64,000 bases of DNA, taken from positions 5,894,001-5,958,000 of the forward strand of contig NZ_CP029553.1 of the NCBI RefSeq assembly GCF_003173755.1. The letters are read 5' to 3'. This document shows, piece by piece, positions 1 to 64,000 of the stretch. The notes under the pieces are model-generated. The model saw nothing but the letters and a program-made list of their open reading frames with translations, had not been told where the DNA came from and did no database searches. The translations under genes and the position numbers were made by a program. Each line of letters opens with the position of its first letter. The stretch's first letter is position 1. This DNA is from Methylobacterium terrae. Its GTDB lineage: Bacteria > Pseudomonadota > Alphaproteobacteria > Rhizobiales > Beijerinckiaceae.

Positions 1-618
1 TCGGGCGGCCGCGGCCGGCTCTCGACCCTGTGGGCCGGCGCCTTCCTGCTGTTCCTGATCGTGGTCCTCGGGCCCTACGTGGCGCAGATCCCGATGGCGG
101 CCCTCGTCGCGGTGATGATCATGGTGTCGATCAACACCTTCCAGTGGCGCTCGATCCGCACGCTTCTCACCCATCCGACCACGTCGAGCGTCGTGATGCT
201 CGGGACGGTCGCCGTGGTGGTCGCGACCCACGACCTCGCCAAGGGCGTTCTGTTCGGCGTGGTCCTGAGCGGGCTGTTCTTCGCCCACAAGGTCACCCGG
301 TTCTTCGCCGTCGCGTCCGCGCGCGAGGGCCGCATCCGCACCTACCGGGTGACGGGTCAGATCTTCTTCGCGACGGCCGAGGCCTTCCATGCCGGCTTCG
401 ACTTCCGCGAGGAGGATCTGGAGCGCGTCGTGATCGACCTGACGGACGCCCATTTCTGGGACCTCACCGCCGTCAATGCGCTGGACCGCGTGGTGCTGAA
501 GTTCCGCCACCACGGGGTGCCGGTGGACGTCGCCGGCCTGAACGCGGCCTCGGCGACGCTCGTCGACAAGCTCGGGACCCACGACAAGCCGGGGGCGGCG
601 CTCGCCTCGGGGCATTGA
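1..618 (+). CDS. SulP-family anion transporter with STAS domain, C-terminal part
   Basis: This is the 3' end of a gene that begins before the window; the frame is open from base 1 and ends at TGA 616-618, giving 205 residues. Two hydrophobic stretches (about residues 11-40 and 59-90, with [15 protein letters not shown] and [13 protein letters not shown]) look like the last membrane segments of a SulP permease. They are followed from about residue 112 by a STAS-like domain ([19 protein letters not shown]). SulP proteins move sulfate, bicarbonate or other anions across the inner membrane, and the STAS domain is the cytoplasmic regulatory tail. The substrate cannot be read from this part. The sulfate operon at the other end of the window is about 55 kb away, so a link is not implied. 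Confidence 0.85.
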
Positions 619-746
619 GGGGAGATTCGATGGCCCGGCGGCATGGCGGGCCGCCGGGATTGATAGGCGCCCCTCGCATGGTCGGGCGACGAGCCGGAGC
701 CCGCATTGTCTGTGGGTGAGTCCGTTCGACAAGCGAAGTGCCGAAG

Positions 747-799
747 CCGGGGCTCGCCCCGGATGCAACCACAGGATAGTTATATCGCCTGTGGGTTGC
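747..799. promoter_or_regulatory. two adjacent hairpins upstream of the PilZ gene
   Basis: A perfect 6-bp GC stem (CCGGGG-CTCG-CCCCGG, 747-762) is followed by an imperfect stem GCAACC-ACAGG / CCTGTGGGTTGC (765-775 with 788-799, one bulged base) around an A/T-rich loop. The second stem ends about 30 bases before the preferred ATG at 829. They could be a terminator for the upstream gene plus an operator or leader structure. No U-run follows either, so the role is unknown. Confidence 0.35.
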
Positions 800-828
800 G
801 TCGGGGTCTGAGCGGGAGCGCCGAGACG

Positions 829-1410
829 ATGTCGAACGGCATTCAACAGCCGACGCCTCCGGGCGCGACGGCGCAGGTCGGCGGGCGCTACCTCCTGGCG
901 GACGGCCAGGAACATCCCTGCCGGTCCCGGCACGTCTCCCTGGACGAGGTCGAGATCGTCGCGCCGGTTTCAGGAGTGATCGGCGAACGCGTCACGGTCT
1001 ATCTCGACCAGCTCGGCGCCGTGATGGGCCTGATCTCGTCGATCACGTCCGAGGGCTTCCGGGTGGCGGTGGACGTGACGCCCGAGCGACGGGCCCGGCT
1101 CGCGGCGCGTCTCGAATGGCTTGCCGAACACGGCCAGGGGCGGACGGACCAGCGCGGTGCGATCCGCATCGTGCCGACCCATACCGAGGCGGCCGTGCAC
1201 CTGGTCGACGGCAGCGTCGTTCCCGGCACGATCATCGATCTCTCGATGTCGGGCGCCGCCATCAAGGCGCCCGTGCAGCCCGTCGTCGGCGAGCAGGTCA
1301 CGCTGGGCAAGCGTCGCGCAATCGTGGTGCGCCACTTCGAGACCGGCTTCGCAGTGAGGTTCGTGCTGCCGTTCTGCAACGAAACCTTCAGCCCTCACGT
1401 CATGCTCTGA
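829..1410 (+). CDS. PilZ-domain protein, probable c-di-GMP receptor
   Basis: A 193-residue soluble protein with two PilZ-like halves. The C-terminal half carries the c-di-GMP motifs: RxxxR in QRGAIRI, then DLSMSG, matching D/N-x-S-x-x-G. The N-terminal half (CRSRHVSLDEVEIVAP) has the fold pattern without a clean motif, as in tandem PilZ proteins where one domain has lost binding. I chose ATG 829 because conservation-like sequence begins just after it; the frame stays open back to 706, giving a basic, low-complexity extension that looks untranslated. No output domain is attached, so it probably acts by partner binding. Whether it connects to the cellulose genes in the window is unknown. Confidence 0.8.
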   Translation: MSNGIQQPTPPGATAQVGGRYLLADGQEHPCRSRHVSLDEVEIVAPVSGVIGERVTVYLDQLGAVMGLISSITSEGFRVAVDVTPERRARLAARLEWLAEHGQGRTDQRGAIRIVPTHTEAAVHLVDGSVVPGTIIDLSMSGAAIKAPVQPVVGEQVTLGKRRAIVVRHFETGFAVRFVLPFCNETFSPHVML

Positions 1411-1491
1411 GCCGGCCGGTCTCCATTCGGGCTCGCTGCCCGGCCCCGCATGACGGGGGAAGCGTCGATCCCGACGCCCGGACCGAACGGG

Positions 1492-2145
1492 TCAAGGCCC
1501 GATCCCCTGCCCCGTCCGGGCCGTCGCCCCGTGCACCATCGCCAGCACCCCGGCGCGCAGCAGGTCGTACTTGGTCGGCAGGCCCGGCCCGGTCGGCAGG
1601 CGGCCGGCGGCGGCGAGCGTCGCGATGCCGTGGGAGAGCGCCCAGACCTCGAGGGCGACGAAGCGCGGATCGACGCCCGCCGAGAAGCCGTCCGGGAAGG
1701 TCGAGCGCAGGGCCTCGACCAGGAGGCCGAAGGCGTCGCGGTCGCGGGGGGCCTGCACCGGGGCGCAACCGTCGGGCCCGGGGGGCCGGGCCTCGAAGAT
1801 CGCCGCGTAGTAGCCCGGCTCCTCCTCGGCGAAGGTCAGGTACGCCTCGCCCATCCGGGTGAAGCGCTCGAGCGGCGTGCCGGGGCCGCGCAGCGCCCGG
1901 GCGAGCCGCTCGGCCAGTTCGGTGAAGCCGCGCTCGGCCACCTCCTCCAAGAGCGCCTCGCGGCCGCGGAAGTGGCGATAGAGCGCCGCCGGCGAGACGC
2001 CGACGAGGCGCGCCGCATCGACCAGGGTGAAGCCGCCGATCCCGCGCTCCGCGATGAAGCGGCGCGCGGCCTCGATCAGGGCCTCCTTGAGGTTGCCGTG
2101 ATGATAGCCGCGCCGGTCGGACGGGCCGCTGCGCCAGGGTCGCAC
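1492..2145 (-). CDS. TetR/AcrR-family transcriptional regulator
   Basis: A 217-residue protein with an N-terminal TetR helix-turn-helix at about residues 15-60 (GNLKEALIEAA, then TLVDAARLVGVSPAALYRHF). The C-terminal ligand domain resembles the WHG-type TetR C-terminal family. It lies 78 bases downstream of the P450 gene on the same strand, so the two are probably co-transcribed. The simplest reading is a local regulator of the P450, with a hydrophobic ligand sensed by the C-terminal domain. No operator could be identified with confidence. The 3' neighbour (PilZ) is convergent, with about 80 bases between the stop codons. Confidence 0.85.
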   Translation of the reverse strand: MRPWRSGPSDRRGYHHGNLKEALIEAARRFIAERGIGGFTLVDAARLVGVSPAALYRHFRGREALLEEVAERGFTELAERLARALRGPGTPLERFTRMGEAYLTFAEEEPGYYAAIFEARPPGPDGCAPVQAPRDRDAFGLLVEALRSTFPDGFSAGVDPRFVALEVWALSHGIATLAAAGRLPTGPGLPTKYDLLRAGVLAMVHGATARTGQGIGP

Positions 2146-2223
2146 CGTGTCTCTGTTCTCTTCGCGGGGCCGGGCCGGCCGCTCCCCGCAAGCCCATAGA
2201 GCATTTTCGCGCCCGCGGCAGGC

Positions 2224-3597
2224 TCAACCGGCGCGGATGTCCAGATGGAAGCGCGGCACGTGGTCCGGCCGCACCGTCGTGGTCGCCACCGGCAGGACCG
2301 GCCGGTCGCCGTCGAGGCGCAGGCGGAACGTGCGGGTGAGCCGCGCCAGGACCAGGGTCGCCTCGGCGAGCGCGAGCTGCGCGCCGATGCAGATCCGGGG
2401 GCCGGCGCCGAACGGCAGGTAGACGAAGCGGTCCGGCTCCGGACGATCGAGGAAGCGGCGCGGGTCGAACGTCTCCGGCCGGTCCCACCAGCGCGGGTTG
2501 CGGTGGAGCACCCAGGTCGGGATCATCACGATGCTGCCGGCCGGGATTTCGGCGCCCTCGACCGTGCTCGCCCGCGCGGCGCGGCGCGCGATGACGTAGA
2601 CCGGGGGATAGAGCCGCAAGGTCTCCTGCGCCACGGCCTTGGCGAGAGCGAGGTGCGGCAGCGCCGCCGCGGCGCCCGCCTCCGTCAGGTCGAGCCCGGC
2701 GGCCTCGCGGCCGAGCGCGTCCTGCAAGCCCGGCTCGCGGGCCAAGAGCGTGCAGGCCCAGAACAGGGTCGAGGCGGTGGTCTCGTGGCCGGCGACGATC
2801 AGGGTGCCGACCTCGTCGGCGAGAAGCCCGCCCGGCGCCTCGCCGTGGGCCTCGACGAGGAGGTCGAACAGGTCCCGCGGCGCGCCCGCGCCGCCTCGCG
2901 AGGCCTCCTGCCCGCGCCGCGCCTCCAGCACCTCCCGCACCAGGGCGAGCCAGCGGCGGCGAAACAGCGCCCGGCGCGGGCTCGACGGGGTCGGCCAGCC
3001 CGGCGGCAGCAGGAAATCGGAGACGGTCGGCTTGCCCAGCCGGTCGAGGTAGCCCGAGACCAGCGCCCGGATCTCGGCGCCGAGGGGGCCAGTCTCGAGC
3101 GAGAACATCGAGGTGGTGGCGATGTCGAGGGCGACGCGCTGCATCTCGGAGCGCAGGTCGGCCGGCGCGCCGAGGCCGGCCGCGAGGCGGCGGCACGATT
3201 CCTCCGCGCTGCGCGCGACGAAGCGCAGCATCAGGGGCAGGGTGCGCGGCGTGAAGGCGGGAGCGAGCACCCGGCGCTGGTGGCGCCAGGCCTCGCCGTC
3301 GGCCAGCACCAGGCCGCGCCCGGCGATCGGTCCGATCACCCGCCGGCCGGCGGGCAGGCGCACGAAGTCGTCGGTGGCGGCGAGGAGGACGTGGCGGGCG
3401 CCGGCGGGGGTCGAGAGCAGCACCATCCGGCCGCCCCCGGGCAGCGGGATCGTCACCGCCGGATCGTCGAGGCAGGCGCGGGGGAACGCCTCCAGGGTGT
3501 TGCGCCGGAAGGCGCCGAGGAGCCTGAGCCAGCCGACCCGCTCGGCGAGGGCCGGCACCGGCGGCGCGTGGCGATCGAGCGTGCCGGGAGCCGTCAT
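2224..3597 (-). CDS. cytochrome P450
   Basis: A 457-residue P450 of normal bacterial length with all hallmark motifs: the C-helix WRHQR near residue 104, the I-helix oxygen-activation motif AGHETT at about 269-274, ExxR (ETLR) at about 325-328, and the haem-thiolate loop FGAGPRICIG with Cys about 403. It has no membrane anchor, so it should be a soluble monooxygenase needing a ferredoxin and reductase, which are not encoded nearby. The sequence style (VYLPFGAGPRICIG, ETLRLYPPVYVIARRA) resembles the CYP102-like/eukaryote-like branch rather than typical class I camphor P450s; substrate unknown. ATG 3597 is preferred over an in-frame TTG six bases upstream. Confidence 0.92.
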   Translation of the reverse strand: MTAPGTLDRHAPPVPALAERVGWLRLLGAFRRNTLEAFPRACLDDPAVTIPLPGGGRMVLLSTPAGARHVLLAATDDFVRLPAGRRVIGPIAGRGLVLADGEAWRHQRRVLAPAFTPRTLPLMLRFVARSAEESCRRLAAGLGAPADLRSEMQRVALDIATTSMFSLETGPLGAEIRALVSGYLDRLGKPTVSDFLLPPGWPTPSSPRRALFRRRWLALVREVLEARRGQEASRGGAGAPRDLFDLLVEAHGEAPGGLLADEVGTLIVAGHETTASTLFWACTLLAREPGLQDALGREAAGLDLTEAGAAAALPHLALAKAVAQETLRLYPPVYVIARRAARASTVEGAEIPAGSIVMIPTWVLHRNPRWWDRPETFDPRRFLDRPEPDRFVYLPFGAGPRICIGAQLALAEATLVLARLTRTFRLRLDGDRPVLPVATTTVRPDHVPRFHLDIRAG

Positions 3598-3637
3598 GGA
3601 CAAGGGGTCGGGTCTCCGCAGCGCGTGCCGCCGATGT

Positions 3638-4842
3638 TTACGCGACCGGCTCCGCCTCCGCCAAGCCGAGATGGCGCGCGACCAGCCGACCGATCGCCGG
3701 GAAGCCGAGCGGCCCGAGGGGGCCGGGGGTCACGCCCGGCCCGAAGGCCAGCACCGGCACCTGCTCGCGGGTGTGGTCGGTGCCGGGGGAGGTCGGGTCG
3801 TTGCCGTGGTCGGCGGTGACGAGGCAGAGGTCGCCGGCTCGCAGCGCCGCCCGGATCTCCGGCACCCGCGCGTCGAAGCGCTCGAGCGCCGCGGCGTAGC
3901 CCGGCACGTCGCGGCGGTGGCCGTACTCGGTGTCGAACTCGACGAGGTTGGCGAAGACGAGGCCGCCGTCGGGCAGGTCGGCGAGCGCGGCCAGGGCCGC
4001 CGTGAGGCAGGCGTCGTTGCCGCCGGGCTTGACCTCGCGGCCGGTCGCCCGGTGGGCGAAGATGTCGCCGATCTTGCCGACGCTCACCACCGGCCGGCCC
4101 GCGGCGGCCAGGCGATCGAGGAGGGTGTCGGCGGGCGGCGGCACGGCGAAGTCGCGCCGGTTGGCGGTGCGGGTGAAGCCGGAGGTCTCGTCGCCGACGA
4201 AGGGCCGGGCGATGACCCGGCCGATGCGGTAGGGGTCGCAGAGCCGGCGGGCGATCGTGCAGAGGGCGATGAGCCGGTCGAGCCCGAACGCCTCCTCGTG
4301 GGCGGCGATCTGGAGCACGCTGTCGACCGAGGTGTAGCAGATCGGCCGGCCCGTCCGGACGTGCTCAGCCCCCAGTTCCTCGACGATCGCGGTGCCGGAG
4401 GCGTGGCGATCGCCCAGGATGCCCGGCAGCTCGCCCTCCGCGATCAGGGCCTGCACCAGCTCCGGCGGGAAGGCCGGTCGCGTCGCCGGGAAGTGGCCCC
4501 AGGAGAAGTCCACCGGCACCCCGGCGATCTCCCAGTGGCCCGAGACCGTGTCCTTGCCCCGGGCGCTCTCGACCGCGTGGCCCCAGGCGCCGGCGACCGG
4601 TCCGGGCGGCGCGAGGCCGGGCGGCATCCGGCCGCTCGCGCCTCGCGCGGCGAGCCCGAGGCCGAGGCCGGCGAGGTGCGGCAGGTGCAGGGGGCCTGAG
4701 CGCAGGCCCGCCCGGTCGCCGCGTCCGTCGGTGCAGGCCTCGGCGATGTGGCCGAGCGTGTCGGCGCCCGCGTCGCCGAACGCGGCGGCGTCCGGCGCTC
4801 CCCCGATGCCGACGGAGTCGAGGACGATGAGGAGCGCCCGGC

Positions 4843-4846
<4 letters not shown>
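3638..4846 (-). CDS. deoB: phosphopentomutase
   Basis: A 402-residue alkaline-phosphatase-superfamily mutase that interconverts ribose 1-phosphate (or deoxyribose 1-phosphate) and the 5-phosphate in nucleoside salvage. Metal-site and catalytic motifs are visible: LDSVG at the N-terminus (Asp10), the phospho-threonine region [10 protein letters not shown], and near the C-terminus TADHGNDP and TDHTRE. Length fits the family. The start ATG overlaps the stop of the upstream ABC ATPase gene (ATGA at 4843-4846), so translation is probably coupled. Pairing with a YejF-like importer would make sense if the importer carries nucleosides or nucleoside-containing compounds, but this is inference. Confidence 0.95.
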
Positions 4847-6462
<1,616 letters not shown>

Positions 6463-6830
6463 CGGCTCTGGAGATAGGGCGGCGGCGCGCCGGTGGACCG
6501 GTGTAGGTCATTCCCCGGCGGGCGGGAACCGGGGGCTCGGGGTGGGGCTGATCGGACGGAAGAAGGTCGTGGCGCTGGTTTCCCCTCTCCCCGCGGGCGG
6601 GGAGAGGCCTGAGCTCCGAAGGGGCTCAGGGAGCAGCGAACCGCAGGTTCGCCGCGAGGGTGAGGGGGTGTTTCCGCAGGAGCCTCATTCGTCGAGACCC
6701 CCTCACCCTCGCTCCGGCTGCGCCTCGGCTTGCCGCGTCTCCTGAACGGAGACACAGCCCTCTCCCCGCCCGCGGGGAGAGGAGAACCCCGAGTTTTACC
6801 GGTCTCGACACAGATCAGGCGGACACCGCC
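6463..6830. other. intergenic stretch holding a compound palindromic repeat
   Basis: This 368-base gap separates the start of the ABC ATPase from the stop of the RND outer-membrane channel. About 200 bases of it are the repeat described at 6582-6782. The part next to the ATPase (6463-6580) should hold its promoter, but I see no convincing -35/-10 pair. No gene is visible. Confidence 0.7.
6582..6782. repeat. compound palindromic repeat, type A, copy 1
   Basis: The unit is bounded by two long GC hairpins, CCTCTCCCCGC/GCGGGGAGAGG (6582-6607 and 6758-6782), with an inner inverted repeat made of GTGAGGGGGT and ACCCCCTCAC around a variable loop. Near-identical units recur at 8336-8533 and 51700-51895. 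The whole can fold into a cruciform or, in RNA, a clover of three stems. It resembles the REP/BIME class of intergenic elements. It could terminate transcription or protect mRNA 3' ends. No transposase is nearby. Confidence 0.85.
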
Positions 6831-8369
6831 TCACTCGTCCACCCGCGGCGCCTGGCCGCGATCGATCGGCAGGGGCGTGAACTGCTTCAGCGCCTCCCCG
6901 CTCGGCAGGCTGCTGGTGTCCCAGCCGCCGCCGATCGCGCCGATCAGCGACACCGCGTTGGTGAAGCGGTTGAGGCGGACCTGCAGCTCCGTGACCTCGT
7001 TGTTGAGCTCCAGCGCCTGGGCGGTGACGACGGTGGTGTAGTTCTGGGTGCCGGCCCGGTACTCGTTGAGCGCGATCTCGACCGCCCGGCGCGACGACTG
7101 CACCGCCAGTTCCTGCGCCGCCTGCTGGCGGGCGAGGATGCGCTGGCCGGCGAGCCCGTTCTCGACCTGCTGGAAGGCGGTGAGCACCGTCTGGCGGTAA
7201 TTGGCGACCGCCGCGTCGTAGGCCGCCTCGACGGCCTGGAGGGCGGCGGTGCGGGCGCCGCCGTCGAACAGCACCTGGCTGCCGGAGGCCGCCACCGACC
7301 AGAACGAGTTCGCCGCGGCAAAGAAGTTGCGCGCCGGATCGCCCGCGATGCCGCCGCTCGCCGACAGGGTGACGGTCGGGTAGAACGCCGCCACGGCGAC
7401 GCCGATCTGGGCGCTCTGGGACTGCACGCTGCGCTCGGCGAGCGCGATGTCGGGCCGCCGCTCCAGGAGGTCGGAGGGCAGGCTCACCGGCACGGTGGGC
7501 GGGCGCGACGGCAGGCTGCCGCGGGCGAGCGACACCTCGGAGGGCGGGCGGCCGATCAGCGTCGCGATGGCGTGTTCGAGGTTCGCCCGCTGCAGCCCGA
7601 CCGCGATGGCGTTGGCCTGGGTGGTCTGGAGCTGGGTCTGGGCGGTGATGACGTCGGAGCGGGCGGCGACGCCGGCATCGTACTGGTTCTGCGCGATGGT
7701 GAGCGAGCGCTGGTAGGCCTGGGCGGTGCGCTCGAGCAGGCTCTGGAGCGCTTCCTGGTAGCGGAGCTGGTAATAGGCGGTGGCGAGTTGCGTCTGGAGC
7801 GCGAGGCGCACCGAGGCGAGGTCGGCGGCGCTGGCCTGGGCGGCGGCAACGTCGCTCTCGATCAGGCGGCGGATGCGGCCGAACAAGTCGAGCTCCCAGG
7901 TCGCCGAGCCCTGGAGCGTCAGCACCGTGCGCTCGACCCCGCCGGTGCTGGTGCGGCCGATCGAGGGGGCGCCCAGCGCGGTCGGAAACAGCTGGGCGCG
8001 GGCCTCCTGCACCAGGGCCCGGGCCTGCCGGTAGGCGGCGACCTGGGCGCGCAGGTTCTGGTTGTCGACGTCGATGAGGCGGATCAGCCGGTCAAGGGTG
8101 GGATCGCGAAACACCCGCCACCAGTCGCCGCGCTCCGCCTCGTCGAGGGGCCGCACCGGCCGCCAGTGGCGCGGCGGCATCGGCCGCGCGCCGCCCTCCT
8201 TGAAGGCGGCGGGCGTCTCGACGGTGGGGCGGGTGTAGTCGGGGCCGACGAGGCAGCCGGCGAGCGCCATGGGGAGGATGGCCGTCGCGGCGAGGCGGAG
8301 AGGCGCGATGCGACGCTGCCGGACGGATCGCGCATCTCCCCCTCTCCCCGCGGGCGGGGAGAGGGTCAC
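6831..8369 (-). CDS. RND efflux outer-membrane channel lipoprotein (NodT/OprM family)
   Basis: This is the outer-membrane factor that completes the tripartite RND pump encoded upstream. The lipobox LAGC is preceded by a hydrophobic signal (LRLAATAILPMA), followed by GPDYTRP, the usual N-terminus of the family. Two coiled OEP repeats follow, with LDLFGR(I)R, QLATAYYQLR and RRPDIALAERSV. The start is uncertain. The lipobox needs a signal peptide upstream, but the only in-frame start before ATG 8270 (which is too close to the lipobox) is GTG 8369, which lies inside a palindromic repeat. Either translation begins in the repeat or a non-standard start is used. From GTG the protein is 512 residues. 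Confidence 0.85.
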   Translation of the reverse strand: MTLSPPAGRGGDARSVRQRRIAPLRLAATAILPMALAGCLVGPDYTRPTVETPAAFKEGGARPMPPRHWRPVRPLDEAERGDWWRVFRDPTLDRLIRLIDVDNQNLRAQVAAYRQARALVQEARAQLFPTALGAPSIGRTSTGGVERTVLTLQGSATWELDLFGRIRRLIESDVAAAQASAADLASVRLALQTQLATAYYQLRYQEALQSLLERTAQAYQRSLTIAQNQYDAGVAARSDVITAQTQLQTTQANAIAVGLQRANLEHAIATLIGRPPSEVSLARGSLPSRPPTVPVSLPSDLLERRPDIALAERSVQSQSAQIGVAVAAFYPTVTLSASGGIAGDPARNFFAAANSFWSVAASGSQVLFDGGARTAALQAVEAAYDAAVANYRQTVLTAFQQVENGLAGQRILARQQAAQELAVQSSRRAVEIALNEYRAGTQNYTTVVTAQALELNNEVTELQVRLNRFTNAVSLIGAIGGGWDTSSLPSGEALKQFTPLPIDRGQAPRVDE

Positions 8370-8533
8370 GGCCCCCTTGTCGGGGTCGTGACAAGCGCAG
8401 GCGCAGCCGGAGCGAGGGTGAGGGGGTGTTCCCGAAGGAGCCACATCCGGGGCTACCCCCTCACCTTCGGCTGCCGCCTCGTTTCGCCCCCGACGAGGGG
8501 GGCGAAACCCTCTCCCCGCCCGCGGGGAGAGGG
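8336..8533. repeat. compound palindromic repeat, type A, copy 2
   Basis: The same architecture as copy 1: outer hairpins of CCTCTCCCCGC/GCGGGGAGAGG at 8341-8365 and 8508-8533, and inner arms GTGAGGGGGTG / CCCCCTCACC. An extra stem pairs TCACG-GCCCCC with GGGGTCGTGA near 8366-8392. It lies between the RND pump gene (stop at 8627) and the outer-membrane channel, and its left hairpin overlaps the likely start region of the channel gene. Confidence 0.85.
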
Positions 8534-8626
8534 CGCGCGCGTCGCTTGTCGCGTGAAACCACCCACGCACGGAGGCGAGGCTCGGGTGCGCGTCGCCGTC
8601 CAGCATCATTCGATCGTCGAAAACAG

Positions 8627-11600
8627 TCATTCGGCCGGCAGCGCCCGCGTGGCGGAATCCCCGCGCCGGCGGCGCCCGACCCAGAGCCGGAAGCGGTCGA
8701 GGTACAGGTAGACGACGGGGGTGGTGTAGAGGGTCAGGACCTGGCTCACGATGAGGCCGCCCACGATGGCGATGCCGAGGGGACGGCGCAGCTCGGAGCC
8801 CTCGCCGCCGTCGAGAATCAACGGCAGCGCGCCGAGAAGCGCGGCCAGGGTTGTCATCATGATCGGGCGGAAGCGCAAGAGGCAGGCTTCGCGGATCGAC
8901 TCCCGCGGGCTCAAGGAGCGGGTGCGCTCGGCGTCGAGGGCGAAGTCGATCATCATGATCGCGTTCTTCTTCACGATGCCGATGAGCAGGATCACGGCGA
9001 TGAGCGCGATGACCCCGAACTCCTCGCCGGCCAGCATCAAGGCCAGGATCGCCCCGATGCCGGCCGACGGCAGGGTGGAGAGGATGGTGAGCGGGTGCAC
9101 CCAGCTCTCGTACAGGATGCCGAGCACGGCGTAGACGGCGAGCAAAGCCGCCAGGATCAGGAGCGGCTGGCGCGAGGACGAGGACTGGAAGCTCTTCGCC
9201 GCGCCCGCGAACTCGCCGTGGATGGTGGCGGGCAGGCGCAGGTCGCGCATGTGCGCGTCGATCGCCGCGGTGGCGTCGCTCAGGCTCTTGCCCGGCGCGA
9301 GGTTGAACGAGAGCGTGGTGGCGACGAACAGGCCCTGGTGGCTGACCTGCACCGGGGTCGAGCCGGTCTCGAAGCTGGCGAAGGCCGAGAGCGGCACCAT
9401 CGTCTCCTTGGAGCTGCTGACCGCCGCGCTCGACGAGGCGCTGGAGCGGCCGGCCGCCGCGATGGAGTTGGTCGCGGCGTTGCGGGCCGAATCGGTCGCG
9501 ACCGCGGCCGCCGCGCTCGTCGCGTCGGTGGGCGCGGTCGCGGCGCTCGCCACCGTGCCGGCGACCGCGTTGGTGGTGGCCGAGCCGCGGGCCCGCGCGC
9601 CGGACGTCGAGACGTAGATCATCTTCAGCGTCTCGGGGTTGTCGAGGTAGCGCGGCGCGATCTCCATCACGACGTGGTACTGGTTCAGCGGGTTGTAGAT
9701 CGTCGAGACCTGGCGCTGGCCGAAGGCGTCGTAGAGGGTGTTGTCGATCTGGTCCGGCGTCAGGCCGTAGCGGAAGGCGGTCGGCCGGTCGATGACGAGG
9801 CGGGTCTCCAGGCCGCCCTGCTGCTGGTCCGACGTCACGTCGGTGAAGGTCGGGTCCTTCTGTAGCGCCTCCAAGAGCTTCGGGGTCCAGGTGTAGAGCT
9901 CCTCGCTGGTGTCGCCTTGCAGCGTGTACTGGTACTGCGAGAAGCTCTGGCGCCCGCCGACGGAGAAGTCCTGGCGCGGGAACAGGTAGAGCCGGGCGCC
10001 CGGGATGCCGGACAGCTTCGGCCGCAGGCGGGTCATCACCTCGCTGATCGGGTCGCGCTGGCCGAGGGGTTTGAGGCCGACGAAGACGTTGGCCGAGTTG
10101 GTGCCGCGCCCGCCGGTGAAGCCGACCACGCTCTCGACCGCCGGGTCGGCCTGGACGATCGCGGTGGCACGCCGGAGCTTCGCGCTCATCGCCTGGAACG
10201 AGATGCGCTGGTCGGCCTGGATGCCGCCGATCATCTGGCCGGTATCCTGCTGGGGGAAGAACCCCTTCGGCACGATGATGTACAGGTAGACGTTGAGCAC
10301 GACCGCGGCGAGCAGCACCAGCATTACGGTCACGCCGTGGCGGAGCGCCCAGTCGAGGGTGACGCGGTAGCCCGACAGGAGCCCGTTGAACGCCCCCTCC
10401 AGCCCCCGCGCCAGCAGGCCCGGCCGGGCGCCGTGGACCTCGGGCCTGAGGAACCGGGCGCACATCATCGGCGTGGTGGTGAGCGAGACGACGAGGGAGA
10501 TCAGGATCGCCAGCGACAGGACGACGGCGAATTCCTGGAAGAACCGCCCGATGATGCCCCCGGCGAGCAGGATCGGCAGGAACACCGCGATCAGCGACAG
10601 GCTCATCGACAGGACCGTGAACCCGACCTCGCGGGCGCCGATCAGCGCCGCCTCGACCCGCGAGCGCCCGTCCTCGATGTGGCGCTGGATGTTCTCCAGC
10701 ACCACGATCGCGTCGTCGACGACGAAGCCCGCCGCGATGATGAGGGCCATCAGCGAGATGTTGTCGAGGCTGTAGTCGCACAGCCACATGGCCGCGAAGG
10801 TACCGACGAGCGAGATCGGCACCGCCACCGCGGGGATCAGCGTCGCGGGGCCTGAGCGCAGGAAGCCGAACACCACCAGGATCACGAGGCCGACCGAGAT
10901 CAGCAGCGTGCGCTCAGCTTCCGCCAAGGAAGCCCTGATGGTGAGCGAGCGGTCGCCGGTGACGATGAGCTCGGTATCGCCCGGGAGCGCCGCCTTGAGC
11001 TGCGGCAGCGCCGCCTTCAGCCGGTCGATCGTCTCGACGACGTTGCCGCCGGGCTGCTTGTAGACGATCAAGAGCACGCCGCGCTGGCCGTTGACGAGGC
11101 CGAGGTTGCGCCGGTCCTCGACGCCGTCGACCACCTGCCCGACGTCGCGCAACCGCACCCCGGCGCCGTTGCGGTAGGCGACGACGATGTCCTGGTAGTC
11201 GGCGGCCTTGCGGCCCTGGTCGTTGGCGTAGAGCTGGTAGCGCCGCTCGCCCGCCTCGATCGCGCCTTTCGGCGAGTTGGCGTTGGCGCTGGCGAGCGCG
11301 GCGCGGATGCCTTCCAGGCCGATGCCGTAATGGAACAGGGCGTGCGGATCGAGCTCGACCCGCACCGCCGGCAGCGACGAGCCGCCGATATCGACGTTGC
11401 CGATGCCCTCCAGCTGCGACAGCTTCTGGGCGAGCACCGTCGCGGCGGAGTCGTAGAGCGCGCCGGGGCTCAGCGTCTTCGAGGTCAGGCCGAGGATCAG
11501 GATCGGCGCGTCGGCCGGGTTGAACTTGCGGTAGGTGGGGTTGGTGCGCAAAGCCGTCGGCAGGTCGGCGCGGGCGGCGTTGATCGCCGCCTGCACGTCG

Positions 11601-11917
11601 CGGGCGGCGCCGTTGATGTCGCGGTCGAGCCCGAATTGCAGCACGATCCGGGTCTGCCCGACGGAGCTCGTCGAGGTCATCTGGTCGACGTCGGCGATCT
11701 GGCCCAGCCGCCGTTCGAGCGGCGCGGCCACCGTCGTCGCCATGGTGTCGGGGCTGGCGCCGGGCATCTGCGCCTGGACCAGGATGGTCGGGAAATCGAT
11801 CTGCGGCAGCGGCGCCACCGGCAGCCGCACGAAGGCGAACAGGCCGGCGAGCAGCACGCCGAGGGTGAGCAGCGTGGTCGCGACCGGGCGCAGGATGAAG
11901 GGGGCGGAGAGGTTCAC
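8627..11917 (-). CDS. mdtC: RND multidrug efflux pump inner-membrane subunit (MdtC-like)
   Basis: A 1096-residue proton-driven pump of the HAE-RND class, in series with a second RND gene upstream, as in MdtABC heteromeric pumps. The N-terminus ([16 protein letters not shown]) aligns with the [17 protein letters not shown] start of its partner, which fixes GTG 11917 as start. TM4 contains the proton-relay aspartates in [13 protein letters not shown]. Between the porter subdomains sits an Ala/Ser/Thr-rich insert of about 65 residues (roughly 9405-9610) that the partner lacks. The gene is separated from its neighbours by palindromic repeats. Substrate unknown. Confidence 0.9.
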   Translation of the reverse strand: MNLSAPFILRPVATTLLTLGVLLAGLFAFVRLPVAPLPQIDFPTILVQAQMPGASPDTMATTVAAPLERRLGQIADVDQMTSTSSVGQTRIVLQFGLDRDINGAARDVQAAINAARADLPTALRTNPTYRKFNPADAPILILGLTSKTLSPGALYDSAATVLAQKLSQLEGIGNVDIGGSSLPAVRVELDPHALFHYGIGLEGIRAALASANANSPKGAIEAGERRYQLYANDQGRKAADYQDIVVAYRNGAGVRLRDVGQVVDGVEDRRNLGLVNGQRGVLLIVYKQPGGNVVETIDRLKAALPQLKAALPGDTELIVTGDRSLTIRASLAEAERTLLISVGLVILVVFGFLRSGPATLIPAVAVPISLVGTFAAMWLCDYSLDNISLMALIIAAGFVVDDAIVVLENIQRHIEDGRSRVEAALIGAREVGFTVLSMSLSLIAVFLPILLAGGIIGRFFQEFAVVLSLAILISLVVSLTTTPMMCARFLRPEVHGARPGLLARGLEGAFNGLLSGYRVTLDWALRHGVTVMLVLLAAVVLNVYLYIIVPKGFFPQQDTGQMIGGIQADQRISFQAMSAKLRRATAIVQADPAVESVVGFTGGRGTNSANVFVGLKPLGQRDPISEVMTRLRPKLSGIPGARLYLFPRQDFSVGGRQSFSQYQYTLQGDTSEELYTWTPKLLEALQKDPTFTDVTSDQQQGGLETRLVIDRPTAFRYGLTPDQIDNTLYDAFGQRQVSTIYNPLNQYHVVMEIAPRYLDNPETLKMIYVSTSGARARGSATTNAVAGTVASAATAPTDATSAAAAVATDSARNAATNSIAAAGRSSASSSAAVSSSKETMVPLSAFASFETGSTPVQVSHQGLFVATTLSFNLAPGKSLSDATAAIDAHMRDLRLPATIHGEFAGAAKSFQSSSSRQPLLILAALLAVYAVLGILYESWVHPLTILSTLPSAGIGAILALMLAGEEFGVIALIAVILLIGIVKKNAIMMIDFALDAERTRSLSPRESIREACLLRFRPIMMTTLAALLGALPLILDGGEGSELRRPLGIAIVGGLIVSQVLTLYTTPVVYLYLDRFRLWVGRRRRGDSATRALPAE

Positions 11918-11943
11918 GGGGAGGCCCCGGGGGCGCCGCCGCG

Positions 11944-12113
11944 AACCCTCCCCCCTCTGCGGGGGAGGGTGGCGAACGGAGTGAGCCGGGAGAGGGGAAC
12001 CACGCATCCGGATATGGCGGAGCCGTTGTGAAGGGCGCCCACTGGATGAGCGTTGCGCTGCCCCTCTCCCGCCCGGCTGCGCCGGGCACCCTCCCCCGCA
12101 GAGGGGGGAGGGT
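11944..12113. repeat. compound palindromic repeat, type B, copy 1
   Basis: Outer hairpins are CCCTCCCCCCTCTGC/GGGGGAGGG at 11946-11970 and its inverse at 12089-12112. Inside are GGGAGAGGGG and CCCCTCTCCC arms (near 11989 and 12060) that can pair with each other across about 60 bases. It lies between the two RND pump genes. Related to type A in layout but different in sequence; the second copy is at 15287-15493. Confidence 0.8.
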
Positions 12114-12137
12114 TCATGCGCGCGACCGTTGCGCTTC

Positions 12138-15100
12138 TCACGGCACCGCCTCCCCGGGCGCCAGCCCGCTGCCCCGCCGCCCGGAGAGCCGCCGCCCGAG
12201 CCGGTCGAAGGCGAGGTAGATTACCGGGGTCGTGTAGAGCGTCAGGATCTGGCTGACGATGAGACCACCCGCGATCGAGATGCCGAGCGGCTGGCGCAGC
12301 TCCGAGCCGGTCCCCGTCCCGAGGATCAGCGGGACCGCCGCGAAGAGCGCCGCGAAGGTCGTCATCAGGATCGGGCGGAAGCGCAGGATGCAGGCCTCGT
12401 AGATCGCGTCGCGGGGATTCATGCCCTCCTCGCGCTCGGCCTGGAGCGCGAAGTCGATCATCATGATGGCGTTCTTCTTCACGATGCCGATCAGGAGAAC
12501 GATGCCGATGATGCCGATGATGTCGAGGTCGTGGTTGAACAGCATCAGGCCGGCGAGCGCCCCGATGCCGGCCGAGGGCAGGGTCGAGAGGATCGTGATC
12601 GGGTGGACGAAGCTCTCATACAGAACGCCGAGCACGATGTAGACCGTGACGATCGCGGCGAGCACCAGGAACAGGGTGTTGTCGAGGGAGGCCTGGAAGG
12701 CCAGCGCCGAGCCCTGGAAGATCAGCCGGAAGCTGTCGGGCATGCCGAGTTCCTTCTCGGTGGCCCGGATCGCCTCCACCGCGGGACCTAGCGAGGCGCC
12801 GGGCGCGAGGTTGAACGAGATCGTGGTGGCCGGGAACTGGCCGAGATGGCTGATGAGGAGGGGGGCGCGGCGCTCGCTCACCTGGGCGATGGCGGTGAGC
12901 GGCACCTGGCCGTTGGTGGCAGTGGAGGACGGCAGGTAGATCCGCTGGAGCGATTCGAGCGTCCGGTGCAGCTCGGGATCGGCCTCGAGGATCACCCGGT
13001 ACTGGTTCGACTGGGTGAAGATCGTCGAGATGATGCGCTGGCCGAAGGCATCGTAGAGCGCGTTGTCGACGGAAGCCGGGGTGATGCCGTAGCGGCCGGC
13101 CGTCGCCCGGTCGATGGTGATGTAGGCGGCCAGCCCGCTCGCCTGCCGGTCGCTCGCGACGTCGGCGAGGTCCGGAATCCGCTTCAAGCGGTCGACGAGG
13201 CGCGGGACCCAGGTGTCGAAGGCGGCCGGGTCCGGGTTCTCCAGGATGAACTGGTACTGCGTGGCGCTCACCGCCGTGTCGATGGTGAGGTCCTGGACCG
13301 GCTGCATGAACAGCGCGATGCCCGGCACGTCGGCGACCCGGGCGCCGATGCGCCGGATGATCGCGCTGGCATTCTCGGTCCGCTCCTCGCGCGGGCGCAG
13401 GTTGATGAGGAAGCGGCCGGAATTCAGCGTCACGTTCTGGCCGTCGACGCCGATGAACGACGACAGGCTGACCACGTCCGGATCCTTCAGGATCTCGGCC
13501 GCCAGGCGCTGCTGGCGCTCGGCCATGGCCCGGTACGAGACGGTCTGGTCGGCCTGGGTGATGCCCTGGATCAGCCCGGTATCCTGGACCGGGAAGAAGC
13601 CCTTCGGGATCACGACGTAGAGGTAGACGGTCAGCACGAGGGTGCCCACGGCGACCAGCAGCGTCAGCCCCTGGTGGGCGAGCACGCCCCGCAAGGAGCG
13701 GCCGTAGAAGGCGATGCCGCCCTCCATCAGCCGGCGCCCGGCATTGGACAGGCGCCCGGCGGCGCGGGCCTGCGGGGCCTCGTGGCGCAGGAGGCGCGCG
13801 CACAGCATCGGCACGAGCGTCAGCGAGACGACACCCGAGATCACGATCGTGGCGGCGAGCGTGATGGCGAATTCGTGGAACAGGCGCCCGACCACCTCGC
13901 CCATGAACAGCAGCGGGATCAGCACCGCGAGCAGCGAGACGGTGAGCGAGATGATGGTGAAGCCGATCTCGCGCGAGCCCTTGAGGGCCGCCTCCATCGG
14001 GCTGTCGCCCTCCTCGACGTGGCGGGCGATGTTCTCGATGACGACGATCGCGTCGTCGACGACGAAGCCGGTCGCGATAGTGAGCGCCATCAAGGACAGG
14101 TTGTCGAGGGAGAAGCCCCATAGGTCCATGACGGCGAGCGCGCCGACCAGCGACAGCGGCACCGACAGGCTCGGGATCAGGGTGGCGGGCAGCGAGCGCA
14201 GGAACAGGAAGATCACCAGCACCACGAGGGCGATGGCGAGGAGAAGCTCGAACTGCACGTCCTCGACGGAGGCGCGGATCGTCACCGTGCGGTCGGTGAG
14301 CGGGGTCACCTGGATCGCCGCCGGCAGCGTCGCCTGGAGCTGGGGCAGCAGCGTCTTGATCCGGTCGACCACCGCGATGACGTTGGCGCCGGGCTGGCGC
14401 TGGATGTTGAGGATCACCGCCGGCGTGGTGTCCATCCAGGCGCCGAGCTGGGTGTTCTCCGCCCCCTCCACCACCTCGGCCACCGCCGAGAGCCGCACCG
14501 GCGCCCCGTTGCGGTAGGCGATCACCGCGTCGCGATAGGCGGCCGGGTCCCGGATCTGGTCGTTGGCGTTGATGGTGAAGGACTGGGTCGGCCCGTCGAT
14601 CGAGCCCTTCGGGGTGTTGACGTTGAGGTTGTTGATGGTGGTGCGCAAATCGTCGATGTTGAGGCCGTAGGCGGCGAGCGCCGAGGCGTTGAAGCGCACC
14701 CGCACGGCGGGCCGCTGCCCGCCCGCCATCGAGACGAGGCCGACGCCCGAGACCTGGCTGATCTTCTGGGCGAGCCGCGTCTCGGCGAGGTCGCGCACCT
14801 GCGTCAGCGCCAGGGTCTTGGAGGTGAGCGCGAGCGTCAGGATCGGCGCGTCGGCAGGATTCACCTTGGCGTAGACGGGAGGCGCCGGCAGGTCGCTCGG
14901 CAGGAGGTTGCCGGCGGCGTTGATGGCCGCCTGCACTTCCTGCGTCGCGATGTCGATGCCGAGGTCGAGGTTGAACTGCAGCGTGATGACGGAGGCGCCG
15001 GCCGAGGATTGCGACGTCATCTGGTTGAGGTTGGCGAGCTGGCCGAACTGCCGCTCCAGCGGCGCCGTCACCGCCGAGGTCATCACCTCGGGGCTCGCTC

Positions 15101-15257
15101 CCGGATAGAAGGTCTGCACCTGGATCGTCGGGTAATCGACGGAAGGAAGCGCCGAGAGCGGCAGGTTGAAGTAGGAGATCGTGCCGACGAGCAGGATCGC
15201 CAGCATGAGGAGCGTGGTCGCGACCGGGCGCAGGATGAACAGGCGGGAGGGGTTCAT
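12138..15257 (-). CDS. mdtB: RND multidrug efflux pump inner-membrane subunit (MdtB-like)
   Basis: A 1039-residue HAE-RND pump subunit of standard length. It starts [20 protein letters not shown], has the large periplasmic porter domain after TM1 ([20 protein letters not shown]) and TM4 aspartates in [16 protein letters not shown], and ends with the TM10-12 block ([19 protein letters not shown]). It is more compact than the downstream MdtC-like protein because it lacks the Ala/Ser insert. Position between the adaptor gene (upstream) and the second pump gene matches mdtA-mdtB-mdtC order. About 230 bases with a type B repeat separate it from each neighbour, longer than usual for such operons. 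Confidence 0.92.
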
Positions 15258-15286
15258 CGGGCCGTCCCCGTGAGGCGCGCGCGATC

Positions 15287-15493
15287 AACCCTCCCCCCTC
15301 TGCGGGGGAGGGTGCCCCGCGGCGAGTGCGAAGCACTCGTGCCCGGGGCGGGAGAGGGGACGACGTTTCCGGAGAGGTCACGCGCTTCATGAAAGGCGCC
15401 ATCTGGACCAGCGTCGCGCGGCCCCTCTCCCGGCCTGGCACGAGTGCTGCGCACTCGCCGCAGGCCATCCTCCCCCGCGGAGGGGGGAGGGTT
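15287..15493. repeat. compound palindromic repeat, type B, copy 2
   Basis: Outer hairpins of CCCTCCCCCCTCTGC / GCGGAGGGGGGAGGG type at 15288-15313 and 15469-15493. Inside, GCGAGTGCGAAGCACTCG at about 15321-15338 forms its own hairpin and pairs with a second copy near 15441-15458; GGGAGAGGGG and CCCCTCTCCC arms are also present. It lies between the adaptor gene and the first RND pump gene. Confidence 0.8.
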
Positions 15494-15513
15494 ATCGGCG
15501 GTGCGCCACGTCA

Positions 15514-16893
15514 TCACGGATTCTGGCTCTGCTGCCGGCGGCGGTGCGGGCGCTCACCCTCGGGACGCTGGCCCTCCTGACGCTGGCCCTCCTGCCGCCC
15601 CGGTGCCGCGCCCTCCCCGTTCGCCGGCTCCGCGGGCTTCGCCGCCTCCGGCCCGGCCGTCGTCTCGGGCCGCCCGCCGGTGACGCGCACCTGCGCCCCG
15701 TCCTTCAGCCGGTCGGTGCCGTCGACGACCACCCGGTCGCCGACGGCGAGCCCCTTGGTGACGACGGTCCGCACGCCGTCGCTCTCGCCGATCTCGATCG
15801 GGCGCACCGCGACCTTGTCCTCAGCCGTGAGGAGATAGACGTAGGTGCCGGGCGTGCCGCGCAGCACGGCGGCGGCCGGCACCAGGGCGGCGTCGCGCAC
15901 GGTGTCGACGTCGAGCCGGGCGTTGACGAACTGGTTGGGAAACAGCCGGTCGTCCTTGTTGGGGAACAGGGCGCGCAGCTTCACCGTGCCGGTCGTCACG
16001 TCGATCTGGTTGTCGACGGTGTCGAGGGTGCCCCGCGCGATCTCGGTGGTGTCCGAGCGGTCGAAGACCCGCACCGGCAGGGTGGCGCCGGCGCGGAGCC
16101 GATTCATCACCCGCGACAGCACCGTCTCCGGCAGGGTGAACAGCACCGAGATCGGGTGGAGCTGCGTGACGACGACGATGCCGGTCGAGGCGGCGGTGAC
16201 GTAGTTGCCCTGGTCGATCTGGCGCAGGCCGACCCGGCCCTCGACCGGGGAGGTGATGCGGCCGTAAGAGATGTTGAGCTTCTGCTGGTCGATCTGGGCC
16301 TGGTCGGAGGCGACCACGCCCTCGTACTGCTTGACCGTCGCTCCTTGCGTGTCGACGTTTTGCTTCGAGATCGAATCCTGCCGGTTCAGGGTCTGGTAGC
16401 GGGTCAGGTCGAGGCGGGCATTCTGCAAGAGGGCCTGGTCGCGCAGGAGCTGGCCCTGGTACTGGGCGAGCAGCGCCTCGTAGGGCCGCACGTCGATCTG
16501 GGCCAGGAAGTCGCCGGCCTTGACGGTCTGGCCCTCGCGAAAGCCGATCTGGGTCAGGTAGCCGCTCACCTGCGAGCGGATCGTCACGGTGGCGAGCGGC
16601 GTCACGGTGCCGAGGCCCGCCAGCACCACCGGCATGTCGCCCTTCTGGACGGTGGCGATGCCGACGGCCTGCGGCCCCTCCCCGCCCGCGCCGCGGCGCC
16701 CGCCGCCCCGGCGGCCGCCGCTCGCCTGCTGCGTCTCGGATTTCCTGAACCCGTCCGGCCAGGACGTGCGGTAGGCCCAGTATCCGCCCGCGGCGAGCGC
16801 CAGCAGCAGGACGAGCCAGACCGGTCCGCGGCCGCGCCGGCGGCGCGGCGACCCGACCGCGTCGTCGGTCCGGATGGGAGACAATTCGTTCAT
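15514..16893 (-). CDS. mdtA: RND efflux periplasmic adaptor (membrane fusion protein, MdtA-like)
   Basis: A 459-residue HlyD/MdtA-family adaptor that links the inner-membrane pumps to the outer-membrane channel. One N-terminal membrane anchor (about residues 24-42, WLVLLLALAAGGYWAY) follows a basic RRRRGRG stretch. Next comes a barrel-sandwich/lipoyl region (VTIRSQVSGYLTQIGFREGQ), the alpha-hairpin, the matching half (ITSPVEGRVGLRQIDQGNYV) and the beta-barrel. ATG 16893 gives the expected short cytoplasmic tail; the open frame upstream is not conserved-looking. The C-terminus is a hydrophilic tail with a QRQEG/QRPEG repeat encoded by 15-bp units. It is the first gene of the minus-strand efflux operon. 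Confidence 0.9.
   Translation of the reverse strand: MNELSPIRTDDAVGSPRRRRGRGPVWLVLLLALAAGGYWAYRTSWPDGFRKSETQQASGGRRGGGRRGAGGEGPQAVGIATVQKGDMPVVLAGLGTVTPLATVTIRSQVSGYLTQIGFREGQTVKAGDFLAQIDVRPYEALLAQYQGQLLRDQALLQNARLDLTRYQTLNRQDSISKQNVDTQGATVKQYEGVVASDQAQIDQQKLNISYGRITSPVEGRVGLRQIDQGNYVTAASTGIVVVTQLHPISVLFTLPETVLSRVMNRLRAGATLPVRVFDRSDTTEIARGTLDTVDNQIDVTTGTVKLRALFPNKDDRLFPNQFVNARLDVDTVRDAALVPAAAVLRGTPGTYVYLLTAEDKVAVRPIEIGESDGVRTVVTKGLAVGDRVVVDGTDRLKDGAQVRVTGGRPETTAGPEAAKPAEPANGEGAAPGRQEGQRQEGQRPEGERPHRRRQQSQNP
15551..15595. repeat. 15-bp tandem repeat, 3 units, in the adaptor C-terminus
   Basis: Three units of the form CGCTGGCCCTCCTGA (15551-15565, 15566-15580, 15581-15595) encode, on the minus strand, repeats of the type RQEGQ. 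The repeat preserves the reading frame and lies beyond the structured part of the adaptor, so copy changes should be tolerated. Confidence 0.8.
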
Positions 16894-17217
16894 CGACCTG
16901 GACAACCCGGACTTAGGAAAACCGACCTCGCGCCCCCCGCGACGCCTCTCATGTCGTGCCGGCGGCGCGGACCCGCGCCTGCGGCACGTTCGCCTCCGCA
17001 CCCCGCCCCCCTCGAGCCGCCCCCGGGGCCCGATCCGCACGGCCATTCCGCACGGCAATGCGTCGCCAGTACGACGGCGATGTTGCCTCACGATTGCTGA
17101 ACGCCACCCGAGCGTTGCCCGGAATCGTCGCCCTGGAAGGGCCACGATCCCCGCGCTTATCTGAGGCCAGAGGGCGCGACACGGCGCCGCCACACCTCTA
17201 CCGTCGACGGGACCCTT
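16894..17217. other. divergent intergenic region, adaptor / DedA
   Basis: These 324 bases separate two divergently read genes and must hold the efflux operon promoter and the DedA promoter. The only structure I can point to is a short inverted repeat CGTCG-N6-CGACG at 17061-17076, which could be an operator. I see no convincing -35/-10 pair. No gene is supported: the frames through it are GC-rich shadows without conserved features. Confidence 0.4.
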
Positions 17218-17859
17218 ATGCACTTCCTCCACGACCTGCCGGTCGCCGACCTGATCTCGCATTACGGCTACTGGGCGATCTTCCTCGTCATCACGCTCGA
17301 GAGCGCCGGCGTGCCAATGCCGGGCGAGACCGCACTGATCTCGGCGGCGGTCTATGCCGGCTCGACCGGCCAGCTGCGCATCGGCCTCGTGGTGCTGGCA
17401 GCCGCGCTCGCCGCCATCATCGGCGACAATCTCGGCTACTGGGTCGGCCGGCGCTGGGGCATGCCGCTGCTCCTCAAGCACGGGGCGAAGATCGCCCTCG
17501 ATCACCGGCGGCTCAAGCTCGGCCAGTATCTCTTCCAGCGCCACGGCGGCAAGATCGTGTTCTTCGGCCGGTTCACCGCGATGCTGCGCGCCTACGCGGC
17601 CCTGCTCGCCGGGGTGAACCAGTTCGACGCCCGCCGCTTCTTCCTGTTCAACGCCGCCGGGGGCATCGCCTGGGCCTCGCTGATGGGCTTCGGCGCCTAC
17701 CTGTGCGGGCGCTCGATCGAGCACGTCGTCGGGCCGATCGGCCTCGGGCTCCTCGCCTTCGTGGTGTTCGGCGGCATCGCCCTGTGGCTGTTCGTGCGCC
17801 GGCACGAGGCGCGGCTGACGCTGGAGGCCGAGCAGGCGATCCCCGGCCCGCTGGCCTGA
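17218..17859 (+). CDS. DedA-family membrane protein
   Basis: A 213-residue polytopic inner-membrane protein of the DedA/SNARE-associated (VTT) family, whose members are implicated in lipid scrambling and undecaprenyl-phosphate recycling. Family signatures are the re-entrant segment ESAGVPMPGETALISA near residue 24 and FFGRFTAMLRAYAALLAGV near residue 120, followed by NAAGGIAWA. Four to five hydrophobic spans are visible and the C-terminus is cytoplasmic and charged. It stands alone between a divergent efflux operon and a GC-rich hairpin that may terminate it. Confidence 0.9.
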   Translation: MHFLHDLPVADLISHYGYWAIFLVITLESAGVPMPGETALISAAVYAGSTGQLRIGLVVLAAALAAIIGDNLGYWVGRRWGMPLLLKHGAKIALDHRRLKLGQYLFQRHGGKIVFFGRFTAMLRAYAALLAGVNQFDARRFFLFNAAGGIAWASLMGFGAYLCGRSIEHVVGPIGLGLLAFVVFGGIALWLFVRRHEARLTLEAEQAIPGPLA

Positions 17860-17915
17860 AGGGGTCCATTGCCGCCCGCCCGCGCGGGTGGCATGAGGCG
17901 CGCCAGACACTCCAC

Positions 17916-17939
17916 CCGCCCCGCCTCCGTGCGGGGCGG
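17916..17939 (+). terminator. GC hairpin after the DedA gene
   Basis: A perfect 9-bp stem, CCGCCCCGC (17916-17924) with GCGGGGCGG (17931-17939) and a 6-base loop, lies 56 bases after the DedA stop and 32 bases before the next ATG. No T-run follows, so intrinsic termination is possible but unproven. Confidence 0.4.
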
Positions 17940-17971
17940 CCGCGGCCCGCCGCGGCCCGCAAACCGGCACG

Positions 17972-18805
17972 ATGACACAGGCTTCCCACCCCTTCGGCAC
18001 CTACGCGCCCGCCGGGCTCGTGCGCTGGATCATCTCCCGCACCGAGCGCCTGCCCGACGAGAACTGGGGCGCGCGGCGCCTCGCCCTGATGCTGCGCCGC
18101 ACCGCCATCCGCCTCCTGCGCGGCCGGCCCCTCGACGTCGAGCGCTACGGCGCGCGCATGCGGCTTCACCCCTACAACAACAACTGCGAGAAGAAGGTGC
18201 TCTTCACCCCGCAGTTCTTCGATCCGCTGGAGCGGAAGATTCTGGCCGGCCGCATCGGGCCGGACTGCGTCTTCCTCGACATCGGGGCGAATGTCGGCGC
18301 CTACGCGCTGTTCGTGGCGGCGCAGGCCGGGCCCGGCGCGCGGATCCTGGCGGTCGAGCCGCAGCCCGACATCTTCGACAAGCTCGCCTTCAACATCGCC
18401 CAGAACCCGTTCGGCAGCGTCAAGGCGGTGGCCTGCGCGGTCGCCGACAAGGCCGGCGAGATGACCCTGTTCGTCGATCCCCGCAACCGGGGCGAATCGA
18501 GCCTGAAGGTGGTGGGCACCAGCGAGGGCGCGGCGATCCGCGTGCCGGCGGTCTCGCTCCTCGACCTCGTGCGCGGCGAGGGGCTGACCCGCATCGACGC
18601 GATCAAGCTCGACGTCGAGGGCGCCGAGGACCTGATCCTCGAGCCGTTCCTGCGCCAGGCGCCCCCCGCCCTGCGCCCGCGCCTTCTCGTCATCGAGGAC
18701 GGCACCGACCTGTGGCAGACCGACCTCGCGGCGCTGCTCGCCCGCAACGGCTACCGCCGCATCGCCCAGACCCGGCTGAACCTGATCTTCGAGCGGGAGG
18801 GGTAG
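17972..18805 (+). CDS. FkbM-family methyltransferase
   Basis: A 277-residue SAM-dependent methyltransferase of the FkbM type, a group that often O-methylates sugars or glycans. The SAM-binding motif is VFLDIGANVGAYALFVAA at about residues 92-109, followed by the acidic residue in LAVEPQPD and the later signature IKLDVEGAE near residue 211. No signal peptide is present. It may modify a surface polysaccharide, but no glycosyltransferase gene is next to it, so the acceptor is unknown. It stands between a DedA gene and a helicase gene, both apparently unrelated. Confidence 0.87.
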   Translation: MTQASHPFGTYAPAGLVRWIISRTERLPDENWGARRLALMLRRTAIRLLRGRPLDVERYGARMRLHPYNNNCEKKVLFTPQFFDPLERKILAGRIGPDCVFLDIGANVGAYALFVAAQAGPGARILAVEPQPDIFDKLAFNIAQNPFGSVKAVACAVADKAGEMTLFVDPRNRGESSLKVVGTSEGAAIRVPAVSLLDLVRGEGLTRIDAIKLDVEGAEDLILEPFLRQAPPALRPRLLVIEDGTDLWQTDLAALLARNGYRRIAQTRLNLIFEREG

Positions 18806-18816
18806 CGGGGGGCTTC

Positions 18817-18850
18817 GGCACCTCAGGATGAGGTCGTGGGTGGAAGGATG
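18817..18850. repeat. short intergenic repeat related to the hairpin at 53567
   Basis: The core CACCTCAGGATGAGGTCG followed by TGGGTGGAAGG closely resembles the right half of the 53567-53599 hairpin (CGACCTCAGGATGAGGTCG, GAGTGGAAG). Here the outer arms are degenerate, leaving a short CCTCA/TGAGG stem. It follows the methyltransferase stop by 12 bases and may be a worn terminator or dispersed repeat. Confidence 0.5.
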
Positions 18851-18940
18851 GCGGGTGGATCCGGATCGTCACGGCGACGCCCCATCCTCCACTGTCACCC
18901 TTGCAGCCTCCCCGCCCCCTCCCGATCTTCACGGGCGCCG

Positions 18941-21139
18941 ATGGCCGCCTTCGCCGCCCCCTCATCCTCCCGCTCCCCCGACGCCCTCGCGGGGTCGATC
19001 GAGCGCGTCACCTTCCACAACGCCGAGAGCGGGTTCTGCGTCCTGAAGGTCAAGGCGCGGGGCCGGCGCGACCTCGTGGCGGTGATCGGCCACGCGCCTG
19101 CGGTCGCGGCGGGCGAGTGGGTGACGGCCACCGGCGCCTGGGTCAGCGACCGCGAGCACGGGCTGCAGTTCCGCGCCGACACGCTGGCGGCGACCCCTCC
19201 CACGGGGGTCGAGGGGATCAGTCGCTACCTCGCCTCGGGCCAGATGCGCGGCATCGGGCCGGAAATGGCCAAGCGCATCGTCAAGGCCTTCGGGGCCGAC
19301 ACCTTCGCGGTGATCGAGGCGGCGCCTCAGCGCCTGACCGAGGTGTCGGGCATCGGCCCGACCCGCGCCGCGCGGATCACCGCGGCCTGGGCCGAGCACA
19401 AGGTGGTGCGGGAGATCATGGTGTTCCTGCACGCCCACGGCGTCGGCACCGCCCGGGCGGTCAGGATCTACAGGACCTACGGCACCGACTCGGTCCAGGT
19501 GATGACCGAGGATCCCTATCGGCTGGCCCGCGACGTGCGCGGCATCGGCTTTCGCACGGCCGACGCCATCGCGGGCAAGCTCGGCCTGGCGCCGACGGCG
19601 CCCGCGCGCCTGCGCGCCGGCCTCGCCTACGCGCTCCAGGCGGCGATGGATGACGGCCACTGCGCCCTGCCGGTGCCGGACCTGATCACCCGCGCCGCCG
19701 AATTGCTGGCGGTCGATGCGGCGCTCCTGCGCACCGCCCTCGTCGAGGAGATCGGCGGCGAATCGGTGGTGATGGACGCGATCGACGGCGTGCCCCACCT
19801 GTTCCTGCGCGGCCTGCACGCGGCGGAGGCCGCGATCGCCGAGCGGCTGATCGCCCTCGACGACGCGCCCCTGCCCTGGGACGAGATCGACGCGGGGGCC
19901 GCCCTGGCGAAGGTGGAGGGCGAGACCGGCCGGCCGCTCTCGCCCTCGCAACGCGCCGCGGCCGCGACGCTCCTCGATGCCAAGGTGGCCGTGATGACCG
20001 GCGGGCCCGGCGTCGGCAAGACCAGCACCCTCGACGCGCTCCTGCGGATGCTCGACGGGGCGGGGGCCGAGGTGCTGCTCGCCGCCCCCACGGGGCGGGC
20101 CGCCAAGCGGATGAGCGAGCAGACCGGCCGCGAGGCGAAGACCATCCACCGCCTGCTCGAGATCGACCCGCGCCACGGCGGCTTCCAGCGCAACGAGCAC
20201 AGCCCGCTACCTTGCGATCTCCTGGTGCTGGACGAGGCCTCGATGATCGACGTGCCGCTGATGAACGCCCTCACCCGGGCCCTGCCGCGCCACGCCGCCC
20301 TCTGGCTCGTCGGCGACGTCGACCAGCTGCCCTCCGTGGGGCCGGGCCGGGTGCTCGCCGACGTGATCGCCTCGGGCCGGGTCGCGGTGGCGCGCCTCAC
20401 CGAGGTGTTCCGGCAGGCCGCCGAGAGCCGGATCGTCACGGGCGCCCACCGGATCAATGCCGGGCAGATGCCGGAAGGCGCCGGCACCCCGGACGGCGAC
20501 TTCTTCGTGGTCAGGATCGACGATCCGGAGATCGGGGCGGACAAGCTCGTCGAGATCGTCACGCGCCGCATCCCGCGCCGCTTCGGCCTCGATCCGGTCA
20601 GGGACGTGCAGGTGCTCTGCCCGATGACCCGCGGGGCGCTCGGGAGCCGGCACCTCAACCAGGCGCTCCAGCGCGTGCTGAACCCGAACCCGGCCGTCTC
20701 GGTCGAGCGCTTCGGCTGGATCTTCGCCCCCGGCGACCGGGTGATGGTGGGCCAGAACGACTACGACCGCGAGGTGTTCAACGGCGATCTCGGCGTGGTG
20801 CTGCGGGTCGATCCGGAGGAGAGTTTGCTGGTCGCGGGCTTCGACGGGCGCGAGGTGACCTGGCCGTTCGAGGAGCTCGACGCGTTGAGCCCGGCCTACG
20901 CCATCACGATCCACAAGTCGCAAGGATCGGAATACCCGGCGGTGGTGATCCCGGTGGCGCTCCAGCACTACACGATGCTCGCCCGCAACCTGCTCTACAC
21001 GGGCGTGACCCGGGGCAAGCGGCTGGTGGTGCTGGTGGCGCAGACCCGCGCGGTGGCGATCGCGGTGCGGGGCGGGGCACGGCCGCGATTCACCAAGCTG
21101 GCGGAGTGGTTGCGGAAGCCGGCGAGGAAGAAAAGATAA
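18941..21139 (+). CDS. recD2: SF1 DNA helicase, RecD2-like
   Basis: A 732-residue superfamily 1B helicase. The N-terminal region has helix-hairpin-helix segments (GIGPEMAKRIVKAFG and VSGIGPTRAARITAAW), typical of RecD2 rather than RecD of RecBCD. Motor motifs follow: Walker A GGPGVGKTST near residue 354, Walker B LLVLDEASMID, the GDVDQLPSVGPG motif, TIHKSQGSEY and YTGVTRGKRLVVLV. RecD2 enzymes unwind 5'-3' and act in repair outside RecBCD. I chose ATG 18941, giving MAAFAAPSSS, over upstream in-frame starts that run through a repeat-like region. It appears monocistronic. Confidence 0.9.
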   Translation: MAAFAAPSSSRSPDALAGSIERVTFHNAESGFCVLKVKARGRRDLVAVIGHAPAVAAGEWVTATGAWVSDREHGLQFRADTLAATPPTGVEGISRYLASGQMRGIGPEMAKRIVKAFGADTFAVIEAAPQRLTEVSGIGPTRAARITAAWAEHKVVREIMVFLHAHGVGTARAVRIYRTYGTDSVQVMTEDPYRLARDVRGIGFRTADAIAGKLGLAPTAPARLRAGLAYALQAAMDDGHCALPVPDLITRAAELLAVDAALLRTALVEEIGGESVVMDAIDGVPHLFLRGLHAAEAAIAERLIALDDAPLPWDEIDAGAALAKVEGETGRPLSPSQRAAAATLLDAKVAVMTGGPGVGKTSTLDALLRMLDGAGAEVLLAAPTGRAAKRMSEQTGREAKTIHRLLEIDPRHGGFQRNEHSPLPCDLLVLDEASMIDVPLMNALTRALPRHAALWLVGDVDQLPSVGPGRVLADVIASGRVAVARLTEVFRQAAESRIVTGAHRINAGQMPEGAGTPDGDFFVVRIDDPEIGADKLVEIVTRRIPRRFGLDPVRDVQVLCPMTRGALGSRHLNQALQRVLNPNPAVSVERFGWIFAPGDRVMVGQNDYDREVFNGDLGVVLRVDPEESLLVAGFDGREVTWPFEELDALSPAYAITIHKSQGSEYPAVVIPVALQHYTMLARNLLYTGVTRGKRLVVLVAQTRAVAIAVRGGARPRFTKLAEWLRKPARKKR

Positions 21140-21267
21140 GAGCCTGTCGATGCTCCCCTCCCATCGGGGTCGGCACCAACCGCTTAACTCGGGGTTCCGC
21201 TTCCGCGGCCCCGGACTGACGCGGAGGATGTCAGATCTGTCGGAGCCGATCGAGCGGGCTCGATCCG

Positions 21268-21822
21268 TCAATACCCCTTCTTCACCTCGGCGAGCGCCCG
21301 CGTCAGCCCGTCGGCCACGGTCTGCCGCTCCGTCGGCGAGGCGTCGCGGGCGACGAGCACCCGCTGGCCGCGCGACACGAAGGACAATGACAACAGCCCG
21401 TACTCCTCGTCCTCGACCTTGTGCAGCCGGGTCCAGAGCGGGTTGAAGCGCCACTCGGCCCGCTCGCCGCGATGGCTGACCCGGGCGACCAGCACCTCGA
21501 TCTGGCTGATCACCACCTCCTCGAAGGAGCGGCCGCGGCGGGCGTTGAGGGTGAGCGCGAGCCACAAAGCCGCGATGTCGAGGCCGAAGAAGCCGGTGAC
21601 CGGCCACATCCCCATCTGCAGGAAGGCGATTCCCGTGACGAGCGCGACGCCGCCGCAGGCCACCATCACGACCCGGAAGCCGAGGCGCGACAGCGAGCAG
21701 TGCGGCCGGATGGTCGCGGAGAAGACCGGGCGCTCGATCGCGTCCGGGTCACGCCCGTAGGGGTGCCGCGTCCTTGCGTCGTCCGGTGCCTTGCCGCTCG
21801 CCATCCGCCCCATATAAGGCAC
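21268..21822 (-). CDS. DUF2244 membrane protein
   Basis: A 184-residue protein with two closely spaced membrane spans (RVVMVACGGVALVTGIAF and VTGFFGLDIAALWLALTL) and a C-terminal cytoplasmic domain with WRFNPLWTRL, the pattern of DUF2244. Function is unknown. It is read divergently from endonuclease III, and its 5' end lies within a few bases of that gene's start. This pairing is common in alphaproteobacteria as far as I recall. An in-frame ATG at 21804 gives a shorter N-terminus (MASGKAPDD) and would leave more room for promoters, so the start is uncertain. Confidence 0.8.
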   Translation of the reverse strand: MPYMGRMASGKAPDDARTRHPYGRDPDAIERPVFSATIRPHCSLSRLGFRVVMVACGGVALVTGIAFLQMGMWPVTGFFGLDIAALWLALTLNARRGRSFEEVVISQIEVLVARVSHRGERAEWRFNPLWTRLHKVEDEEYGLLSLSFVSRGQRVLVARDASPTERQTVADGLTRALAEVKKGY

Positions 21823-21824
21823 GC

Positions 21825-22610
21825 ATGACTCGCCGGAAGCAGGCCGCCCCCGACAAAATCACCGCACCTGCCGAGGCGGGCCCCGCGAAGGCGGATCTTG
21901 CGAAGGCGGGGCTGGTGAAGCCCATGACCGCACGTGCCGGGACCTCCGGTGCGACCCCGCCGGAGCCGGTCGACGCCGCGACGCTGCGGGAGATCTTCTC
22001 CCGCCTCAGCGCCGCCAACCCGGAGCCGCGCTCCGACCTCGAGTACCTCAACCCCTACACGCTCCTCGTCGCGGTGGTGCTCTCGGCGCAAGCCACCGAC
22101 AAGAGCGTCAACATCGCCACCGCGCCGCTGTTTGCCCGCGCCGACAACCCGGCGGCGATGCTGGCCCTCGGCGAGGAGACGGTGCGGCATCACATCCGCA
22201 CGATCGGGCTGTTCAACACCAAGGCCAAGAACGTCATCGCGCTCTCGCGCATCCTGATCGAGGAGCATGGCGGCGAGGTGCCGCGCGCCCGCGCCCACCT
22301 GGAGGTGCTGCCCGGCGTCGGCAAGAAGACCGCCAGCGTGGTGCTCAACGTCGCCTTCGGCGAGCCGACCATCGCGGTCGACACCCACATCTTCCGGGTC
22401 TCGAACCGCGTGCCGCTGGCGCCGGGCAGCACCACCGACAAGGTGCAGGCGGGGCTGGAGGCGATCGTGCCCGAGCCCTACCGGCTGAACGCCCATCACT
22501 GGCTGATCCTGCACGGGCGCTACGTCTGCAAGGCGAGGAAGCCCGAATGCTGGCGCTGCCCGATCGTCGACCTGTGCCGGTACCCGGACAAGACGCCCGG
22601 ACCGGCGTGA
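21825..22610 (+). CDS. nth: endonuclease III
   Basis: A 261-residue base-excision repair glycosylase/AP lyase for oxidised pyrimidines. The helix-hairpin-helix LEVLPGVGKKTASVVL carries the catalytic lysine, and the aspartate lies in VDTHIFRVSNR. The C-terminal 4Fe-4S loop is intact: C-x6-C-x2-C-x5-C in CKARKPECWRCPIVDLC. The N-terminus is about 40 residues longer than E. coli Nth and is rich in Ala, Lys and Pro. An internal ATG at 21924 (MTARAGTSG) would give a more standard length and leave space for the divergent promoter, so the start is uncertain. Confidence 0.94.
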   Translation: MTRRKQAAPDKITAPAEAGPAKADLAKAGLVKPMTARAGTSGATPPEPVDAATLREIFSRLSAANPEPRSDLEYLNPYTLLVAVVLSAQATDKSVNIATAPLFARADNPAAMLALGEETVRHHIRTIGLFNTKAKNVIALSRILIEEHGGEVPRARAHLEVLPGVGKKTASVVLNVAFGEPTIAVDTHIFRVSNRVPLAPGSTTDKVQAGLEAIVPEPYRLNAHHWLILHGRYVCKARKPECWRCPIVDLCRYPDKTPGPA

Positions 22611-22662
22611 GCCGTCCCGGGCGCCCGCTTCCCTCCCGGCCCGAATCTGCTACCCTGGCGAC

Positions 22663-23124
22663 ATGACCCCGTCCCGTCGCCTCGCGCGCCTCCTGGCCGT
22701 GGTGATCGTGCTGATCGCCGCGTGCATCAGTGCGCCGCTGGTCGGGATCTCGTCCGCCCAAGCTCATCAGGGGCATGCGCACCAGGGGCATGCGCACCAA
22801 GGCCATGCGCATCAGGGTCATGCCCACCACGAGAGATCCCCGGGCGCCCCCGCCGCGATGGCACCGACGCTCGCCGAGGCGCGCTCCGCCGCGGAAGGCC
22901 CGCGCCTGACCGTCGCGATCTCGGACGAAGCGCCGGCTGCCCGGCCCTGCAACGGGCTGTGCTGCCTGATGGGGGCCTCCTGCTGCGTGCCCGGGCTGCT
23001 GCCCGACGGCCTGGCGGCGGTCCCGGGCCCGACCACGGCCCGCCGCCTGACCGCCGCCGAGGACGTGCCGCCCCCCGGCATCGCGCCGGATTCGCCCGCG
23101 AGGCCCCCGAGACCCTTCGCCTGA
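22663..23124 (+). CDS. His-repeat secreted protein with Cys cluster, probable metal binder
   Basis: A 153-residue protein of no family I recognise. A hydrophobic segment (residues 10-33) looks like a signal peptide. Right after it come four tandem HQGHA units (about residues 35-54) ending in HHE, giving nine or more histidines in a row of short spacing. Further on are five cysteines in PCNGLC-C-LMGASCC (positions 96, 100, 101, 107, 108). The tail is Pro/Ala-rich. It lies 90 bases upstream of a metal-type RND adaptor, so it probably binds the transported metal in the periplasm or senses it. The repeat is built from 15-bp units, so its length may vary between strains. Confidence 0.7.
   Translation: MTPSRRLARLLAVVIVLIAACISAPLVGISSAQAHQGHAHQGHAHQGHAHQGHAHHERSPGAPAAMAPTLAEARSAAEGPRLTVAISDEAPAARPCNGLCCLMGASCCVPGLLPDGLAAVPGPTTARRLTAAEDVPPPGIAPDSPARPPRPFA
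22765..22824 (+). repeat. 15-bp tandem repeat, 4 units, encoding HQGHA
   Basis: Four in-frame units of CATCAGGGGCATGCG type (22765-22779 and the next three) with third-position drift encode His-Gln-Gly-His-Ala each time. Drift in CAT/CAC and CAG/CAA codons suggests the array is old enough to have diverged while the peptide was kept. Confidence 0.9.
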
Positions 23125-23214
23125 CGCCCGCGCCCTGCGCCGGCGCGCCGCCCCGACGGGCCGCGCCGCCCGCGGGCGCTCCCCGACGTCCGCTCGCGAA
23201 GGTCTCCTCCCCCG

Positions 23215-24957
23215 ATGCCCCCGTTCCGGCTGCCGGCCGCGCTCCGCGCGCTCGCCGCGGCGCTCGCCCTCACGGCGCTGCCGTTCCTCTCCCCCCTCGC
23301 CAGCGCCCATGAGGGCCACGACCACGGCGCCCCGTCGGCGCCGGTCTCGAAGACCATCGCGCCGCGGGGCGAGGCGGCGTCGGCCGCCTTCGAGCTGGTG
23401 GCGATCCCCCGCGGCGACGCGCTGGTGCTCTACCTCGACCGGTTCGCCACGGGCGAACCGATCACCGATGCCGTCCTGGAGGCCGAGACGCCGGCCGGTC
23501 CCGCCACGGCGCAAGCCGTGCCGGACGGCAGCTACCGCCTCCCCGCGCCCTGGCTCGCGACGCGGGACCCTCGGCAGGACCACCTCGACCTCGTCGTCAC
23601 GGTGACGGCCGGCACCGACGTGGACGTGCTGCCGCTGACGGTCGCGCTGCCGGCCGCCGGGCCCGCCGCCTCCGCCTCGCCGGCGCATGACGGCGAGGGC
23701 TGGCTTCACCGGTCGATCGAGGGCCTGACCGAGCGGCTGTCCGCCCGCGACCCCGGCGCCGGCCTCGCCGCGGCCGGGGGCTTCGTGCTCGGCCTCGCCG
23801 CCATGGGGCTGATGCGGGCCGGGCGCCGGGCACCGGTCCTCGCCGTCATGGTGCTGGCCGCGACCCTGGTGCTCGGCGCCACAGCCTTCGCGCACGAGGA
23901 GCGGGGACCATCCGGCGACCGCCCGGAAGCCCGCGCGGCCTTCGTGCCGCCGCCCGTCGACCTCGCCCAGCGCCTCGCCGACGGGGCGGTGTTCGTGCCC
24001 AAACCCACCCAGCGCCTGCTCTCCCTGCGCACGCAGGTCGCGGCCGAGGATTCCTTCCGCCGCACCGTGTCGCTGCCGGGGCGCGTCATCCCGGACCCGA
24101 ACGCCAGCGGCGTGGTGCAATCCTCCGTCGGCGGGCGCCTGGCGCCGCCGCCGTCCGGCACCTTCCCGCGCCTCGGCACGCGGGTGCGCCCGGGCGAGGT
24201 GCTGGCACTGGTCACCCCGCCGGTGCAGCGGGTCGATCTCTCCGACATGCGCCAGCGCCAGGGCGAGCTCGACCAGCAGATCGCCATCGTGCAGCGCCGG
24301 GTCGACCGCTACCAGAAGCTCAGCGTCGGCGGTGCCGTCTCGCAGGTGCAGCTCGACGAGGCGCAGGACGAGCTCAAAGGCCTCAAGGACCGCCGCACCG
24401 CCCTCGACCGCATCCGCCAGGAGCCCGAGGTGCTCACCGCCCCGGTCGGCGGCGTGATCGCCGAGGCCGCGGCGGTGGCGGGCCAGATGGCCGCGCCCGG
24501 CCAGATGGTGTTTCAGATCGTCGATCCGGGGAAGCTCTGGGTCGAGGCGCTGAGCTTCGACGCCCTGACGCCGGCCGCCGACGCGACCGCGCGGCTTCCC
24601 GACGGGCGCAGCCTGCCGCTCGCCTACCAGGGCGCGGGGCTCGCCGACCGCAACCAGGCGATCCCCGTCCAGTTCGCGATCGAAGGCGGGGTGCAAGGCC
24701 TGCGGGTCGGCCAGTTCGTCACCGTGCTCGCCGCGACCGACGCCGAGCGGAGCGGCCTCGCCCTGCCGCGGGGAAGCGTGGTGCGCACCGCCAACGGCCA
24801 GGACGTGGTCTACGCCCACACGGCCGCCGAGCGCTACGAGGCGAGGCCGGTGCGGGTCGCGCCCCTCGACGGCGCCCGGGTGCTGGTCGAGGCCGGGGTG
24901 AAGCCCGGCACCCGCGTGGTGGTCCAGGGCGCCGAGCTCCTGGACCAGGTCCGGTAG
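23215..24957 (+). CDS. metal-type RND periplasmic adaptor with extended N-terminus (CzcB/CusB-like)
   Basis: A 580-residue adaptor, about 200 residues longer than a normal CzcB/CusB. A signal peptide ends near the motif HEGHDHG (about residue 32). A small beta-rich domain follows (residues about 45-150), then two hydrophobic segments (about 180-205 and 208-227) and a second His motif HEER. The adaptor proper begins near residue 240: [25 protein letters not shown], an alpha-hairpin ([19 protein letters not shown]), and barrel-sandwich [20 protein letters not shown] sequence. The N-terminal part looks like a separate metal-handling module fused in. It is 11 bases from the RND gene, which has a strong AGGAGG site. 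Confidence 0.85.
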
Positions 24958-24968
24958 GAGGCGCGCCG

Positions 24969-27900
24969 ATGTTCTCCGTCCTGGTCACGCAGTCGCTGCG
25001 CAACCGCCTGCTCGTCCTGGCGCTGGCCCTCGTGCTGGTGCTCTACGGCGCGTTCAGCCTCACCCGGCTCCCGGTCGATGTCTTCCCCGACCTCAACCGC
25101 CCGACCGTCACCATCATGACCGAGGCCGAGGGCTACGCGCCCCCGGAGGTCGAGCAGATGGTGACCTATCCGATCGAGACCCGGCTCAACGGCCTGCCCG
25201 GGGTGACCCGGCTGCGCTCGGTCTCCGGCGTCGGCCTGTCGGTGATCTACGTCGAGTTCGCCTGGGGCACCGACATCTACCGCAACCGCCAGCAGGTCGC
25301 CGAGCGCCTGAGCCTGGTCCAGGACCAGCTGCCCCGCGGGGTGACGCCGCAGATGGGCCCGGTCTCCTCGATCATGGGCCAGGTGCTCCTGATCGCGGTG
25401 ACCGGCGAGGGCCTGTCGCCGATGGATCTGCGCGAGACCGCCGACTTCGTTCTCCGGCCGCGCCTTCTCACCGTGCCGGGCGTGGCGCAGGTCATCCCGA
25501 TCGGCGGCGAGGTGCGCCAGTTCCGCGTCGCCCCGAACCCGGCGGCGATGCGGGCGCTCGGGCTCACCAACGCCGGGCTCGACGCCGCCCTCCAGCAGTT
25601 CGGCACCAATGCCGGCGGCGGCTTCACCGACCAGTATTCCCGCGAGTACCTGATCCGGAACATCGGCCGCACGATGAGCCTGGAGGACCTGAGCGACCTC
25701 GTGGTGGGGACGAGCGGCAGCGCCCCGGTGCGCCTGCGGCAGGTGGCGGAGGTCTCCTTCGCGGCCAAGGCCAAGCGCGGCGAGGGCGGCTACCAGGGCC
25801 GGCCGGCGGTGATCGTCTCGGTCGAGAAGCAGCCGGACGTCGACACCGTGGCGCTGACCCGCTCGATCGAGGCGGCGTTGAAGGACGTCGCGCCCTCGCT
25901 GCCGGCCGGCATCTCGGCCGACAAGATCCTGTTCCGCCAGGCCGACTTCATCGAGACCTCGATCGGCAACGTCGAGCGGGTGCTGGTCGAGGCGATCCTC
26001 GTGGTCGCCGTGGTGCTGTTCTGCTTCCTGCTCAACGTCCGCACCACGCTCATCTCGCTCACCGCGATTCCGGTCTCGATCCTGACGACCGCGCTGGTGT
26101 TCCATCTCCTCGGGCTGTCGATCAACACGATGACGCTCGGGGGCCTCGCCATCGCAATCGGCGAGCTCGTCGACGACGCGGTGGTCGACGTCGAGAACAT
26201 TTTTCGCCGCCTGCGCGAGAACCGCGCCGCCGGCAACCCGCGCACCGTGTTCGACGTCGTGGTGTCGGCCTCGAACGAGGTGCGGTCGGGCATCGTCTAC
26301 GCCACGGCGATCATCGTCCTGGTCTTCGTGCCGCTCTTCGCCCTCTCGGGCATCGAGGGGCGGCTGTTCGCGCCGCTCGGCCAGGCCTACATCGTGTCGA
26401 TCCTGGCGAGCCTCGTCGTCTCGATCACCCTGACGCCGGTCCTCGCCGCCTGGCTGCTGCCGGGCATGAGGAGCCTGGAGGAGCACGAGAGCCGGTTCAT
26501 CCGCGGGCTCAAGCGCCTCAACGCCGCGGCCCTCCGGGTGGCGTTCCGCCGCCAGCGCCTGCTCGTCGGCACGGTCGCAGGCCTCGTCCTCGGCGCCGGG
26601 CTCGCCGCCTGGCAGCTGCCGCGGGCCTTCCTGCCGCCGTTCAACGAGGGCTCGTTCACCGTCACCATGGCGTTCACGCCCGGCATCTCGCTCACCGAGA
26701 GCAGCCGGGTGGGCGCGGTCGCCGAGCGGCTGCTGATGGAGATCCCGGAGGTCGCCGCGGTCGGCCGGCGCACCGGCCGGGCCGAGCTCGACGAGCACGC
26801 CGAGGGGGTCCATTCCTCGGACCTCGAGGTGGCGCTGAAGGGCGGCGGCCGCCCGAAGGCGGAGCTCGTCGCCGAGATCCGCCGGCGGCTCGCGGTGCTG
26901 CCGGTCTCGGTCAATGTCGGCCAGCCGATCTCGCACCGGCTCGACCACATGCTGTCCGGCGTCCGGGCCGAGATCGCGCTCAAGATCTTCGGCGAGGATC
27001 TCGACGCCCTGCGCCGGGCGGCCAACGCCCTGCAGGAGCGCATGCGGGCGATCCCCGGCCTCGCCGACCTGCAGGTCGAGAAGCAGACCCGGATCCCGCA
27101 GCTCGAGATCCGGGTCGATTACGGCCGGGCGGCGCTCTACGGCGTGCAGCCGGCGGGGATCGTCGAGCAGATCAGCCGGCTCTCCAACGGGCGCCTGGTC
27201 TCGACGGTGGTCGACGGCACCCGCCGCTTCGACGTGGTCCTGCGGCTGCCGGAGGCGCAGCGCACCACCGCGACCTTGAGCGACCTCCTGGTCGAGACGC
27301 CGTCGGGCTGGGTGCCGGCGCGCCAGATCGCCGACATCCGCGAGACCGACGGCCCGAACCAGATCCTGCGCGAGAACGGCCGCCGGCGCCTCGTCGTGAT
27401 GGCGAACACGACGCCCGGCGCCGACATGGGGAAAATCGTCGCCGGCATCCGCCGGGCGGTGGCGGCCGAGACCCTGCCGCCGGGGGTGTTCACGAGCCTC
27501 GAGGGCACGTTCCAGGCCCAGGAGGAGGCGAGCCGCACCATCGGGGCGCTGTCCCTCGTCTCGCTCGGGCTGATCTTCGCGCTGCTCGCCAGCCGCTACC
27601 GCTCGGGCGCGCTCGCGCTCATCATCATGGGCAGCGTGCCGCTCGCCCTCGTCGGCTCGGTGGCGGCGCTCTGGCTCGCCGGAGAGCCGCTCTCGGTCGC
27701 CTCGATGATCGGCTTCATCACGCTGACCGGCATCGCGGCCCGCAACGGCATCCTGAAGGTCAGCCACTACCTGAACCTCGCCCTGCACGAGGGCGTGCCG
27801 TTCGGGCCCGACCTCGTGGTGCGCGGCAGCCTGGAGCGCCTGACCCCGGTGCTGATGACCGCGCTCTCGGCCGGCGTCGCCCTGGTGCCGCTCCTCACCG

Positions 27901-28118
27901 ACGCGGCGAGCCCCGGCAAGGAGATCCTGCACCCGGTCGCGGTGACGATCTTCGGCGGGCTCGTCAGCGCCACGCTCCTCGACGCGCTGCTGACGCCGGT
28001 CCTGTTCCTGCGCTTCGGCCGGCGCCCGCTGGAGCGCCTGGCGGCGGCCCGCGACGCCGCCGGACCCGGCGCCCACGACACCGCCCATGCCGGTCCCGCG
28101 CCGGCGGACGCGTTCTGA
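24969..28118 (+). CDS. heavy-metal-efflux-type RND pump (CzcA/CusA family)
   Basis: A 1049-residue proton-driven RND pump. The N-terminus ([32 protein letters not shown]) is diagnostic of the heavy-metal efflux class. TM4 reads [20 protein letters not shown]; compared with CzcA (DFGLIVDGAVVIVEN) the first aspartate is absent and an extra Glu and two Asp are present, so the proton relay or specificity class differs from the classic cobalt-zinc-cadmium pump. The C-terminal half ends [18 protein letters not shown]...[12 protein letters not shown]. It has a strong Shine-Dalgarno (AGGAGG) and sits in a run of four co-directional metal genes. No outer-membrane channel gene is present. Metal unknown. 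Confidence 0.9.
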
Positions 28119-28146
28119 TCCCGCCTCAGGAAACCCGGAGAACCCG

Positions 28147-28524
28147 ATGCTGATCCAGAGATTCCTCGCCGCCGGCACCGTGCTGGTCGCCCTGCCGCTC
28201 TGCGCGCACCGCGCCTGCGCCCACGAGGGCGTCGGGCACAATGGCGGGCGCATCGCCGATGCCGGGCCCTACCATATCGAGCTCGTGACGAAGGACCGCA
28301 AGGTCGAGGTCTGGGTCTACGACGCCAAGGAGCGGGCGGTGGCGCCTGGCGGCTTCAAGGGCACGGCGATCCTCGTCGTCGGCGGCAAGCCCGCCCGGGT
28401 GGTGCTGGCGCCGGCCGAGGAGCGGCTCGCCGGCGAGGCCGAGGTGGCGCTCGGCGCGGCGCCGAAGGGCGTCGTGCAGATCACCGGGCCGGACGGCGCG
28501 GCGGCGAGCGGCAAGTTCAACTGA
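28147..28524 (+). CDS. small periplasmic protein of the metal-efflux cluster
   Basis: A 125-residue protein with a clear signal peptide (MLIQRFLAAGTVLVALPLCAHRACA) followed by the His-containing motif HEGVGHNGG, then a beta-rich domain (GPYHIELVTKDRKVEVWVYDAKERAV). I do not recognise a characterised family, but small proteins of this shape commonly follow CzcA/CusA-type genes and may deliver metal to the pump. ATG 28147 has GGAG eight bases upstream and is 28 bases after the pump stop, so it belongs to the same operon. Its stop codon lies inside a four-copy 15-bp repeat. Confidence 0.75.
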   Translation: MLIQRFLAAGTVLVALPLCAHRACAHEGVGHNGGRIADAGPYHIELVTKDRKVEVWVYDAKERAVAPGGFKGTAILVVGGKPARVVLAPAEERLAGEAEVALGAAPKGVVQITGPDGAAASGKFN

Positions 28525-28570
28525 GGCAAGTTCAACTGAGGCAAGTTCGATTGCGGTAAGTTCAACCGGA
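28511..28570. repeat. 15-bp tandem repeat, 4 units, spanning a stop codon
   Basis: Units GCAAGTTCAACTGAG (28511-28525), an identical second copy (28526-28540), then GCAAGTTCGATTGCG and GTAAGTTCAACCGGA. The first copy encodes the last codons and the TGA of the upstream gene; the second also carries an in-frame TGA. The array starts in coding sequence and runs into the spacer, showing that the amplification itself does not need selection on a peptide. Confidence 0.9.
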
Positions 28571-28693
28571 GGCGGCGCTCCCGCGCCGCCGGCTCGTGAC
28601 GCAGGGGAGCGCCCGCGTCGCGGGCCCCCTGTCCCAGGAAAGGACGATCCAGCCCGCCAACCGCGATCGCGGTCGGCGGCGGCAACGGTCCGG

Positions 28694-28948
28694 TCAGGCG
28701 GCCTTCCGCAGCACCTGGCTCGACACGAAATCCTGGATGTTGCGCACGGTCGAGAAGACCTCGCGGCTGAGCAGGTGTTCCGGGAACTCGATCTCGAAGT
28801 GCTCTTCCAGGTCCATCATCACCTGGACCGCCCCGAAGGAGTCGAGCCCGTTGTCGAACAAGCAATCGTCTTCCGAGAGGCGGTCGATGGTGCGGGCGAG
28901 GGTGCCGTGGCGCGCCAGTATCGTCCGTATTTCCTGCGCAGAAGCCAT
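28694..28948 (-). CDS. acyl carrier protein
   Basis: An 84-residue carrier protein with the phosphopantetheine attachment site at Ser37 in NGLDSFGAVQVMMDLE, an acidic helix II (LEEHFEIEFPEHLL) and the usual ACP length. It is not the housekeeping acpP (sequence DSL at the site is usual there, here DSF) and lies alone, convergent with the metal cluster and divergent from a membrane acyltransferase gene. It may supply an acyl group to that acyltransferase or to a dedicated pathway; this is inference from position only. Confidence 0.88.
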   Translation of the reverse strand: MASAQEIRTILARHGTLARTIDRLSEDDCLFDNGLDSFGAVQVMMDLEEHFEIEFPEHLLSREVFSTVRNIQDFVSSQVLRKAA

Positions 28949-29027
28949 CGCTCTTCCTCGTTCTCTGCCAATACGGCTTAGACAGATACAAGTCGGAAAT
29001 CAAACTCATTCTTCGTTACTGGTGAAT

Positions 29028-29090
29028 CGTCCGCATACCGGTCGCCGCCGTCCGCATACCGGTCGCCGCCATCCGCGCCCCGGGGCCGCC
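29028..29090. repeat. 21-bp tandem repeat, 3 units, in a divergent promoter region
   Basis: Two identical units CGTCCGCATACCGGTCGCCGC (29028-29048 and 29049-29069) give a 21-base period, and a third, degraded unit follows to 29090. The array lies between the divergent ACP and acyltransferase genes. Two full helical turns per unit would place any bound protein on the same DNA face, so a regulatory role is possible. Confidence 0.75.
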
Positions 29091-29188
29091 TCCCCGCGCG
29101 GCACCGATCCTGCGGGAAGGCGGCGGAAGGCCGGCCCGGTGTCTCCGCACCGGGCAGGATCGTTCGGGAACGGCACGGGTGGCGGGTC

Positions 29189-30379
29189 ATGCGCGGACAG
29201 GGATCAGGGCGGTTCGAGGCGCTGGATGCGGGGCGGGGCGTCTGCGCCCTCGCGGTCGCGTTCTTCCACATGCCGCTCGCCCACCCGCTGCAGCAGCAGG
29301 CCTGGTTCCCGAACCTGCAATTCTGCGTCGACTTCTTCTTCGTGCTGTCGGGCTTCGTGCTGCTGCACGCCTACGGCGACCGGCTGGCGACCGGCCGGCA
29401 GGGCCTGCGCTTCGTGCTGATGCGCTTCGGCCGGCTCTGGCCGCTGCACGCCGCGACGCTCGGCCTGATGATCCTCGTCGAGGTGGCGCGCCTCGCCTAT
29501 CTCGCGCACCACGCCGACACGCCGGTCACGACGCCGCCCTTCGGGGCCGGGCACCGGCCGGTCGAGATCGTCACCCACCTGCTGTTCCTGCAGAACTTCC
29601 GCACCTTCGGCGATTACAGCTGGAACTTCCCGTCCTGGAGCATCGCGGTCGAGTTCTGGGCCTCGATGGTGCTCGCCCTGACCGTGATGGCGGCGGGCCC
29701 GCGGGCGCGGCGCGTCTTCGCCGCACTCGCGGCGCTGAGCGCGCTGGCCCTGTGGTGGCTGAGCCCGCGCACGCTGTTCGTGATCCAGAACTGGGGCATC
29801 GTGCGCTGCCTGTTCGACATGTTCGTCGGATGCCTCGCCTACAGCCTGCGCGACGCGTTGCGGCTGCCGCGCGCCGCCGCGACGACGGCCGAGGCGGCGG
29901 CCGGCCTCGCGATGCTCGCCCTGGTGGCGCTCGCGCCGCAGGGGATCGGGGCCTGCGCGGCGAGCCTCGCCTTCGGTGCCGCCATCGCGCTGTTCTCGCA
30001 GGGGCGGGGCGCCCTGTCGGACGTGGCGCGCCGGCCCGCCGCCCAGCGCCTCGGCCTGTGGTCGTTCTCGATCTACCTGCTGCACCTGCCGGTGATCCAG
30101 GTCTTCACCACCGCGATGCACTACGTCGAGCAGCGCACCGGCCTGCCGCGCACGGTGGTGCTCGGGCATGACCGCTACCTCGATTTCGGCTCCGGCGGCG
30201 CCAACCTCGCGGTCGCCGCCGGGCTGGTCGCCGCGACGGTGCCGCTCGCGGCCCTGACCTACCGCCTCGTCGAGCGCCCGGCCCTCGCCTGGTTCCGGCG
30301 CAACGACGCCCGGCTGGCCGCGGCAGCGGTGGAGCGCGACCGCGCGCCGGCCGTCGCCGCGGCGCTCCTCCCGCGCTGA
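29189..30379 (+). CDS. membrane acyltransferase, acyltransferase-3/OafA family
   Basis: A 396-residue polytopic inner-membrane protein with about ten hydrophobic spans. The family hallmarks are near the N-terminus: the conserved histidine in ALAVAFFHMPLAHP and the arginine-rich loop before FVLMRFGRLWPLHA. Such enzymes transfer acetyl, succinyl or other acyl groups to extracytoplasmic glycans or lipids. It precedes a Wzz-like and a Wzy-like gene in the same direction, which suggests it decorates that polysaccharide. A 200-base gap to the Wzz-like gene leaves it open whether they share a transcript. Confidence 0.88.
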   Translation: MRGQGSGRFEALDAGRGVCALAVAFFHMPLAHPLQQQAWFPNLQFCVDFFFVLSGFVLLHAYGDRLATGRQGLRFVLMRFGRLWPLHAATLGLMILVEVARLAYLAHHADTPVTTPPFGAGHRPVEIVTHLLFLQNFRTFGDYSWNFPSWSIAVEFWASMVLALTVMAAGPRARRVFAALAALSALALWWLSPRTLFVIQNWGIVRCLFDMFVGCLAYSLRDALRLPRAAATTAEAAAGLAMLALVALAPQGIGACAASLAFGAAIALFSQGRGALSDVARRPAAQRLGLWSFSIYLLHLPVIQVFTTAMHYVEQRTGLPRTVVLGHDRYLDFGSGGANLAVAAGLVAATVPLAALTYRLVERPALAWFRRNDARLAAAAVERDRAPAVAAALLPR

Positions 30380-30580
30380 CGCCGGGCCGGCCTGTCTCAG
30401 TTTGGGATGGCGCGGCGGCCGAAACGGCTGGGGGATCGGTAACCGAACCACGACTAAGTTCCTGCCCGTACCCTGCCGGATCAGGGACGGTCGTCGGCCC
30501 GCGCGCCGCTCGGGAGCGGAGCCGGTTTTTCCGCGCCGCGGCGCAGCCGATCGAACACGCGCATGAGGCAGGGGCACGAG

Positions 30581-32560
30581 ATGTCTTCGGCAGATCCCGC
30601 CGCGGCCACCACCCGCAGGACCGGCGGAACCCTCGCGGACCTGTGGGGCTCGGCGCGGCGGCGCAGCCTGTGGATCGTCGCGAGCGCCGGCCTGATGGCC
30701 TCGCTGGGCGGGCTCTACGCCCTGCGCCAGGTGCCGACCTACCGGGCCACCGTCGAGATCCTGATCGACCCGCAGGCGCTGCAGATCGTCGGGCGCGGCC
30801 TGTCGCGCCAGGACGCGCCGGCCCAGCTCGACTTCGCCAACCTCGAGAGCCAGGGGCTGATCCTGCTCTCGGCCAAGCTCCTCGACCCGGTCATCGGGCA
30901 GCTCGGCCTCGCCGAGGACCCGGTCCTGACCCGGGGCGCGCCTCCCGGCGCCGACCCGGCCGTGGTGGCGCTCGAGGCCCTGCGCAAGCGCATCGTGGTG
31001 AAGCGCGTCGAGAACTCGTTCAACTTCCAGCTCACCGTCGCCTACCCGGATGCGCGCCGCGCGGCCGAGATCGCCAACACGGTGGCGGCCCAGTTCTTCG
31101 AGGTCGGCGCCCGGGACCGGGTCTCGGCGGTGCGTCGCGCCAACGAGGCGCTCCTGACCCAGGCCGCCGACCTGCGCTCCCAGCTCAACCGGGCCGACGT
31201 CGCGGTCGAGCGCTACCGGGCCGAGAAGGGCCTGATCGCCTCCGGCGATGCCGGGCTCCTGGTGTCGCAGCAGCTCAAGGACCTCTACACCCAGATCACC
31301 GCCGCCGAGACCAACCTCGCCCGGCTCTCGGCGAGGCGCGAGCAGGTGCGCCAGCTTCGCGCCCCCGACGGCCAGGTCCAGGCGGTGCCCGAGGCCGATA
31401 CCTCGCAGGTGATGGTCTCGCTGCGCACCCAGTACGCCCAGACCCTCCAGGAGATCGCCCAGCTCTCCCGCAGCCTGGGACCGAGCCACCCGCAGATGAT
31501 CGCTCTCGCCGCCCAGCGCGCCGCGACCGCCCGGCTGATCGCCGCGGAGGCCGACCGCATCCGCCGCACCATCGAGGAGGACCTGCGCCGCGGCGAGGAG
31601 AGCCTGCGCCAGCTCCGCGCCCGCGCCGAGCGGCTGATCCAGAACCAGACCAGCAGCAACCAGGAGGGCATCCGCCTGCGCCAGCTCGAGAGCGAGGCGG
31701 AGGCGATCCGGCGCACCTACAGCCTCGTCATCGACCGGACGAAGGACCTCGAGCAGCAGCAATCGATCAACCCGAGCAACTCGCAGATCATCTCGCGCGC
31801 CACCCCGCCGCTGAAGCCCTCCGACACCCCGGCGCCGATCGTGATCGTCGCCGCCGGCCTGTTCGGCGCCGTGCTCGGGCTGATCCTCGGCTTCCTCTAC
31901 GACCTCTGGCGCGGCAACATCACGACGGTCGCGGGCTTCGGGGCCGCCGGCGCGCCGGTCTGGGCCCGGCTGCAGCGGCCGGGCCGGGGCGGCCGGAACG
32001 GCAGCGCCGAGCAGGCCCTCGTCACCGCGGCGCGCGAGCTGCGCACCCGCCTCGCCGGCCGCAGCACGGCGGTGGTCGTCACCGTCGCCGCCGACGGCCT
32101 CGGGCCGGAGCGCCTGCACGCGGCGGAGGTGCTCACCGACCTCCTGATCCGCCTCGGCGAGCCGGCCCTGCTGGTGCCCGAGCAGGCCCATGCCCGGCTC
32201 GGCTTCGGCGACGGCCCGCGCACCGACGCGCCGGTCCGCGGCCGGCTCGCCGTCATCGAGCCCGTCCGCGGGCCCGAGCGGCTGATGCGGCCCGAGATCA
32301 TCGTGGCGGAGCGCGACGTCGGGCGCGGCGACGGCTGGCTGTCGATCCCCGAGACCTCCGATGCGATCCTCCTCGTCGTCGCCCCCGGCCGGATGACCCG
32401 GACCCGCCTCGAGCGCCTGCTCGAGACCCTCGACGGCGCCGGCCGCTTCCGGGCGCAGGGGCTGTTCGGCCTCGTCGCGGTCGAGGGGCGGCGCGCACCG
32501 GCCCCGCGCCGGCCGGCGCCCGAGCCGGCCCCCGTGCCCGGCCGCGTGCGGGCGGCGTGA
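30581..32560 (+). CDS. Wzz/GumC-type polysaccharide copolymerase with degenerate kinase domain
   Basis: A 659-residue inner-membrane protein that probably controls chain length or export of a surface polysaccharide. TM1 is at about residues 28-48 and TM2 around 418-440 (IVIVAAGLFGAVLGLILGF). Between them lie the Wzz domain and a long coiled coil with the GNVR-like region (RQLESEAEAIRRTYSLVIDRTKDLEQQ split around residue 375). The cytoplasmic tail starts like a BY-tyrosine kinase (AARELRTRLAG, then VVVTVAADGLGPERLHAAEVL) but the P-loop has lost GKS/T, and no tyrosine cluster follows. It therefore looks catalytically dead. ATG 30581 is preferred over ATG 30563. It ends 10 bases before the Wzy-like gene. 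Confidence 0.85.
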   Translation: MSSADPAAATTRRTGGTLADLWGSARRRSLWIVASAGLMASLGGLYALRQVPTYRATVEILIDPQALQIVGRGLSRQDAPAQLDFANLESQGLILLSAKLLDPVIGQLGLAEDPVLTRGAPPGADPAVVALEALRKRIVVKRVENSFNFQLTVAYPDARRAAEIANTVAAQFFEVGARDRVSAVRRANEALLTQAADLRSQLNRADVAVERYRAEKGLIASGDAGLLVSQQLKDLYTQITAAETNLARLSARREQVRQLRAPDGQVQAVPEADTSQVMVSLRTQYAQTLQEIAQLSRSLGPSHPQMIALAAQRAATARLIAAEADRIRRTIEEDLRRGEESLRQLRARAERLIQNQTSSNQEGIRLRQLESEAEAIRRTYSLVIDRTKDLEQQQSINPSNSQIISRATPPLKPSDTPAPIVIVAAGLFGAVLGLILGFLYDLWRGNITTVAGFGAAGAPVWARLQRPGRGGRNGSAEQALVTAARELRTRLAGRSTAVVVTVAADGLGPERLHAAEVLTDLLIRLGEPALLVPEQAHARLGFGDGPRTDAPVRGRLAVIEPVRGPERLMRPEIIVAERDVGRGDGWLSIPETSDAILLVVAPGRMTRTRLERLLETLDGAGRFRAQGLFGLVAVEGRRAPAPRRPAPEPAPVPGRVRAA

Positions 32561-32570
32561 GGGGCGGACC

Positions 32571-33788
32571 ATGATCCCGGCCACGGCCCTGCCGGCCGTC
32601 GACTGGCGCGCGCCCTACCAGGCGCGGGCGGCGTTCGGGGTGCTGATCGCCGCCCTCGTCTTCAACGCCGCCCTGTGCTTCCTCAACACCGCCGGGTTCC
32701 CGGTCTCGGGCGGCAGCGTCATCGGCGCCGAGATCGCGATCATCGCCCTCACCCTCGGCTTCTCCCTCGACGAGCGGCCCGGGCCGTGGCTGATCCTCGC
32801 CGGGCTCGTGACCTACGGGCTCCTGCTCCTGGCGCTTCGCGGCTCGACCGACGTCAAGGGCGTGCGCGACTTCCTGATCCCGGTCGTGTTCTACAATCTC
32901 GGCATGCGCTCGCCCGACCTGCGCGACGCCGACCGCGCGGTGCTGGCCTCCGGCATCGTCGTGGTGGCGATGGGGCTGTTCGAGTATTGCCTGTTCGACA
33001 CCTACCAGCAGTACTTCAACATCGTCCGCTACTACGTGGCCCGCGGCAGCATGTCGGCGGCGGAGATCAGCGAGCTGACCGGCTCGCTGTTCACCAGCGG
33101 CATCCGGCCGGATTCACGCACCATCCTGCCGTTCCTCGGGCCGCACCGGGTCTCCTCGGTGTTCCTCGAGCCGGTCTCGGCCGGCAATTTCGGCGCCGTC
33201 CTGTTCGCCTGGGCGCTCTACCGCCGCACCATGCAGGGGCGGGCCTGGCTGTTCCTGTGCGCAGCCCTCACCATCATCCTGGCCGATGCCCGCTTCGGTG
33301 CGTACGTCTGCGTCGCGATCGCGGGGGCGATGCTGGTGGGATACCGCCTGCCGCGCCTGCTCTGGTTCGCCCTGCCCTTCACGATCCTGCTCGCGCTGAC
33401 GGTCTACGGCTACGAGAGCATGCAGGTGACCTGGCAGAACGACATCGCCGGCCGGCTGCTCTGGGCCGCCCTGCTCATCACCTCGCTGCCGCCCGAGGGC
33501 GTGATGGGCATCCTGCCCGACAAGCTGTTCCTGTCGGATTCCGGCTACGCCTACGCGCTCACCCAGATCGGCGTCGCCGGCACCCTGGTGGCCTGGGGCC
33601 TGTTCGTGCTGATGCCGGCCCGCAACCCCCAGGGCTGGCGCCTGCGCTGCGCCATGGCGATCTACCTCTGCCTGCTCCTCGTCATCAGCGACTCGCCGTT
33701 CTCGATCAAGACGGCGGCCCTGGTGTGGTTCATGCTGGGAGCCGCGGACGGGGCGGAGCCGGAGGACGAGCGTCGCGAGACGGCTTGA
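32571..33788 (+). CDS. polysaccharide polymerase-like membrane protein (Wzy/O-antigen ligase type)
   Basis: A 405-residue protein with about ten to eleven hydrophobic spans and a larger loop after the fifth (residues about 130-215, containing YYVARGSMSAAEISELTGS and VSSVFLEPVSAGNFG). The SVFLEP...N motif and topology fit Wzy/GumE-type polymerases that join repeat units in the periplasm. Sequence identity within this group is always low, so the call rests on topology and on the preceding Wzz-like gene. Spacing of 10 bases indicates an operon. No glycosyltransferases are beside it, so the rest of the pathway must lie elsewhere. Confidence 0.72.
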   Translation: MIPATALPAVDWRAPYQARAAFGVLIAALVFNAALCFLNTAGFPVSGGSVIGAEIAIIALTLGFSLDERPGPWLILAGLVTYGLLLLALRGSTDVKGVRDFLIPVVFYNLGMRSPDLRDADRAVLASGIVVVAMGLFEYCLFDTYQQYFNIVRYYVARGSMSAAEISELTGSLFTSGIRPDSRTILPFLGPHRVSSVFLEPVSAGNFGAVLFAWALYRRTMQGRAWLFLCAALTIILADARFGAYVCVAIAGAMLVGYRLPRLLWFALPFTILLALTVYGYESMQVTWQNDIAGRLLWAALLITSLPPEGVMGILPDKLFLSDSGYAYALTQIGVAGTLVAWGLFVLMPARNPQGWRLRCAMAIYLCLLLVISDSPFSIKTAALVWFMLGAADGAEPEDERRETA

Positions 33789-33836
33789 CGCGTGGCTCAC
33801 CCCGGCGACGTGCAGGGGACGCAAGAAGGAGGGATG

Positions 33837-34159
33837 ATGGCCCTGACCCGCAGCTTCAAGGACACCATCGAGGCGCGCGCCGAGCGCGACCCGGCTTTCC
33901 GCGATGCCTGCTGACCGAGGCCGTCGACCAGTTCCTCTCCGGCGACCTCGAGACCGGCAAGGCGGTCCTGCGCGACTACATCAACGCGACGATCGGCTTC
34001 GAGCGCTTGGCTCACGAAACCGGCAACTCGTCCAAGAGCCTGATGCGCATGCTCGGCCCGACCGGCAACCCCACTGCCGGCAACCTGCTCGGCGTGCTGC
34101 GCACCGTGCAGAAGGCCGCGGGTGTGCATCTCGTCGTCTCGACCGCGTCGCGCGGCTGA
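33837..34159 (+). pseudogene. HigA-like antitoxin/DNA-binding protein, broken by a frameshift
   Basis: A good Shine-Dalgarno (AAGGAGG) precedes ATG 33837 and MALTRSFKDTIEARAERD, the usual start of this family. That frame stops at TGA 33912 after 25 residues. The family sequence resumes at once in the next frame (LLTEAVDQFLSGDLETGKAV, then the HTH with FERLAHETGNSSKSLMRMLG) to TGA 34157. Adding one base near 33908 (GCCTGCTGA to GCCCTGCTGA) would restore a normal protein of about 107 residues. No HigB toxin gene is adjacent. It is either a decayed orphan antitoxin or a one-base sequence error. Confidence 0.8.
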
Positions 34160-34402
34160 TTACCCGCGATCCGCTTGCCGCCTGGGCACCCGTCCGAACC
34201 TCCACCAGGAACCCCGCCAGGGCCGCGACCCGCGAAGTCCCGTGGCGCCGTGACGGCCGGATCCAGGGGGCGGCCACCCGGGCCGGGCGCCGGGGCGTTC
34301 CCTCAGATCGCGTCCGGCGCCTTCCGTCATTCGTGATTGGCTCCCGCTCCCGTCCCGAGCGAGACTGACCGCCCGGTCGATTCCGTCCCGAGGGGGAGCG
34401 CC

Positions 34403-35974
34403 ATGCCCGGCACCTTGTCGTCCACCGCCCCACCGGTGCTGATCGTCGGCGCCGGCCCGACCGGGCTCGTGCTGGCCCTCCAGCTCGCCCGGCGCGGCGT
34501 CGGCGTGCGGATCGTCGACCGGGCCGAGGGGCCGGGCACGGCCTCGCGGGCGATGGTGGTGCAGGCCCGCACCCTCGAATTCTACCGCCAGCTCGGCTTC
34601 GCCGAGGCGGTGGTGGCCGAGGGCGTGCGGATCCCGGCGGTCCGCCTGCGCGAGGGCGGCGAGGAGGTGGCGCGGGTGGCCTTCGGCGATCTCGGCGCCG
34701 GGGAGAGCCCCTACCCCTTCGTCCTCGCCTACCCGCAGGACGACCACGAGCGCCGGCTGGTAGCCGAGCTCGCGCGGGCCGGCGTCGCGGTCGAGTGGGG
34801 CACGGCGCTCTCGGGGCTGTCGCAGGACGGGGTGGGCGTCCGGGCGGTGCTCGAGCGCGGGGGCGCCGGGGAGGCCTGCACCGCGTCCTATCTCTGCGGC
34901 TGCGACGGCGCCCACAGCCGGGTGCGGGAGAGCCTCGGCATCGGGTTTCCCGGCGGCACCTACGACCAGCTGTTCTACGTCGCCGATGCCCGCGTCGCCG
35001 GAGGGTTCCACGAGGAGCTGTCGATCCACCTCGGCGCCCACGGCTTCGGGCTGATGCTGCCGGTGCGCCTCTCGGGCATGCAGCGCCTGATCGGCCTGGT
35101 GCCGGAGGCCCTGGCGGCGCGGGCGGGCCCGACCCTCGCCGACCTGACCTTCGAGGATCTGCGCCCGGGCGTCGAGCCGCTGATGGGCATCCGGGTCGAG
35201 GCGGTGAACTGGTTCTCGACCTACCGCGTCCATCACCGGGTGGCGGACGCGTTCCGGGCCGGGCGCTGCTTCCTCGCGGGCGATGCCGGCCACATCCACA
35301 GCCCGGCCGGCGGCCAGGGCATGAATACCGGCATCGGCGACGCGGTGAACCTCGCCTGGAAGCTCGCCGAGGTCGTGGCCGGCCGGGCCGGTCCCGCCCT
35401 CCTCGACACCTACGAGCCCGAGCGGATCGCCTTCGCCCGCAGCCTCGTCGCCACCACCGACCGGGCCTTCCGGGCGGTGACCGGCCCCGGGCTCGGCGGC
35501 CAGGTGCTGCGGACCTGGCTCCTGCCCCACCTCGTGCCGGCGCTCTGGGGTTTCGCGGCGGCCCGCAGGCGCCTGTTCGACACCGTCTCGCAGGTCCGCA
35601 TCGCCTATCCCGACAGCCCCCTGAGCGCCGGGCGGGCCGGAACCGTGCAGGGCGGCGACCGCCTGCCCTACCTCGCCGAACCCGACAATTTCGCGCCGCT
35701 CGCCAGCCTCCGCTGGCAGCTCCACGTCCACGGGGCGGCCGGTCCCGACCTCTCGGCCGAGGCCGGGCGCGCCGGCCTGCCGCTCCACGCCTTCCCGTGG
35801 AGCGAGGCGGCGCGGGAGGCGGGCTTTGCGCGCGACGCCGCCTACCTGGTGCGGCCGGACGGCTACGTCGCGCTCGCCGGGGCGGAGGCCCGGACGCTCG
35901 CGGCCTATCGCGGGCGCTGGGGCATCGGCGAGGCCCGGGCGGGCGGCGCGCCCGCGGAGAGCCAACACCGTTAA
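34403..35974 (+). CDS. FAD-dependent aromatic-ring-type monooxygenase
   Basis: A 523-residue flavoprotein hydroxylase of the PheA/TfdB/RdmE type. The FAD dinucleotide motif is VLIVGAGPTGLVLALQLARRG near residue 11; the DG motif is LCGCDGAHSRVRESL near residue 165; and the GD motif is CFLAGDAGHIHSPAGGQGMNTG near residue 288. The C-terminus has the short thioredoxin-like tail seen in this subfamily (YLVRPDGYVALAG). These enzymes hydroxylate phenols or polyketides with NAD(P)H and oxygen. ATG 34403 has GGGGGAG upstream. The gene appears monocistronic and has no neighbours that define a substrate. Confidence 0.88.
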   Translation: MPGTLSSTAPPVLIVGAGPTGLVLALQLARRGVGVRIVDRAEGPGTASRAMVVQARTLEFYRQLGFAEAVVAEGVRIPAVRLREGGEEVARVAFGDLGAGESPYPFVLAYPQDDHERRLVAELARAGVAVEWGTALSGLSQDGVGVRAVLERGGAGEACTASYLCGCDGAHSRVRESLGIGFPGGTYDQLFYVADARVAGGFHEELSIHLGAHGFGLMLPVRLSGMQRLIGLVPEALAARAGPTLADLTFEDLRPGVEPLMGIRVEAVNWFSTYRVHHRVADAFRAGRCFLAGDAGHIHSPAGGQGMNTGIGDAVNLAWKLAEVVAGRAGPALLDTYEPERIAFARSLVATTDRAFRAVTGPGLGGQVLRTWLLPHLVPALWGFAAARRRLFDTVSQVRIAYPDSPLSAGRAGTVQGGDRLPYLAEPDNFAPLASLRWQLHVHGAAGPDLSAEAGRAGLPLHAFPWSEAAREAGFARDAAYLVRPDGYVALAGAEARTLAAYRGRWGIGEARAGGAPAESQHR

Positions 35975-36064
35975 CCGGACCTTAAGGGGATGCCTGCCCT
36001 GGTTGCACGACGCGAGTGCCGCCGTCCGGCCGGCGCTCGCGGGTGGCGCCGTGGAACCCCGTTC

Positions 36065-38560
36065 ATGCTGGACTCGGTCCGGATCTCGCTCAAGGTGCTG
36101 AACGCGGCCCAGCTCGCCGGGGTGGCGGCGGCCGCCTTCGGGCTGGCCTGGTACGGCGGCGCGCTCTCGACCGCCCCGCGCGAGGCCGGGAGCGAGCGCC
36201 CCGCCCTCGTCCAGGCCGCCCGGGCCTATGCCGACGCTCTCGACGAGGAGCTCGGCGCCTCGATCGGCGACGCCCGCAACGCCGCCCTGCTCCTGCGCCT
36301 CGACGATTCCGCCGTGCCCGACGCCTGGCGCGCCGCGCGGCTTCAGGACTGGCTCGCCCTCAACCCGCGCTACCGCGACGCCGTGCTCCTCGCCCCGGAC
36401 GGGACCTTGCGCGCCTCCGGCGGGGCCGGGCCGCTGCCGCGGACGATCACCGCGACCTCGGCGCCGTCCCGCGGCGCCGAGGTCGCGGTGACGGCCGGGC
36501 CCGAGGAGGCGCCCTTCGCGCTGACGCTGGCGCTCGGCGCCTCCGGCCGGCCGGACCGCCTCGTGCTCCGGGCCGCGCCCGCCTTCTTCGACGGCATCGC
36601 CGAGCGGGTCCGCCGCGGTCTGGGCCGTGTCGCCTCGAGTGGCGGCGACGGCATCCGCTTCGCGGTGGCGGGGGCGGACGGGCGCGCCCTCCTCGGTCCC
36701 CTGCCGGCCGCCGACGACCCGCGCCCGCACGAGGCCGCGCCGACCCGCGGCAGCCGCGATCTCGCCAGCCCCGGCTGGCTCGTCACCGCCACCGCGCCCC
36801 GGATCCCCGTCGCGGTGCCGGCGGGGCCGGACCCGCGCCTCGTCGCCCTCGGCCTCGCGCTGGTGCTCGGCGCCGGCGGCCTCGGCTACGCCCTCGGCGG
36901 ACGGGTCTCGGCGCGGCTGCGCCGGCTGGCCGACGCGTCCCCGGGCGATGCCCTTGCCGGTCCGCTTGCCGACCCTCCTGCCGATCCCCTCGCCGACGCG
37001 CCGGCCTCGCGGGTGCGCGAGATCGCGGCGATCTCCGGCAGCATGCGCGACCGGGCCCTGAGCGTCGATGCCCGGCTCGCCGGCGCCGGGACCGGCCTCG
37101 ACCGCGTCCGCGGCCGGCTCACCACCTTCGAGACCATGTCGGGCTGGACCTGCTGGGAGATCGATCCCGAGACCCGGCAGGTGGCATGGTCGGATCCCGG
37201 CGCCGCCGCCGCCGACGGCGTCGCGGCGCAGTCCGACCGCGTCGCGACGCTCGCCGACCTCGCGGCCCGGTTCGAGCCCGCCGACCGCCCCCTCCTCGAC
37301 CTCACCCTCGCGGCGGCGCTGGAGGCCGACGGCGCCCACGACGTCGTCCTGCGCACCCGCGGCCCCGGCCCGGAGACCGGCCGGCGCGTGCTCGTGCGCT
37401 TCCTGCGCGGGCGCGACGGCGCCGGCCGCATGCGGGTCCACGCCCTCAGCCGGGCGATTCGCGAGGGGGATGCCGCCGACACGCCGGCGGGCGCCAACGA
37501 GCGCCGCCGCAGCCTCGTCCTGCGCCGCGTCACCGACGGGATCGTCCACGACTTCAACGACGTGCTGACGGTGGTGCTGGCCAATCTCGGGGTGCTGCGG
37601 CGCCAGACCGCCCTCGACGCGCGCCAGGCCGCCCTGACCGACGCGGCGCTCGCCGGCGCCCAGCGCGGCGCGGCGCTCACCCGCCGCCTGCTCGGCCTGG
37701 TGCGCGGCGAGGAGCCGGGGGCCGATCTGGCCTCGTCCGACCTCGCGGCCACCGTCGCGGCGTTCCTGCCCTTCCTGCAGGGGAACGTGCTGCGCGACGC
37801 GCCCGTCGTCACCCGCATCCCCGACGGCCTGCCGCGGGCCGCCTGCGGCGAGCGGCTCGTCGAGCTGGTGCTGCTCAACCTCGCGTTCCACGTCCGGGAC
37901 CTCGGCCTGCACGGCTTCGCGATCGGGGCGGCCGCGCAGCCCGCCGGCTCGCCGCCCCTGCCCGGGATGCCAGACGGCCCGGCCCTGCGGGTCCTGTTCG
38001 CGAGCGGGCGCCGCCCGGCCGGCGCGGGCGCGCGGCCCCAGGGGCGGGCGCTCGAGACCGTGGCGCAGCTCGTGCGCCGCAGCGGCGGCGGCTGGCGCCT
38101 CGTCTGCGACGGGAGCGGCGAGGAGGCGTTCCTCGCCGAGATCTGGCTGCCCGCCGAGGCGCGCGCGCCCGAGGCGGTCGCGGTCCCGGCGCGGGCGCCC
38201 CTGCGCATCCTCCTCGTCGAGAGCGACAGCCTCGTGCGGGCGAGCCTCGTCGAGGCCCTGAGCGAGCTCGGCCACGCCGTGGTCCAGGCGGCGTCGGGCG
38301 AGCACGCCCTGACGCTGCTCGCGGACGACGCCGCCTTCGACGCGATGATCGCCGACCAGGCGATGCCGGTGATGACCGGCCTCCAGCTCGCCGCCACCGT
38401 GGTCGAGCGCCATCCCGGCATCCGGGTGATCCTGGCGAGCCCGCACGGCCGGCTCCCCGCCGCGGCGCGCCGGTTCCTGCGGCTCGACAAGCCGTTCCGG
38501 CAGGAGGACCTCGCCGCCGTGCTCGGCGCGGCCGCGCCGCCGGCGACCCGCGCCGCCTGA
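36065..38560 (+). CDS. hybrid sensor kinase-like protein with degenerate catalytic domain
   Basis: An 831-residue protein with an N-terminal membrane segment (about residues 7-30), a periplasmic sensor region, a second span near residue 260 (LVALGLALVLGAGGLGYAL), a possible PAS region (WTCWEIDPETRQVAW), an H-box with His495 (GIVHDFNDVLTVV) and a receiver domain. The ATP-binding domain is badly eroded: the N-box reads LLNLAFHVRDL without the usual asparagine, and no DxGxG motif follows. The receiver has ES in place of the acidic pair but keeps the phospho-acceptor Asp764 (IADQAMP) and Lys809 (LDKPF). It may be a phosphatase, a phosphorelay acceptor or a scaffold. ATG 36065 is preferred; an in-frame ATG at 35990 would add 25 residues. 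Confidence 0.78.
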   Translation: MLDSVRISLKVLNAAQLAGVAAAAFGLAWYGGALSTAPREAGSERPALVQAARAYADALDEELGASIGDARNAALLLRLDDSAVPDAWRAARLQDWLALNPRYRDAVLLAPDGTLRASGGAGPLPRTITATSAPSRGAEVAVTAGPEEAPFALTLALGASGRPDRLVLRAAPAFFDGIAERVRRGLGRVASSGGDGIRFAVAGADGRALLGPLPAADDPRPHEAAPTRGSRDLASPGWLVTATAPRIPVAVPAGPDPRLVALGLALVLGAGGLGYALGGRVSARLRRLADASPGDALAGPLADPPADPLADAPASRVREIAAISGSMRDRALSVDARLAGAGTGLDRVRGRLTTFETMSGWTCWEIDPETRQVAWSDPGAAAADGVAAQSDRVATLADLAARFEPADRPLLDLTLAAALEADGAHDVVLRTRGPGPETGRRVLVRFLRGRDGAGRMRVHALSRAIREGDAADTPAGANERRRSLVLRRVTDGIVHDFNDVLTVVLANLGVLRRQTALDARQAALTDAALAGAQRGAALTRRLLGLVRGEEPGADLASSDLAATVAAFLPFLQGNVLRDAPVVTRIPDGLPRAACGERLVELVLLNLAFHVRDLGLHGFAIGAAAQPAGSPPLPGMPDGPALRVLFASGRRPAGAGARPQGRALETVAQLVRRSGGGWRLVCDGSGEEAFLAEIWLPAEARAPEAVAVPARAPLRILLVESDSLVRASLVEALSELGHAVVQAASGEHALTLLADDAAFDAMIADQAMPVMTGLQLAATVVERHPGIRVILASPHGRLPAAARRFLRLDKPFRQEDLAAVLGAAAPPATRAA

Positions 38561-38695
38561 TCCGCCCGCCCTCCGGTCCGCGCGCGGGCGCCCGAATCGC
38601 CGCATGGGTAAAATTTGCCGGCACGAATCTCGAGGAGTGCAAGTGAAATTTAACCGTCCTCCCGCATAAATCGGTGCAAAGAGTACAGTTGTGTT

Positions 38696-39511
38696 GTGGA
38701 GCGAGCGGCGTTGATTGTCTCGAGCCCGAAACCGATCCGGCGCCGCCTCGGCGGCGCGATCCTGATCCTGCTGGCGACGGCCGGCATCGCCCCGGCCGCG
38801 GCGGCCGACCTGCGGGCGCCGAGCGCCGGCGCCGACTGGTATACCGGCGCGCCGGCCCAGACCGTCGACGACAGCTGGGCGATCGCCGTCGACGGCTCGA
38901 CCAGCGTCACGTCGAACAGCTCGGCCTTCGGATCGATCACCGTCACGGCGCCCGTCGCCGGCTCGCCGACCCAGAGCGGGCCGCGGGTGCGGGTCGAGGC
39001 GATCGCCGGCACCTACTCCTATCCGGGCCAGGCCGTCGCCTCGCGGGTGACGGGCTACCAGGAGGAGGGCTCGGTGATGGCCGGCTACGAGTGGGTCTGG
39101 CGCGACGCCGCGCTCGCCGGCTTCATCGGCTTCAACGCCCGCAGCAACCAGCTCTCGATCGTCGATCCCGGCAACCCGGTGGTCGGCACCGGCGTCGGCC
39201 TGCGCGTCGCGGCGAACTTCTACGCCAACCCCACCGACCGCACCATGGTGTCGGCCTACGGCTCCTACTCGACCAAGTTCAACGCCTATTACTCCCGCGT
39301 CCGCCTCGGCTACATGGTCGCCGACGGCGTCTATATCGGGCCGGAGGCCCTGTTCCTCGGCGACGACTTCTTCCGCCAGTACCGGATCGGCGCCCACCTC
39401 TCCGGCGTGAAGTTCGGGCCGGTGCAGATGTCGCTGGCCGCCGGCTTCGTCCAGGACCGGGTCCAGGGCTCGGGCTATTACTCGAGCATCGAGGCGCGGG
39501 CGAATTTCTGA
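38696..39511 (+). CDS. bcsS: cellulose biosynthesis protein BcsS, outer-membrane type
   Basis: A 271-residue secreted protein. A signal peptide (RRRLGGAILILLATAGIAPAAAA) is followed by a beta-rich repeat pattern of alternating hydrophobic strands (VMAGYEWVWRDAALAGFIGF, VSAYGSYSTKFNAYYSRVRLGY, ending in SIEARANF with a terminal Phe), as expected for an outer-membrane beta-barrel. This fits the BcsS family found with alphaproteobacterial cellulose genes. The start is GTG 38696; an in-frame TTG at 38711 is an alternative. It lies 686 bases upstream of bcsA on the same strand and so probably has its own promoter, within the A/T-rich 135 bases before it. Confidence 0.8.
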   Translation: MERAALIVSSPKPIRRRLGGAILILLATAGIAPAAAADLRAPSAGADWYTGAPAQTVDDSWAIAVDGSTSVTSNSSAFGSITVTAPVAGSPTQSGPRVRVEAIAGTYSYPGQAVASRVTGYQEEGSVMAGYEWVWRDAALAGFIGFNARSNQLSIVDPGNPVVGTGVGLRVAANFYANPTDRTMVSAYGSYSTKFNAYYSRVRLGYMVADGVYIGPEALFLGDDFFRQYRIGAHLSGVKFGPVQMSLAAGFVQDRVQGSGYYSSIEARANF

Positions 39512-40197
39512 GCGCCTAGAGCATTTTCCGGCGAAGTGGATGCCGGTTCGTCGAAGAAAATGCGGAAAAAAATCAAAAGCTTAGAGAGCTTGGCGATTGC
39601 TGCGCGATCGTGACGTGCTCGAGCGAGGGTGGGCAGCATCGCGGGTGCCGGCCCCATCCCGTCTCATCCGGGGCGTCGGCCGTTCCAGGATCGGCCGACG
39701 CCCCGCAGCCCGTTCGAGCCGGAAACAACCTCGCGCCCGTTCCCGTCCCCCGCATCCGCAACGGATCGGATGACGACGCCTGCGAGGTCGCGGCGTTCGA
39801 GGTGAAGCCCGGGCTCCCCGGCCCGCATCGATCTAAAGCAAGTCGGCGCCTGTCGGTCCGGCTCGGCCGAGGGAGCGCTGCAACCGGCGCTGCAACCTGA
39901 TCCGTTGTCGAAATTAATTCGCAATCTAAGGTTGATTTTCGCTGCGTTGCGGCAAGGGCGAGAACGCACTCTGGACTGTCGTGCCGGTGCGTTATTCGCT
40001 GGTGACTTTCCGCTGAACGCGTCGGAGCACGGATGATCTGAGGCAAGTGAGGTGCCTCGATTTATGAGCAAATGCGACTTTTTTTGCACGCGACGGCGAC
40101 GAATCACGGCTTGAGTTGCTGATCGAAATCAGGTTTTCGTAACGAGAAATGGACATAATCTGATGGCTTAGGGGCTGGTGATTCTGGAGAGGCGGGC
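39512..40197 (+). other. long leader region upstream of bcsA
   Basis: These 686 bases are the longest gap in the window and less GC-rich than the rest, especially 39535-39600 and 39900-40190. They hold a Hyphomicrobiales-type repeat (39518-39590). A CGAA-ATTAA-TTCG element at 39909-39921 could be an operator, and CATAAT at 40155-40160 could be a -10 hexamer, though without a good -35. The bcsA start has a strong site (GGAGAGG at 40186-40192). The frames in it show no protein features, so I call no gene. A long 5' leader with regulatory RNA structure is possible. Confidence 0.5.
39518..39590. repeat. dispersed GAGCATTTTC / GAAAATGC inverted repeat
   Basis: TAGAGCATTTTCCGGCGAAG and the inverse GAAGAAAATGC (about 39556-39572) bracket a GCCGGTT core. 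The unit ends in an A-rich tract and a partial TTAGAG copy. Elements of this sort are frequent between genes in Hyphomicrobiales. A fragment (ATAGAGCATTTTCGC, about 2197-2210) lies in the gap between the TetR and P450 genes. Confidence 0.6.
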
Positions 40198-42744
40198 GTG
40201 GTGCGTGCGTTGCGATGGCTGGCCTGGATGGGGACGACGGCGGCCGGCCTCGCCCTGCTGAGCCAGCCCGTCGGCACCCAGAACCAGCTCGCGATGAGCC
40301 TCGCCGCCATGGCGGCGATGGCGGGGCTCTGGCTCCTGGTCGACGGGCCGCGGGCGCGCTTCGTCTTCCTGGCGATGGGCAGCCTGGTGGTCCTGCGCTA
40401 CATCCTGTGGCGGGTGACCGACACCCTGCCCTCGCCGGGCGACCCGGTCAGCTTCGGCTTCGGCCTGCTGCTGCTGTTCTGCGAACTCTACTGCGTCTTC
40501 ATCCTGTTCGTCAGCCTGATCATCAACGCCGAGCCGCTGCGCCGCCGCCCGCCCGTGGCCGCGCCGGCCGCCGACCTGCCCACCGTCGACGTCTTCGTGC
40601 CGAGCTACAACGAGGATGCCGAGATCCTGGCGATGACGCTCGCCGCCGCGCGGCAGATGAACTACCCGGCCGACAAGCTGACCGTCTGGCTCCTCGACGA
40701 CGGCGGCACCGACCAGAAATGCACCGACTCGGATCCCGAGAAGGCCGCGGCCGCGCGGGCGCGGCGGGCCGAGTTGCAGGCGCTGTGCGGCGCGCTCGGC
40801 GCCCGCTACCTGACGCGGGAGCGCAACGAGCACGCCAAGGCCGGCAACCTCAACAACGGCCTGTCGGCGGCCACCGGCGACCTCGTCCTGGTGCTCGACG
40901 CCGACCACGTGCCGTTCCGCTCGCTGCTGGCCGAGACCGTCGGCTACTTCGCCGAGGATCCCAAGCTCTTCCTGGTCCAGACCCCGCACGCCTTCCTCAA
41001 CCCGGACCCGATCGAGCGCAACCTCAAGACCTTCGAGCGGATGCCGTCGGAGAACGAGATGTTCTACGCGGTGACCCAGGCCGGGCTCGACAAGTGGAAC
41101 GGCTCGTTCTTCTGCGGCTCGGCGGCGCTGCTGCGCCGGCAGGCCCTCGACGAGGCCGGGGGATTTGCCGGCATCACCATCACGGAGGATTGCGAGACCG
41201 CCTTCGAGCTGCATTCCCGCGGCTGGACCAGCGCCTACGTCGACCGGCCGCTGATCGCCGGCCTCCAGCCCGACACGCTCGCCGATTTCATCGGCCAGCG
41301 CTCGCGCTGGTGCCAGGGCATGTTCCAGATCCTGCTGCTCAAGAACCCGGCCCTGCAGAAGGGGCTCAAGCCGATCCAGAAGCTCGCCTACCTGTCGAGC
41401 ATGACGTTCTGGTTCTTTCCGATCCCGCGGCTCGCCTTCATGTTCGCGCCGCTCCTGCACATCTTCTTCGATTTGAAGATCTTCGTCGCCAGCGTCGACG
41501 AGTCGATCGCCTACACGGCGACCTACATCGTCATCAACCTGATGATGCAGAACTACGTCTACGGCAAGTTCCGCTGGCCGTTCGTGTCCGAGCTCTACGA
41601 GTACGTCCAGGGCCTGTACCTGTCGAAGGCGATCGTCTCGGTGATCTGGTCGCCACGCAAGCCCACCTTCAACGTCACCAACAAGGGCGCGACCCTCGAC
41701 CACGATCACCTGTCGTCGCTCTCGCTGCCGTTCTTCGCCGTCTACGGCCTCCTGCTGGTCGGCTGCCTGGTGGCGGGCTGGCGCTACCTGTTCGAGCCGG
41801 GCGTGACCAACCTGATGCTGGTCGTCGGCCTGTGGAACTTCTTCAACCTGCTCACCGCCGGCGCCGCGCTCGGGGTCTGCGCCGAGCGCCGCCAGCTCGA
41901 GCGCACGCCCTCGCTGGCGGTCGCTCGCCGCGGCCGACTCACCCTCGGGGGCCGGGCCGTGGACGTGGCGATCGAGCGGGTCTCGGCGGAGGCCTGCACC
42001 GTGCGGATGCCGGCCTCCCTCCTCGCGCCCGGCGCGGGCCACCATCCGGTCCCCGGCACCCTCGCGGTCGAGCCGGTGGCGGGCGCGGCCCCCGCCGGCG
42101 CCCTGCCGGTGATCCTCGGGCCGGTCACCCGCTCGGGCGCGGACGCGGTCTGCCGCCTCGCCTTCGGGGGCCTGCGCGTCCAGGACTACGTCGCGCTGGC
42201 CGGCCTGATGTACGGCGACGCCGAGGCGATGCGCCGGTTCCAGCTCCGCCGGCGCCGCCACAAGGACCTGTTCACCGGCACCCTGCAATTCATCTGGTGG
42301 GGCCTCGCCGAGCCCGTCCGGGCGCTACGCTACGCGCTGGCCGGCGACGCCCGCCCCGTCGCCGTCGAGGGCCCGGTCGCGGCTCCGGTCTACGACGAGC
42401 CCGTTCAAGCGCCCGTCCCGCCGCAGCCGGCCGACCTGCCCCTCGCAGCCCCCGCCCGGCCGACGGTGCCGGTGCGGGTCCAGGCTCCCGCGCAAACGAC
42501 TGCCCAAGCTTCCGGCCAAGCTTCCGGCCAGGCCTCCACCCGGGTTCCGGTCCACGCCGAGGCGGAGGCCGACGGCGACTGGGTCCGCCTGATGCTCGAC
42601 TACGAGAACGACCGCGCGCTCGGCGACCGCGCCCTTGCCGACCGCGCCCTTGCCGACCGTGCCCTTGCCGACCGCACCCTTGCCGACAGCACCTTTGCCG
42701 ACCGGACCTTCGCCGACCGGCCCCGGCGCACCGATGCGGCGTGA
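40198..42744 (+). CDS. bcsA: cellulose synthase catalytic subunit
   Basis: An 848-residue membrane glycosyltransferase (GT2) that polymerises UDP-glucose and threads the chain across the inner membrane. Catalytic residues are all present: DDGG at 167-170, DAD at 234-236, TED at 329-331 and QRSRW at 367-371. Transmembrane spans flank the catalytic core. The C-terminal PilZ domain keeps RxxxR (RQLER, near residue 563) but the second motif reads ERVSAEA rather than D/NxSxxG, so c-di-GMP control may be weak. After residue 730 there is a low-complexity tail with AQASG and seven DRALA-type repeats (805-839). The start is GTG 40198 with GGAGAGG upstream. Confidence 0.95.
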   Translation: MVRALRWLAWMGTTAAGLALLSQPVGTQNQLAMSLAAMAAMAGLWLLVDGPRARFVFLAMGSLVVLRYILWRVTDTLPSPGDPVSFGFGLLLLFCELYCVFILFVSLIINAEPLRRRPPVAAPAADLPTVDVFVPSYNEDAEILAMTLAAARQMNYPADKLTVWLLDDGGTDQKCTDSDPEKAAAARARRAELQALCGALGARYLTRERNEHAKAGNLNNGLSAATGDLVLVLDADHVPFRSLLAETVGYFAEDPKLFLVQTPHAFLNPDPIERNLKTFERMPSENEMFYAVTQAGLDKWNGSFFCGSAALLRRQALDEAGGFAGITITEDCETAFELHSRGWTSAYVDRPLIAGLQPDTLADFIGQRSRWCQGMFQILLLKNPALQKGLKPIQKLAYLSSMTFWFFPIPRLAFMFAPLLHIFFDLKIFVASVDESIAYTATYIVINLMMQNYVYGKFRWPFVSELYEYVQGLYLSKAIVSVIWSPRKPTFNVTNKGATLDHDHLSSLSLPFFAVYGLLLVGCLVAGWRYLFEPGVTNLMLVVGLWNFFNLLTAGAALGVCAERRQLERTPSLAVARRGRLTLGGRAVDVAIERVSAEACTVRMPASLLAPGAGHHPVPGTLAVEPVAGAAPAGALPVILGPVTRSGADAVCRLAFGGLRVQDYVALAGLMYGDAEAMRRFQLRRRRHKDLFTGTLQFIWWGLAEPVRALRYALAGDARPVAVEGPVAAPVYDEPVQAPVPPQPADLPLAAPARPTVPVRVQAPAQTTAQASGQASGQASTRVPVHAEAEADGDWVRLMLDYENDRALGDRALADRALADRALADRTLADSTFADRTFADRPRRTDAA
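42610..42714 (+). repeat. 15-bp tandem repeat, 7 units, at the 3' end of bcsA
   Basis: Seven in-frame units of GACCGCGCCCTTGCC encode Asp-Arg-Ala-Leu-Ala, drifting at the end to DRTLA, DSTFA and DRTFA. Units two and three are identical at the base level, which suggests recent duplication. The array ends 30 bases before the bcsA stop. It does not match the pentapeptide-repeat consensus. Confidence 0.92.
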
Positions 42745-42751
42745 GGCCGAG

Positions 42752-45391
42752 ATGATCCTGCGCCGTCTCGTCGCCCCGGTCGCGATGCTCGCAGTGAGCG
42801 GCTCTCCCGCCCTTGCCCAGAGCTTCCTCGGCACCGGTCCGGCCGAGCGCCTGACCCTGCCGCCGACCGGCGAACCCCTGCGACCCGCCGCGCCGCGCCA
42901 GCCGGCGCTGCAAGGGTCTCAAGCGCCCGAGGCCGATCCCGCACGGCGCGGGATGCCGGTCGCGGCGGCGGTCGCGGCGGCGCGGCGGTTTCCCGCCGGC
43001 ACGCGGGGCTACCGCCTCGCCGGCGAGGAGGATTCGCTGCAATTCCCGGTCTACCTCACCGAGGCGCAGGCGCGCGGGCCGGGAAAGCTCCGGGTGTCCT
43101 ACCTCTCGGCGATCTCGGTCGCGCCGGAGGCCTCCGAGCTGTCGGGCAGCGTCAACGGCACCAAGGTCGGCTGGACGCGGATCCAGGCGCCCGGCGCCGT
43201 GAAGGTGGTGGAGTTCCCCCTGCCGGAGGGGCTGCTGAAAGCCGGCTACAACGCGGTCTCCCTCGCGGCGAGCCAGCGCCACCGGGTCGATTGCTCGACC
43301 GAGGCGACCTACGAGCTGTGGACGCAGATCGATCCGTCGCGCTCGGGCCTCGCCGTGGCGCAGGCGGGCGACCTCGACCTCAAGACCCTGGCGGCGCTCG
43401 AGCCGGACGAGAGCGGGGCGCTCCCGATCGGGGTTCTGCTCGCCGAGCGGCCGAGCCCGGAGCGGCTCGAGCGGATGATCGGCGCGGTGCAGGCGGTCGC
43501 CCTCGTCGGGCGGCTCGCCCGGCCGGCGGTGACGTTCGGCCCTGCCCTCTCGGGCCGCGCCGGCCTCACCCTCGTCGCCGGCACCGCCGCCGAGATCCGC
43601 GGCACCGAGGGGCTGGAGGAACTCGGGGCGATCACCGGCCCGCGGGTCGCGCTGCTGGGCCCCCGCGGCAGCCGCGCCCCGGTCCTGGTCGTCACCGGCA
43701 CGAATGCCGCGGAGGTGCGCCAGGCGACCCAGACGCTCGCCGCTTCCGGCGACCCGTCCGGCACGCCGGCGGGGTCCCGGCTCGCCGAGCTGACGCGGGG
43801 CTATCCCGTCCAGGGCGGCGAGAGCCTGACCCTGGACCAGCTCGGGGTCGCGAGCCGCGAGTTCAACGGCCGGCTCCTGCGGGTCGGCTTCGAGGTGCGC
43901 TTCCCGGCCGATTTCGTCCCGGCCGATTACGGCAAGGTGATGCTGCACCTCGCCGGGGGCTACGCGGCCGGGCTCGAGCCGAGCGCCCGGATCGTCGTCG
44001 ACATCAACGGCCGCAACGCGGCGAGCGTGCCGCTGCCCTACAGCCGCGGCGAGGTGTTCACCGACAGCGCGATCCCGCTCCCCTTGAGCCTGTGGCGGCC
44101 GGGCCTGAACCGGGTCGAGATCAGCGCCCAGCTCCCCACCGCCGCCGACCGGACCTGCGACACCCTGGCGCCGGCGGCCCGGCGCGCCCGCTTCCTGTTC
44201 CTCGACCGCACCCGCCTCGACGTGCCGGCGCTCGCCCGCGCCGTGCGCAGCCCCGACCTCGCCGCGGTCAAGGCCGGGGCGGTGCCGTTCCTGAGCCCGG
44301 ACCTCGCGGCGCCCGGTCCGCGCCCGCACCTGGTCCTGCCGACCCCGGACCGCGACACGACCTCGGCCGCCGCGACGCTCGCGGCACGCCTCGCCATCGC
44401 GGCCGGCCGCGTGATCGACTTCTCGGTCGGCAGCGACGAGCGGGTCTCGGATGGCGGCGCCCGCCTCGTCGTCGCCCCGGTCCGCTCCCTCACGCCCGCC
44501 GCCCTCGAGGCGGTCGGTCTCGACCCGGCCCAGATCCGCGGGATCTGGGAGGGCCGGGCCGAGACCGTCGCCACCCCCGGCCCGTTCGGCGCCGAGGGCG
44601 TCGTCACCCTCGACCGCCTGCGCCGCAACATGCCGATGCGCTGCGCCCTGCCGGCCTTCACGACGCCCCTGCGCCAGGCCACGCCCGCGCAGGCGGCATC
44701 CGCGCCGGCCCGGCCGGCGCCGCAAGCCTCCCCTCAGGCCCCCCTGTCGCAAGCCTCCCTCGCCGGCGAGGCGCCTCCCGACAGCGACGCCGACCTCGTC
44801 GCGCGCTGGGACGAGTCGGCCCGCGGCCTCACCGTCGTCCCGGCGGTGCTCGCCAATGCCTGGGAGGGCCTGTCGCGGCGGGCGGCGGAGGCCCGCGACC
44901 TCACCCTGCGCGTCGCCGGCGGACCGCAGCCCGAGGGCGTGCCGCTCAACCCCCGCGCCTCGCTGATCATCGCGCAAGGGTCCGGCCAAGGGGCCGGCCA
45001 AGGGGCCAGCCAAGGATCCGCCCAAGGCGCGGGCCAGGGAGCGGGCCAAGGGGGAGGCCGGCTCGCGGACACGACCGTGCTGGTGACCGCGCCCAATCCC
45101 TCGATGCTCAGGGCCTCGGTCTCCTGCCTCGTCGACCCGGTGGTCTGGACCGGCCTGACCGGCCAGGCCGCCTTCCTCGACGCCTCGAACGGCAGCCTCA
45201 CCACCGTGCAGCCCGAGCGCGTCGAGCTGATCGAGACGCAAGGGCGGGGCCTGTCCAACCTGCGTCTGGTCGCGGCCGCCTGGCTCTCCCTCAACCCCGG
45301 CGCCTACGTGGCGATGACGCTGGTCATGGCGCTCTGCCTCGGGCTCGCCACGACGAGCCTGGTGCGCCAGCTCGGCAGGAGGAATTCGTGA
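42752..45391 (+). CDS. bcsB: cellulose synthase periplasmic subunit
   Basis: An 879-residue BcsB that guides the glucan across the periplasm and activates BcsA. A signal peptide (MILRRLVAPVAMLAVSGSPALA) leads into two carbohydrate-binding plus flavodoxin-like modules; the C-terminus is a single membrane anchor (YVAMTLVMALCLGLATTSLV) that docks on BcsA. I chose ATG 42752, which has GAGG five bases upstream; ATG 42734 overlaps the bcsA stop and is possible. Unusual features are a Gln-Gly-Ala repeat of seven 4-residue units (44975-45058) within the second half and a QAS/QAP-rich insert near 44690-44760. Confidence 0.93.
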   Translation: MILRRLVAPVAMLAVSGSPALAQSFLGTGPAERLTLPPTGEPLRPAAPRQPALQGSQAPEADPARRGMPVAAAVAAARRFPAGTRGYRLAGEEDSLQFPVYLTEAQARGPGKLRVSYLSAISVAPEASELSGSVNGTKVGWTRIQAPGAVKVVEFPLPEGLLKAGYNAVSLAASQRHRVDCSTEATYELWTQIDPSRSGLAVAQAGDLDLKTLAALEPDESGALPIGVLLAERPSPERLERMIGAVQAVALVGRLARPAVTFGPALSGRAGLTLVAGTAAEIRGTEGLEELGAITGPRVALLGPRGSRAPVLVVTGTNAAEVRQATQTLAASGDPSGTPAGSRLAELTRGYPVQGGESLTLDQLGVASREFNGRLLRVGFEVRFPADFVPADYGKVMLHLAGGYAAGLEPSARIVVDINGRNAASVPLPYSRGEVFTDSAIPLPLSLWRPGLNRVEISAQLPTAADRTCDTLAPAARRARFLFLDRTRLDVPALARAVRSPDLAAVKAGAVPFLSPDLAAPGPRPHLVLPTPDRDTTSAAATLAARLAIAAGRVIDFSVGSDERVSDGGARLVVAPVRSLTPAALEAVGLDPAQIRGIWEGRAETVATPGPFGAEGVVTLDRLRRNMPMRCALPAFTTPLRQATPAQAASAPARPAPQASPQAPLSQASLAGEAPPDSDADLVARWDESARGLTVVPAVLANAWEGLSRRAAEARDLTLRVAGGPQPEGVPLNPRASLIIAQGSGQGAGQGASQGSAQGAGQGAGQGGGRLADTTVLVTAPNPSMLRASVSCLVDPVVWTGLTGQAAFLDASNGSLTTVQPERVELIETQGRGLSNLRLVAAAWLSLNPGAYVAMTLVMALCLGLATTSLVRQLGRRNS
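44975..45058 (+). repeat. 12-bp tandem repeat, 7 units, inside bcsB
   Basis: Seven 12-base units of CAAGGGGCCGGC type encode QGSG, QGAG, QGAS, QGSA, QGAG, QGAG and QGGG. The frame is preserved. The array interrupts a structured region between ASLIIA and LADTTVLVTA, so it probably forms a flexible loop on the periplasmic surface. Confidence 0.88.
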
Positions 45392-46650
45392 GGCGCCCGA
45401 CGCTCCTCGCAGCGGCCTGCGCGGCATGCCTGCTCCTCGCGCCCGGACCCGGCCGGGCCCAGGCACCGCAAGCGCCGAAGCCCGCGCAGCCGCCCGAGAG
45501 CGCGCAGGGTCAGGGCGCGCAGGGTCAAGGCATCCCCGGGCAGGTCGCGCAAGGAATGGAGGCGATTCCCGTGCCCCCCGCCACCGCCGTGCCGAGCCTG
45601 CCCCGCGCGGCCGCCCCGGGCGAGGCGCCGGGCCGTGCCGCCGCGCCGACGCTCGCCGGCAGCCTCGGCGACGATCCGGGCTGGCGCGCCTACCGGGCGC
45701 GGTTCGTGACCGAGAAGGGCCGGGTCGTCGACACCGCCAACGGGCTGATCAGCCACAGCGAGGGCCAGGGCTACGGCATGCTGCTCGCGGTGGCGGCGGG
45801 CGACCGGGCCGCCTTCGAGCGGATCTGGGGCTGGACCCGCGCCAACCTGATGGTGCGCTCCGACGAGCTTCTGGCCTGGCGCTGGGCGCCCGACCAGCGC
45901 CCGGCGGTCGCCGACATGAACAACGCCACCGACGGCGACATCCTGGTCGCCTGGGCGCTGACCGAGGCGGCGGAGGCCTGGGGCGAGCCGTCCTACCGCA
46001 CGGCGGCGCGGCGCATCGCCGTCGAGTTCGGCCGCAAGACGATCCTGTTCCGCGACTCCCACGGCCCCCTGGTGCTGCCGGCGGTCGCCGGCTTCTCGGC
46101 CCGCGACCGCGCCGACGGGCCTCTGGTGAACCTGTCCTACTGGGTCTTCCCGGCCTTCCAGCGCCTCGGCCTCGTCGCGCCCGAATACGACTGGGCCGCG
46201 GTGATCCGCAGCGGCCTCGAGATCCTGCGCCGCTCGCGCTTCGGCCCGAGCGGCCTGCCGACCGAGTGGATCTCGGCCAAGGACGACGCCTTGCGTCCCG
46301 CCGACGGCTTCCCGCCGCTCTTCTCCTACAACGCGATCCGGATCCCGCTCTACCTCGCCTGGGCGGGCATCGGCCGGCCGGAGGATTACGCGCCGTTCCG
46401 GACCCTGTGGGGCGGGATCGACCGCGAGCGCCTGCCGATCGTCGATACCGGGGACGGCCGCCCGGTCGAGTGGCTGAGCGAGGCGGGCTACACCGCGCTC
46501 CCGGCCCTCGTCGCCTGCGCGCAGGACGGCACGCCGTTCCCGGACGCCCTGCGGAGCGTGCAGGGCGGGCAGAACTACTACCCCACGACGCTCCACCTCC
46601 TCGCCCTGGTCGCGGCCCGGATGCGATACCCCTCATGCCTCAGATCGTGA
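45388..46650 (+). CDS. bcsZ: cellulase of the cellulose synthase operon (GH8 endoglucanase)
   Basis: A 420-residue secreted endo-beta-1,4-glucanase that trims or releases nascent cellulose in the periplasm. The signal peptide (LLAAACAACLLLAPGPGRA) is followed by a Pro/Gln-rich linker with GQGAQGQG repeats, then the GH8 domain. The proton-donor glutamate is in ISHSEGQGYGM and the aspartate in MNNATDGDIL. The NYYPTTLHLLALVA end is typical of BcsZ. The start is GTG 45388, overlapping the bcsB TGA (GTGA), with a perfect AGGAGG eight bases upstream, so translation is coupled. The next gene begins inside its last codons. Confidence 0.93.
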   Translation: MRRPTLLAAACAACLLLAPGPGRAQAPQAPKPAQPPESAQGQGAQGQGIPGQVAQGMEAIPVPPATAVPSLPRAAAPGEAPGRAAAPTLAGSLGDDPGWRAYRARFVTEKGRVVDTANGLISHSEGQGYGMLLAVAAGDRAAFERIWGWTRANLMVRSDELLAWRWAPDQRPAVADMNNATDGDILVAWALTEAAEAWGEPSYRTAARRIAVEFGRKTILFRDSHGPLVLPAVAGFSARDRADGPLVNLSYWVFPAFQRLGLVAPEYDWAAVIRSGLEILRRSRFGPSGLPTEWISAKDDALRPADGFPPLFSYNAIRIPLYLAWAGIGRPEDYAPFRTLWGGIDRERLPIVDTGDGRPVEWLSEAGYTALPALVACAQDGTPFPDALRSVQGGQNYYPTTLHLLALVAARMRYPSCLRS

Positions 46651-48659
46651 CCCGCCGCCTCTCGCTCGCCGCGATCCTCCTCGCGGCGCCCGCTTTCGCC
46701 CAGGCTCCCGAGGCGCCGGCCCCGCGGGTCGTCTACGGCGACGGCGCGCGCGCGCCCGCGATCATGGTCGAGCCCGAGACCGCCCGCACGCCCGGCATGG
46801 TCGACGAGAGCGCGCTGCGCTACTACGCCTCGCAGAAGCAGACCGCCCGGATGAAGGCGGAGATCGCCCGCCTGAAGCGGCTCTATCCGGGCTGGACCGA
46901 GCCGCCGGACCTCGACAGCCTGCAGCCGAGCCCGCCCGAGGAGGCGCCGCTCTGGGACCTGTTCACCGCCGGCCGCCTGCAGGACCTGCGGGCCGGGATC
47001 AATGCCCGCCGCTCCCTCGACCCGGCCTGGCAGCCCTCCGAGGAACTGGCGCGCAAGCTGCGCCGGGCCGAGTTCCGCTCGAGCGTCGCGGCGGCCTCCG
47101 GCAAGAATCCCGACGGCAAAAATCCCGACGGCAAGAATTCCGAGGAGATCGTCGCCCTCTACCGCGCCGATCCGGGCGCCCTCGACCCGGCCGACGTCGA
47201 GAGCATCTGGACCATCGCCGACGCGCTCGCCGCCTCGGGCGCGGCCGAGGACGCCTTCACGCTCTACAAATCGGTGCTGGACGGCGGCGCCGATGCCGGC
47301 GCCCGCCTCGCCACGATCCAGAAGGCGATGGCGCACCTCAAGATGGACCAGGCCGAGCGCCTGATCGCCATGGGACGACAGGAGCCGGGGCGCCAGGACC
47401 AGGCCGGGCCCTCCGAGTTCGACCCGATCCGCCTCGACATCACCCGGGCCCGCATCGCCGCCTTCCTGCACGACGAGCCGGCCCAGACCCCGACGCTGCC
47501 CGACCTCACCGCCTTCCAGGCCTATGCCCGCAAGACCGCCGAGCCGAGCCAGACGGGGCTGCTCGGCTGGTACGCCTACAAGCGGCGCCAGTTCCGCGAG
47601 GCGCTGGAATGGTTCAAGCAGGCGATCGCGCGCGGCGGCGACGCGATGGTGGCGCACGGCCTCGCTCACACCCTGCGCGAGCTCAACATGACGCGCGAGG
47701 CCGAGGAGGTGGCGTTCGCCTGGCGCGAGCGCTTCGTCGGCAACGAATTGCTGTTCATCGACCTCCTCGAGCGCAAGCTGACGCTGGCGAGCCCGCCCTT
47801 CATCGAGCCCGCCCGGATCGAGCGCTACGCCCGGGTCGTCAACGCCACCGCCTCCGGCGAGGGCGCCCAGGGGCTGGCCTGGTACGCCTACAATTCGTGC
47901 CAGTTCGACGCCGCCCTCGAGTGGTTCCAGCGCGCGGTGGCCTGGATGCCGAGCGAGAGCACGGTGTTCGGCTACGCCCTGACCCTGCAGCGGCTGAAGC
48001 GCCAGCGCCCCTATCTCGAGGTGGTCAACCGCTACGACGGGCTGTTCCCGAAGGTGGTGGAGCTCCTGTTCCGCGAGAGCCAGGGCGGACCGCCGCTCCC
48101 GTGCGCGGTGCAGGCCGCCCCCGCCGGCCGTACCGGGCCGCAGGCCGGCACGCCCCAGCGGCCGGAGGGGCAAGCCGCATCGCAAGCCTCGTCCCAGGCT
48201 TCCTCGCAAGCCTCCTCGCAAGCCTCCTACGGACGCGTGCCCCGGCCGAACGCGCCGGGCGCCGGGGGCCGGGCCGAGGCGGTGCCGCCGGCGGTCCAGC
48301 GCGGCGAGTTCCCCCTGGCGGTGCCCCTCGACAATCCCCTGCGCTACCCCGCGGCGGCGGCCCAGACCCCGGCTCCCGGGACCTACGCCCGCGAGCCGGC
48401 CGCGCCGGCCCCCCCGCTCGTGGCGCGCCGGGTGCCCGGCGCCGGGGCGATGCCCTACGAGCGCTACGGCTACGCGCTGCTGCCCGGCTATAACGGCCTC
48501 GACAAGCCGGAGGGCTTAGGGTCGCCTCCCCCCGGGACGCTGTGGCAGGACCAGCAGAGCGAGCGCGGGCCCTCGTCGGCGCCCGAGAGCGTCCGCTTCT
48601 CGGTGCCGGCCCGCACCACCTCGGAGCGCACGCTTCCCCCCGAGAAAGGTTATCCGTGA
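46635..48659 (+). CDS. TPR-like periplasmic protein of the cellulose operon
   Basis: A 674-residue protein with a signal peptide (MPQIVTRRLSLAAILLAAPAFA) and helical repeats resembling tetratricopeptides (GLLGWYAYKRRQFREALEWF and GLAWYAYNSCQFDAALEWF, about 115 residues apart). It occupies the place of bcsC but lacks the C-terminal beta-barrel: the last 200 residues are Pro/Ala/Gln-rich with a five-unit QASS repeat. It may recruit or scaffold cellulose-complex partners in the periplasm; the outer-membrane pore might then be another protein such as BcsS. ATG 46635 overlaps the bcsZ 3' end by 16 bases. A KNPDG repeat (47100-47144) lies in the first third. I do not recognise a named family. Confidence 0.72.
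   Translation: MPQIVTRRLSLAAILLAAPAFAQAPEAPAPRVVYGDGARAPAIMVEPETARTPGMVDESALRYYASQKQTARMKAEIARLKRLYPGWTEPPDLDSLQPSPPEEAPLWDLFTAGRLQDLRAGINARRSLDPAWQPSEELARKLRRAEFRSSVAAASGKNPDGKNPDGKNSEEIVALYRADPGALDPADVESIWTIADALAASGAAEDAFTLYKSVLDGGADAGARLATIQKAMAHLKMDQAERLIAMGRQEPGRQDQAGPSEFDPIRLDITRARIAAFLHDEPAQTPTLPDLTAFQAYARKTAEPSQTGLLGWYAYKRRQFREALEWFKQAIARGGDAMVAHGLAHTLRELNMTREAEEVAFAWRERFVGNELLFIDLLERKLTLASPPFIEPARIERYARVVNATASGEGAQGLAWYAYNSCQFDAALEWFQRAVAWMPSESTVFGYALTLQRLKRQRPYLEVVNRYDGLFPKVVELLFRESQGGPPLPCAVQAAPAGRTGPQAGTPQRPEGQAASQASSQASSQASSQASYGRVPRPNAPGAGGRAEAVPPAVQRGEFPLAVPLDNPLRYPAAAAQTPAPGTYAREPAAPAPPLVARRVPGAGAMPYERYGYALLPGYNGLDKPEGLGSPPPGTLWQDQQSERGPSSAPESVRFSVPARTTSERTLPPEKGYP
47100..47144 (+). 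repeat. 15-bp tandem repeat, 3 units, encoding GKNPD
   Basis: Units GGCAAGAATCCCGAC, GGCAAAAATCCCGAC and GGCAAGAATTCCGAG encode GKNPD, GKNPD and GKNSE in frame. The array sits between two helical regions of the TPR-like protein. Confidence 0.88.
48171..48230 (+). repeat. 12-bp tandem repeat, 5 units, encoding QASS
   Basis: Five 12-base units of CAAGCCTCCTCG type encode QAAS, QASS, QASS, QASS and QASY. It marks the boundary between the helical domain and the proline-rich tail of the TPR-like protein. Confidence 0.85.
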
Positions 48660-49672
48660 GCGGTCGCGCCCTCGCCGTCGTCCTCGCGCTCGGCCTGCTC
48701 GCCGAACCCGGGCCGCTCCTGGTCCCGCCGGCCGCGGCGCAGGCCGTCCCGGCCCTGCGGCTGCCCGGCGCCGGCCGGGTCGCCGCGGTGGTCGAGACGC
48801 GCCACCGCGACGGATTCGACCAGCGCATCGCCTACGAGGGCGGCGACGGGCGCAACCACGCCGAGATCGCGTTGCGCAACGAGACCGGCGACCTGCTCCT
48901 CGCCTTCCCGCCGCGGCTCGCCAAGCCGAGCGAGTTCGGCATCGCCGGCGAGATCGCCGTGCGCTTTCCCGGCGAGGCGATGCGGGTGGTCGCGCCGCGC
49001 CGCAACGCCTACGGCCCGGTCGGCATGGCGCTCGGCGCCGACTGCCTCTACGCCTGGCAGTGGTTCGAGCGGCCGCGCCCGGGCGCCCGCAACACGGCGC
49101 AGGGCGGGATCTTCGGCACCGATCCGTCCGCGTTGCGCCGGGCGCTGTCGCTGCGGATCCGCCTCTGCCGCACCGCGCAGGCGAGCCTCGACGACCTCGT
49201 GGCGGCGGTCGAGCACCTGACGGTCGCGCTGCCGGCCGACGGGATCGCCCCGGCGGCCGCGCCGCGCCGGCATCCCCGCCCGCGCCCCGCGAGGCCGCCC
49301 CGCCCGGCCCCGGAGGCCCGCAAGGCGCCCCCGCCCGAGCGTCCGCCGGAGCGCCCGGCGCCGCAGACGGAGCGTCCCGCCGTTCCGGTCCCGCCATCCG
49401 AGAGCGGGCGCCGCTACCTCGCGCCGCGCGCGCCGGAGCCGCGGACGCCCGAGGCGCCGCCCGCCCCGGAGGCCGCGCCCCGGAGCGGGTCGCAGCGCTA
49501 CATCACCGACGCGCCCCCGCCCGCCGAGCCCCCCGGCGGCACCCCGGCGCCGGGCCCGGCACCGAACCCGACGCCCGGCCCCGCGCCCGGCCGCGGCACC
49601 GGCGAGACCCTGTCGCGCGATCTCCCGCCGGAGGCCTACCGGCCGCCGCCGGAGCGCAGCCCCGGGCGGTGA
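48656..49672 (+). CDS. bcsN: BcsN-like secreted protein of the cellulose operon
   Basis: A 338-residue protein with a signal peptide (ALAVVLALGLLAEPGPLLVPPAAA). A beta-rich domain follows (VAAVVETRHRDGFDQRIAYEGGDGRNHAEIALRN is the region resembling BcsN, residues about 42-78). From residue 200 on it is almost entirely Pro, Arg and Ala, with a DLPPEAYRPPPE end. BcsN is an accessory protein of some alphaproteobacterial cellulose operons with unclear function; I assign it from the N-terminal pattern and position, not from a full match. The start is GTG 48656, overlapping the preceding TGA (GTGA), with AAAGG upstream. It is the last gene of the operon, followed by two hairpins. Confidence 0.6.
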   Translation: MSGRALAVVLALGLLAEPGPLLVPPAAAQAVPALRLPGAGRVAAVVETRHRDGFDQRIAYEGGDGRNHAEIALRNETGDLLLAFPPRLAKPSEFGIAGEIAVRFPGEAMRVVAPRRNAYGPVGMALGADCLYAWQWFERPRPGARNTAQGGIFGTDPSALRRALSLRIRLCRTAQASLDDLVAAVEHLTVALPADGIAPAAAPRRHPRPRPARPPRPAPEARKAPPPERPPERPAPQTERPAVPVPPSESGRRYLAPRAPEPRTPEAPPAPEAAPRSGSQRYITDAPPPAEPPGGTPAPGPAPNPTPGPAPGRGTGETLSRDLPPEAYRPPPERSPGR

Positions 49673-49711
49673 GGCGGTCTCCGCCTCAATAGAAACTGGC
49701 TCATACCCTCG

Positions 49712-49743
49712 CGCCGATGCATCGACACGTCGGCGCATCGGCG
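49712..49743. terminator. hairpin 1 of a bidirectional terminator
   Basis: A perfect 9-bp stem, CGCCGATGC (49712-49720) with GCATCGGCG (49735-49743), has a 14-base loop. It lies 40 bases after the cellulose operon's last stop, between convergent genes. Confidence 0.5.
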
Positions 49744-49781
49744 TTCGGCGCAGGGGCGCCGGCGCCCGCTCGGGCTCGCCC

Positions 49782-49813
49782 GGCACCGTCGAACGGGTTC
49801 GTTCGACGGTGCC
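49782..49813. terminator. hairpin 2 of a bidirectional terminator
   Basis: A perfect 13-bp stem, GGCACCGTCGAAC (49782-49794) with GTTCGACGGTGCC (49801-49813), has a 6-base loop. It is the strongest single stem in the window and lies 7 bases from the stop of the convergent ThDP gene, so it probably ends transcription from that side, and perhaps both. Confidence 0.65.
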
Positions 49814-49819
49814 GCGGCA

Positions 49820-51559
49820 TCACACGCTCTCGCCGCGCCGGCGCCTTTCGGCGTCGTCCCAGGCGGTGAGCGGCTGGTAGTCGGGCACGAAGCCCAGCCC
49901 CTTGCGGGCGTCCGACGACACCGCGACCTGCGAGGTCGTCACGTCGATCAGCGCCGGGGCGTTGGCCAGCGCCCGCGCGATCGCCGGGGCCAGATCCTCC
50001 GGCCGCTCGACCCGCTCGCCGTGGGCGCCGAGCGCCCGGGCCATCGCGGCGTAGTCGGAATCGGCGAGCAGCGTGCCGACGACCCGGCCGCCGTAATTGA
50101 ACTCCTGGTCGTAGCGCTCGATGTTCCAGGCGGCGTTGTTCGACACGATGATGACGGGCTTCGCCCCGTGGCGGACCGCGGTGTCGATCTCCATCGCGTT
50201 GATGCCGAAGGCGCCGTCGCCGGTGACGCAGATCACCTGCCGGTCGGGATGGGCGAGCGAGGCCGCGGTGGCGTAGGGCACGCCGACGCCGAGGCAGCCG
50301 AAGGCGCCGGCATCGAGGTAGGTCCGCGCCTCGAGGCCGACCCGGGCGAAGCTGAGAAGATCGCCGCCGTCGGCCACTGCGATGTAGTCCGGGGCCGCGA
50401 CCTGACGGATCGCCGCGAAGATCGCCGCCGGGTGGACGCGGCCGTCCTCCCCCGTCTGCGGCACGCTCGCCCCGGTCGAGCGCTTGAGGTGGCGCTCGCG
50501 CAGCCCTCGCGCCCACGCCGTGTCGAGGGCGGGCGACCGGTTGCCGGCGGCGTCCACGATGGCGGCGAGCGCCAGCGCGGGCGTCGCGAGCAGCTCCGGC
50601 TCGCCGCGGCGGTTGTCGACGAGTTCGCCGGCCGTGTCGGCGATGCGCACGAAGCGGGCATTCGGGAACACCGCCGGCGAGCCGTAGCCGAGCTGGTAGT
50701 CGAGCTTGCGGCCGATCACCAGGACCACGTCGGCCTCGGTCATCGCGGCGGCCCGCATCGCGCCGACGGTGGCCGGATGGTCGGCCGGCACCAGGCCGCG
50801 GCTCTCCTGGGTGTCGAGGTAGACCGCACCCAGCGCGTCGAGGAGGCGGACCAGCTCCGGGCCGGCCGTCTTGGCGCCGCGGCCGCTCACCACCAGCGGG
50901 CGACGCGCGCCCCACAGCACCTCGACGGCCTTCGCGACCGCCGCCGGATCGGGCGGCAGCAGGCGGGGTTCCTTCGGCGCCATCCAGTCGTCGAGCACCA
51001 GCTGCGGCGGCACGTGGGCGCGCAGCACGTCGGTCGGGATCTCGATGTAGACGGGACCCGGTTCGCCGAGGTCGCCCATGGCGCGGGCCACCGCCTCGTC
51101 GAGCTCGCGGATCACCTGGTCGGCGACCCGGGCGGTGCGCGACTGGCGGGTGACCGGCCTCAGGATGTCGACGTGCGGGATGTCCTGGAGCGGGCCTAGA
51201 TTGGCCTGCGCCCGCGAGGTGCAGCCGCCGATCAGCAGCACCGGCACGCGGGCGAGCGAGGCGTTGGCGATGCCGGTGACGCAGTTGGTGACGCCGGGCC
51301 CGGCGGTCGCCATGCAGACCCCGAGCTCACCCGTCAGCTCGGCGTGGGCGTGGGCCATGTGGACGGCGGCGCCCTCGTCGCGCACGTCGACGATGCGGAT
51401 GCCGAGGCGGGCGCAATGGTCCCAGATCGGCTGGATGTGGCCGCCCTGGAGCCCGAACACCCGATCGACGCCCCGCGCCTTCAGGAACTGCGCGATCCAG
51501 GCGGCGCAGGATTGCGCGTCGGCGTTGAGGTCCTGGACGGTGTCGGTCGGCTGGCTCAT
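49820..51559 (-). CDS. thiamine-diphosphate-dependent enzyme, acetolactate-synthase-like
   Basis: A 579-residue ThDP enzyme with the three-domain layout of acetolactate synthase and oxalyl-CoA/benzoylformate decarboxylases. The catalytic glutamate is in [15 protein letters not shown]; the central domain begins near [16 protein letters not shown]; the cofactor motif is [16 protein letters not shown], followed by VIIVSNN. No regulatory small-subunit gene is present, so it is unlikely to be the biosynthetic IlvB. The acyl-CoA synthetase gene lies upstream on the same strand beyond a 380-base gap, and a TRAP binding protein beyond that. A catabolic decarboxylase or lyase acting on an acid or its CoA ester is plausible. 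ATG 51559 has GGGAG upstream. Confidence 0.85.
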
Positions 51560-51939
51560 CGGGTTTCTCCCTCCCGTTCGTGTCGTTGTTCGCGCCATCG
51601 GCGCGTCGTGCCCGCCTCGGAATTCATTCCGGGTGAGGATGGTATCTTCGCAGATCACGAAGCCCGGATCCGCTGCCCGCACCCATATAGAGCGCCCTTC
51701 CCCTCTCCCCGCGGGCGGGGAGAGGGCCGCTGACCCCTTGTCGGGTCAGCGGCAAGCGCAGGCGCAAGCCGGAGCGAGGGTGAGGGGGTATCTCCAGATG
51801 AGACTCCTCCGGCATTTCCCCCTCACCCTCGCCCTGCGGGCTTGCTGCGTTCCCTGAACGGGAACACAGCCCTCTCCCCGCCCGCGGGGAGAGGGGAGAC
51901 CCGCGATCCATCCGTCGAAGGCCCGGAGTTGGTCGCCCC
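51560..51939. other. intergenic gap, ThDP enzyme / acyl-CoA synthetase
   Basis: These 380 bases are about half repeat (51700-51895). The 140 bases next to the ThDP gene start should hold its promoter; I see A/T-poor sequence and no clear -35/-10 pair. No gene is visible. Confidence 0.6.
51700..51895. repeat. compound palindromic repeat, type A, copy 3
   Basis: Outer hairpins of CCTCTCCCCGC/GCGGGGAGAGG at 51700-51726 and 51870-51895; inner arms GTGAGGGGGTA and CCCCCTCACC; an extra stem GCTGACCC-CTTGTC-GGGTCAGC at 51729-51750. The CAAGCGCAGGCG...GGAGCGAGGGTGAGGGGGT segment matches that of copy 2 closely, about 43 kb away. Confidence 0.85.
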
Positions 51940-53502
51940 CTACCCCTCCCCGCGCACCAGCCTCTCCTTCAGCTTCCGGTGCAGGTTCTTCCCCGTCGCC
52001 GTGCGGGGCATCGCGTCGTCGGCCATGAACGAGACCGTGCGCGGGCGCTTGAAGCCGGCCAAGCGGTCCTTGCACCATCCGAGGATTTCGCCCTCGGTGG
52101 CGGAGGCGCCGTCGCGCAGCACGACGACGGCATGGACCCGCTCGCCCCAGGTCTCGTCCGGCAGGCCGACCACCGCGACGTCGTGCACCGCCGGGTGGCC
52201 GCCGAGCAGGGCCTCGACCTCGGACGGATAGATGTTCTCGCCGCCGGAGATGATCATGTTGCTCTTGCGGTCGACGAGGTGGATGAACCCGTCCGCGTCG
52301 CGCCGGGCCATGTCGCCGACGGTGCAGTACTCGCCGCGGAAGGCCTCCTTCGTCTTCTCCGGCAGCTTCCAGTAGCCGTCGAACAGGTAGGGGTTCGAGC
52401 AGAACAGCTCGCCGGCCTCGCCGTCCGGCACCTCGTTGCCGGCTTCATCCAGCAGCTTGATCGGCGCCGAGCCGACGCATTCGCGGCCGACCGAGCCGAG
52501 CTTGGTGAACTGCTCGGGCGGGTGCAGCATCGTCGCCCAGCCGACCTCGGTGGCGCCGTACAATTCGTAGAGCCCGGAATTCGGGAAGAACTCCATCACC
52601 GCCCGCTTGGTGTCGGGCCGGGCCGGGGCCGAGGAGATCATCAGCCGGGTGATGCGGGTGAGGTCGTAGCGGTCCCGGACCTGCTGGCTCAGACCCAGCA
52701 TCATCGCGTAGTGGGTCGGCACCAGGGAGGTGAAGCTCGCCCCGCCCTCGGCGAGCGCGCGCACGCAATGCTCCGGGTCGAAGCTCTTGCGCGAGTACAC
52801 GCTGGTGACGCCGCCGCAATAGCTGAACGCGCCGAAGAAGTAGAGCGAGTTCGCGTGACACATGGGCATGACCAGCAGTGCCGAATCGCGCCGGTGGATG
52901 CCGAGCTCGATCTCGGTGATCATCGACAGCATGGCGGCGCCGCGATGCGAGCGGATCGCCCCCTTCGGCTTGCCGGTGGTGCCCGAGGTGTACATCAGCA
53001 TCCACGGGTCCGACGGGGCGATCACGGTGCCGGGCTCGTCCTCGCGGGCCCGGCCGATCAGGTCCTCGTAGGACGAGAAGCCCGCCGGGCACGGCGTCGC
53101 CCCGAACCACACCACGCGCGACTCCGCCACCGGCAGGTCGGCGCGGATCTCCTCGATCGTGCCGGCCAGCTCATCTTGCAGGATCAGGGCCGAGACCTCG
53201 GCATCCTCCAGGATGTAGCGCACTTCCCCGCCGACCAGCCGGAAGTTGATCGGCACCGCGACGAGGCCGGCCTTCGCCATCGCGGCGTAGATCTCGAGCC
53301 ACTCGACGCAATTGTAGGCCAGCACCGCGACCCGCTCGCCCTTCGTCAGGCCGAGGCCGAGCAGGCCGTTGGCGAGGCGGCAGGCGCGGGCGTTCCACTG
53401 CCGGAACGTCATCTCGCGCTCGAGGTCGCGCGCGCCGATCCGGTCGGGCTGCAGGCGCGCCTGGACGGCGAGCATCTGCCCGGGCGTGAGCACATCCCTC
53501 AT
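51940..53502 (-). CDS. AMP-forming acyl-CoA synthetase/ligase
   Basis: A 520-residue adenylate-forming enzyme that activates a carboxylic acid with ATP and joins it to CoA. The AMP-binding P-loop is YTSGTTGKPKGAIRSH (near residue 165), motif A5 is LYELYGATEVGWAT, the hinge region is VGDMARRDADGFIHLVDRKSNMI, and the catalytic lysine is in PRTATGKNLHRK near the C-terminus. The acid cannot be identified; the sequence resembles medium- or short-chain and aryl acid ligases. It sits between a TRAP solute-binding protein gene and a ThDP enzyme gene, suggesting uptake, activation and cleavage of a carboxylate. ATG 53502 is chosen; the frame upstream runs through a repeat hairpin. Confidence 0.9.
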   Translation of the reverse strand: MRDVLTPGQMLAVQARLQPDRIGARDLEREMTFRQWNARACRLANGLLGLGLTKGERVAVLAYNCVEWLEIYAAMAKAGLVAVPINFRLVGGEVRYILEDAEVSALILQDELAGTIEEIRADLPVAESRVVWFGATPCPAGFSSYEDLIGRAREDEPGTVIAPSDPWMLMYTSGTTGKPKGAIRSHRGAAMLSMITEIELGIHRRDSALLVMPMCHANSLYFFGAFSYCGGVTSVYSRKSFDPEHCVRALAEGGASFTSLVPTHYAMMLGLSQQVRDRYDLTRITRLMISSAPARPDTKRAVMEFFPNSGLYELYGATEVGWATMLHPPEQFTKLGSVGRECVGSAPIKLLDEAGNEVPDGEAGELFCSNPYLFDGYWKLPEKTKEAFRGEYCTVGDMARRDADGFIHLVDRKSNMIISGGENIYPSEVEALLGGHPAVHDVAVVGLPDETWGERVHAVVVLRDGASATEGEILGWCKDRLAGFKRPRTVSFMADDAMPRTATGKNLHRKLKERLVRGEG

Positions 53503-53566
53503 CGTGGTCGTCCTCGTCTGGTCTCTCGGGGCGAGATGGGTTCGTCGATCGTCTTGGCGGCCCGTC

Positions 53567-53599
53567 CCACTCGCGACCTCAGGATGAGGTCGCGAGTGG
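53567..53599. terminator. perfect 14-bp hairpin between the TRAP and ligase genes
   Basis: CCACTCGCGACCTC (53567-53580) pairs with GAGGTCGCGAGTGG (53586-53599) around a 5-base loop. It lies between the stop of the TRAP binding protein gene (53633) and the ATG of the ligase, so it may separate their expression. A related sequence is at 18817-18850, which suggests it is a dispersed repeat used as a terminator. Confidence 0.6.
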
Positions 53600-53632
53600 A
53601 AGAGGCAAGAATCTGCCGGAAAGGCCGAACCC

Positions 53633-54670
53633 TCAGCCGATGTCGCCTGCATATTTCTGCACCAGCGCCCAGGCCTCCGGCCCGAACTTCTCGCGCCACT
53701 GGCCGTAGAACTTGGTCGCCTTCAACGCCCCCTGGAAAGCGGCCGGGTCGGTGGCGTTGAACGTAAGCCCCCGTCCCTCCAGCTCCTTCTGGGTGTCGCG
53801 GTTGGCCTGGGCGATGTCGTCGCGCTCCCTCAACGCCGCGGCGTTGAGGTGCTTCTCCATGATCGCCCGCACGTCCGCCGGCACGCCCTTCCAGACCCGG
53901 CCGCTCGCCATCATCCAGAACCCGTCCCAGGCGTGGTTGGTGAGCGAGCAGTATTTCTGCACCTCGTAGAACTTGGCGAAATTGATCAAGGCCAGCGGGT
54001 TCTCCTGCCCGTCGGCGATCCGGGTCTGGAGCGCCGAATAGGCCTCGCTCAGCGGGATGCTGACCGGCGCGGCGCCGAGCGCCGAGAACATCGAGACCCA
54101 GAGCGGCACCACCGGCACGCGGATCTTGAAGTTCTTGAGGTCGTCGGGCGTGCGGATCGGCTTGGTGCTGGTGGTGATCTGGCGAAAGCCGTTGTCCCAG
54201 GTCGTCTCGAAGGGCACGAGGTTCGCCTTCTCGATCGCCCGGCGGATATAGCCGCCGACCTCGCCGTCCATCGCGGCCCAGACCTTGTCGTAGCTCGTGA
54301 AGGCGAAGCCGATGCCGGTGAGCGAGGTCGCCGGCACGAGCGTCGAGACCACGGTGCCCGGGAAGGTCGCGAGTTCGAGCGCGCCGGAGCGGATCTGGGA
54401 CAGCATGTCCGAGTCGCTGCCCAGCTGGTTCGACGGGAACAGGCTGATCTCGACGGCGCCGTTGGTCTCCCGGCCGATCGCCGCGATCGCCTCCTTGAGG
54501 CGCACGTTCACCGGATGCGGCACCGGCAGGTCGGTGCCGAGCTTGAAGGCGAGCTTGGCGCCTTGCGCCAGGGCCGGCCGCGGGAAGCCGGTCGTCAACG
54601 CTGCGGCGGCACCGAGGCTTGATGCCAGCAGGTGCCGCCGGTGGAGACCCGTGGAGCGGGGGGTGTTCAT
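53633..54670 (-). CDS. TRAP transporter solute-binding protein (DctP family)
   Basis: A 345-residue periplasmic receptor. The signal peptide looks Tat-like (GLHRRHLLASSLGAAAALTTG, twin Arg after the start, cleavage near PALAQG). The mature part shows the DctP pattern: KLGTDLPVPHPVNVRLKEA, the conserved DDLKNFKIRVP with the ligand-carboxylate arginine, and GAAPVSIPLSEAYSALQTRIADGQENPL. It captures an organic acid for a DctQM-type membrane pair, but no such genes are in the window. It is read divergently from a GntR regulator with a strong palindrome between them. ATG 54670 is chosen over upstream starts that would run through that operator. Confidence 0.9.
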   Translation of the reverse strand: MNTPRSTGLHRRHLLASSLGAAAALTTGFPRPALAQGAKLAFKLGTDLPVPHPVNVRLKEAIAAIGRETNGAVEISLFPSNQLGSDSDMLSQIRSGALELATFPGTVVSTLVPATSLTGIGFAFTSYDKVWAAMDGEVGGYIRRAIEKANLVPFETTWDNGFRQITTSTKPIRTPDDLKNFKIRVPVVPLWVSMFSALGAAPVSIPLSEAYSALQTRIADGQENPLALINFAKFYEVQKYCSLTNHAWDGFWMMASGRVWKGVPADVRAIMEKHLNAAALRERDDIAQANRDTQKELEGRGLTFNATDPAAFQGALKATKFYGQWREKFGPEAWALVQKYAGDIG

Positions 54671-54740
54671 GGCGTTTCTCCCTCGACCGAATTCCGAGCC
54701 GTCGTTCGGGCGCGTCCCGCTGCGGCATTTATTGAATTCA

Positions 54741-54759
54741 GAATTCGAATTTCGAATTC
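54741..54759. promoter_or_regulatory. 19-bp palindrome, probable GntR operator
   Basis: GAATTCGAATTTCGAATTC is symmetric apart from its central base. Another GAATTC lies at 54734-54739, so two half-sites repeat nearby. It sits 70 bases before the TRAP gene start and 70 bases before the GntR gene start, in an A/T-rich island of a GC-rich region, an ideal place to control both promoters. Confidence 0.65.
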
Positions 54760-54828
54760 GGTATTGCACGGGCCTCCGGTTTGCGCAACACGTCCGGAAC
54801 GAGTTTCTGCGTGAAGGGGGATCCGGCC

Positions 54829-55548
54829 ATGGCCGGCGAGACCGACGCCCGCAGCCTGACGCGCCACCGGCTCGTCGAGCAGGTCTACGGCGCGATCTTC
54901 AGCGAGATCACCGAGGGGCGGCTGCCGCCCAACACCCGGCTGATCCAGGACGAACTGGCGGATGCCTACGGCGTCTCGCGCCAGCCGGTGCAGCAGGCGC
55001 TGCTGCTGCTGCGCAACCACGGCATCGTGCGCGACGCGCCCCGCCGCGGGCTGGTGGTGGCGCCGCTCGAAGCCGCGTTCGTGCAGAACCTCTACGAGGT
55101 GCGCGGCGTGCTCGAAGGCCTGACGAGCCGGCTCGCCGCCGAGCGCAACCCGGCCCGGGCCGGCCGAGAGGGTCTTCCCCTGGTGGCGGCGGGGCGCGCG
55201 GCGGCGCAAGCCGGCTCGGTGGCGGGGCTGATCGAGGCCGACATCGCCTTCCACCGCTTCCTCGGCGAGATCGCCGAGAACCCGATCATCGTCGAGACGG
55301 CGGCGCCGCACTTCAACCACCTGCGGCGGATCATGGGCGAGGTGCTGCGCGAGGACGAGGCGATGCCGACCCGCATCTGGGACGAGCACGCGGCGATCCT
55401 GGACGCCATCGCGGCGGGCGAGGCCGAGGCGGCCGACCGGTTGTCGCGCCAGCACATCGCCCGGGCCGCCACGATCTTCGTCGAGCGGCTTCAGGCGCAG
55501 GAGGATGCGTTCGCGCTGGAGGCGCGCAGCCGGCGGGTGCGGCGGTAA
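54829..55548 (+). CDS. GntR-family regulator, FadR/FCD type
   Basis: A 239-residue regulator with an N-terminal winged helix (VYGAIFSEITEGRLPPNTRLIQDELADAYGV split near residue 30, then SRQPVQQALLLLRNHGIV) and a C-terminal all-helical FCD domain (DIAFHRFLGEIAENPII, with metal-ligand-like His and Asp residues, and WDEHAAILDAIAAGE). FCD regulators sense organic acids. Divergent placement to a TRAP binding protein gene, with a near-perfect palindrome between them, suggests it controls the adjacent uptake and activation genes in response to their substrate. ATG 54829 has AAGGGGG upstream. Confidence 0.9.
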   Translation: MAGETDARSLTRHRLVEQVYGAIFSEITEGRLPPNTRLIQDELADAYGVSRQPVQQALLLLRNHGIVRDAPRRGLVVAPLEAAFVQNLYEVRGVLEGLTSRLAAERNPARAGREGLPLVAAGRAAAQAGSVAGLIEADIAFHRFLGEIAENPIIVETAAPHFNHLRRIMGEVLREDEAMPTRIWDEHAAILDAIAAGEAEAADRLSRQHIARAATIFVERLQAQEDAFALEARSRRVRR

Positions 55549-55727
55549 CACGATCGGCGATGTAGCTGGCGCTTCATCGCTTCAAGGAAACCTTTCAACA
55601 CCCTCCCCTTTCCCGGACGATCGGAGCGTCAGCGGAAGGAGATCCGGGAAAGGGCGCGGCGTTTGACGATGGGCGGGTGGATATCGGTGGCCGCCGTCAG
55701 CGTGACCGTCGAGGGCCCCCCTCCCAC

Positions 55728-56864
55728 TCACCCCCGCGGAAACACCCGCGCCGCCCCGACCGCGAGCGCCACCCGGTCGCCCGGCTCGTAGACCTCCGTC
55801 ACCTTCACCTCGACCGGGGCCTCGGCGCCGTCGAGGAGGATCTCCGCCACGGTGCCCCGCCCGGTGCGGCGCCATTCGCGCACGGTGCCGGGCAGCGTGC
55901 CGGGTCCCTGCCCGACCGTGAGGTCCCAGGGCCGCAGGCAGAGATCGACGGCTCCTTGCGGCCAGCCGGCCTCCGCCGCGATCACCGGGCGGCCGGCGAC
56001 GCGGACCTCTCGGCCGACGACCTCGGCCGGCAGCCGCGCGGTCTCGCCGACGAACGACATCACGAAGCGCGAGGCCGGGTGGTCCTGGACCTCGTGAGGT
56101 GCGCCGACCTGCTCGATGCGGCCCTTGTTGAGGATCGCGATCCGGTCGGCGAGCTCCAGCGCCTCGTCCTGGTCGTGGGTGACGAAGATCGTGGTCTGGC
56201 CGGTCTCGCGGTGGATCTCGCGCAGCCAGCGGCGCAGGTCCTTGCGGACCTGGGCGTCCAGCGCCCCGAACGGCTCGTCGAGGAGCAGCACCGAGGGCTC
56301 GACCGCGAGCGCGCGGGCGAGCGCGACCCGCTGGCGCTGGCCGCCGGAGAGCTGGCCCGGATAGCGCCTGGCGAGGTCGGGCAGCTGCACCAGCTCGAGC
56401 AGGCGCTCGACCCGGCGGCGGATCTCGTCCTCCTTCGGGCGGTGGGCCCGGCGGCGCGAGCGCAGCCCGTAGGCGATGTTCTCGAACACCGTCAGGTGCC
56501 GGAACAGGGCGTAGTGCTGGAACACGAAGCCGACGCCGCGGCTCTGGACCGGGATGTCGGTGGTGTCCTGCGAGCCGAAGAACACCCGGCCGCCGTCGGG
56601 GATCTCGAGGCCGGCGATGACGCGAAGCAGCGTCGTCTTACCGGAGCCCGAGGGGCCGAGCAGGGCCAGGAGCTCGCCCGGCTCGATCGCCAGGCTGACG
56701 CCCTCGAGCGCCGCCGGGCCGTGGCCGCCGTAGCTCTTCACGATGCCGTCGACCCGCACCGCCGTGCCGGCGTGGCGCAGGCGCTCGGAGGACGCGGCCT
56801 CGACCGGACGGACTTGCGCGTCGCGGCGCAGGGACAGGGCGGTGGGAGCGAATCCGGCCGTCAT
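55728..56864 (-). CDS. cysA: sulfate/thiosulfate ABC transporter ATPase
   Basis: A 378-residue ATPase that powers sulfate import by CysTW. Walker A is GPSGSGKTT, the signature is LSGGQRQR, Walker B is [15 protein letters not shown], and the H-loop is [10 protein letters not shown] regulatory C-terminal domain with LRPWDLTVG is present, as in CysA. It begins one base after the cysW stop (TGAGATG). An in-frame start 36 bases upstream is possible but would lie inside cysW. It is the last gene of the sulfate operon, convergent with the GntR gene. Confidence 0.95.
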
Positions 56865-56865
56865 C

Positions 56866-57750
56866 TCAATGGGCTCCGCGTCCGGCCAGCGCATCGGCAT
56901 GGCGCCATTCGAGGAAAGATTTACCCGCCAGGGTGACGAGCGCGAGGAGCGCCAACAGCGAGGCGATCCCGAACGCCGCCACGTAATTGTACTCGTTGTA
57001 CAAGATCTCGACGTGGAGCGGCATCGTATTGGTCAACCCCCGGATCCGGCCCGACACGACCGACACGGCGCCGAACTCCCCCATCGCCCGGGCGTTGCAG
57101 AGCAGCACGCCGTAGAGGAGCGCCCAGCGCACGTTGGGCAGCGTCACGGTGCGGAAGACCCGCCACGGGCTCGCGCCCAGGGTCAACGCGGCCTCCTCGT
57201 CGGTGGTGCCCTGGTCCTGCATCAGCGGGATCAGCTCGCGCGCCACGAACGGGAAGGTGACGAACACGGTGGCGAGCACGATCCCCGGCACCGCGAAGAT
57301 GATCTCGATCCCGTGCCGGTTGAGGAACGGGCCGAACAGCCCCTGCGCCCCGAAGATCAGCACGTAGATCAGGCCCGCCACCACCGGCGAGACCGAGAAC
57401 GGCAGGTCGATGAGGGTGATGAGCAGGTTACGGCCGCGGAACTCGAACTTGGCGATGGCCCAGGAGGCGCACAGCCCGAACACGACGTTGAGCGGCACCG
57501 CGATCACCGCGACGAGGAGCGTCAGGCGGATCGCCGCCAGCGCGTCGGGCTCGGCGAAGGTGGCGATGTAGGCGCCCAGGCCCTTGCTCAGCGCCTCGAC
57601 GAACACCACCGCGAGCGGCAGCAGCAGGAACAACCCCAGGAAGGCCACCGCCAGGAGGGTGAGCGCGATGCGGACCGGGCGCGGCTCGGTCAGCGCCGCG
57701 TGCGGGCCGCGGGCGGCGGGGCGGATGGAGGGAACGGTCGTGTCAGACAT
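56866..57750 (-). CDS. cysW: sulfate ABC transporter permease CysW
   Basis: A 294-residue inner-membrane permease with six membrane spans and the EAA loop ([22 protein letters not shown]) that contacts CysA. Sequence features such as [26 protein letters not shown] are characteristic of CysW. It overlaps the end of cysT by 8 bases and is followed at once by cysA, so the three are translated as a block. Confidence 0.95.
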
Positions 57751-58612
57751 GCCCGAACCTGCGGCGGCTGAAATCCTGGACCAGGTTGATGGCCAGCAGC
57801 GCGGCGAACGACATCAGCAGCATCACGGCGGCGATGGCGGTGGCGCCGGCATAGTTGAACTCCTCGAGCTTGATCACGATCAGCAGGGGCGCGATCTCCG
57901 AGACGTAGGGCAGGTTGCCGGCGACGAAGATCACCGAGCCGTACTCGCCGACCGCGCGGGCGAAGGCGAGGGCGAAGCCCGTGAGCATCGCCGGGATCAG
58001 GGGCGGCAGGATCACCGTGACGACGGCCCGGAAGCGCGAGGCGCCGAGGATCGCGGCGGCCTCCTCGCTCGACTTGTCGATCTCGGCCACCAGCGGCTGC
58101 ACCGTGCGGACGCAGAACGGCAGGCCGACGAAGACCAGCGCCACCAGGATGCCGAGCGGCGTGTAGGCGACCTTGATGCCCATCGCCATCAGGGGCTCGC
58201 CGAGCCAGCCGTTCGGCGCGTAGAGGCTGGCGAGCGCGATGCCGGCCACCGCCGTCGGCAGGGCGAAGGGGAGATCCACCAGCGCGTCGATGATCCGCCG
58301 GCCGGGGAAGCGGTAGCGGGTCAGCACCCAGGCGATGAGGAGCCCGAACACCGCGTCGATCGCGGCGGCGGCCAGCGACAGGCCGAACGAGGTCTTGAGC
58401 GCCGCGAGGTTGCGGGCATCCGTCACGAGCGCCCACAGGCCGGCGGGGCCGACGCTGGCCGCGCGCAGGAGCAGCACCGCCAGCGGCAGGAGGACGATCA
58501 GGGTCAGGTAGGTGAGCGTGATCCCGAAGGTCAGGCGGAAGCCCGGGAGCGCGCTCGGCCGCCGGAAGCGGGGGGCGGCCCGCCCCGCGGGCAGGGCCGC
58601 GGCGTCGCTCAT
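57743..58612 (-). CDS. cysT: sulfate ABC transporter permease CysT
   Basis: A 289-residue permease with six membrane spans, paired with CysW. The EAA loop is [21 protein letters not shown], and [22 protein letters not shown] is the CysT-type segment. Its ATG overlaps the TGA of the upstream fused gene (ATGA at 58609-58612), so it is coupled to the periplasmic receptor encoded there. The N-terminal 25 residues are basic and Ala-rich and precede the first span. Confidence 0.95.
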
Positions 58613-61074
58613 TGACGGGACTTCAGGATGGCGTCGAAGACGCCGCCGTCGTCGAAGTGGGTTTTTTGGGCCTTGGCCCAGCCGCCGAAGGTGTCGTCGA
58701 TCGTGACGAGCTTCAGCTTCGGGAAGCGACCGAGGTCCTCCTTGGCCGCCGCCGACTCGTCGCGCGGACGATAGAAGTTCTTGGCGATGATGGCTTGCGC
58801 CTCAGGGGTATAGAGGAACTGCAGGTAGGCCTCGGCTTGGCGGCGGGTGCCCTTCTGGTCGACGTTGGCGTCGATCAGCGCCACCGGCGGCTCGGCCAGG
58901 ATCGAGAGCGAGGGCACGATGATGTCGAACTTGCCCTTGCCGAATTCCTCGTCGGCGAGGAACGCCTCGTTCTCCCAGGCGACCAGCACGTCGCCGAGGC
59001 CCCGCTGCACGAAGGTGGTGGTGGCGCCGCGCGCGCCCGTGTCGAGCACCGGCACGTTCTTGAACAGGGCGGTGACGAAGTCCTTCGCCTTGGCGTCGTC
59101 GTTGTTGTTCTTCGACAGCGCGTAGGCGTAGGCCGCGAGGTAGTTCCAGCGCGCGCCACCCGAGGTCTTCGGGTTCGGGGTGATGACCTGGATCCCCGGC
59201 TTCACCAGGTCGTCCCAGTCCTTGATCGCCTTCGGGTTGCCCTTCCGGACCAGGAACACGATGGTCGAGGTGTAGGGCGTCGAGTTGTTCGGCAGGCGCT
59301 TCTGCCAGTCGGCCGGCAGCTTCTTCGAGCGCGCCGCGATGGCGTCGATGTCGCTGGCGAGCGCCAGCGTCACCACGTCGGCCGGCAGCCCGTCGATGAC
59401 CGAGCGGGCCTGGGCGCCGGAGCCGCCATGGGAGGCGCGCACCGTCACGGTCTCGCCGGTCTTGGCCTTCCACTCCTTGGCGAAGGCCGCGTCGATCGCC
59501 CGGTACAGCTCCCGGGTCGGGTCGTAGGAGACGTTCAGGAGGGCCTGCGCCCGGGCCGGGGCCGGGGCCCCGGCGAGCGCGAGCAGCGAGGCCCCGGCGA
59601 CGAGCGCGAGCGACGAGCCCCGGAACAGCCGCCGCAACGAGCCCAGGAGGCCGCCGCCGGCGGGAGCCACCTCGGCCTTGGCGATGTCGGCCTTGGCGAT
59701 GTCGGCCTTGGTGACCTCGGCCTTGGCGACCTCGGCCCTCGTCTCGACCTTGGCACCGCCCTGCGGAGAGGCCTGCGGCGCCTGGACCAGACCCAGGGCC
59801 GCGGTGTCGGTGGTCGCCCGGTCGATCAGGATCAGGCTGCCGGTGTCGCGGTTCTGGCGGTAGGCATCGACCGCGACCTTGCGGTCGAGGCTGAGCGTCA
59901 CGTCGCCGATGTCGTTGGCGCTCAAAGCGTCGGCCGGCACGCCCTGCCCGGTCTCGGTGTCGATGCGCGCGCGCACGGCCTCGACCACGGCGTTCGCCGT
60001 CACCGTCCCGACCTTGGCGAGGTAGGTCGCGCCCGGCGTCAGCTCGGCCTCGTTGGCCCAGAACAGCCGAACCTCGAGCCGGTCGCTGACGATCGGCGGT
60101 TGCGCCGCCGCCGTGATCACGCTGCCGCGCGAGGCGTCGACCTCGTCGGCGAGAACCAAGGTCACCGACTGGCCGGCGATGGCGCGTTCCAGGTCGCCGT
60201 CATAGGTGTGGATCCGCGCCACCGTGGACGGGGTGCCGGCGGGCGCCACCACCACGGCGTCGCCGACCGCGACCGCGCCCGAGGCGATCAGGCCGGAGAA
60301 GCCACGGAAGTCGGAATTCGGCCGGTTGACCCACTGCACCGCCATGCGGAACGGAGCGGCCTCCTCCTCGACGTGGGCGGGCACCTCCTCGAGGTACTGC
60401 AGCAGCGGTGCACCGGTATACCAGGGCGCGGCCGTGCCCGGCAGCACGACGTTGTCGCCGTTCGCCGCCGAGAGCGGGATGCCGGTGACGTCGGCGAAGC
60501 GCAGATCCTTGGCGAAGGCCTGGAACTCGGCCAGAATCGCCTCGAACCGACTTTCGGACCAGCCGATCAGGTCCATCTTGTTGACCGCCAGCACGACGCG
60601 GCGGATGCCGAGCATCGAGACCAGGAGCGCGTGGCGCCGGGTCTGCGGGCTCAAGCCCTTGCGGGCATCGACCAGCAGCACCGCGACCTCGGCGGTCGAG
60701 GCGCCGGTCGCCATGTTGCGGGTGTACTGGACGTGGCCCGGAGTGTCGGCGACGATGAAGGAGCGCCGCTCGGTCGAGAAGAACCGGTAGGCGACGTCGA
60801 TGGTGATGCCCTGCTCGCGCTCGGCCTGCAGCCCGTCGACGAGGAGCGCGAGATCGAGTTCCCCTCCCCGCGTGCCGTGGCGGCGCGAGTCGCGCTCGAG
60901 CGCGCTGACCTGGTCGTCGAAGATCTGCTTGGTGTCGTGAAGCAAGCGCCCGATCAGGGTCGACTTGCCGTCGTCGACCGAGCCGCAGGTGATGAACCGC
61001 AGCACTTCCTTCCGCTGATGGGCGGCGAGAAAGGCCTCGTAGCCGAAGGCGCGGGTGGATTGGTGCACGGTCAT
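58609..61074 (-). CDS. cysN: CysN fused to a sulfate-binding protein
   Basis: A single 821-codon frame joins two proteins that are normally separate. Residues 1 to about 435 are CysN, the GTPase subunit of ATP sulfurylase: [35 protein letters not shown] and [11 protein letters not shown] are intact. Residues 448-467 are four 15-bp repeat units ([10 protein letters not shown]). Residues about 480-511 form a signal-peptide-like segment ([20 protein letters not shown], then APARAQ). From about 512 comes a complete sulfate-binding protein ([43 protein letters not shown] split near residue 560). In-frame GTG469 and TTG480 could start a free receptor of 353 or 342 residues, the usual size. Either a true fusion or a read-through of two genes that lost their stop. 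Confidence 0.88.
59674..59733. repeat. 15-bp tandem repeat, 4 units, in the CysN/receptor linker
   Basis: Read on the minus strand the units are GAGGTCGCCAAGGCC, GAGGTCACCAAGGCC and two copies of GACATCGCCAAGGCC, encoding [20 protein letters not shown]. Each unit carries AAGGCC, so the last one places AAGG five bases before the in-frame GTG469, where it could act as a weak ribosome-binding site. Confidence 0.9.
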
Positions 61075-62009
61075 CAGAAGTAGCCTTCCTGCTTCTTGCG
61101 CTCCATGGCGCCGGCGCCGTCCTTGTCGATCACCCGGCCCTGCCGCTCGGAGGTGCGGGCGGCGAGCGTCTCGCCGATGATCTCCGGCAGGGTCGCGGCG
61201 TCGCTCTCCACCGCCCCGGTCAGCGGGTAGCAGCCCAGCGTCCGGAAGCGCACCAGGCGCATCTCCGGCGTCTCGCCGGGCTGGAGCGGCAGGCGCTCGT
61301 CGTCCACCATGATCAGCTGCCCGTCGCGTTGCACCACCGGGCGCTCGGCCGCGTAGTAGAGCGGCACGATCGGGATGTTCTCCTGCTCGATGTAGAGCCA
61401 GATATCGAGCTCGGTCCAGTTCGACAGCGGGAACACCCGCAACGACTCACCGCGCTGCTTCTTCATGTTGTAGAGGTGCCAGGGCTCGGCGCGCTGGCGC
61501 TTGGGGTCCCAGCGGTGCTGCGCGGTGCGCAAGGAGACGATGCGCTCCTTGGCCCGCGAGGCCTCCTCGTCGCGCCGCGCCCCGCCGAAGGCCGCGTCGA
61601 ACTTGTGCTTGTCGAGGGCCTGGCGCAGGGCCTGGGTCTTCATCACGTCGGTATGGACCTCGGAGCCGTGGCTCACCGGCCCGATGCCGCGGGCGAGCCC
61701 GTCCGGGTTGGTGTGCACGAGGAGGTCGAGGCCGAGTTCCTTCGCGCGCCGATCGCGGAACGCGATCATCTCGCGGAACTTCCAGGTCGTGTCGACGTGG
61801 AGCAGGGGGAACGGCAGCCGGCCCGGCGCGAAGGCCTTGAGGGCCAGGTGCAGCAGGACCGAGGAATCCTTGCCGATCGAGTACAGCATCACCGGGTTCT
61901 CGGTCTCGGCGACCGTCTCCCGCATGATGTGGATGCTCTCGGCCTCCAGGCGCTGGAGGTGGGTCAGGCGGTCGAGGCCGTCGGTCCGGGTCTTGAGGGC
62001 GGCGCTCAT
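61074..62009 (-). CDS. cysD: sulfate adenylyltransferase small subunit
   Basis: A 311-residue PP-loop enzyme that forms adenosine 5'-phosphosulfate from sulfate and ATP, working with CysN. The PP-loop is [17 protein letters not shown] near residue 45; other family segments are [16 protein letters not shown], the arginine pair in [16 protein letters not shown], and [15 protein letters not shown]. Its stop shares one base with the cysN start (TGATG), and its ATG overlaps the cysH stop (ATGA), so cysH-cysD-cysN are translated in tight series. Confidence 0.96.
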
Positions 62010-62857
62010 GCGGCCAGCTCCGGGTTGCTCTTGGTCGAGGATGATTCGGGCGAATGTCTAGTGCCGGACTGTGCCGGCTCGAAGGCGGCGGGCTCCTGTC
62101 CGGGCCTGATCTCCTGACTGGAGGGGATCTTCTGGCCGGGCGCTCCGGCGACGTGGAGGCCGCATTCCTGCTTGCCCGCCTGCTCCCACCACCAGCGGCC
62201 GGCCCGCTCGGGCTCGCCCACCTTCACGGCGCGGGTGCAGGGCGCGCAGCCAATCGACGGGAAGCCGCGATCGTGCAGCACGTTGTAGGGCACGAAGTTC
62301 TGATGGATCAGCTCCGCCAGCGCCTCGCGGGTCCAGTCGGCGATCGGGTTGAGCTTGATCAGGCCGCGGGCGTGATCGGCCTCGGCGAGCGGCGTCTCGG
62401 CGCGGTTGGCCGACTGCCCGGCGCGCAAGCCCGTGAGCCAGCCGGCGGCGCCGGCGAGCGCGCGGCCGAGCGGCTCGACCTTGCGGAAGCCGCAGCAGGC
62501 CTGGCGCGCCGCCACCGAGTGGCGAAAGCCGTTGATGCCGGATTCGGCGACGAAGCGCTCCTCGGCCTCGCGCTCCGGCGCGTAGGCGCGGATGCGGAAG
62601 CCGTAGGCGGCTTCCGTCTCGGCCCAGGTGTCGTAGGTCTCGGGGAAGAGCCGGCCGGTATCGAGGGTCACGATCTCGGCCCGCGACTTCGCCATGCGGA
62701 GCGCGTGGGTGAGGGCCTGGTCCTCGAGGCCGAAGCTCGTGGTGAAGACCAGGCGGCCGTCCACCGTCGCGTCGATGAGCGCGAGGCGCTCCGGCAGGGC
62801 GAGGGGACGCAGGCGCGAGGCCAGCTCCTGCGCCGCGCGGTCGAGGGGAAGGGTCAT
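62006..62857 (-). CDS. cysH: assimilatory adenylylsulfate (APS) reductase
   Basis: A 283-residue reductase that converts APS to sulfite. The 4Fe-4S ligands of the APS-type enzyme are present (ACCGFRK and GCAPCTRA), and the C-terminal catalytic cysteine is in KQECGLHV. Because it uses APS directly, no CysC kinase is needed, and none is found. A stretch of about 40 residues after ECGLHV ([17 protein letters not shown] and Ser-rich end) is longer than usual. ATG 62857 is chosen; the in-frame TTG 62920 coincides with a TTGACA promoter hexamer and is unlikely to be a start. It is the first gene of the sulfate operon. Confidence 0.93.
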
Positions 62858-62896
62858 GGAGAGCCCGGGATTGGCTGCTTGTGTGACCGGGTAACT

Positions 62897-62912
62897 GTTC
62901 GCTATACCGAAC
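62897..62912. promoter_or_regulatory. palindromic operator in the cysH promoter
   Basis: GTTCGCTATACCGAAC is a 16-bp palindrome with two mismatched central positions (GTTCG-S-TATA-S-CGAAC). On the minus strand a perfect TTGACA lies at 62915-62920 directly upstream, so the palindrome falls in the spacer between -35 and -10 of the cys operon, about 40 bases before ATG 62857. The same GTTC-N8-GAAC frame recurs at 63612-63627. Confidence 0.65.
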
Positions 62913-63019
62913 ACTGTCAAGGCATGGCTGGGATGCGATCCCGCTGTTTTTCGCAGCGGCAGGTCCGACCTCGCCGGCTATTCGAGGCTTGGCGAACGCC
63001 TTGGTCGAAAAACCGTTCC

Positions 63020-63034
63020 CTGACCGAGGGTCAG
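63020..63034. promoter_or_regulatory. palindrome upstream of the Lrp-family gene
   Basis: CTGACCGAGGGTCAG is a 6-3-6 palindrome 36 bases before the GTG start of the Lrp-family regulator. Lrp/AsnC proteins often bind their own promoters at sites of about 15 bp, so autoregulation is possible. Confidence 0.4.
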
Positions 63035-63070
63035 TCTTGAAAGATTCTTCTCCAAAACCGGAGCCGCGCA

Positions 63071-63562
63071 GTGGATGCCATCGACCTGAAGATCCTCGCC
63101 CTGCTCCAGAACGACGCGACGCTGTCGATCGCCCAGATCGGGGAGCGCGTCGGCCTGTCGCAGACCCCGTGCTGGAAGCGCATCCAGCGCCTCGAGGCCG
63201 ACGGGGTCATCGACCGGCGCGTGGCGGTGCTCGACCCGGTCAAGCTGGGCCTGGGGCTGACGGTGTTCGTCTCGATCGAGACCAGCGACCATTCCCGCGA
63301 GTGGCTGGAGCGCTTCGCCGCCACGGTCTCGGGGATGCCGGAGGTGCTGGAATTCTACCGCATGGCCGGCGACGTGGATTACATGCTCCGCGTCGTGGTG
63401 GCCGACATGCAGGCCTACGACGCCTTCTACAAGCGCCTGATCGCGGTGCTGCCCCTGAAGAACGTGACGTCGCGGTTCGCCATGGAGAAGGTGAAGAGCA
63501 CCACTGCGCTGCCGCTCCCGTCGGCACCGTTCGTCCAGCCGCTGGCGGCGAACGGGAAATAA
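63071..63562 (+). CDS. Lrp/AsnC-family transcriptional regulator
   Basis: A 163-residue regulator. The N-terminal HTH is at about residues 4-50 (LKILALLQNDATLSIAQIG, then VGLSQTPCWKRIQRLEADGVI); the C-terminal RAM ligand domain follows (VEFYRMAGDVDYMLRVVV-like pattern, LPLKNVTSRFAMEKVK). The GTG start gives the classic MDxIDxKIL N-terminus. It lies divergent to the cys operon and upstream of a CysJ-like gene, and so may be a sulfur- or amino-acid-responsive regulator of both. This is inferred from position. Confidence 0.92.
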   Translation: MDAIDLKILALLQNDATLSIAQIGERVGLSQTPCWKRIQRLEADGVIDRRVAVLDPVKLGLGLTVFVSIETSDHSREWLERFAATVSGMPEVLEFYRMAGDVDYMLRVVVADMQAYDAFYKRLIAVLPLKNVTSRFAMEKVKSTTALPLPSAPFVQPLAANGK

Positions 63563-63611
63563 TCTTCTCCTGCTGCGCGTGCCGACGATAACGATGATCT
63601 CCCGCAGCCGC

Positions 63612-63627
63612 GTTCTTCAAAAAGAAC
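63612..63627. promoter_or_regulatory. palindromic operator upstream of the cysJ-like gene
   Basis: GTTCTTCAAAAAGAAC is a 16-bp palindrome with 6-bp arms. It shares GTTC-N8-GAAC with the element in the cysH promoter. A TTGACT hexamer follows at 63635-63640, 31 bases before the ATG, and could be its -35. Confidence 0.6.
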
Positions 63628-63670
63628 ATTTCGGTTGACTCCGGGGCGGCGCGGGCACATCTGTGCGGGC

Positions 63671-64000
63671 ATGTCTCGCTCCGCGCTTCTTCCCCGCACG
63701 GCTCCCTTCGGCGACGCCGAGCGGGCCCATCTCGATGCCGCCCTCGGCTCCACCACCGCCCTGCAGCGCGCGTGGCTGGCCGGCTTCCTCGCCGGCCTCG
63801 ACGCCGCGGGCGGCACTGCCGCCGCCGAGGCGCCCGCCCCGGCCGCCCCGCCGCGGGCCGCCGAGCCGGTGACGATCGTCTTCGCCAGCGAGTCCGGCAA
63901 TTCGGAGAAGCTCGCCGGCGACGTGTCCAAGCTCGCCCGCAAGAGCGGCTTCAAGCCGAAGGTCGTCGATTTCGCCGACCTCGACGTGGCGGCCCTGGGG
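63671..64000 (+). CDS. cysJ: sulfite reductase flavoprotein subunit (CysJ-like), 5' part
   Basis: The gene runs off the window end; 110 codons are seen. After a short helical N-terminus (PFGDAERAHLDAALGSTTALQRAWLAGF split near residue 25) and a Pro/Ala linker, a flavodoxin-like domain begins at residue about 68: VTIVFASESGNSEKLAGDV is the FMN phosphate loop. This layout fits the NADPH-dependent flavoprotein subunit or a related diflavin reductase. It would reduce the sulfite made by CysH, and its position next to the cys operon supports this. A 107-base gap with a palindrome separates it from the Lrp-family gene. Confidence 0.8.
   Translation, partial: MSRSALLPRTAPFGDAERAHLDAALGSTTALQRAWLAGFLAGLDAAGGTAAAEAPAPAAPPRAAEPVTIVFASESGNSEKLAGDVSKLARKSGFKPKVVDFADLDVAALG

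Follow-up and report, generated by a model that had tools for sequence, protein, structure and literature searches.

The cysN-sbp gene and its neighborhood

The window, a stretch of 64,000 nucleotides from the genome of Methylobacterium terrae, contains on its minus strand a single frame of 821 codons, which comprises a complete CysN and a complete sulfate-binding protein (Sbp). The gene runs from 61074 to 58609, with the start codon ATG at 61074 and the stop codon TGA at 58611-58609, and its product has a length of 821 amino acids. It is located in a cluster of the order cysH-cysD-[cysN::sbp]-cysT-cysW-cysA (Table 1). An earlier note on this DNA had placed the fusion at the joint of the activation and the transport genes, and this order was confirmed. 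The cysD gene, coding for the partner of CysN, adjoins the CysN half, as for the heterodimeric ATP sulfurylase.

Table 1. Features of the cysN-sbp gene and of its neighboring genes (positions within the window)
Feature	Positions	Strand	Evidence
cysH, (P)APS reductase	62006..62920	-	NF002537 over cut-off
cysD, stop overlapping the cysN start by 1 base	61074..62009	-	TIGR02039 over cut-off
CysN GTPase fold of ATP sulfurylase, residues 1-430	59785..61074	-	1zun_B alignment, TIGR02034
Variable linker, residues 431-473	59656..59784	-	comparison of 20 fusions
15-bp tandem repeat, (A-E/D-V/I-A/T-K)n, residues 447-469	59668..59736	-	TRF
Amphipathic basic stretch, residues 474-486, signal n-region	59617..59655	-	likeness to the tail of stand-alone CysN
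Hydrophobic core of the internal signal, residues 487-503	59566..59616	-	best 15-residue hydropathy 2.16
Signal c-region APAPARA-Q, predicted signal peptidase I cut 509/510	59548..59565	-	site motif
Mature sulfate-binding protein, residues 510-821, and stop	58609..59547	-	1sbp_A and 5um2_A alignments
cysT permease, start overlapping the fusion stop (ATGA)	57743..58612	-	TIGR02139 over cut-off
cysW permease	56866..57750	-	TIGR02140 over cut-off
cysA ATPase	55728..56900	-	TIGR00968 over cut-off

Residues 13-430 of the product align with the solved CysN 1zun_B (E 8.7e-138). The sulfate-binding protein 1sbp_A (E 9.4e-135) is matched by residues 512-818, an alignment that takes in residues 1-307 of the 310 mature Sbp residues supplied. 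The mature Sbp also aligns with 5um2_A. Both NCBIfam profiles are matched over their full length, TIGR02034 (CysN, profile positions 1-406) with 588.5 bits against a cut-off of 336.1 and TIGR00971 (Sbp) with 480.8 bits against a cut-off of 155.5. The P-loop, DxxG and NKxD motifs are present in the CysN half. The earlier reading of one uninterrupted frame with two complete proteins is thus borne out by both profiles and both structures, and the repeat linker and the internal segment resembling a signal peptide, which it had placed between the halves, are likewise present in the window's gene, where the joint consists of the repeat linker followed by the hydrophobic segment. The fused Sbp is the sole Sbp match in the window's genome.

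Distribution and origin of the fusion

The CysN-Sbp architecture was sought in related genomes. Of 111 Methylobacterium genomes, 20 carry it without interruption, the window's genome included, and so do 2 of 48 genomes of a related second genus. Furthermore, 15 divergent database proteins carry the same fusion. Since the frame is stop-free in 20 of the 111 Methylobacterium genomes, the fusion cannot be put down to chance or to faulty assembly; a frameshift artefact is ruled out as well, the same open frame being found in 19 further genomes of this genus. The resulting 37 fusion rows (20 from Methylobacterium and 17 others) are not independent, as the 20 form one clade, and P0016 and the fusion of G441, both among the 37, share 93% identity. 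Two partial fusions with one shortened half, P0085 (537 aa) and P0123 (528 aa), were excluded from all counts.

An origin of the fused rows in a single clade was rejected by the AU test, with p 1.3e-06 in the Sbp tree and p 1.4e-71 in the CysN tree. Each of the two trees contains at least six changes between the fused and the unfused state, counted irrespective of direction (fusion or fission), in a sample biased by the 15 database rows, which were picked for being fusions. The trees also took in 22 of the 65 stand-alone CysN of the Methylobacterium type (every third one) and 8 of the listed CysN-DUF2061 proteins.

In all 22 fusion genomes the fused Sbp is the only Sbp. The source names of the database fusions, where given (some are abbreviated or absent), mention the sulfurylase half only, and for this reason fusion genomes can look as if they had no sulfate receptor. 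Among the literature matches listed, within a coverage that leaves aside most subscription papers, no title or abstract opening is on the topic of a CysN-Sbp fusion, and the matching passages of PMC9260416 and PMC6256036 contain nothing on it.

Linker and internal start codons

Among the 20 Methylobacterium fusions the linker (residues 431-478) shows a mean pairwise identity of 0.55. Its length varies from 76 to 99 amino acids with 15 distinct gap intervals, every one of which is in frame. The dN/dS values are below 1 for the linker (0.56) and for the signal (0.36), so that both behave as translated sequence. The stop-free linker was set aside as a proof of read-through, since its other frames are nearly stop-free too. 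The repeat array, called by TRF at 59669-59737, has a period of 15 and 4.6 copies. Among the 20 Methylobacterium fusions the corresponding expansion of 16 residues is found only in the window's genome, whereas the other 19 lack it. Conservation of the linker in relatives had been a proposed check; since the expansion is confined to one of the 20, the repeat linker was dropped as a functional joint.

Start codons which could serve a separately made Sbp were searched as ATG, GTG and TTG, with CTG-like starts outside the search. In 14 of the 20 Methylobacterium fusions none of the three is present 28-60 codons before the residues NVSYDP of Sbp, and in 11 of the 20 they are missing from the whole region that begins where the CysN fold ends and reaches down to 28 codons before NVSYDP. 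A possible start lies farther upstream, at 69-72 codons, in L038, L039 and L046. The remaining six fusions have a candidate start in the interval of 28-60 codons. They include the window's gene (GTG at residue 469 and TTG at residue 480), and for two of them, L043 (-7.9) and L048 (-6.5), the estimated ribosome-site energies match that of the cysN start (-6.5). Because the interval upstream of Sbp is without a start, Sbp seems to be made only within the CysN chain in the 14 fusions. For the greater part of the Methylobacterium group there is good support for translation as a single chain, most carriers having no usable second start.

An independent internal start of Sbp is likely in the two second-genus fusions. 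Both retain an ATG within the frame, whose ribosome site is good, its estimated energies (-7.4 and -11.7) being like those of their cysN starts (-7.0 and -10.8). In addition, a methionine ahead of the hydrophobic core was seen by eye in 5 of the 15 divergent database fusions (P0014, P0016, P0017, P0020, and P0021). Together with the six Methylobacterium candidates these starts speak for an explanation in which Sbp is mainly made from its own start within the frame and the loss of the cysN stop is incidental. As a general account it is unlikely, given the 14 fusions without a canonical start at 28-60 codons, the 11 without one farther upstream to the end of the CysN fold, and the in-frame nature of every change in linker length.

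Internal signal and proposed fate of the two halves

A strict site of the signal peptidase I type (A, S or G at -1, A or V at -3, Q or D at +1; a motif only) lies directly before the mature Sbp in all 37 fusions, against 3.5 expected by shuffling of the last 20 residues. A looser cleavage-site score was dropped, as shuffled sequences satisfy it in about 25 of 37 cases by chance. Of 46 rows, 44 have A or V at position -3, whereas position -2 takes 12 different residues; the residue at -1 entered the script's choice of the site in this count, and its tally is no test. The hydropathy of the core is 2.00 in the 20 fused and 2.01 in the 10 stand-alone Sbp of Methylobacterium (p 0.58), and 1.94 in 17 fusions against 2.43 in 12 stand-alone Sbp outside this genus. 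Over all rows (37 against 22) the core appeared weaker in the fusions (p 0.001), but this was reduced to no stronger, because Methylobacterium shows no difference and the fused rows are not independent.

The earlier note had proposed that the segment acts as an uncleaved signal anchor, by which a single chain spans the membrane with CysN inside and the receptor outside. The conserved fusion and a plausible position of CysN at the inner face stand, but the uncleaved anchor is not supported. The hydrophobic segment has basic residues on its CysN side in 37 of 37 fusions, as an anchor would, and the evidence for a single chain counts equally for it. An anchor of type II should be stronger than a cleavable signal, and this segment is not. 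With the strict site in every fusion and a core no stronger than that of stand-alone Sbp, an uncleaved anchor is disfavored and appears rather improbable.

The explanation that we hold to be somewhat better than an even bet, judged from sequence comparison, is a polyprotein which is made as one chain, exported by Sec and cut before Sbp, with CysN keeping a hydrophobic tail. CysN, the linker, the internal Sec signal and Sbp would be translated as a single chain of 821 residues, and the internal signal would insert, CysN staying in the cytoplasm while the Sbp half is exported to the periplasm. Signal peptidase I would then cleave before Q510 and set free a periplasmic receptor, so that at the membrane the chain probably becomes two. 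The calculated masses of these parts are about 34 kDa (residues 510-821) and about 54 kDa (residues 1-509). We infer the export and this cut because the cleavage site is conserved and the signal is of ordinary strength. CysN, paired with CysD, would retain the former signal as a hydrophobic C-terminal tail, by which it may be docked after the cut, at least temporarily, at the inner membrane face near CysTWA. The fusion would also fix the yield of receptor and activating enzyme at 1:1. The gene is conserved and brings together in one chain, on either side of an export signal, two proteins of the same pathway, a cytoplasmic enzyme and a periplasmic receptor. Confirmation would reveal a polyprotein in bacteria that begins with a soluble enzyme of the cytoplasm, and a physical coupling of sulfate activation to import would become testable.

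A mixed use, in which the long chain is a minor side product beside a separately initiated Sbp, fits the second-genus fusions well, but it does not fit the 14 Methylobacterium fusions in which the usable interval holds no internal start, and is very unlikely overall. The window's genome has a SulP-family transporter, and of the 16 genomes checked 14 have one, including 10 of the 12 fusion genomes in this set, so that sulfate uptake need not depend on an exported Sbp and CysTWA might be dispensable; nevertheless, an Sbp half that is not exported (cytoplasmic if functional), or a fusion that is a decaying by-product, is hardly credible in view of the strong purifying selection on Sbp (dN/dS 0.13), the conserved signal and cleavage site, the cysT, cysW, and cysA matches at 13 of 13 named fusion loci, and the lack of a SulP hit in the fusion genomes G049 and G313 among the 16.

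The proposed cleaved polyprotein resembles several known systems in part. CysNC is also a CysN with an additional C-terminal partner from the same pathway, but its partner CysC is cytoplasmic, whereas that of the fusion is predicted to be periplasmic and is preceded by an export signal. No Pfam domain for an APS kinase was found in the fusion, and its score for NF004035 (634.7) is below the cut-off of 715. In the FbcH-type cytochrome b/c1 polyprotein of Bradyrhizobium, one chain with an internal signal sequence yields two mature proteins after cleavage by signal peptidase. Its N-terminal half is an integral membrane protein, in contrast to the soluble cytoplasmic enzyme of the fusion. An FbcH-type fusion as a precedent was not found in the window's genome, where cytochromes b and c1 are encoded in separate frames.

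In the CysN-DUF2061 proteins of Microvirga-type genomes, as in the fusion, CysN has a C-terminal membrane segment, and the genes cysH-cysD-cysN lie upstream of sbp-cysT-cysW. These proteins include no receptor, since DUF2061 is predicted to be only a small membrane domain, and Sbp is encoded by a separate gene there. Most Methylobacterium have cysN and sbp as separate genes. Their stand-alone CysN are the same enzymes, and their amphipathic tail corresponds to the signal n-region of the fusion. Such a basic tail ends 61 of 65 stand-alone CysN of the Methylobacterium type, by a motif that was written after seeing the tails. In contrast to the fusion loci, the examined flanks of all 62 stand-alone cysN loci contain no sbp or cysTWA match. 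A remnant of Sbp behind these genes, at which alignments past the stop had hinted, was rejected, as no match to Sbp, CysT, CysW or CysA was obtained at the 62 loci with E up to 1e-3, while the positive controls gave CysN and CysD at all 62 and CysH at 61 of them.

The CysN-DUF2061 fusions and the amphipathic tails on related CysN are consistent with a docking of CysN at the membrane. As a tentative extension, which we regard as possible but doubtful, the ATP sulfurylase of the bacterial order concerned could be membrane-docked and take sulfate at the transporter exit, with CysN brought to the membrane by C-terminal elements that can replace one another (what is left of a fused receptor's signal, DUF2061 or an amphipathic tail) and with the fusion clade using one precursor that is split at the membrane. 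The 10 stand-alone Sbp of Methylobacterium in the tree belong to a different Sbp lineage.

The fused gene and its carriers

As the earlier note had read it, cysN::sbp is a single uninterrupted frame with two intact domains: the solved CysN 1zun_B aligns with residues 13-430 and the sulfate-binding protein 1sbp_A with residues 512-818, and the respective halves exceed the NCBIfam cut-offs for CysN and Sbp. Its proposed place between activation and transport genes was confirmed (cysH-cysD-[cysN::sbp]-cysT-cysW-cysA), with a 1-base overlap of cysD stop and cysN start, and the fusion stop overlaps the cysT start. A whole-genome search of M. terrae found neither a further CysN nor a further Sbp; of its eight matches, the seven besides the fusion are stretches of 28-33% identity inside the GTPase part.

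Coordinates of the fused gene and of two further features in the window
Feature	Window position	Strand	Remark
cysN::sbp frame	ATG 61074 to TGA 58611-58609	minus	821 codons open
15-bp tandem repeat	59669-59737		in the linker
SulP-family transporter gene end	1-177		genome 5893188-5894177

The architecture, which was to be sought in related genomes, is present as a full-length stop-free fusion in 20 of the 111 Methylobacterium genomes searched. M. aquaticum, M. tarhaniae, M. variabile, M. platani, M. indicum and M. crusticola are among 13 named carriers, whose loci were drawn from the best 80 of 445 matches. All 13 loci have matches to CysN, Sbp, CysT, CysW and CysA, and 12 have matches to CysH and CysD, the sequence of the remaining one (L068) beginning 44 bases before the gene. 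In the same family the fusion was found in 10 of 397 genomes among the matches listed, two of them (G441 and G313) outside Methylobacterium, in a second genus with two carriers among 48 genomes. By sequence this genus resembles Microvirga: one member, G461, has the same CysN, residue for residue, as a database entry labelled Microvirga lotononidis. The order-level search (397 genomes) gave Methylobacterium carriers only, among the matches listed. All 22 fusion genomes lack an Sbp besides the fused one, G064 adding one weak 66-residue match.

In the protein database (8000 candidates scored, 120 of them listed), 24 full-length fusions of 789-806 amino acids were found among the matches listed, nine with 81-93% (P0002-P0010) and fifteen with 59-68% (P0011-P0025) identity to the M. 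terrae fusion. P0016 shares 93% identity with the G441 fusion and therefore adds no lineage. With P0024 as query, the same 24 and two partial fusions were found among the matches listed. The source names of P0002-P0025, shortened and partly missing, read CysN or sulfate adenylyltransferase only; the receptor half is thus hidden in annotation, the names covering the sulfurylase half alone. Full-text searches found no literature report of a CysN-Sbp fusion. It differs in architecture from the CysN-CysC fusion, and Pfam and NCBIfam searches found no APS kinase domain in it.

The CysN tree groups the Methylobacterium fusions in a single clade (97/87), whose sister is the sampled stand-alone Methylobacterium-type CysN (99/98); the remaining fusions are scattered within the same larger clade. 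In the Sbp tree, the ten stand-alone Methylobacterium proteins fall into a lineage other than that of the genus's fused Sbp. Tree tests rejected a single clade of all fusions for CysN as well as for Sbp, and each tree requires at least six changes between fused and unfused state, which indicates that the fusion, in a sample biased towards fusions, was gained or lost repeatedly.

One chain or an internal start

CysN and Sbp would be translated as one chain. Alternatively, Sbp may be made from its own start inside the fusion frame, but in 14 of the 20 Methylobacterium fusions ATG, GTG and TTG, the start codons scored, are absent 28-60 codons before NVSYDP, a motif near the start of mature Sbp, where a start would yield a whole signal of ordinary length. 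Three of the 14 (L038, L039, L046) have a start farther upstream, at 69-72 codons, which falls in the last part of CysN. In eleven of the 20, the whole interval between the ILID motif, which lies at the CysN end, and the position 28 codons before NVSYDP is free of such starts, and L009, L011 and L047 have no start whatever in the stretch up to Sbp. Judged by these codons, most Methylobacterium carriers have no usable canonical second start. The candidate starts of the other six differ in position, except one common to the window gene (L001) and L040. L001 has candidates at residues 469 (GTG) and 480 (TTG), and start codons alone may leave room for internal initiation in M. terrae. The candidates of L043 and L048 have estimated ribosome-site energies that match that of cysN in strength, which counts against a single chain.

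The linker, whose conservation the earlier note had raised, keeps its reading frame and varies in length (76-99 residues); its 15 distinct gap intervals are all in frame, which is what a dependence of Sbp on the frame of CysN would predict. By itself the lack of stops says little, since other frames of the linker DNA are nearly as open. The dN/dS values are 0.21 for CysN, 0.13 for Sbp and, from 25-31 codons, 0.56 for the linker and 0.36 for the signal. The tandem repeat adds 16 residues to the linker in M. terrae alone among the 20 fusions.

G441 and G313 retain an internal ATG behind AGGAG and AAGGAGG, respectively, with ribosome-site energies of -7.4 and -11.7 versus -7.0 and -10.8 at their own cysN starts. 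Their fusions are apparent intermediates, in which the stop is lost and the second start is still there.

Internal signal and CysN ends

Between linker and Sbp lie a 13-residue stretch, a hydrophobic run and APAPARA-Q. All 37 fusions, 22 from genome loci and 15 from the protein database, have a strict cleavage-type site (A/S/G at -1, A/V at -3, Q/D at +1) within eight residues of NVSYDP, compared with 3.5 of 37 after shuffling the last 20 residues. A looser score, also 37/37, was dropped as evidence by itself, as about 25 of 37 shuffles also meet it. In a 46-row table, for which the site was selected by script (Q/D at +1, A/S/G at -1), position -3 holds A 27 times, V 17 times, and L and E once each, the E belonging to an adjacent site that the script took in L049; 12 different residues occur at -2.

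The mean of the best 15-residue hydropathy is 1.97 in the 37 fusions versus 2.23 in 22 stand-alone Sbp (p 0.001), 2.00 (20 rows) versus 2.01 (10 rows) within Methylobacterium (p 0.58), and 1.94 (17 rows) versus 2.43 (12 rows) outside it (p 0.0003). The fused core is thus nowhere stronger than a cleavable signal, whereas an anchor should be. With the conserved site and this core, the earlier proposal of an uncleaved anchor, holding CysN inside and the receptor outside in one chain, appears improbable, and cleavage is the better reading.

In the preferred cleaved polyprotein, the Sbp half would be exported and cut before Q510, and CysN would keep a hydrophobic tail and dock near CysTWA. The nearest mechanism known to us is that of FbcH, the cytochrome b/c1 polyprotein of Bradyrhizobium.

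Related CysN proteins carry other C-terminal ends. In Microvirga-type genomes (L185, L186, L191 and others) a cysH-cysD-cysN cluster encodes CysN fused to a C-terminal DUF2061, a predicted membrane domain; in these three, sbp-cysT-cysW lies 3.4-4.1 kb downstream, with cysA in L185 and L186. DUF2061 occurs in 2 of 16 genomes tested and is absent from all 12 fusion genomes tested (of 22 known); a full-text search found no report of CysN and DUF2061 together. A basic amphipathic motif such as GGLLAGLKRLFGG, defined after inspecting the tails, ends 61 of 65 stand-alone Methylobacterium-type CysN (P0026-P0091 minus P0085). In an alignment with the fusions it coincides with the first part of the signal and stops close to the start of the hydrophobic core. 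Stand-alone relatives of the fusion P0024 terminate in a similar tail, LRKLGFG. Membrane-seeking ends thus recur on CysN in this order, and we infer that they may dock CysN. The LLxxLKRLFGG-like tail is a possible membrane-binding helix. P0158 and P0159 are CysN with a hydrophobic C-terminal extension, DUF2061 not being among their listed Pfam domains.

Of the 16 genomes tested, 14 gave a match to a SulP-family transporter, M. terrae among them; none was found in the fusion genomes G049 and G313, so sulfate uptake may or may not require the export of Sbp. The SulP gene at the window start is a possible second route for sulfate or another anion.
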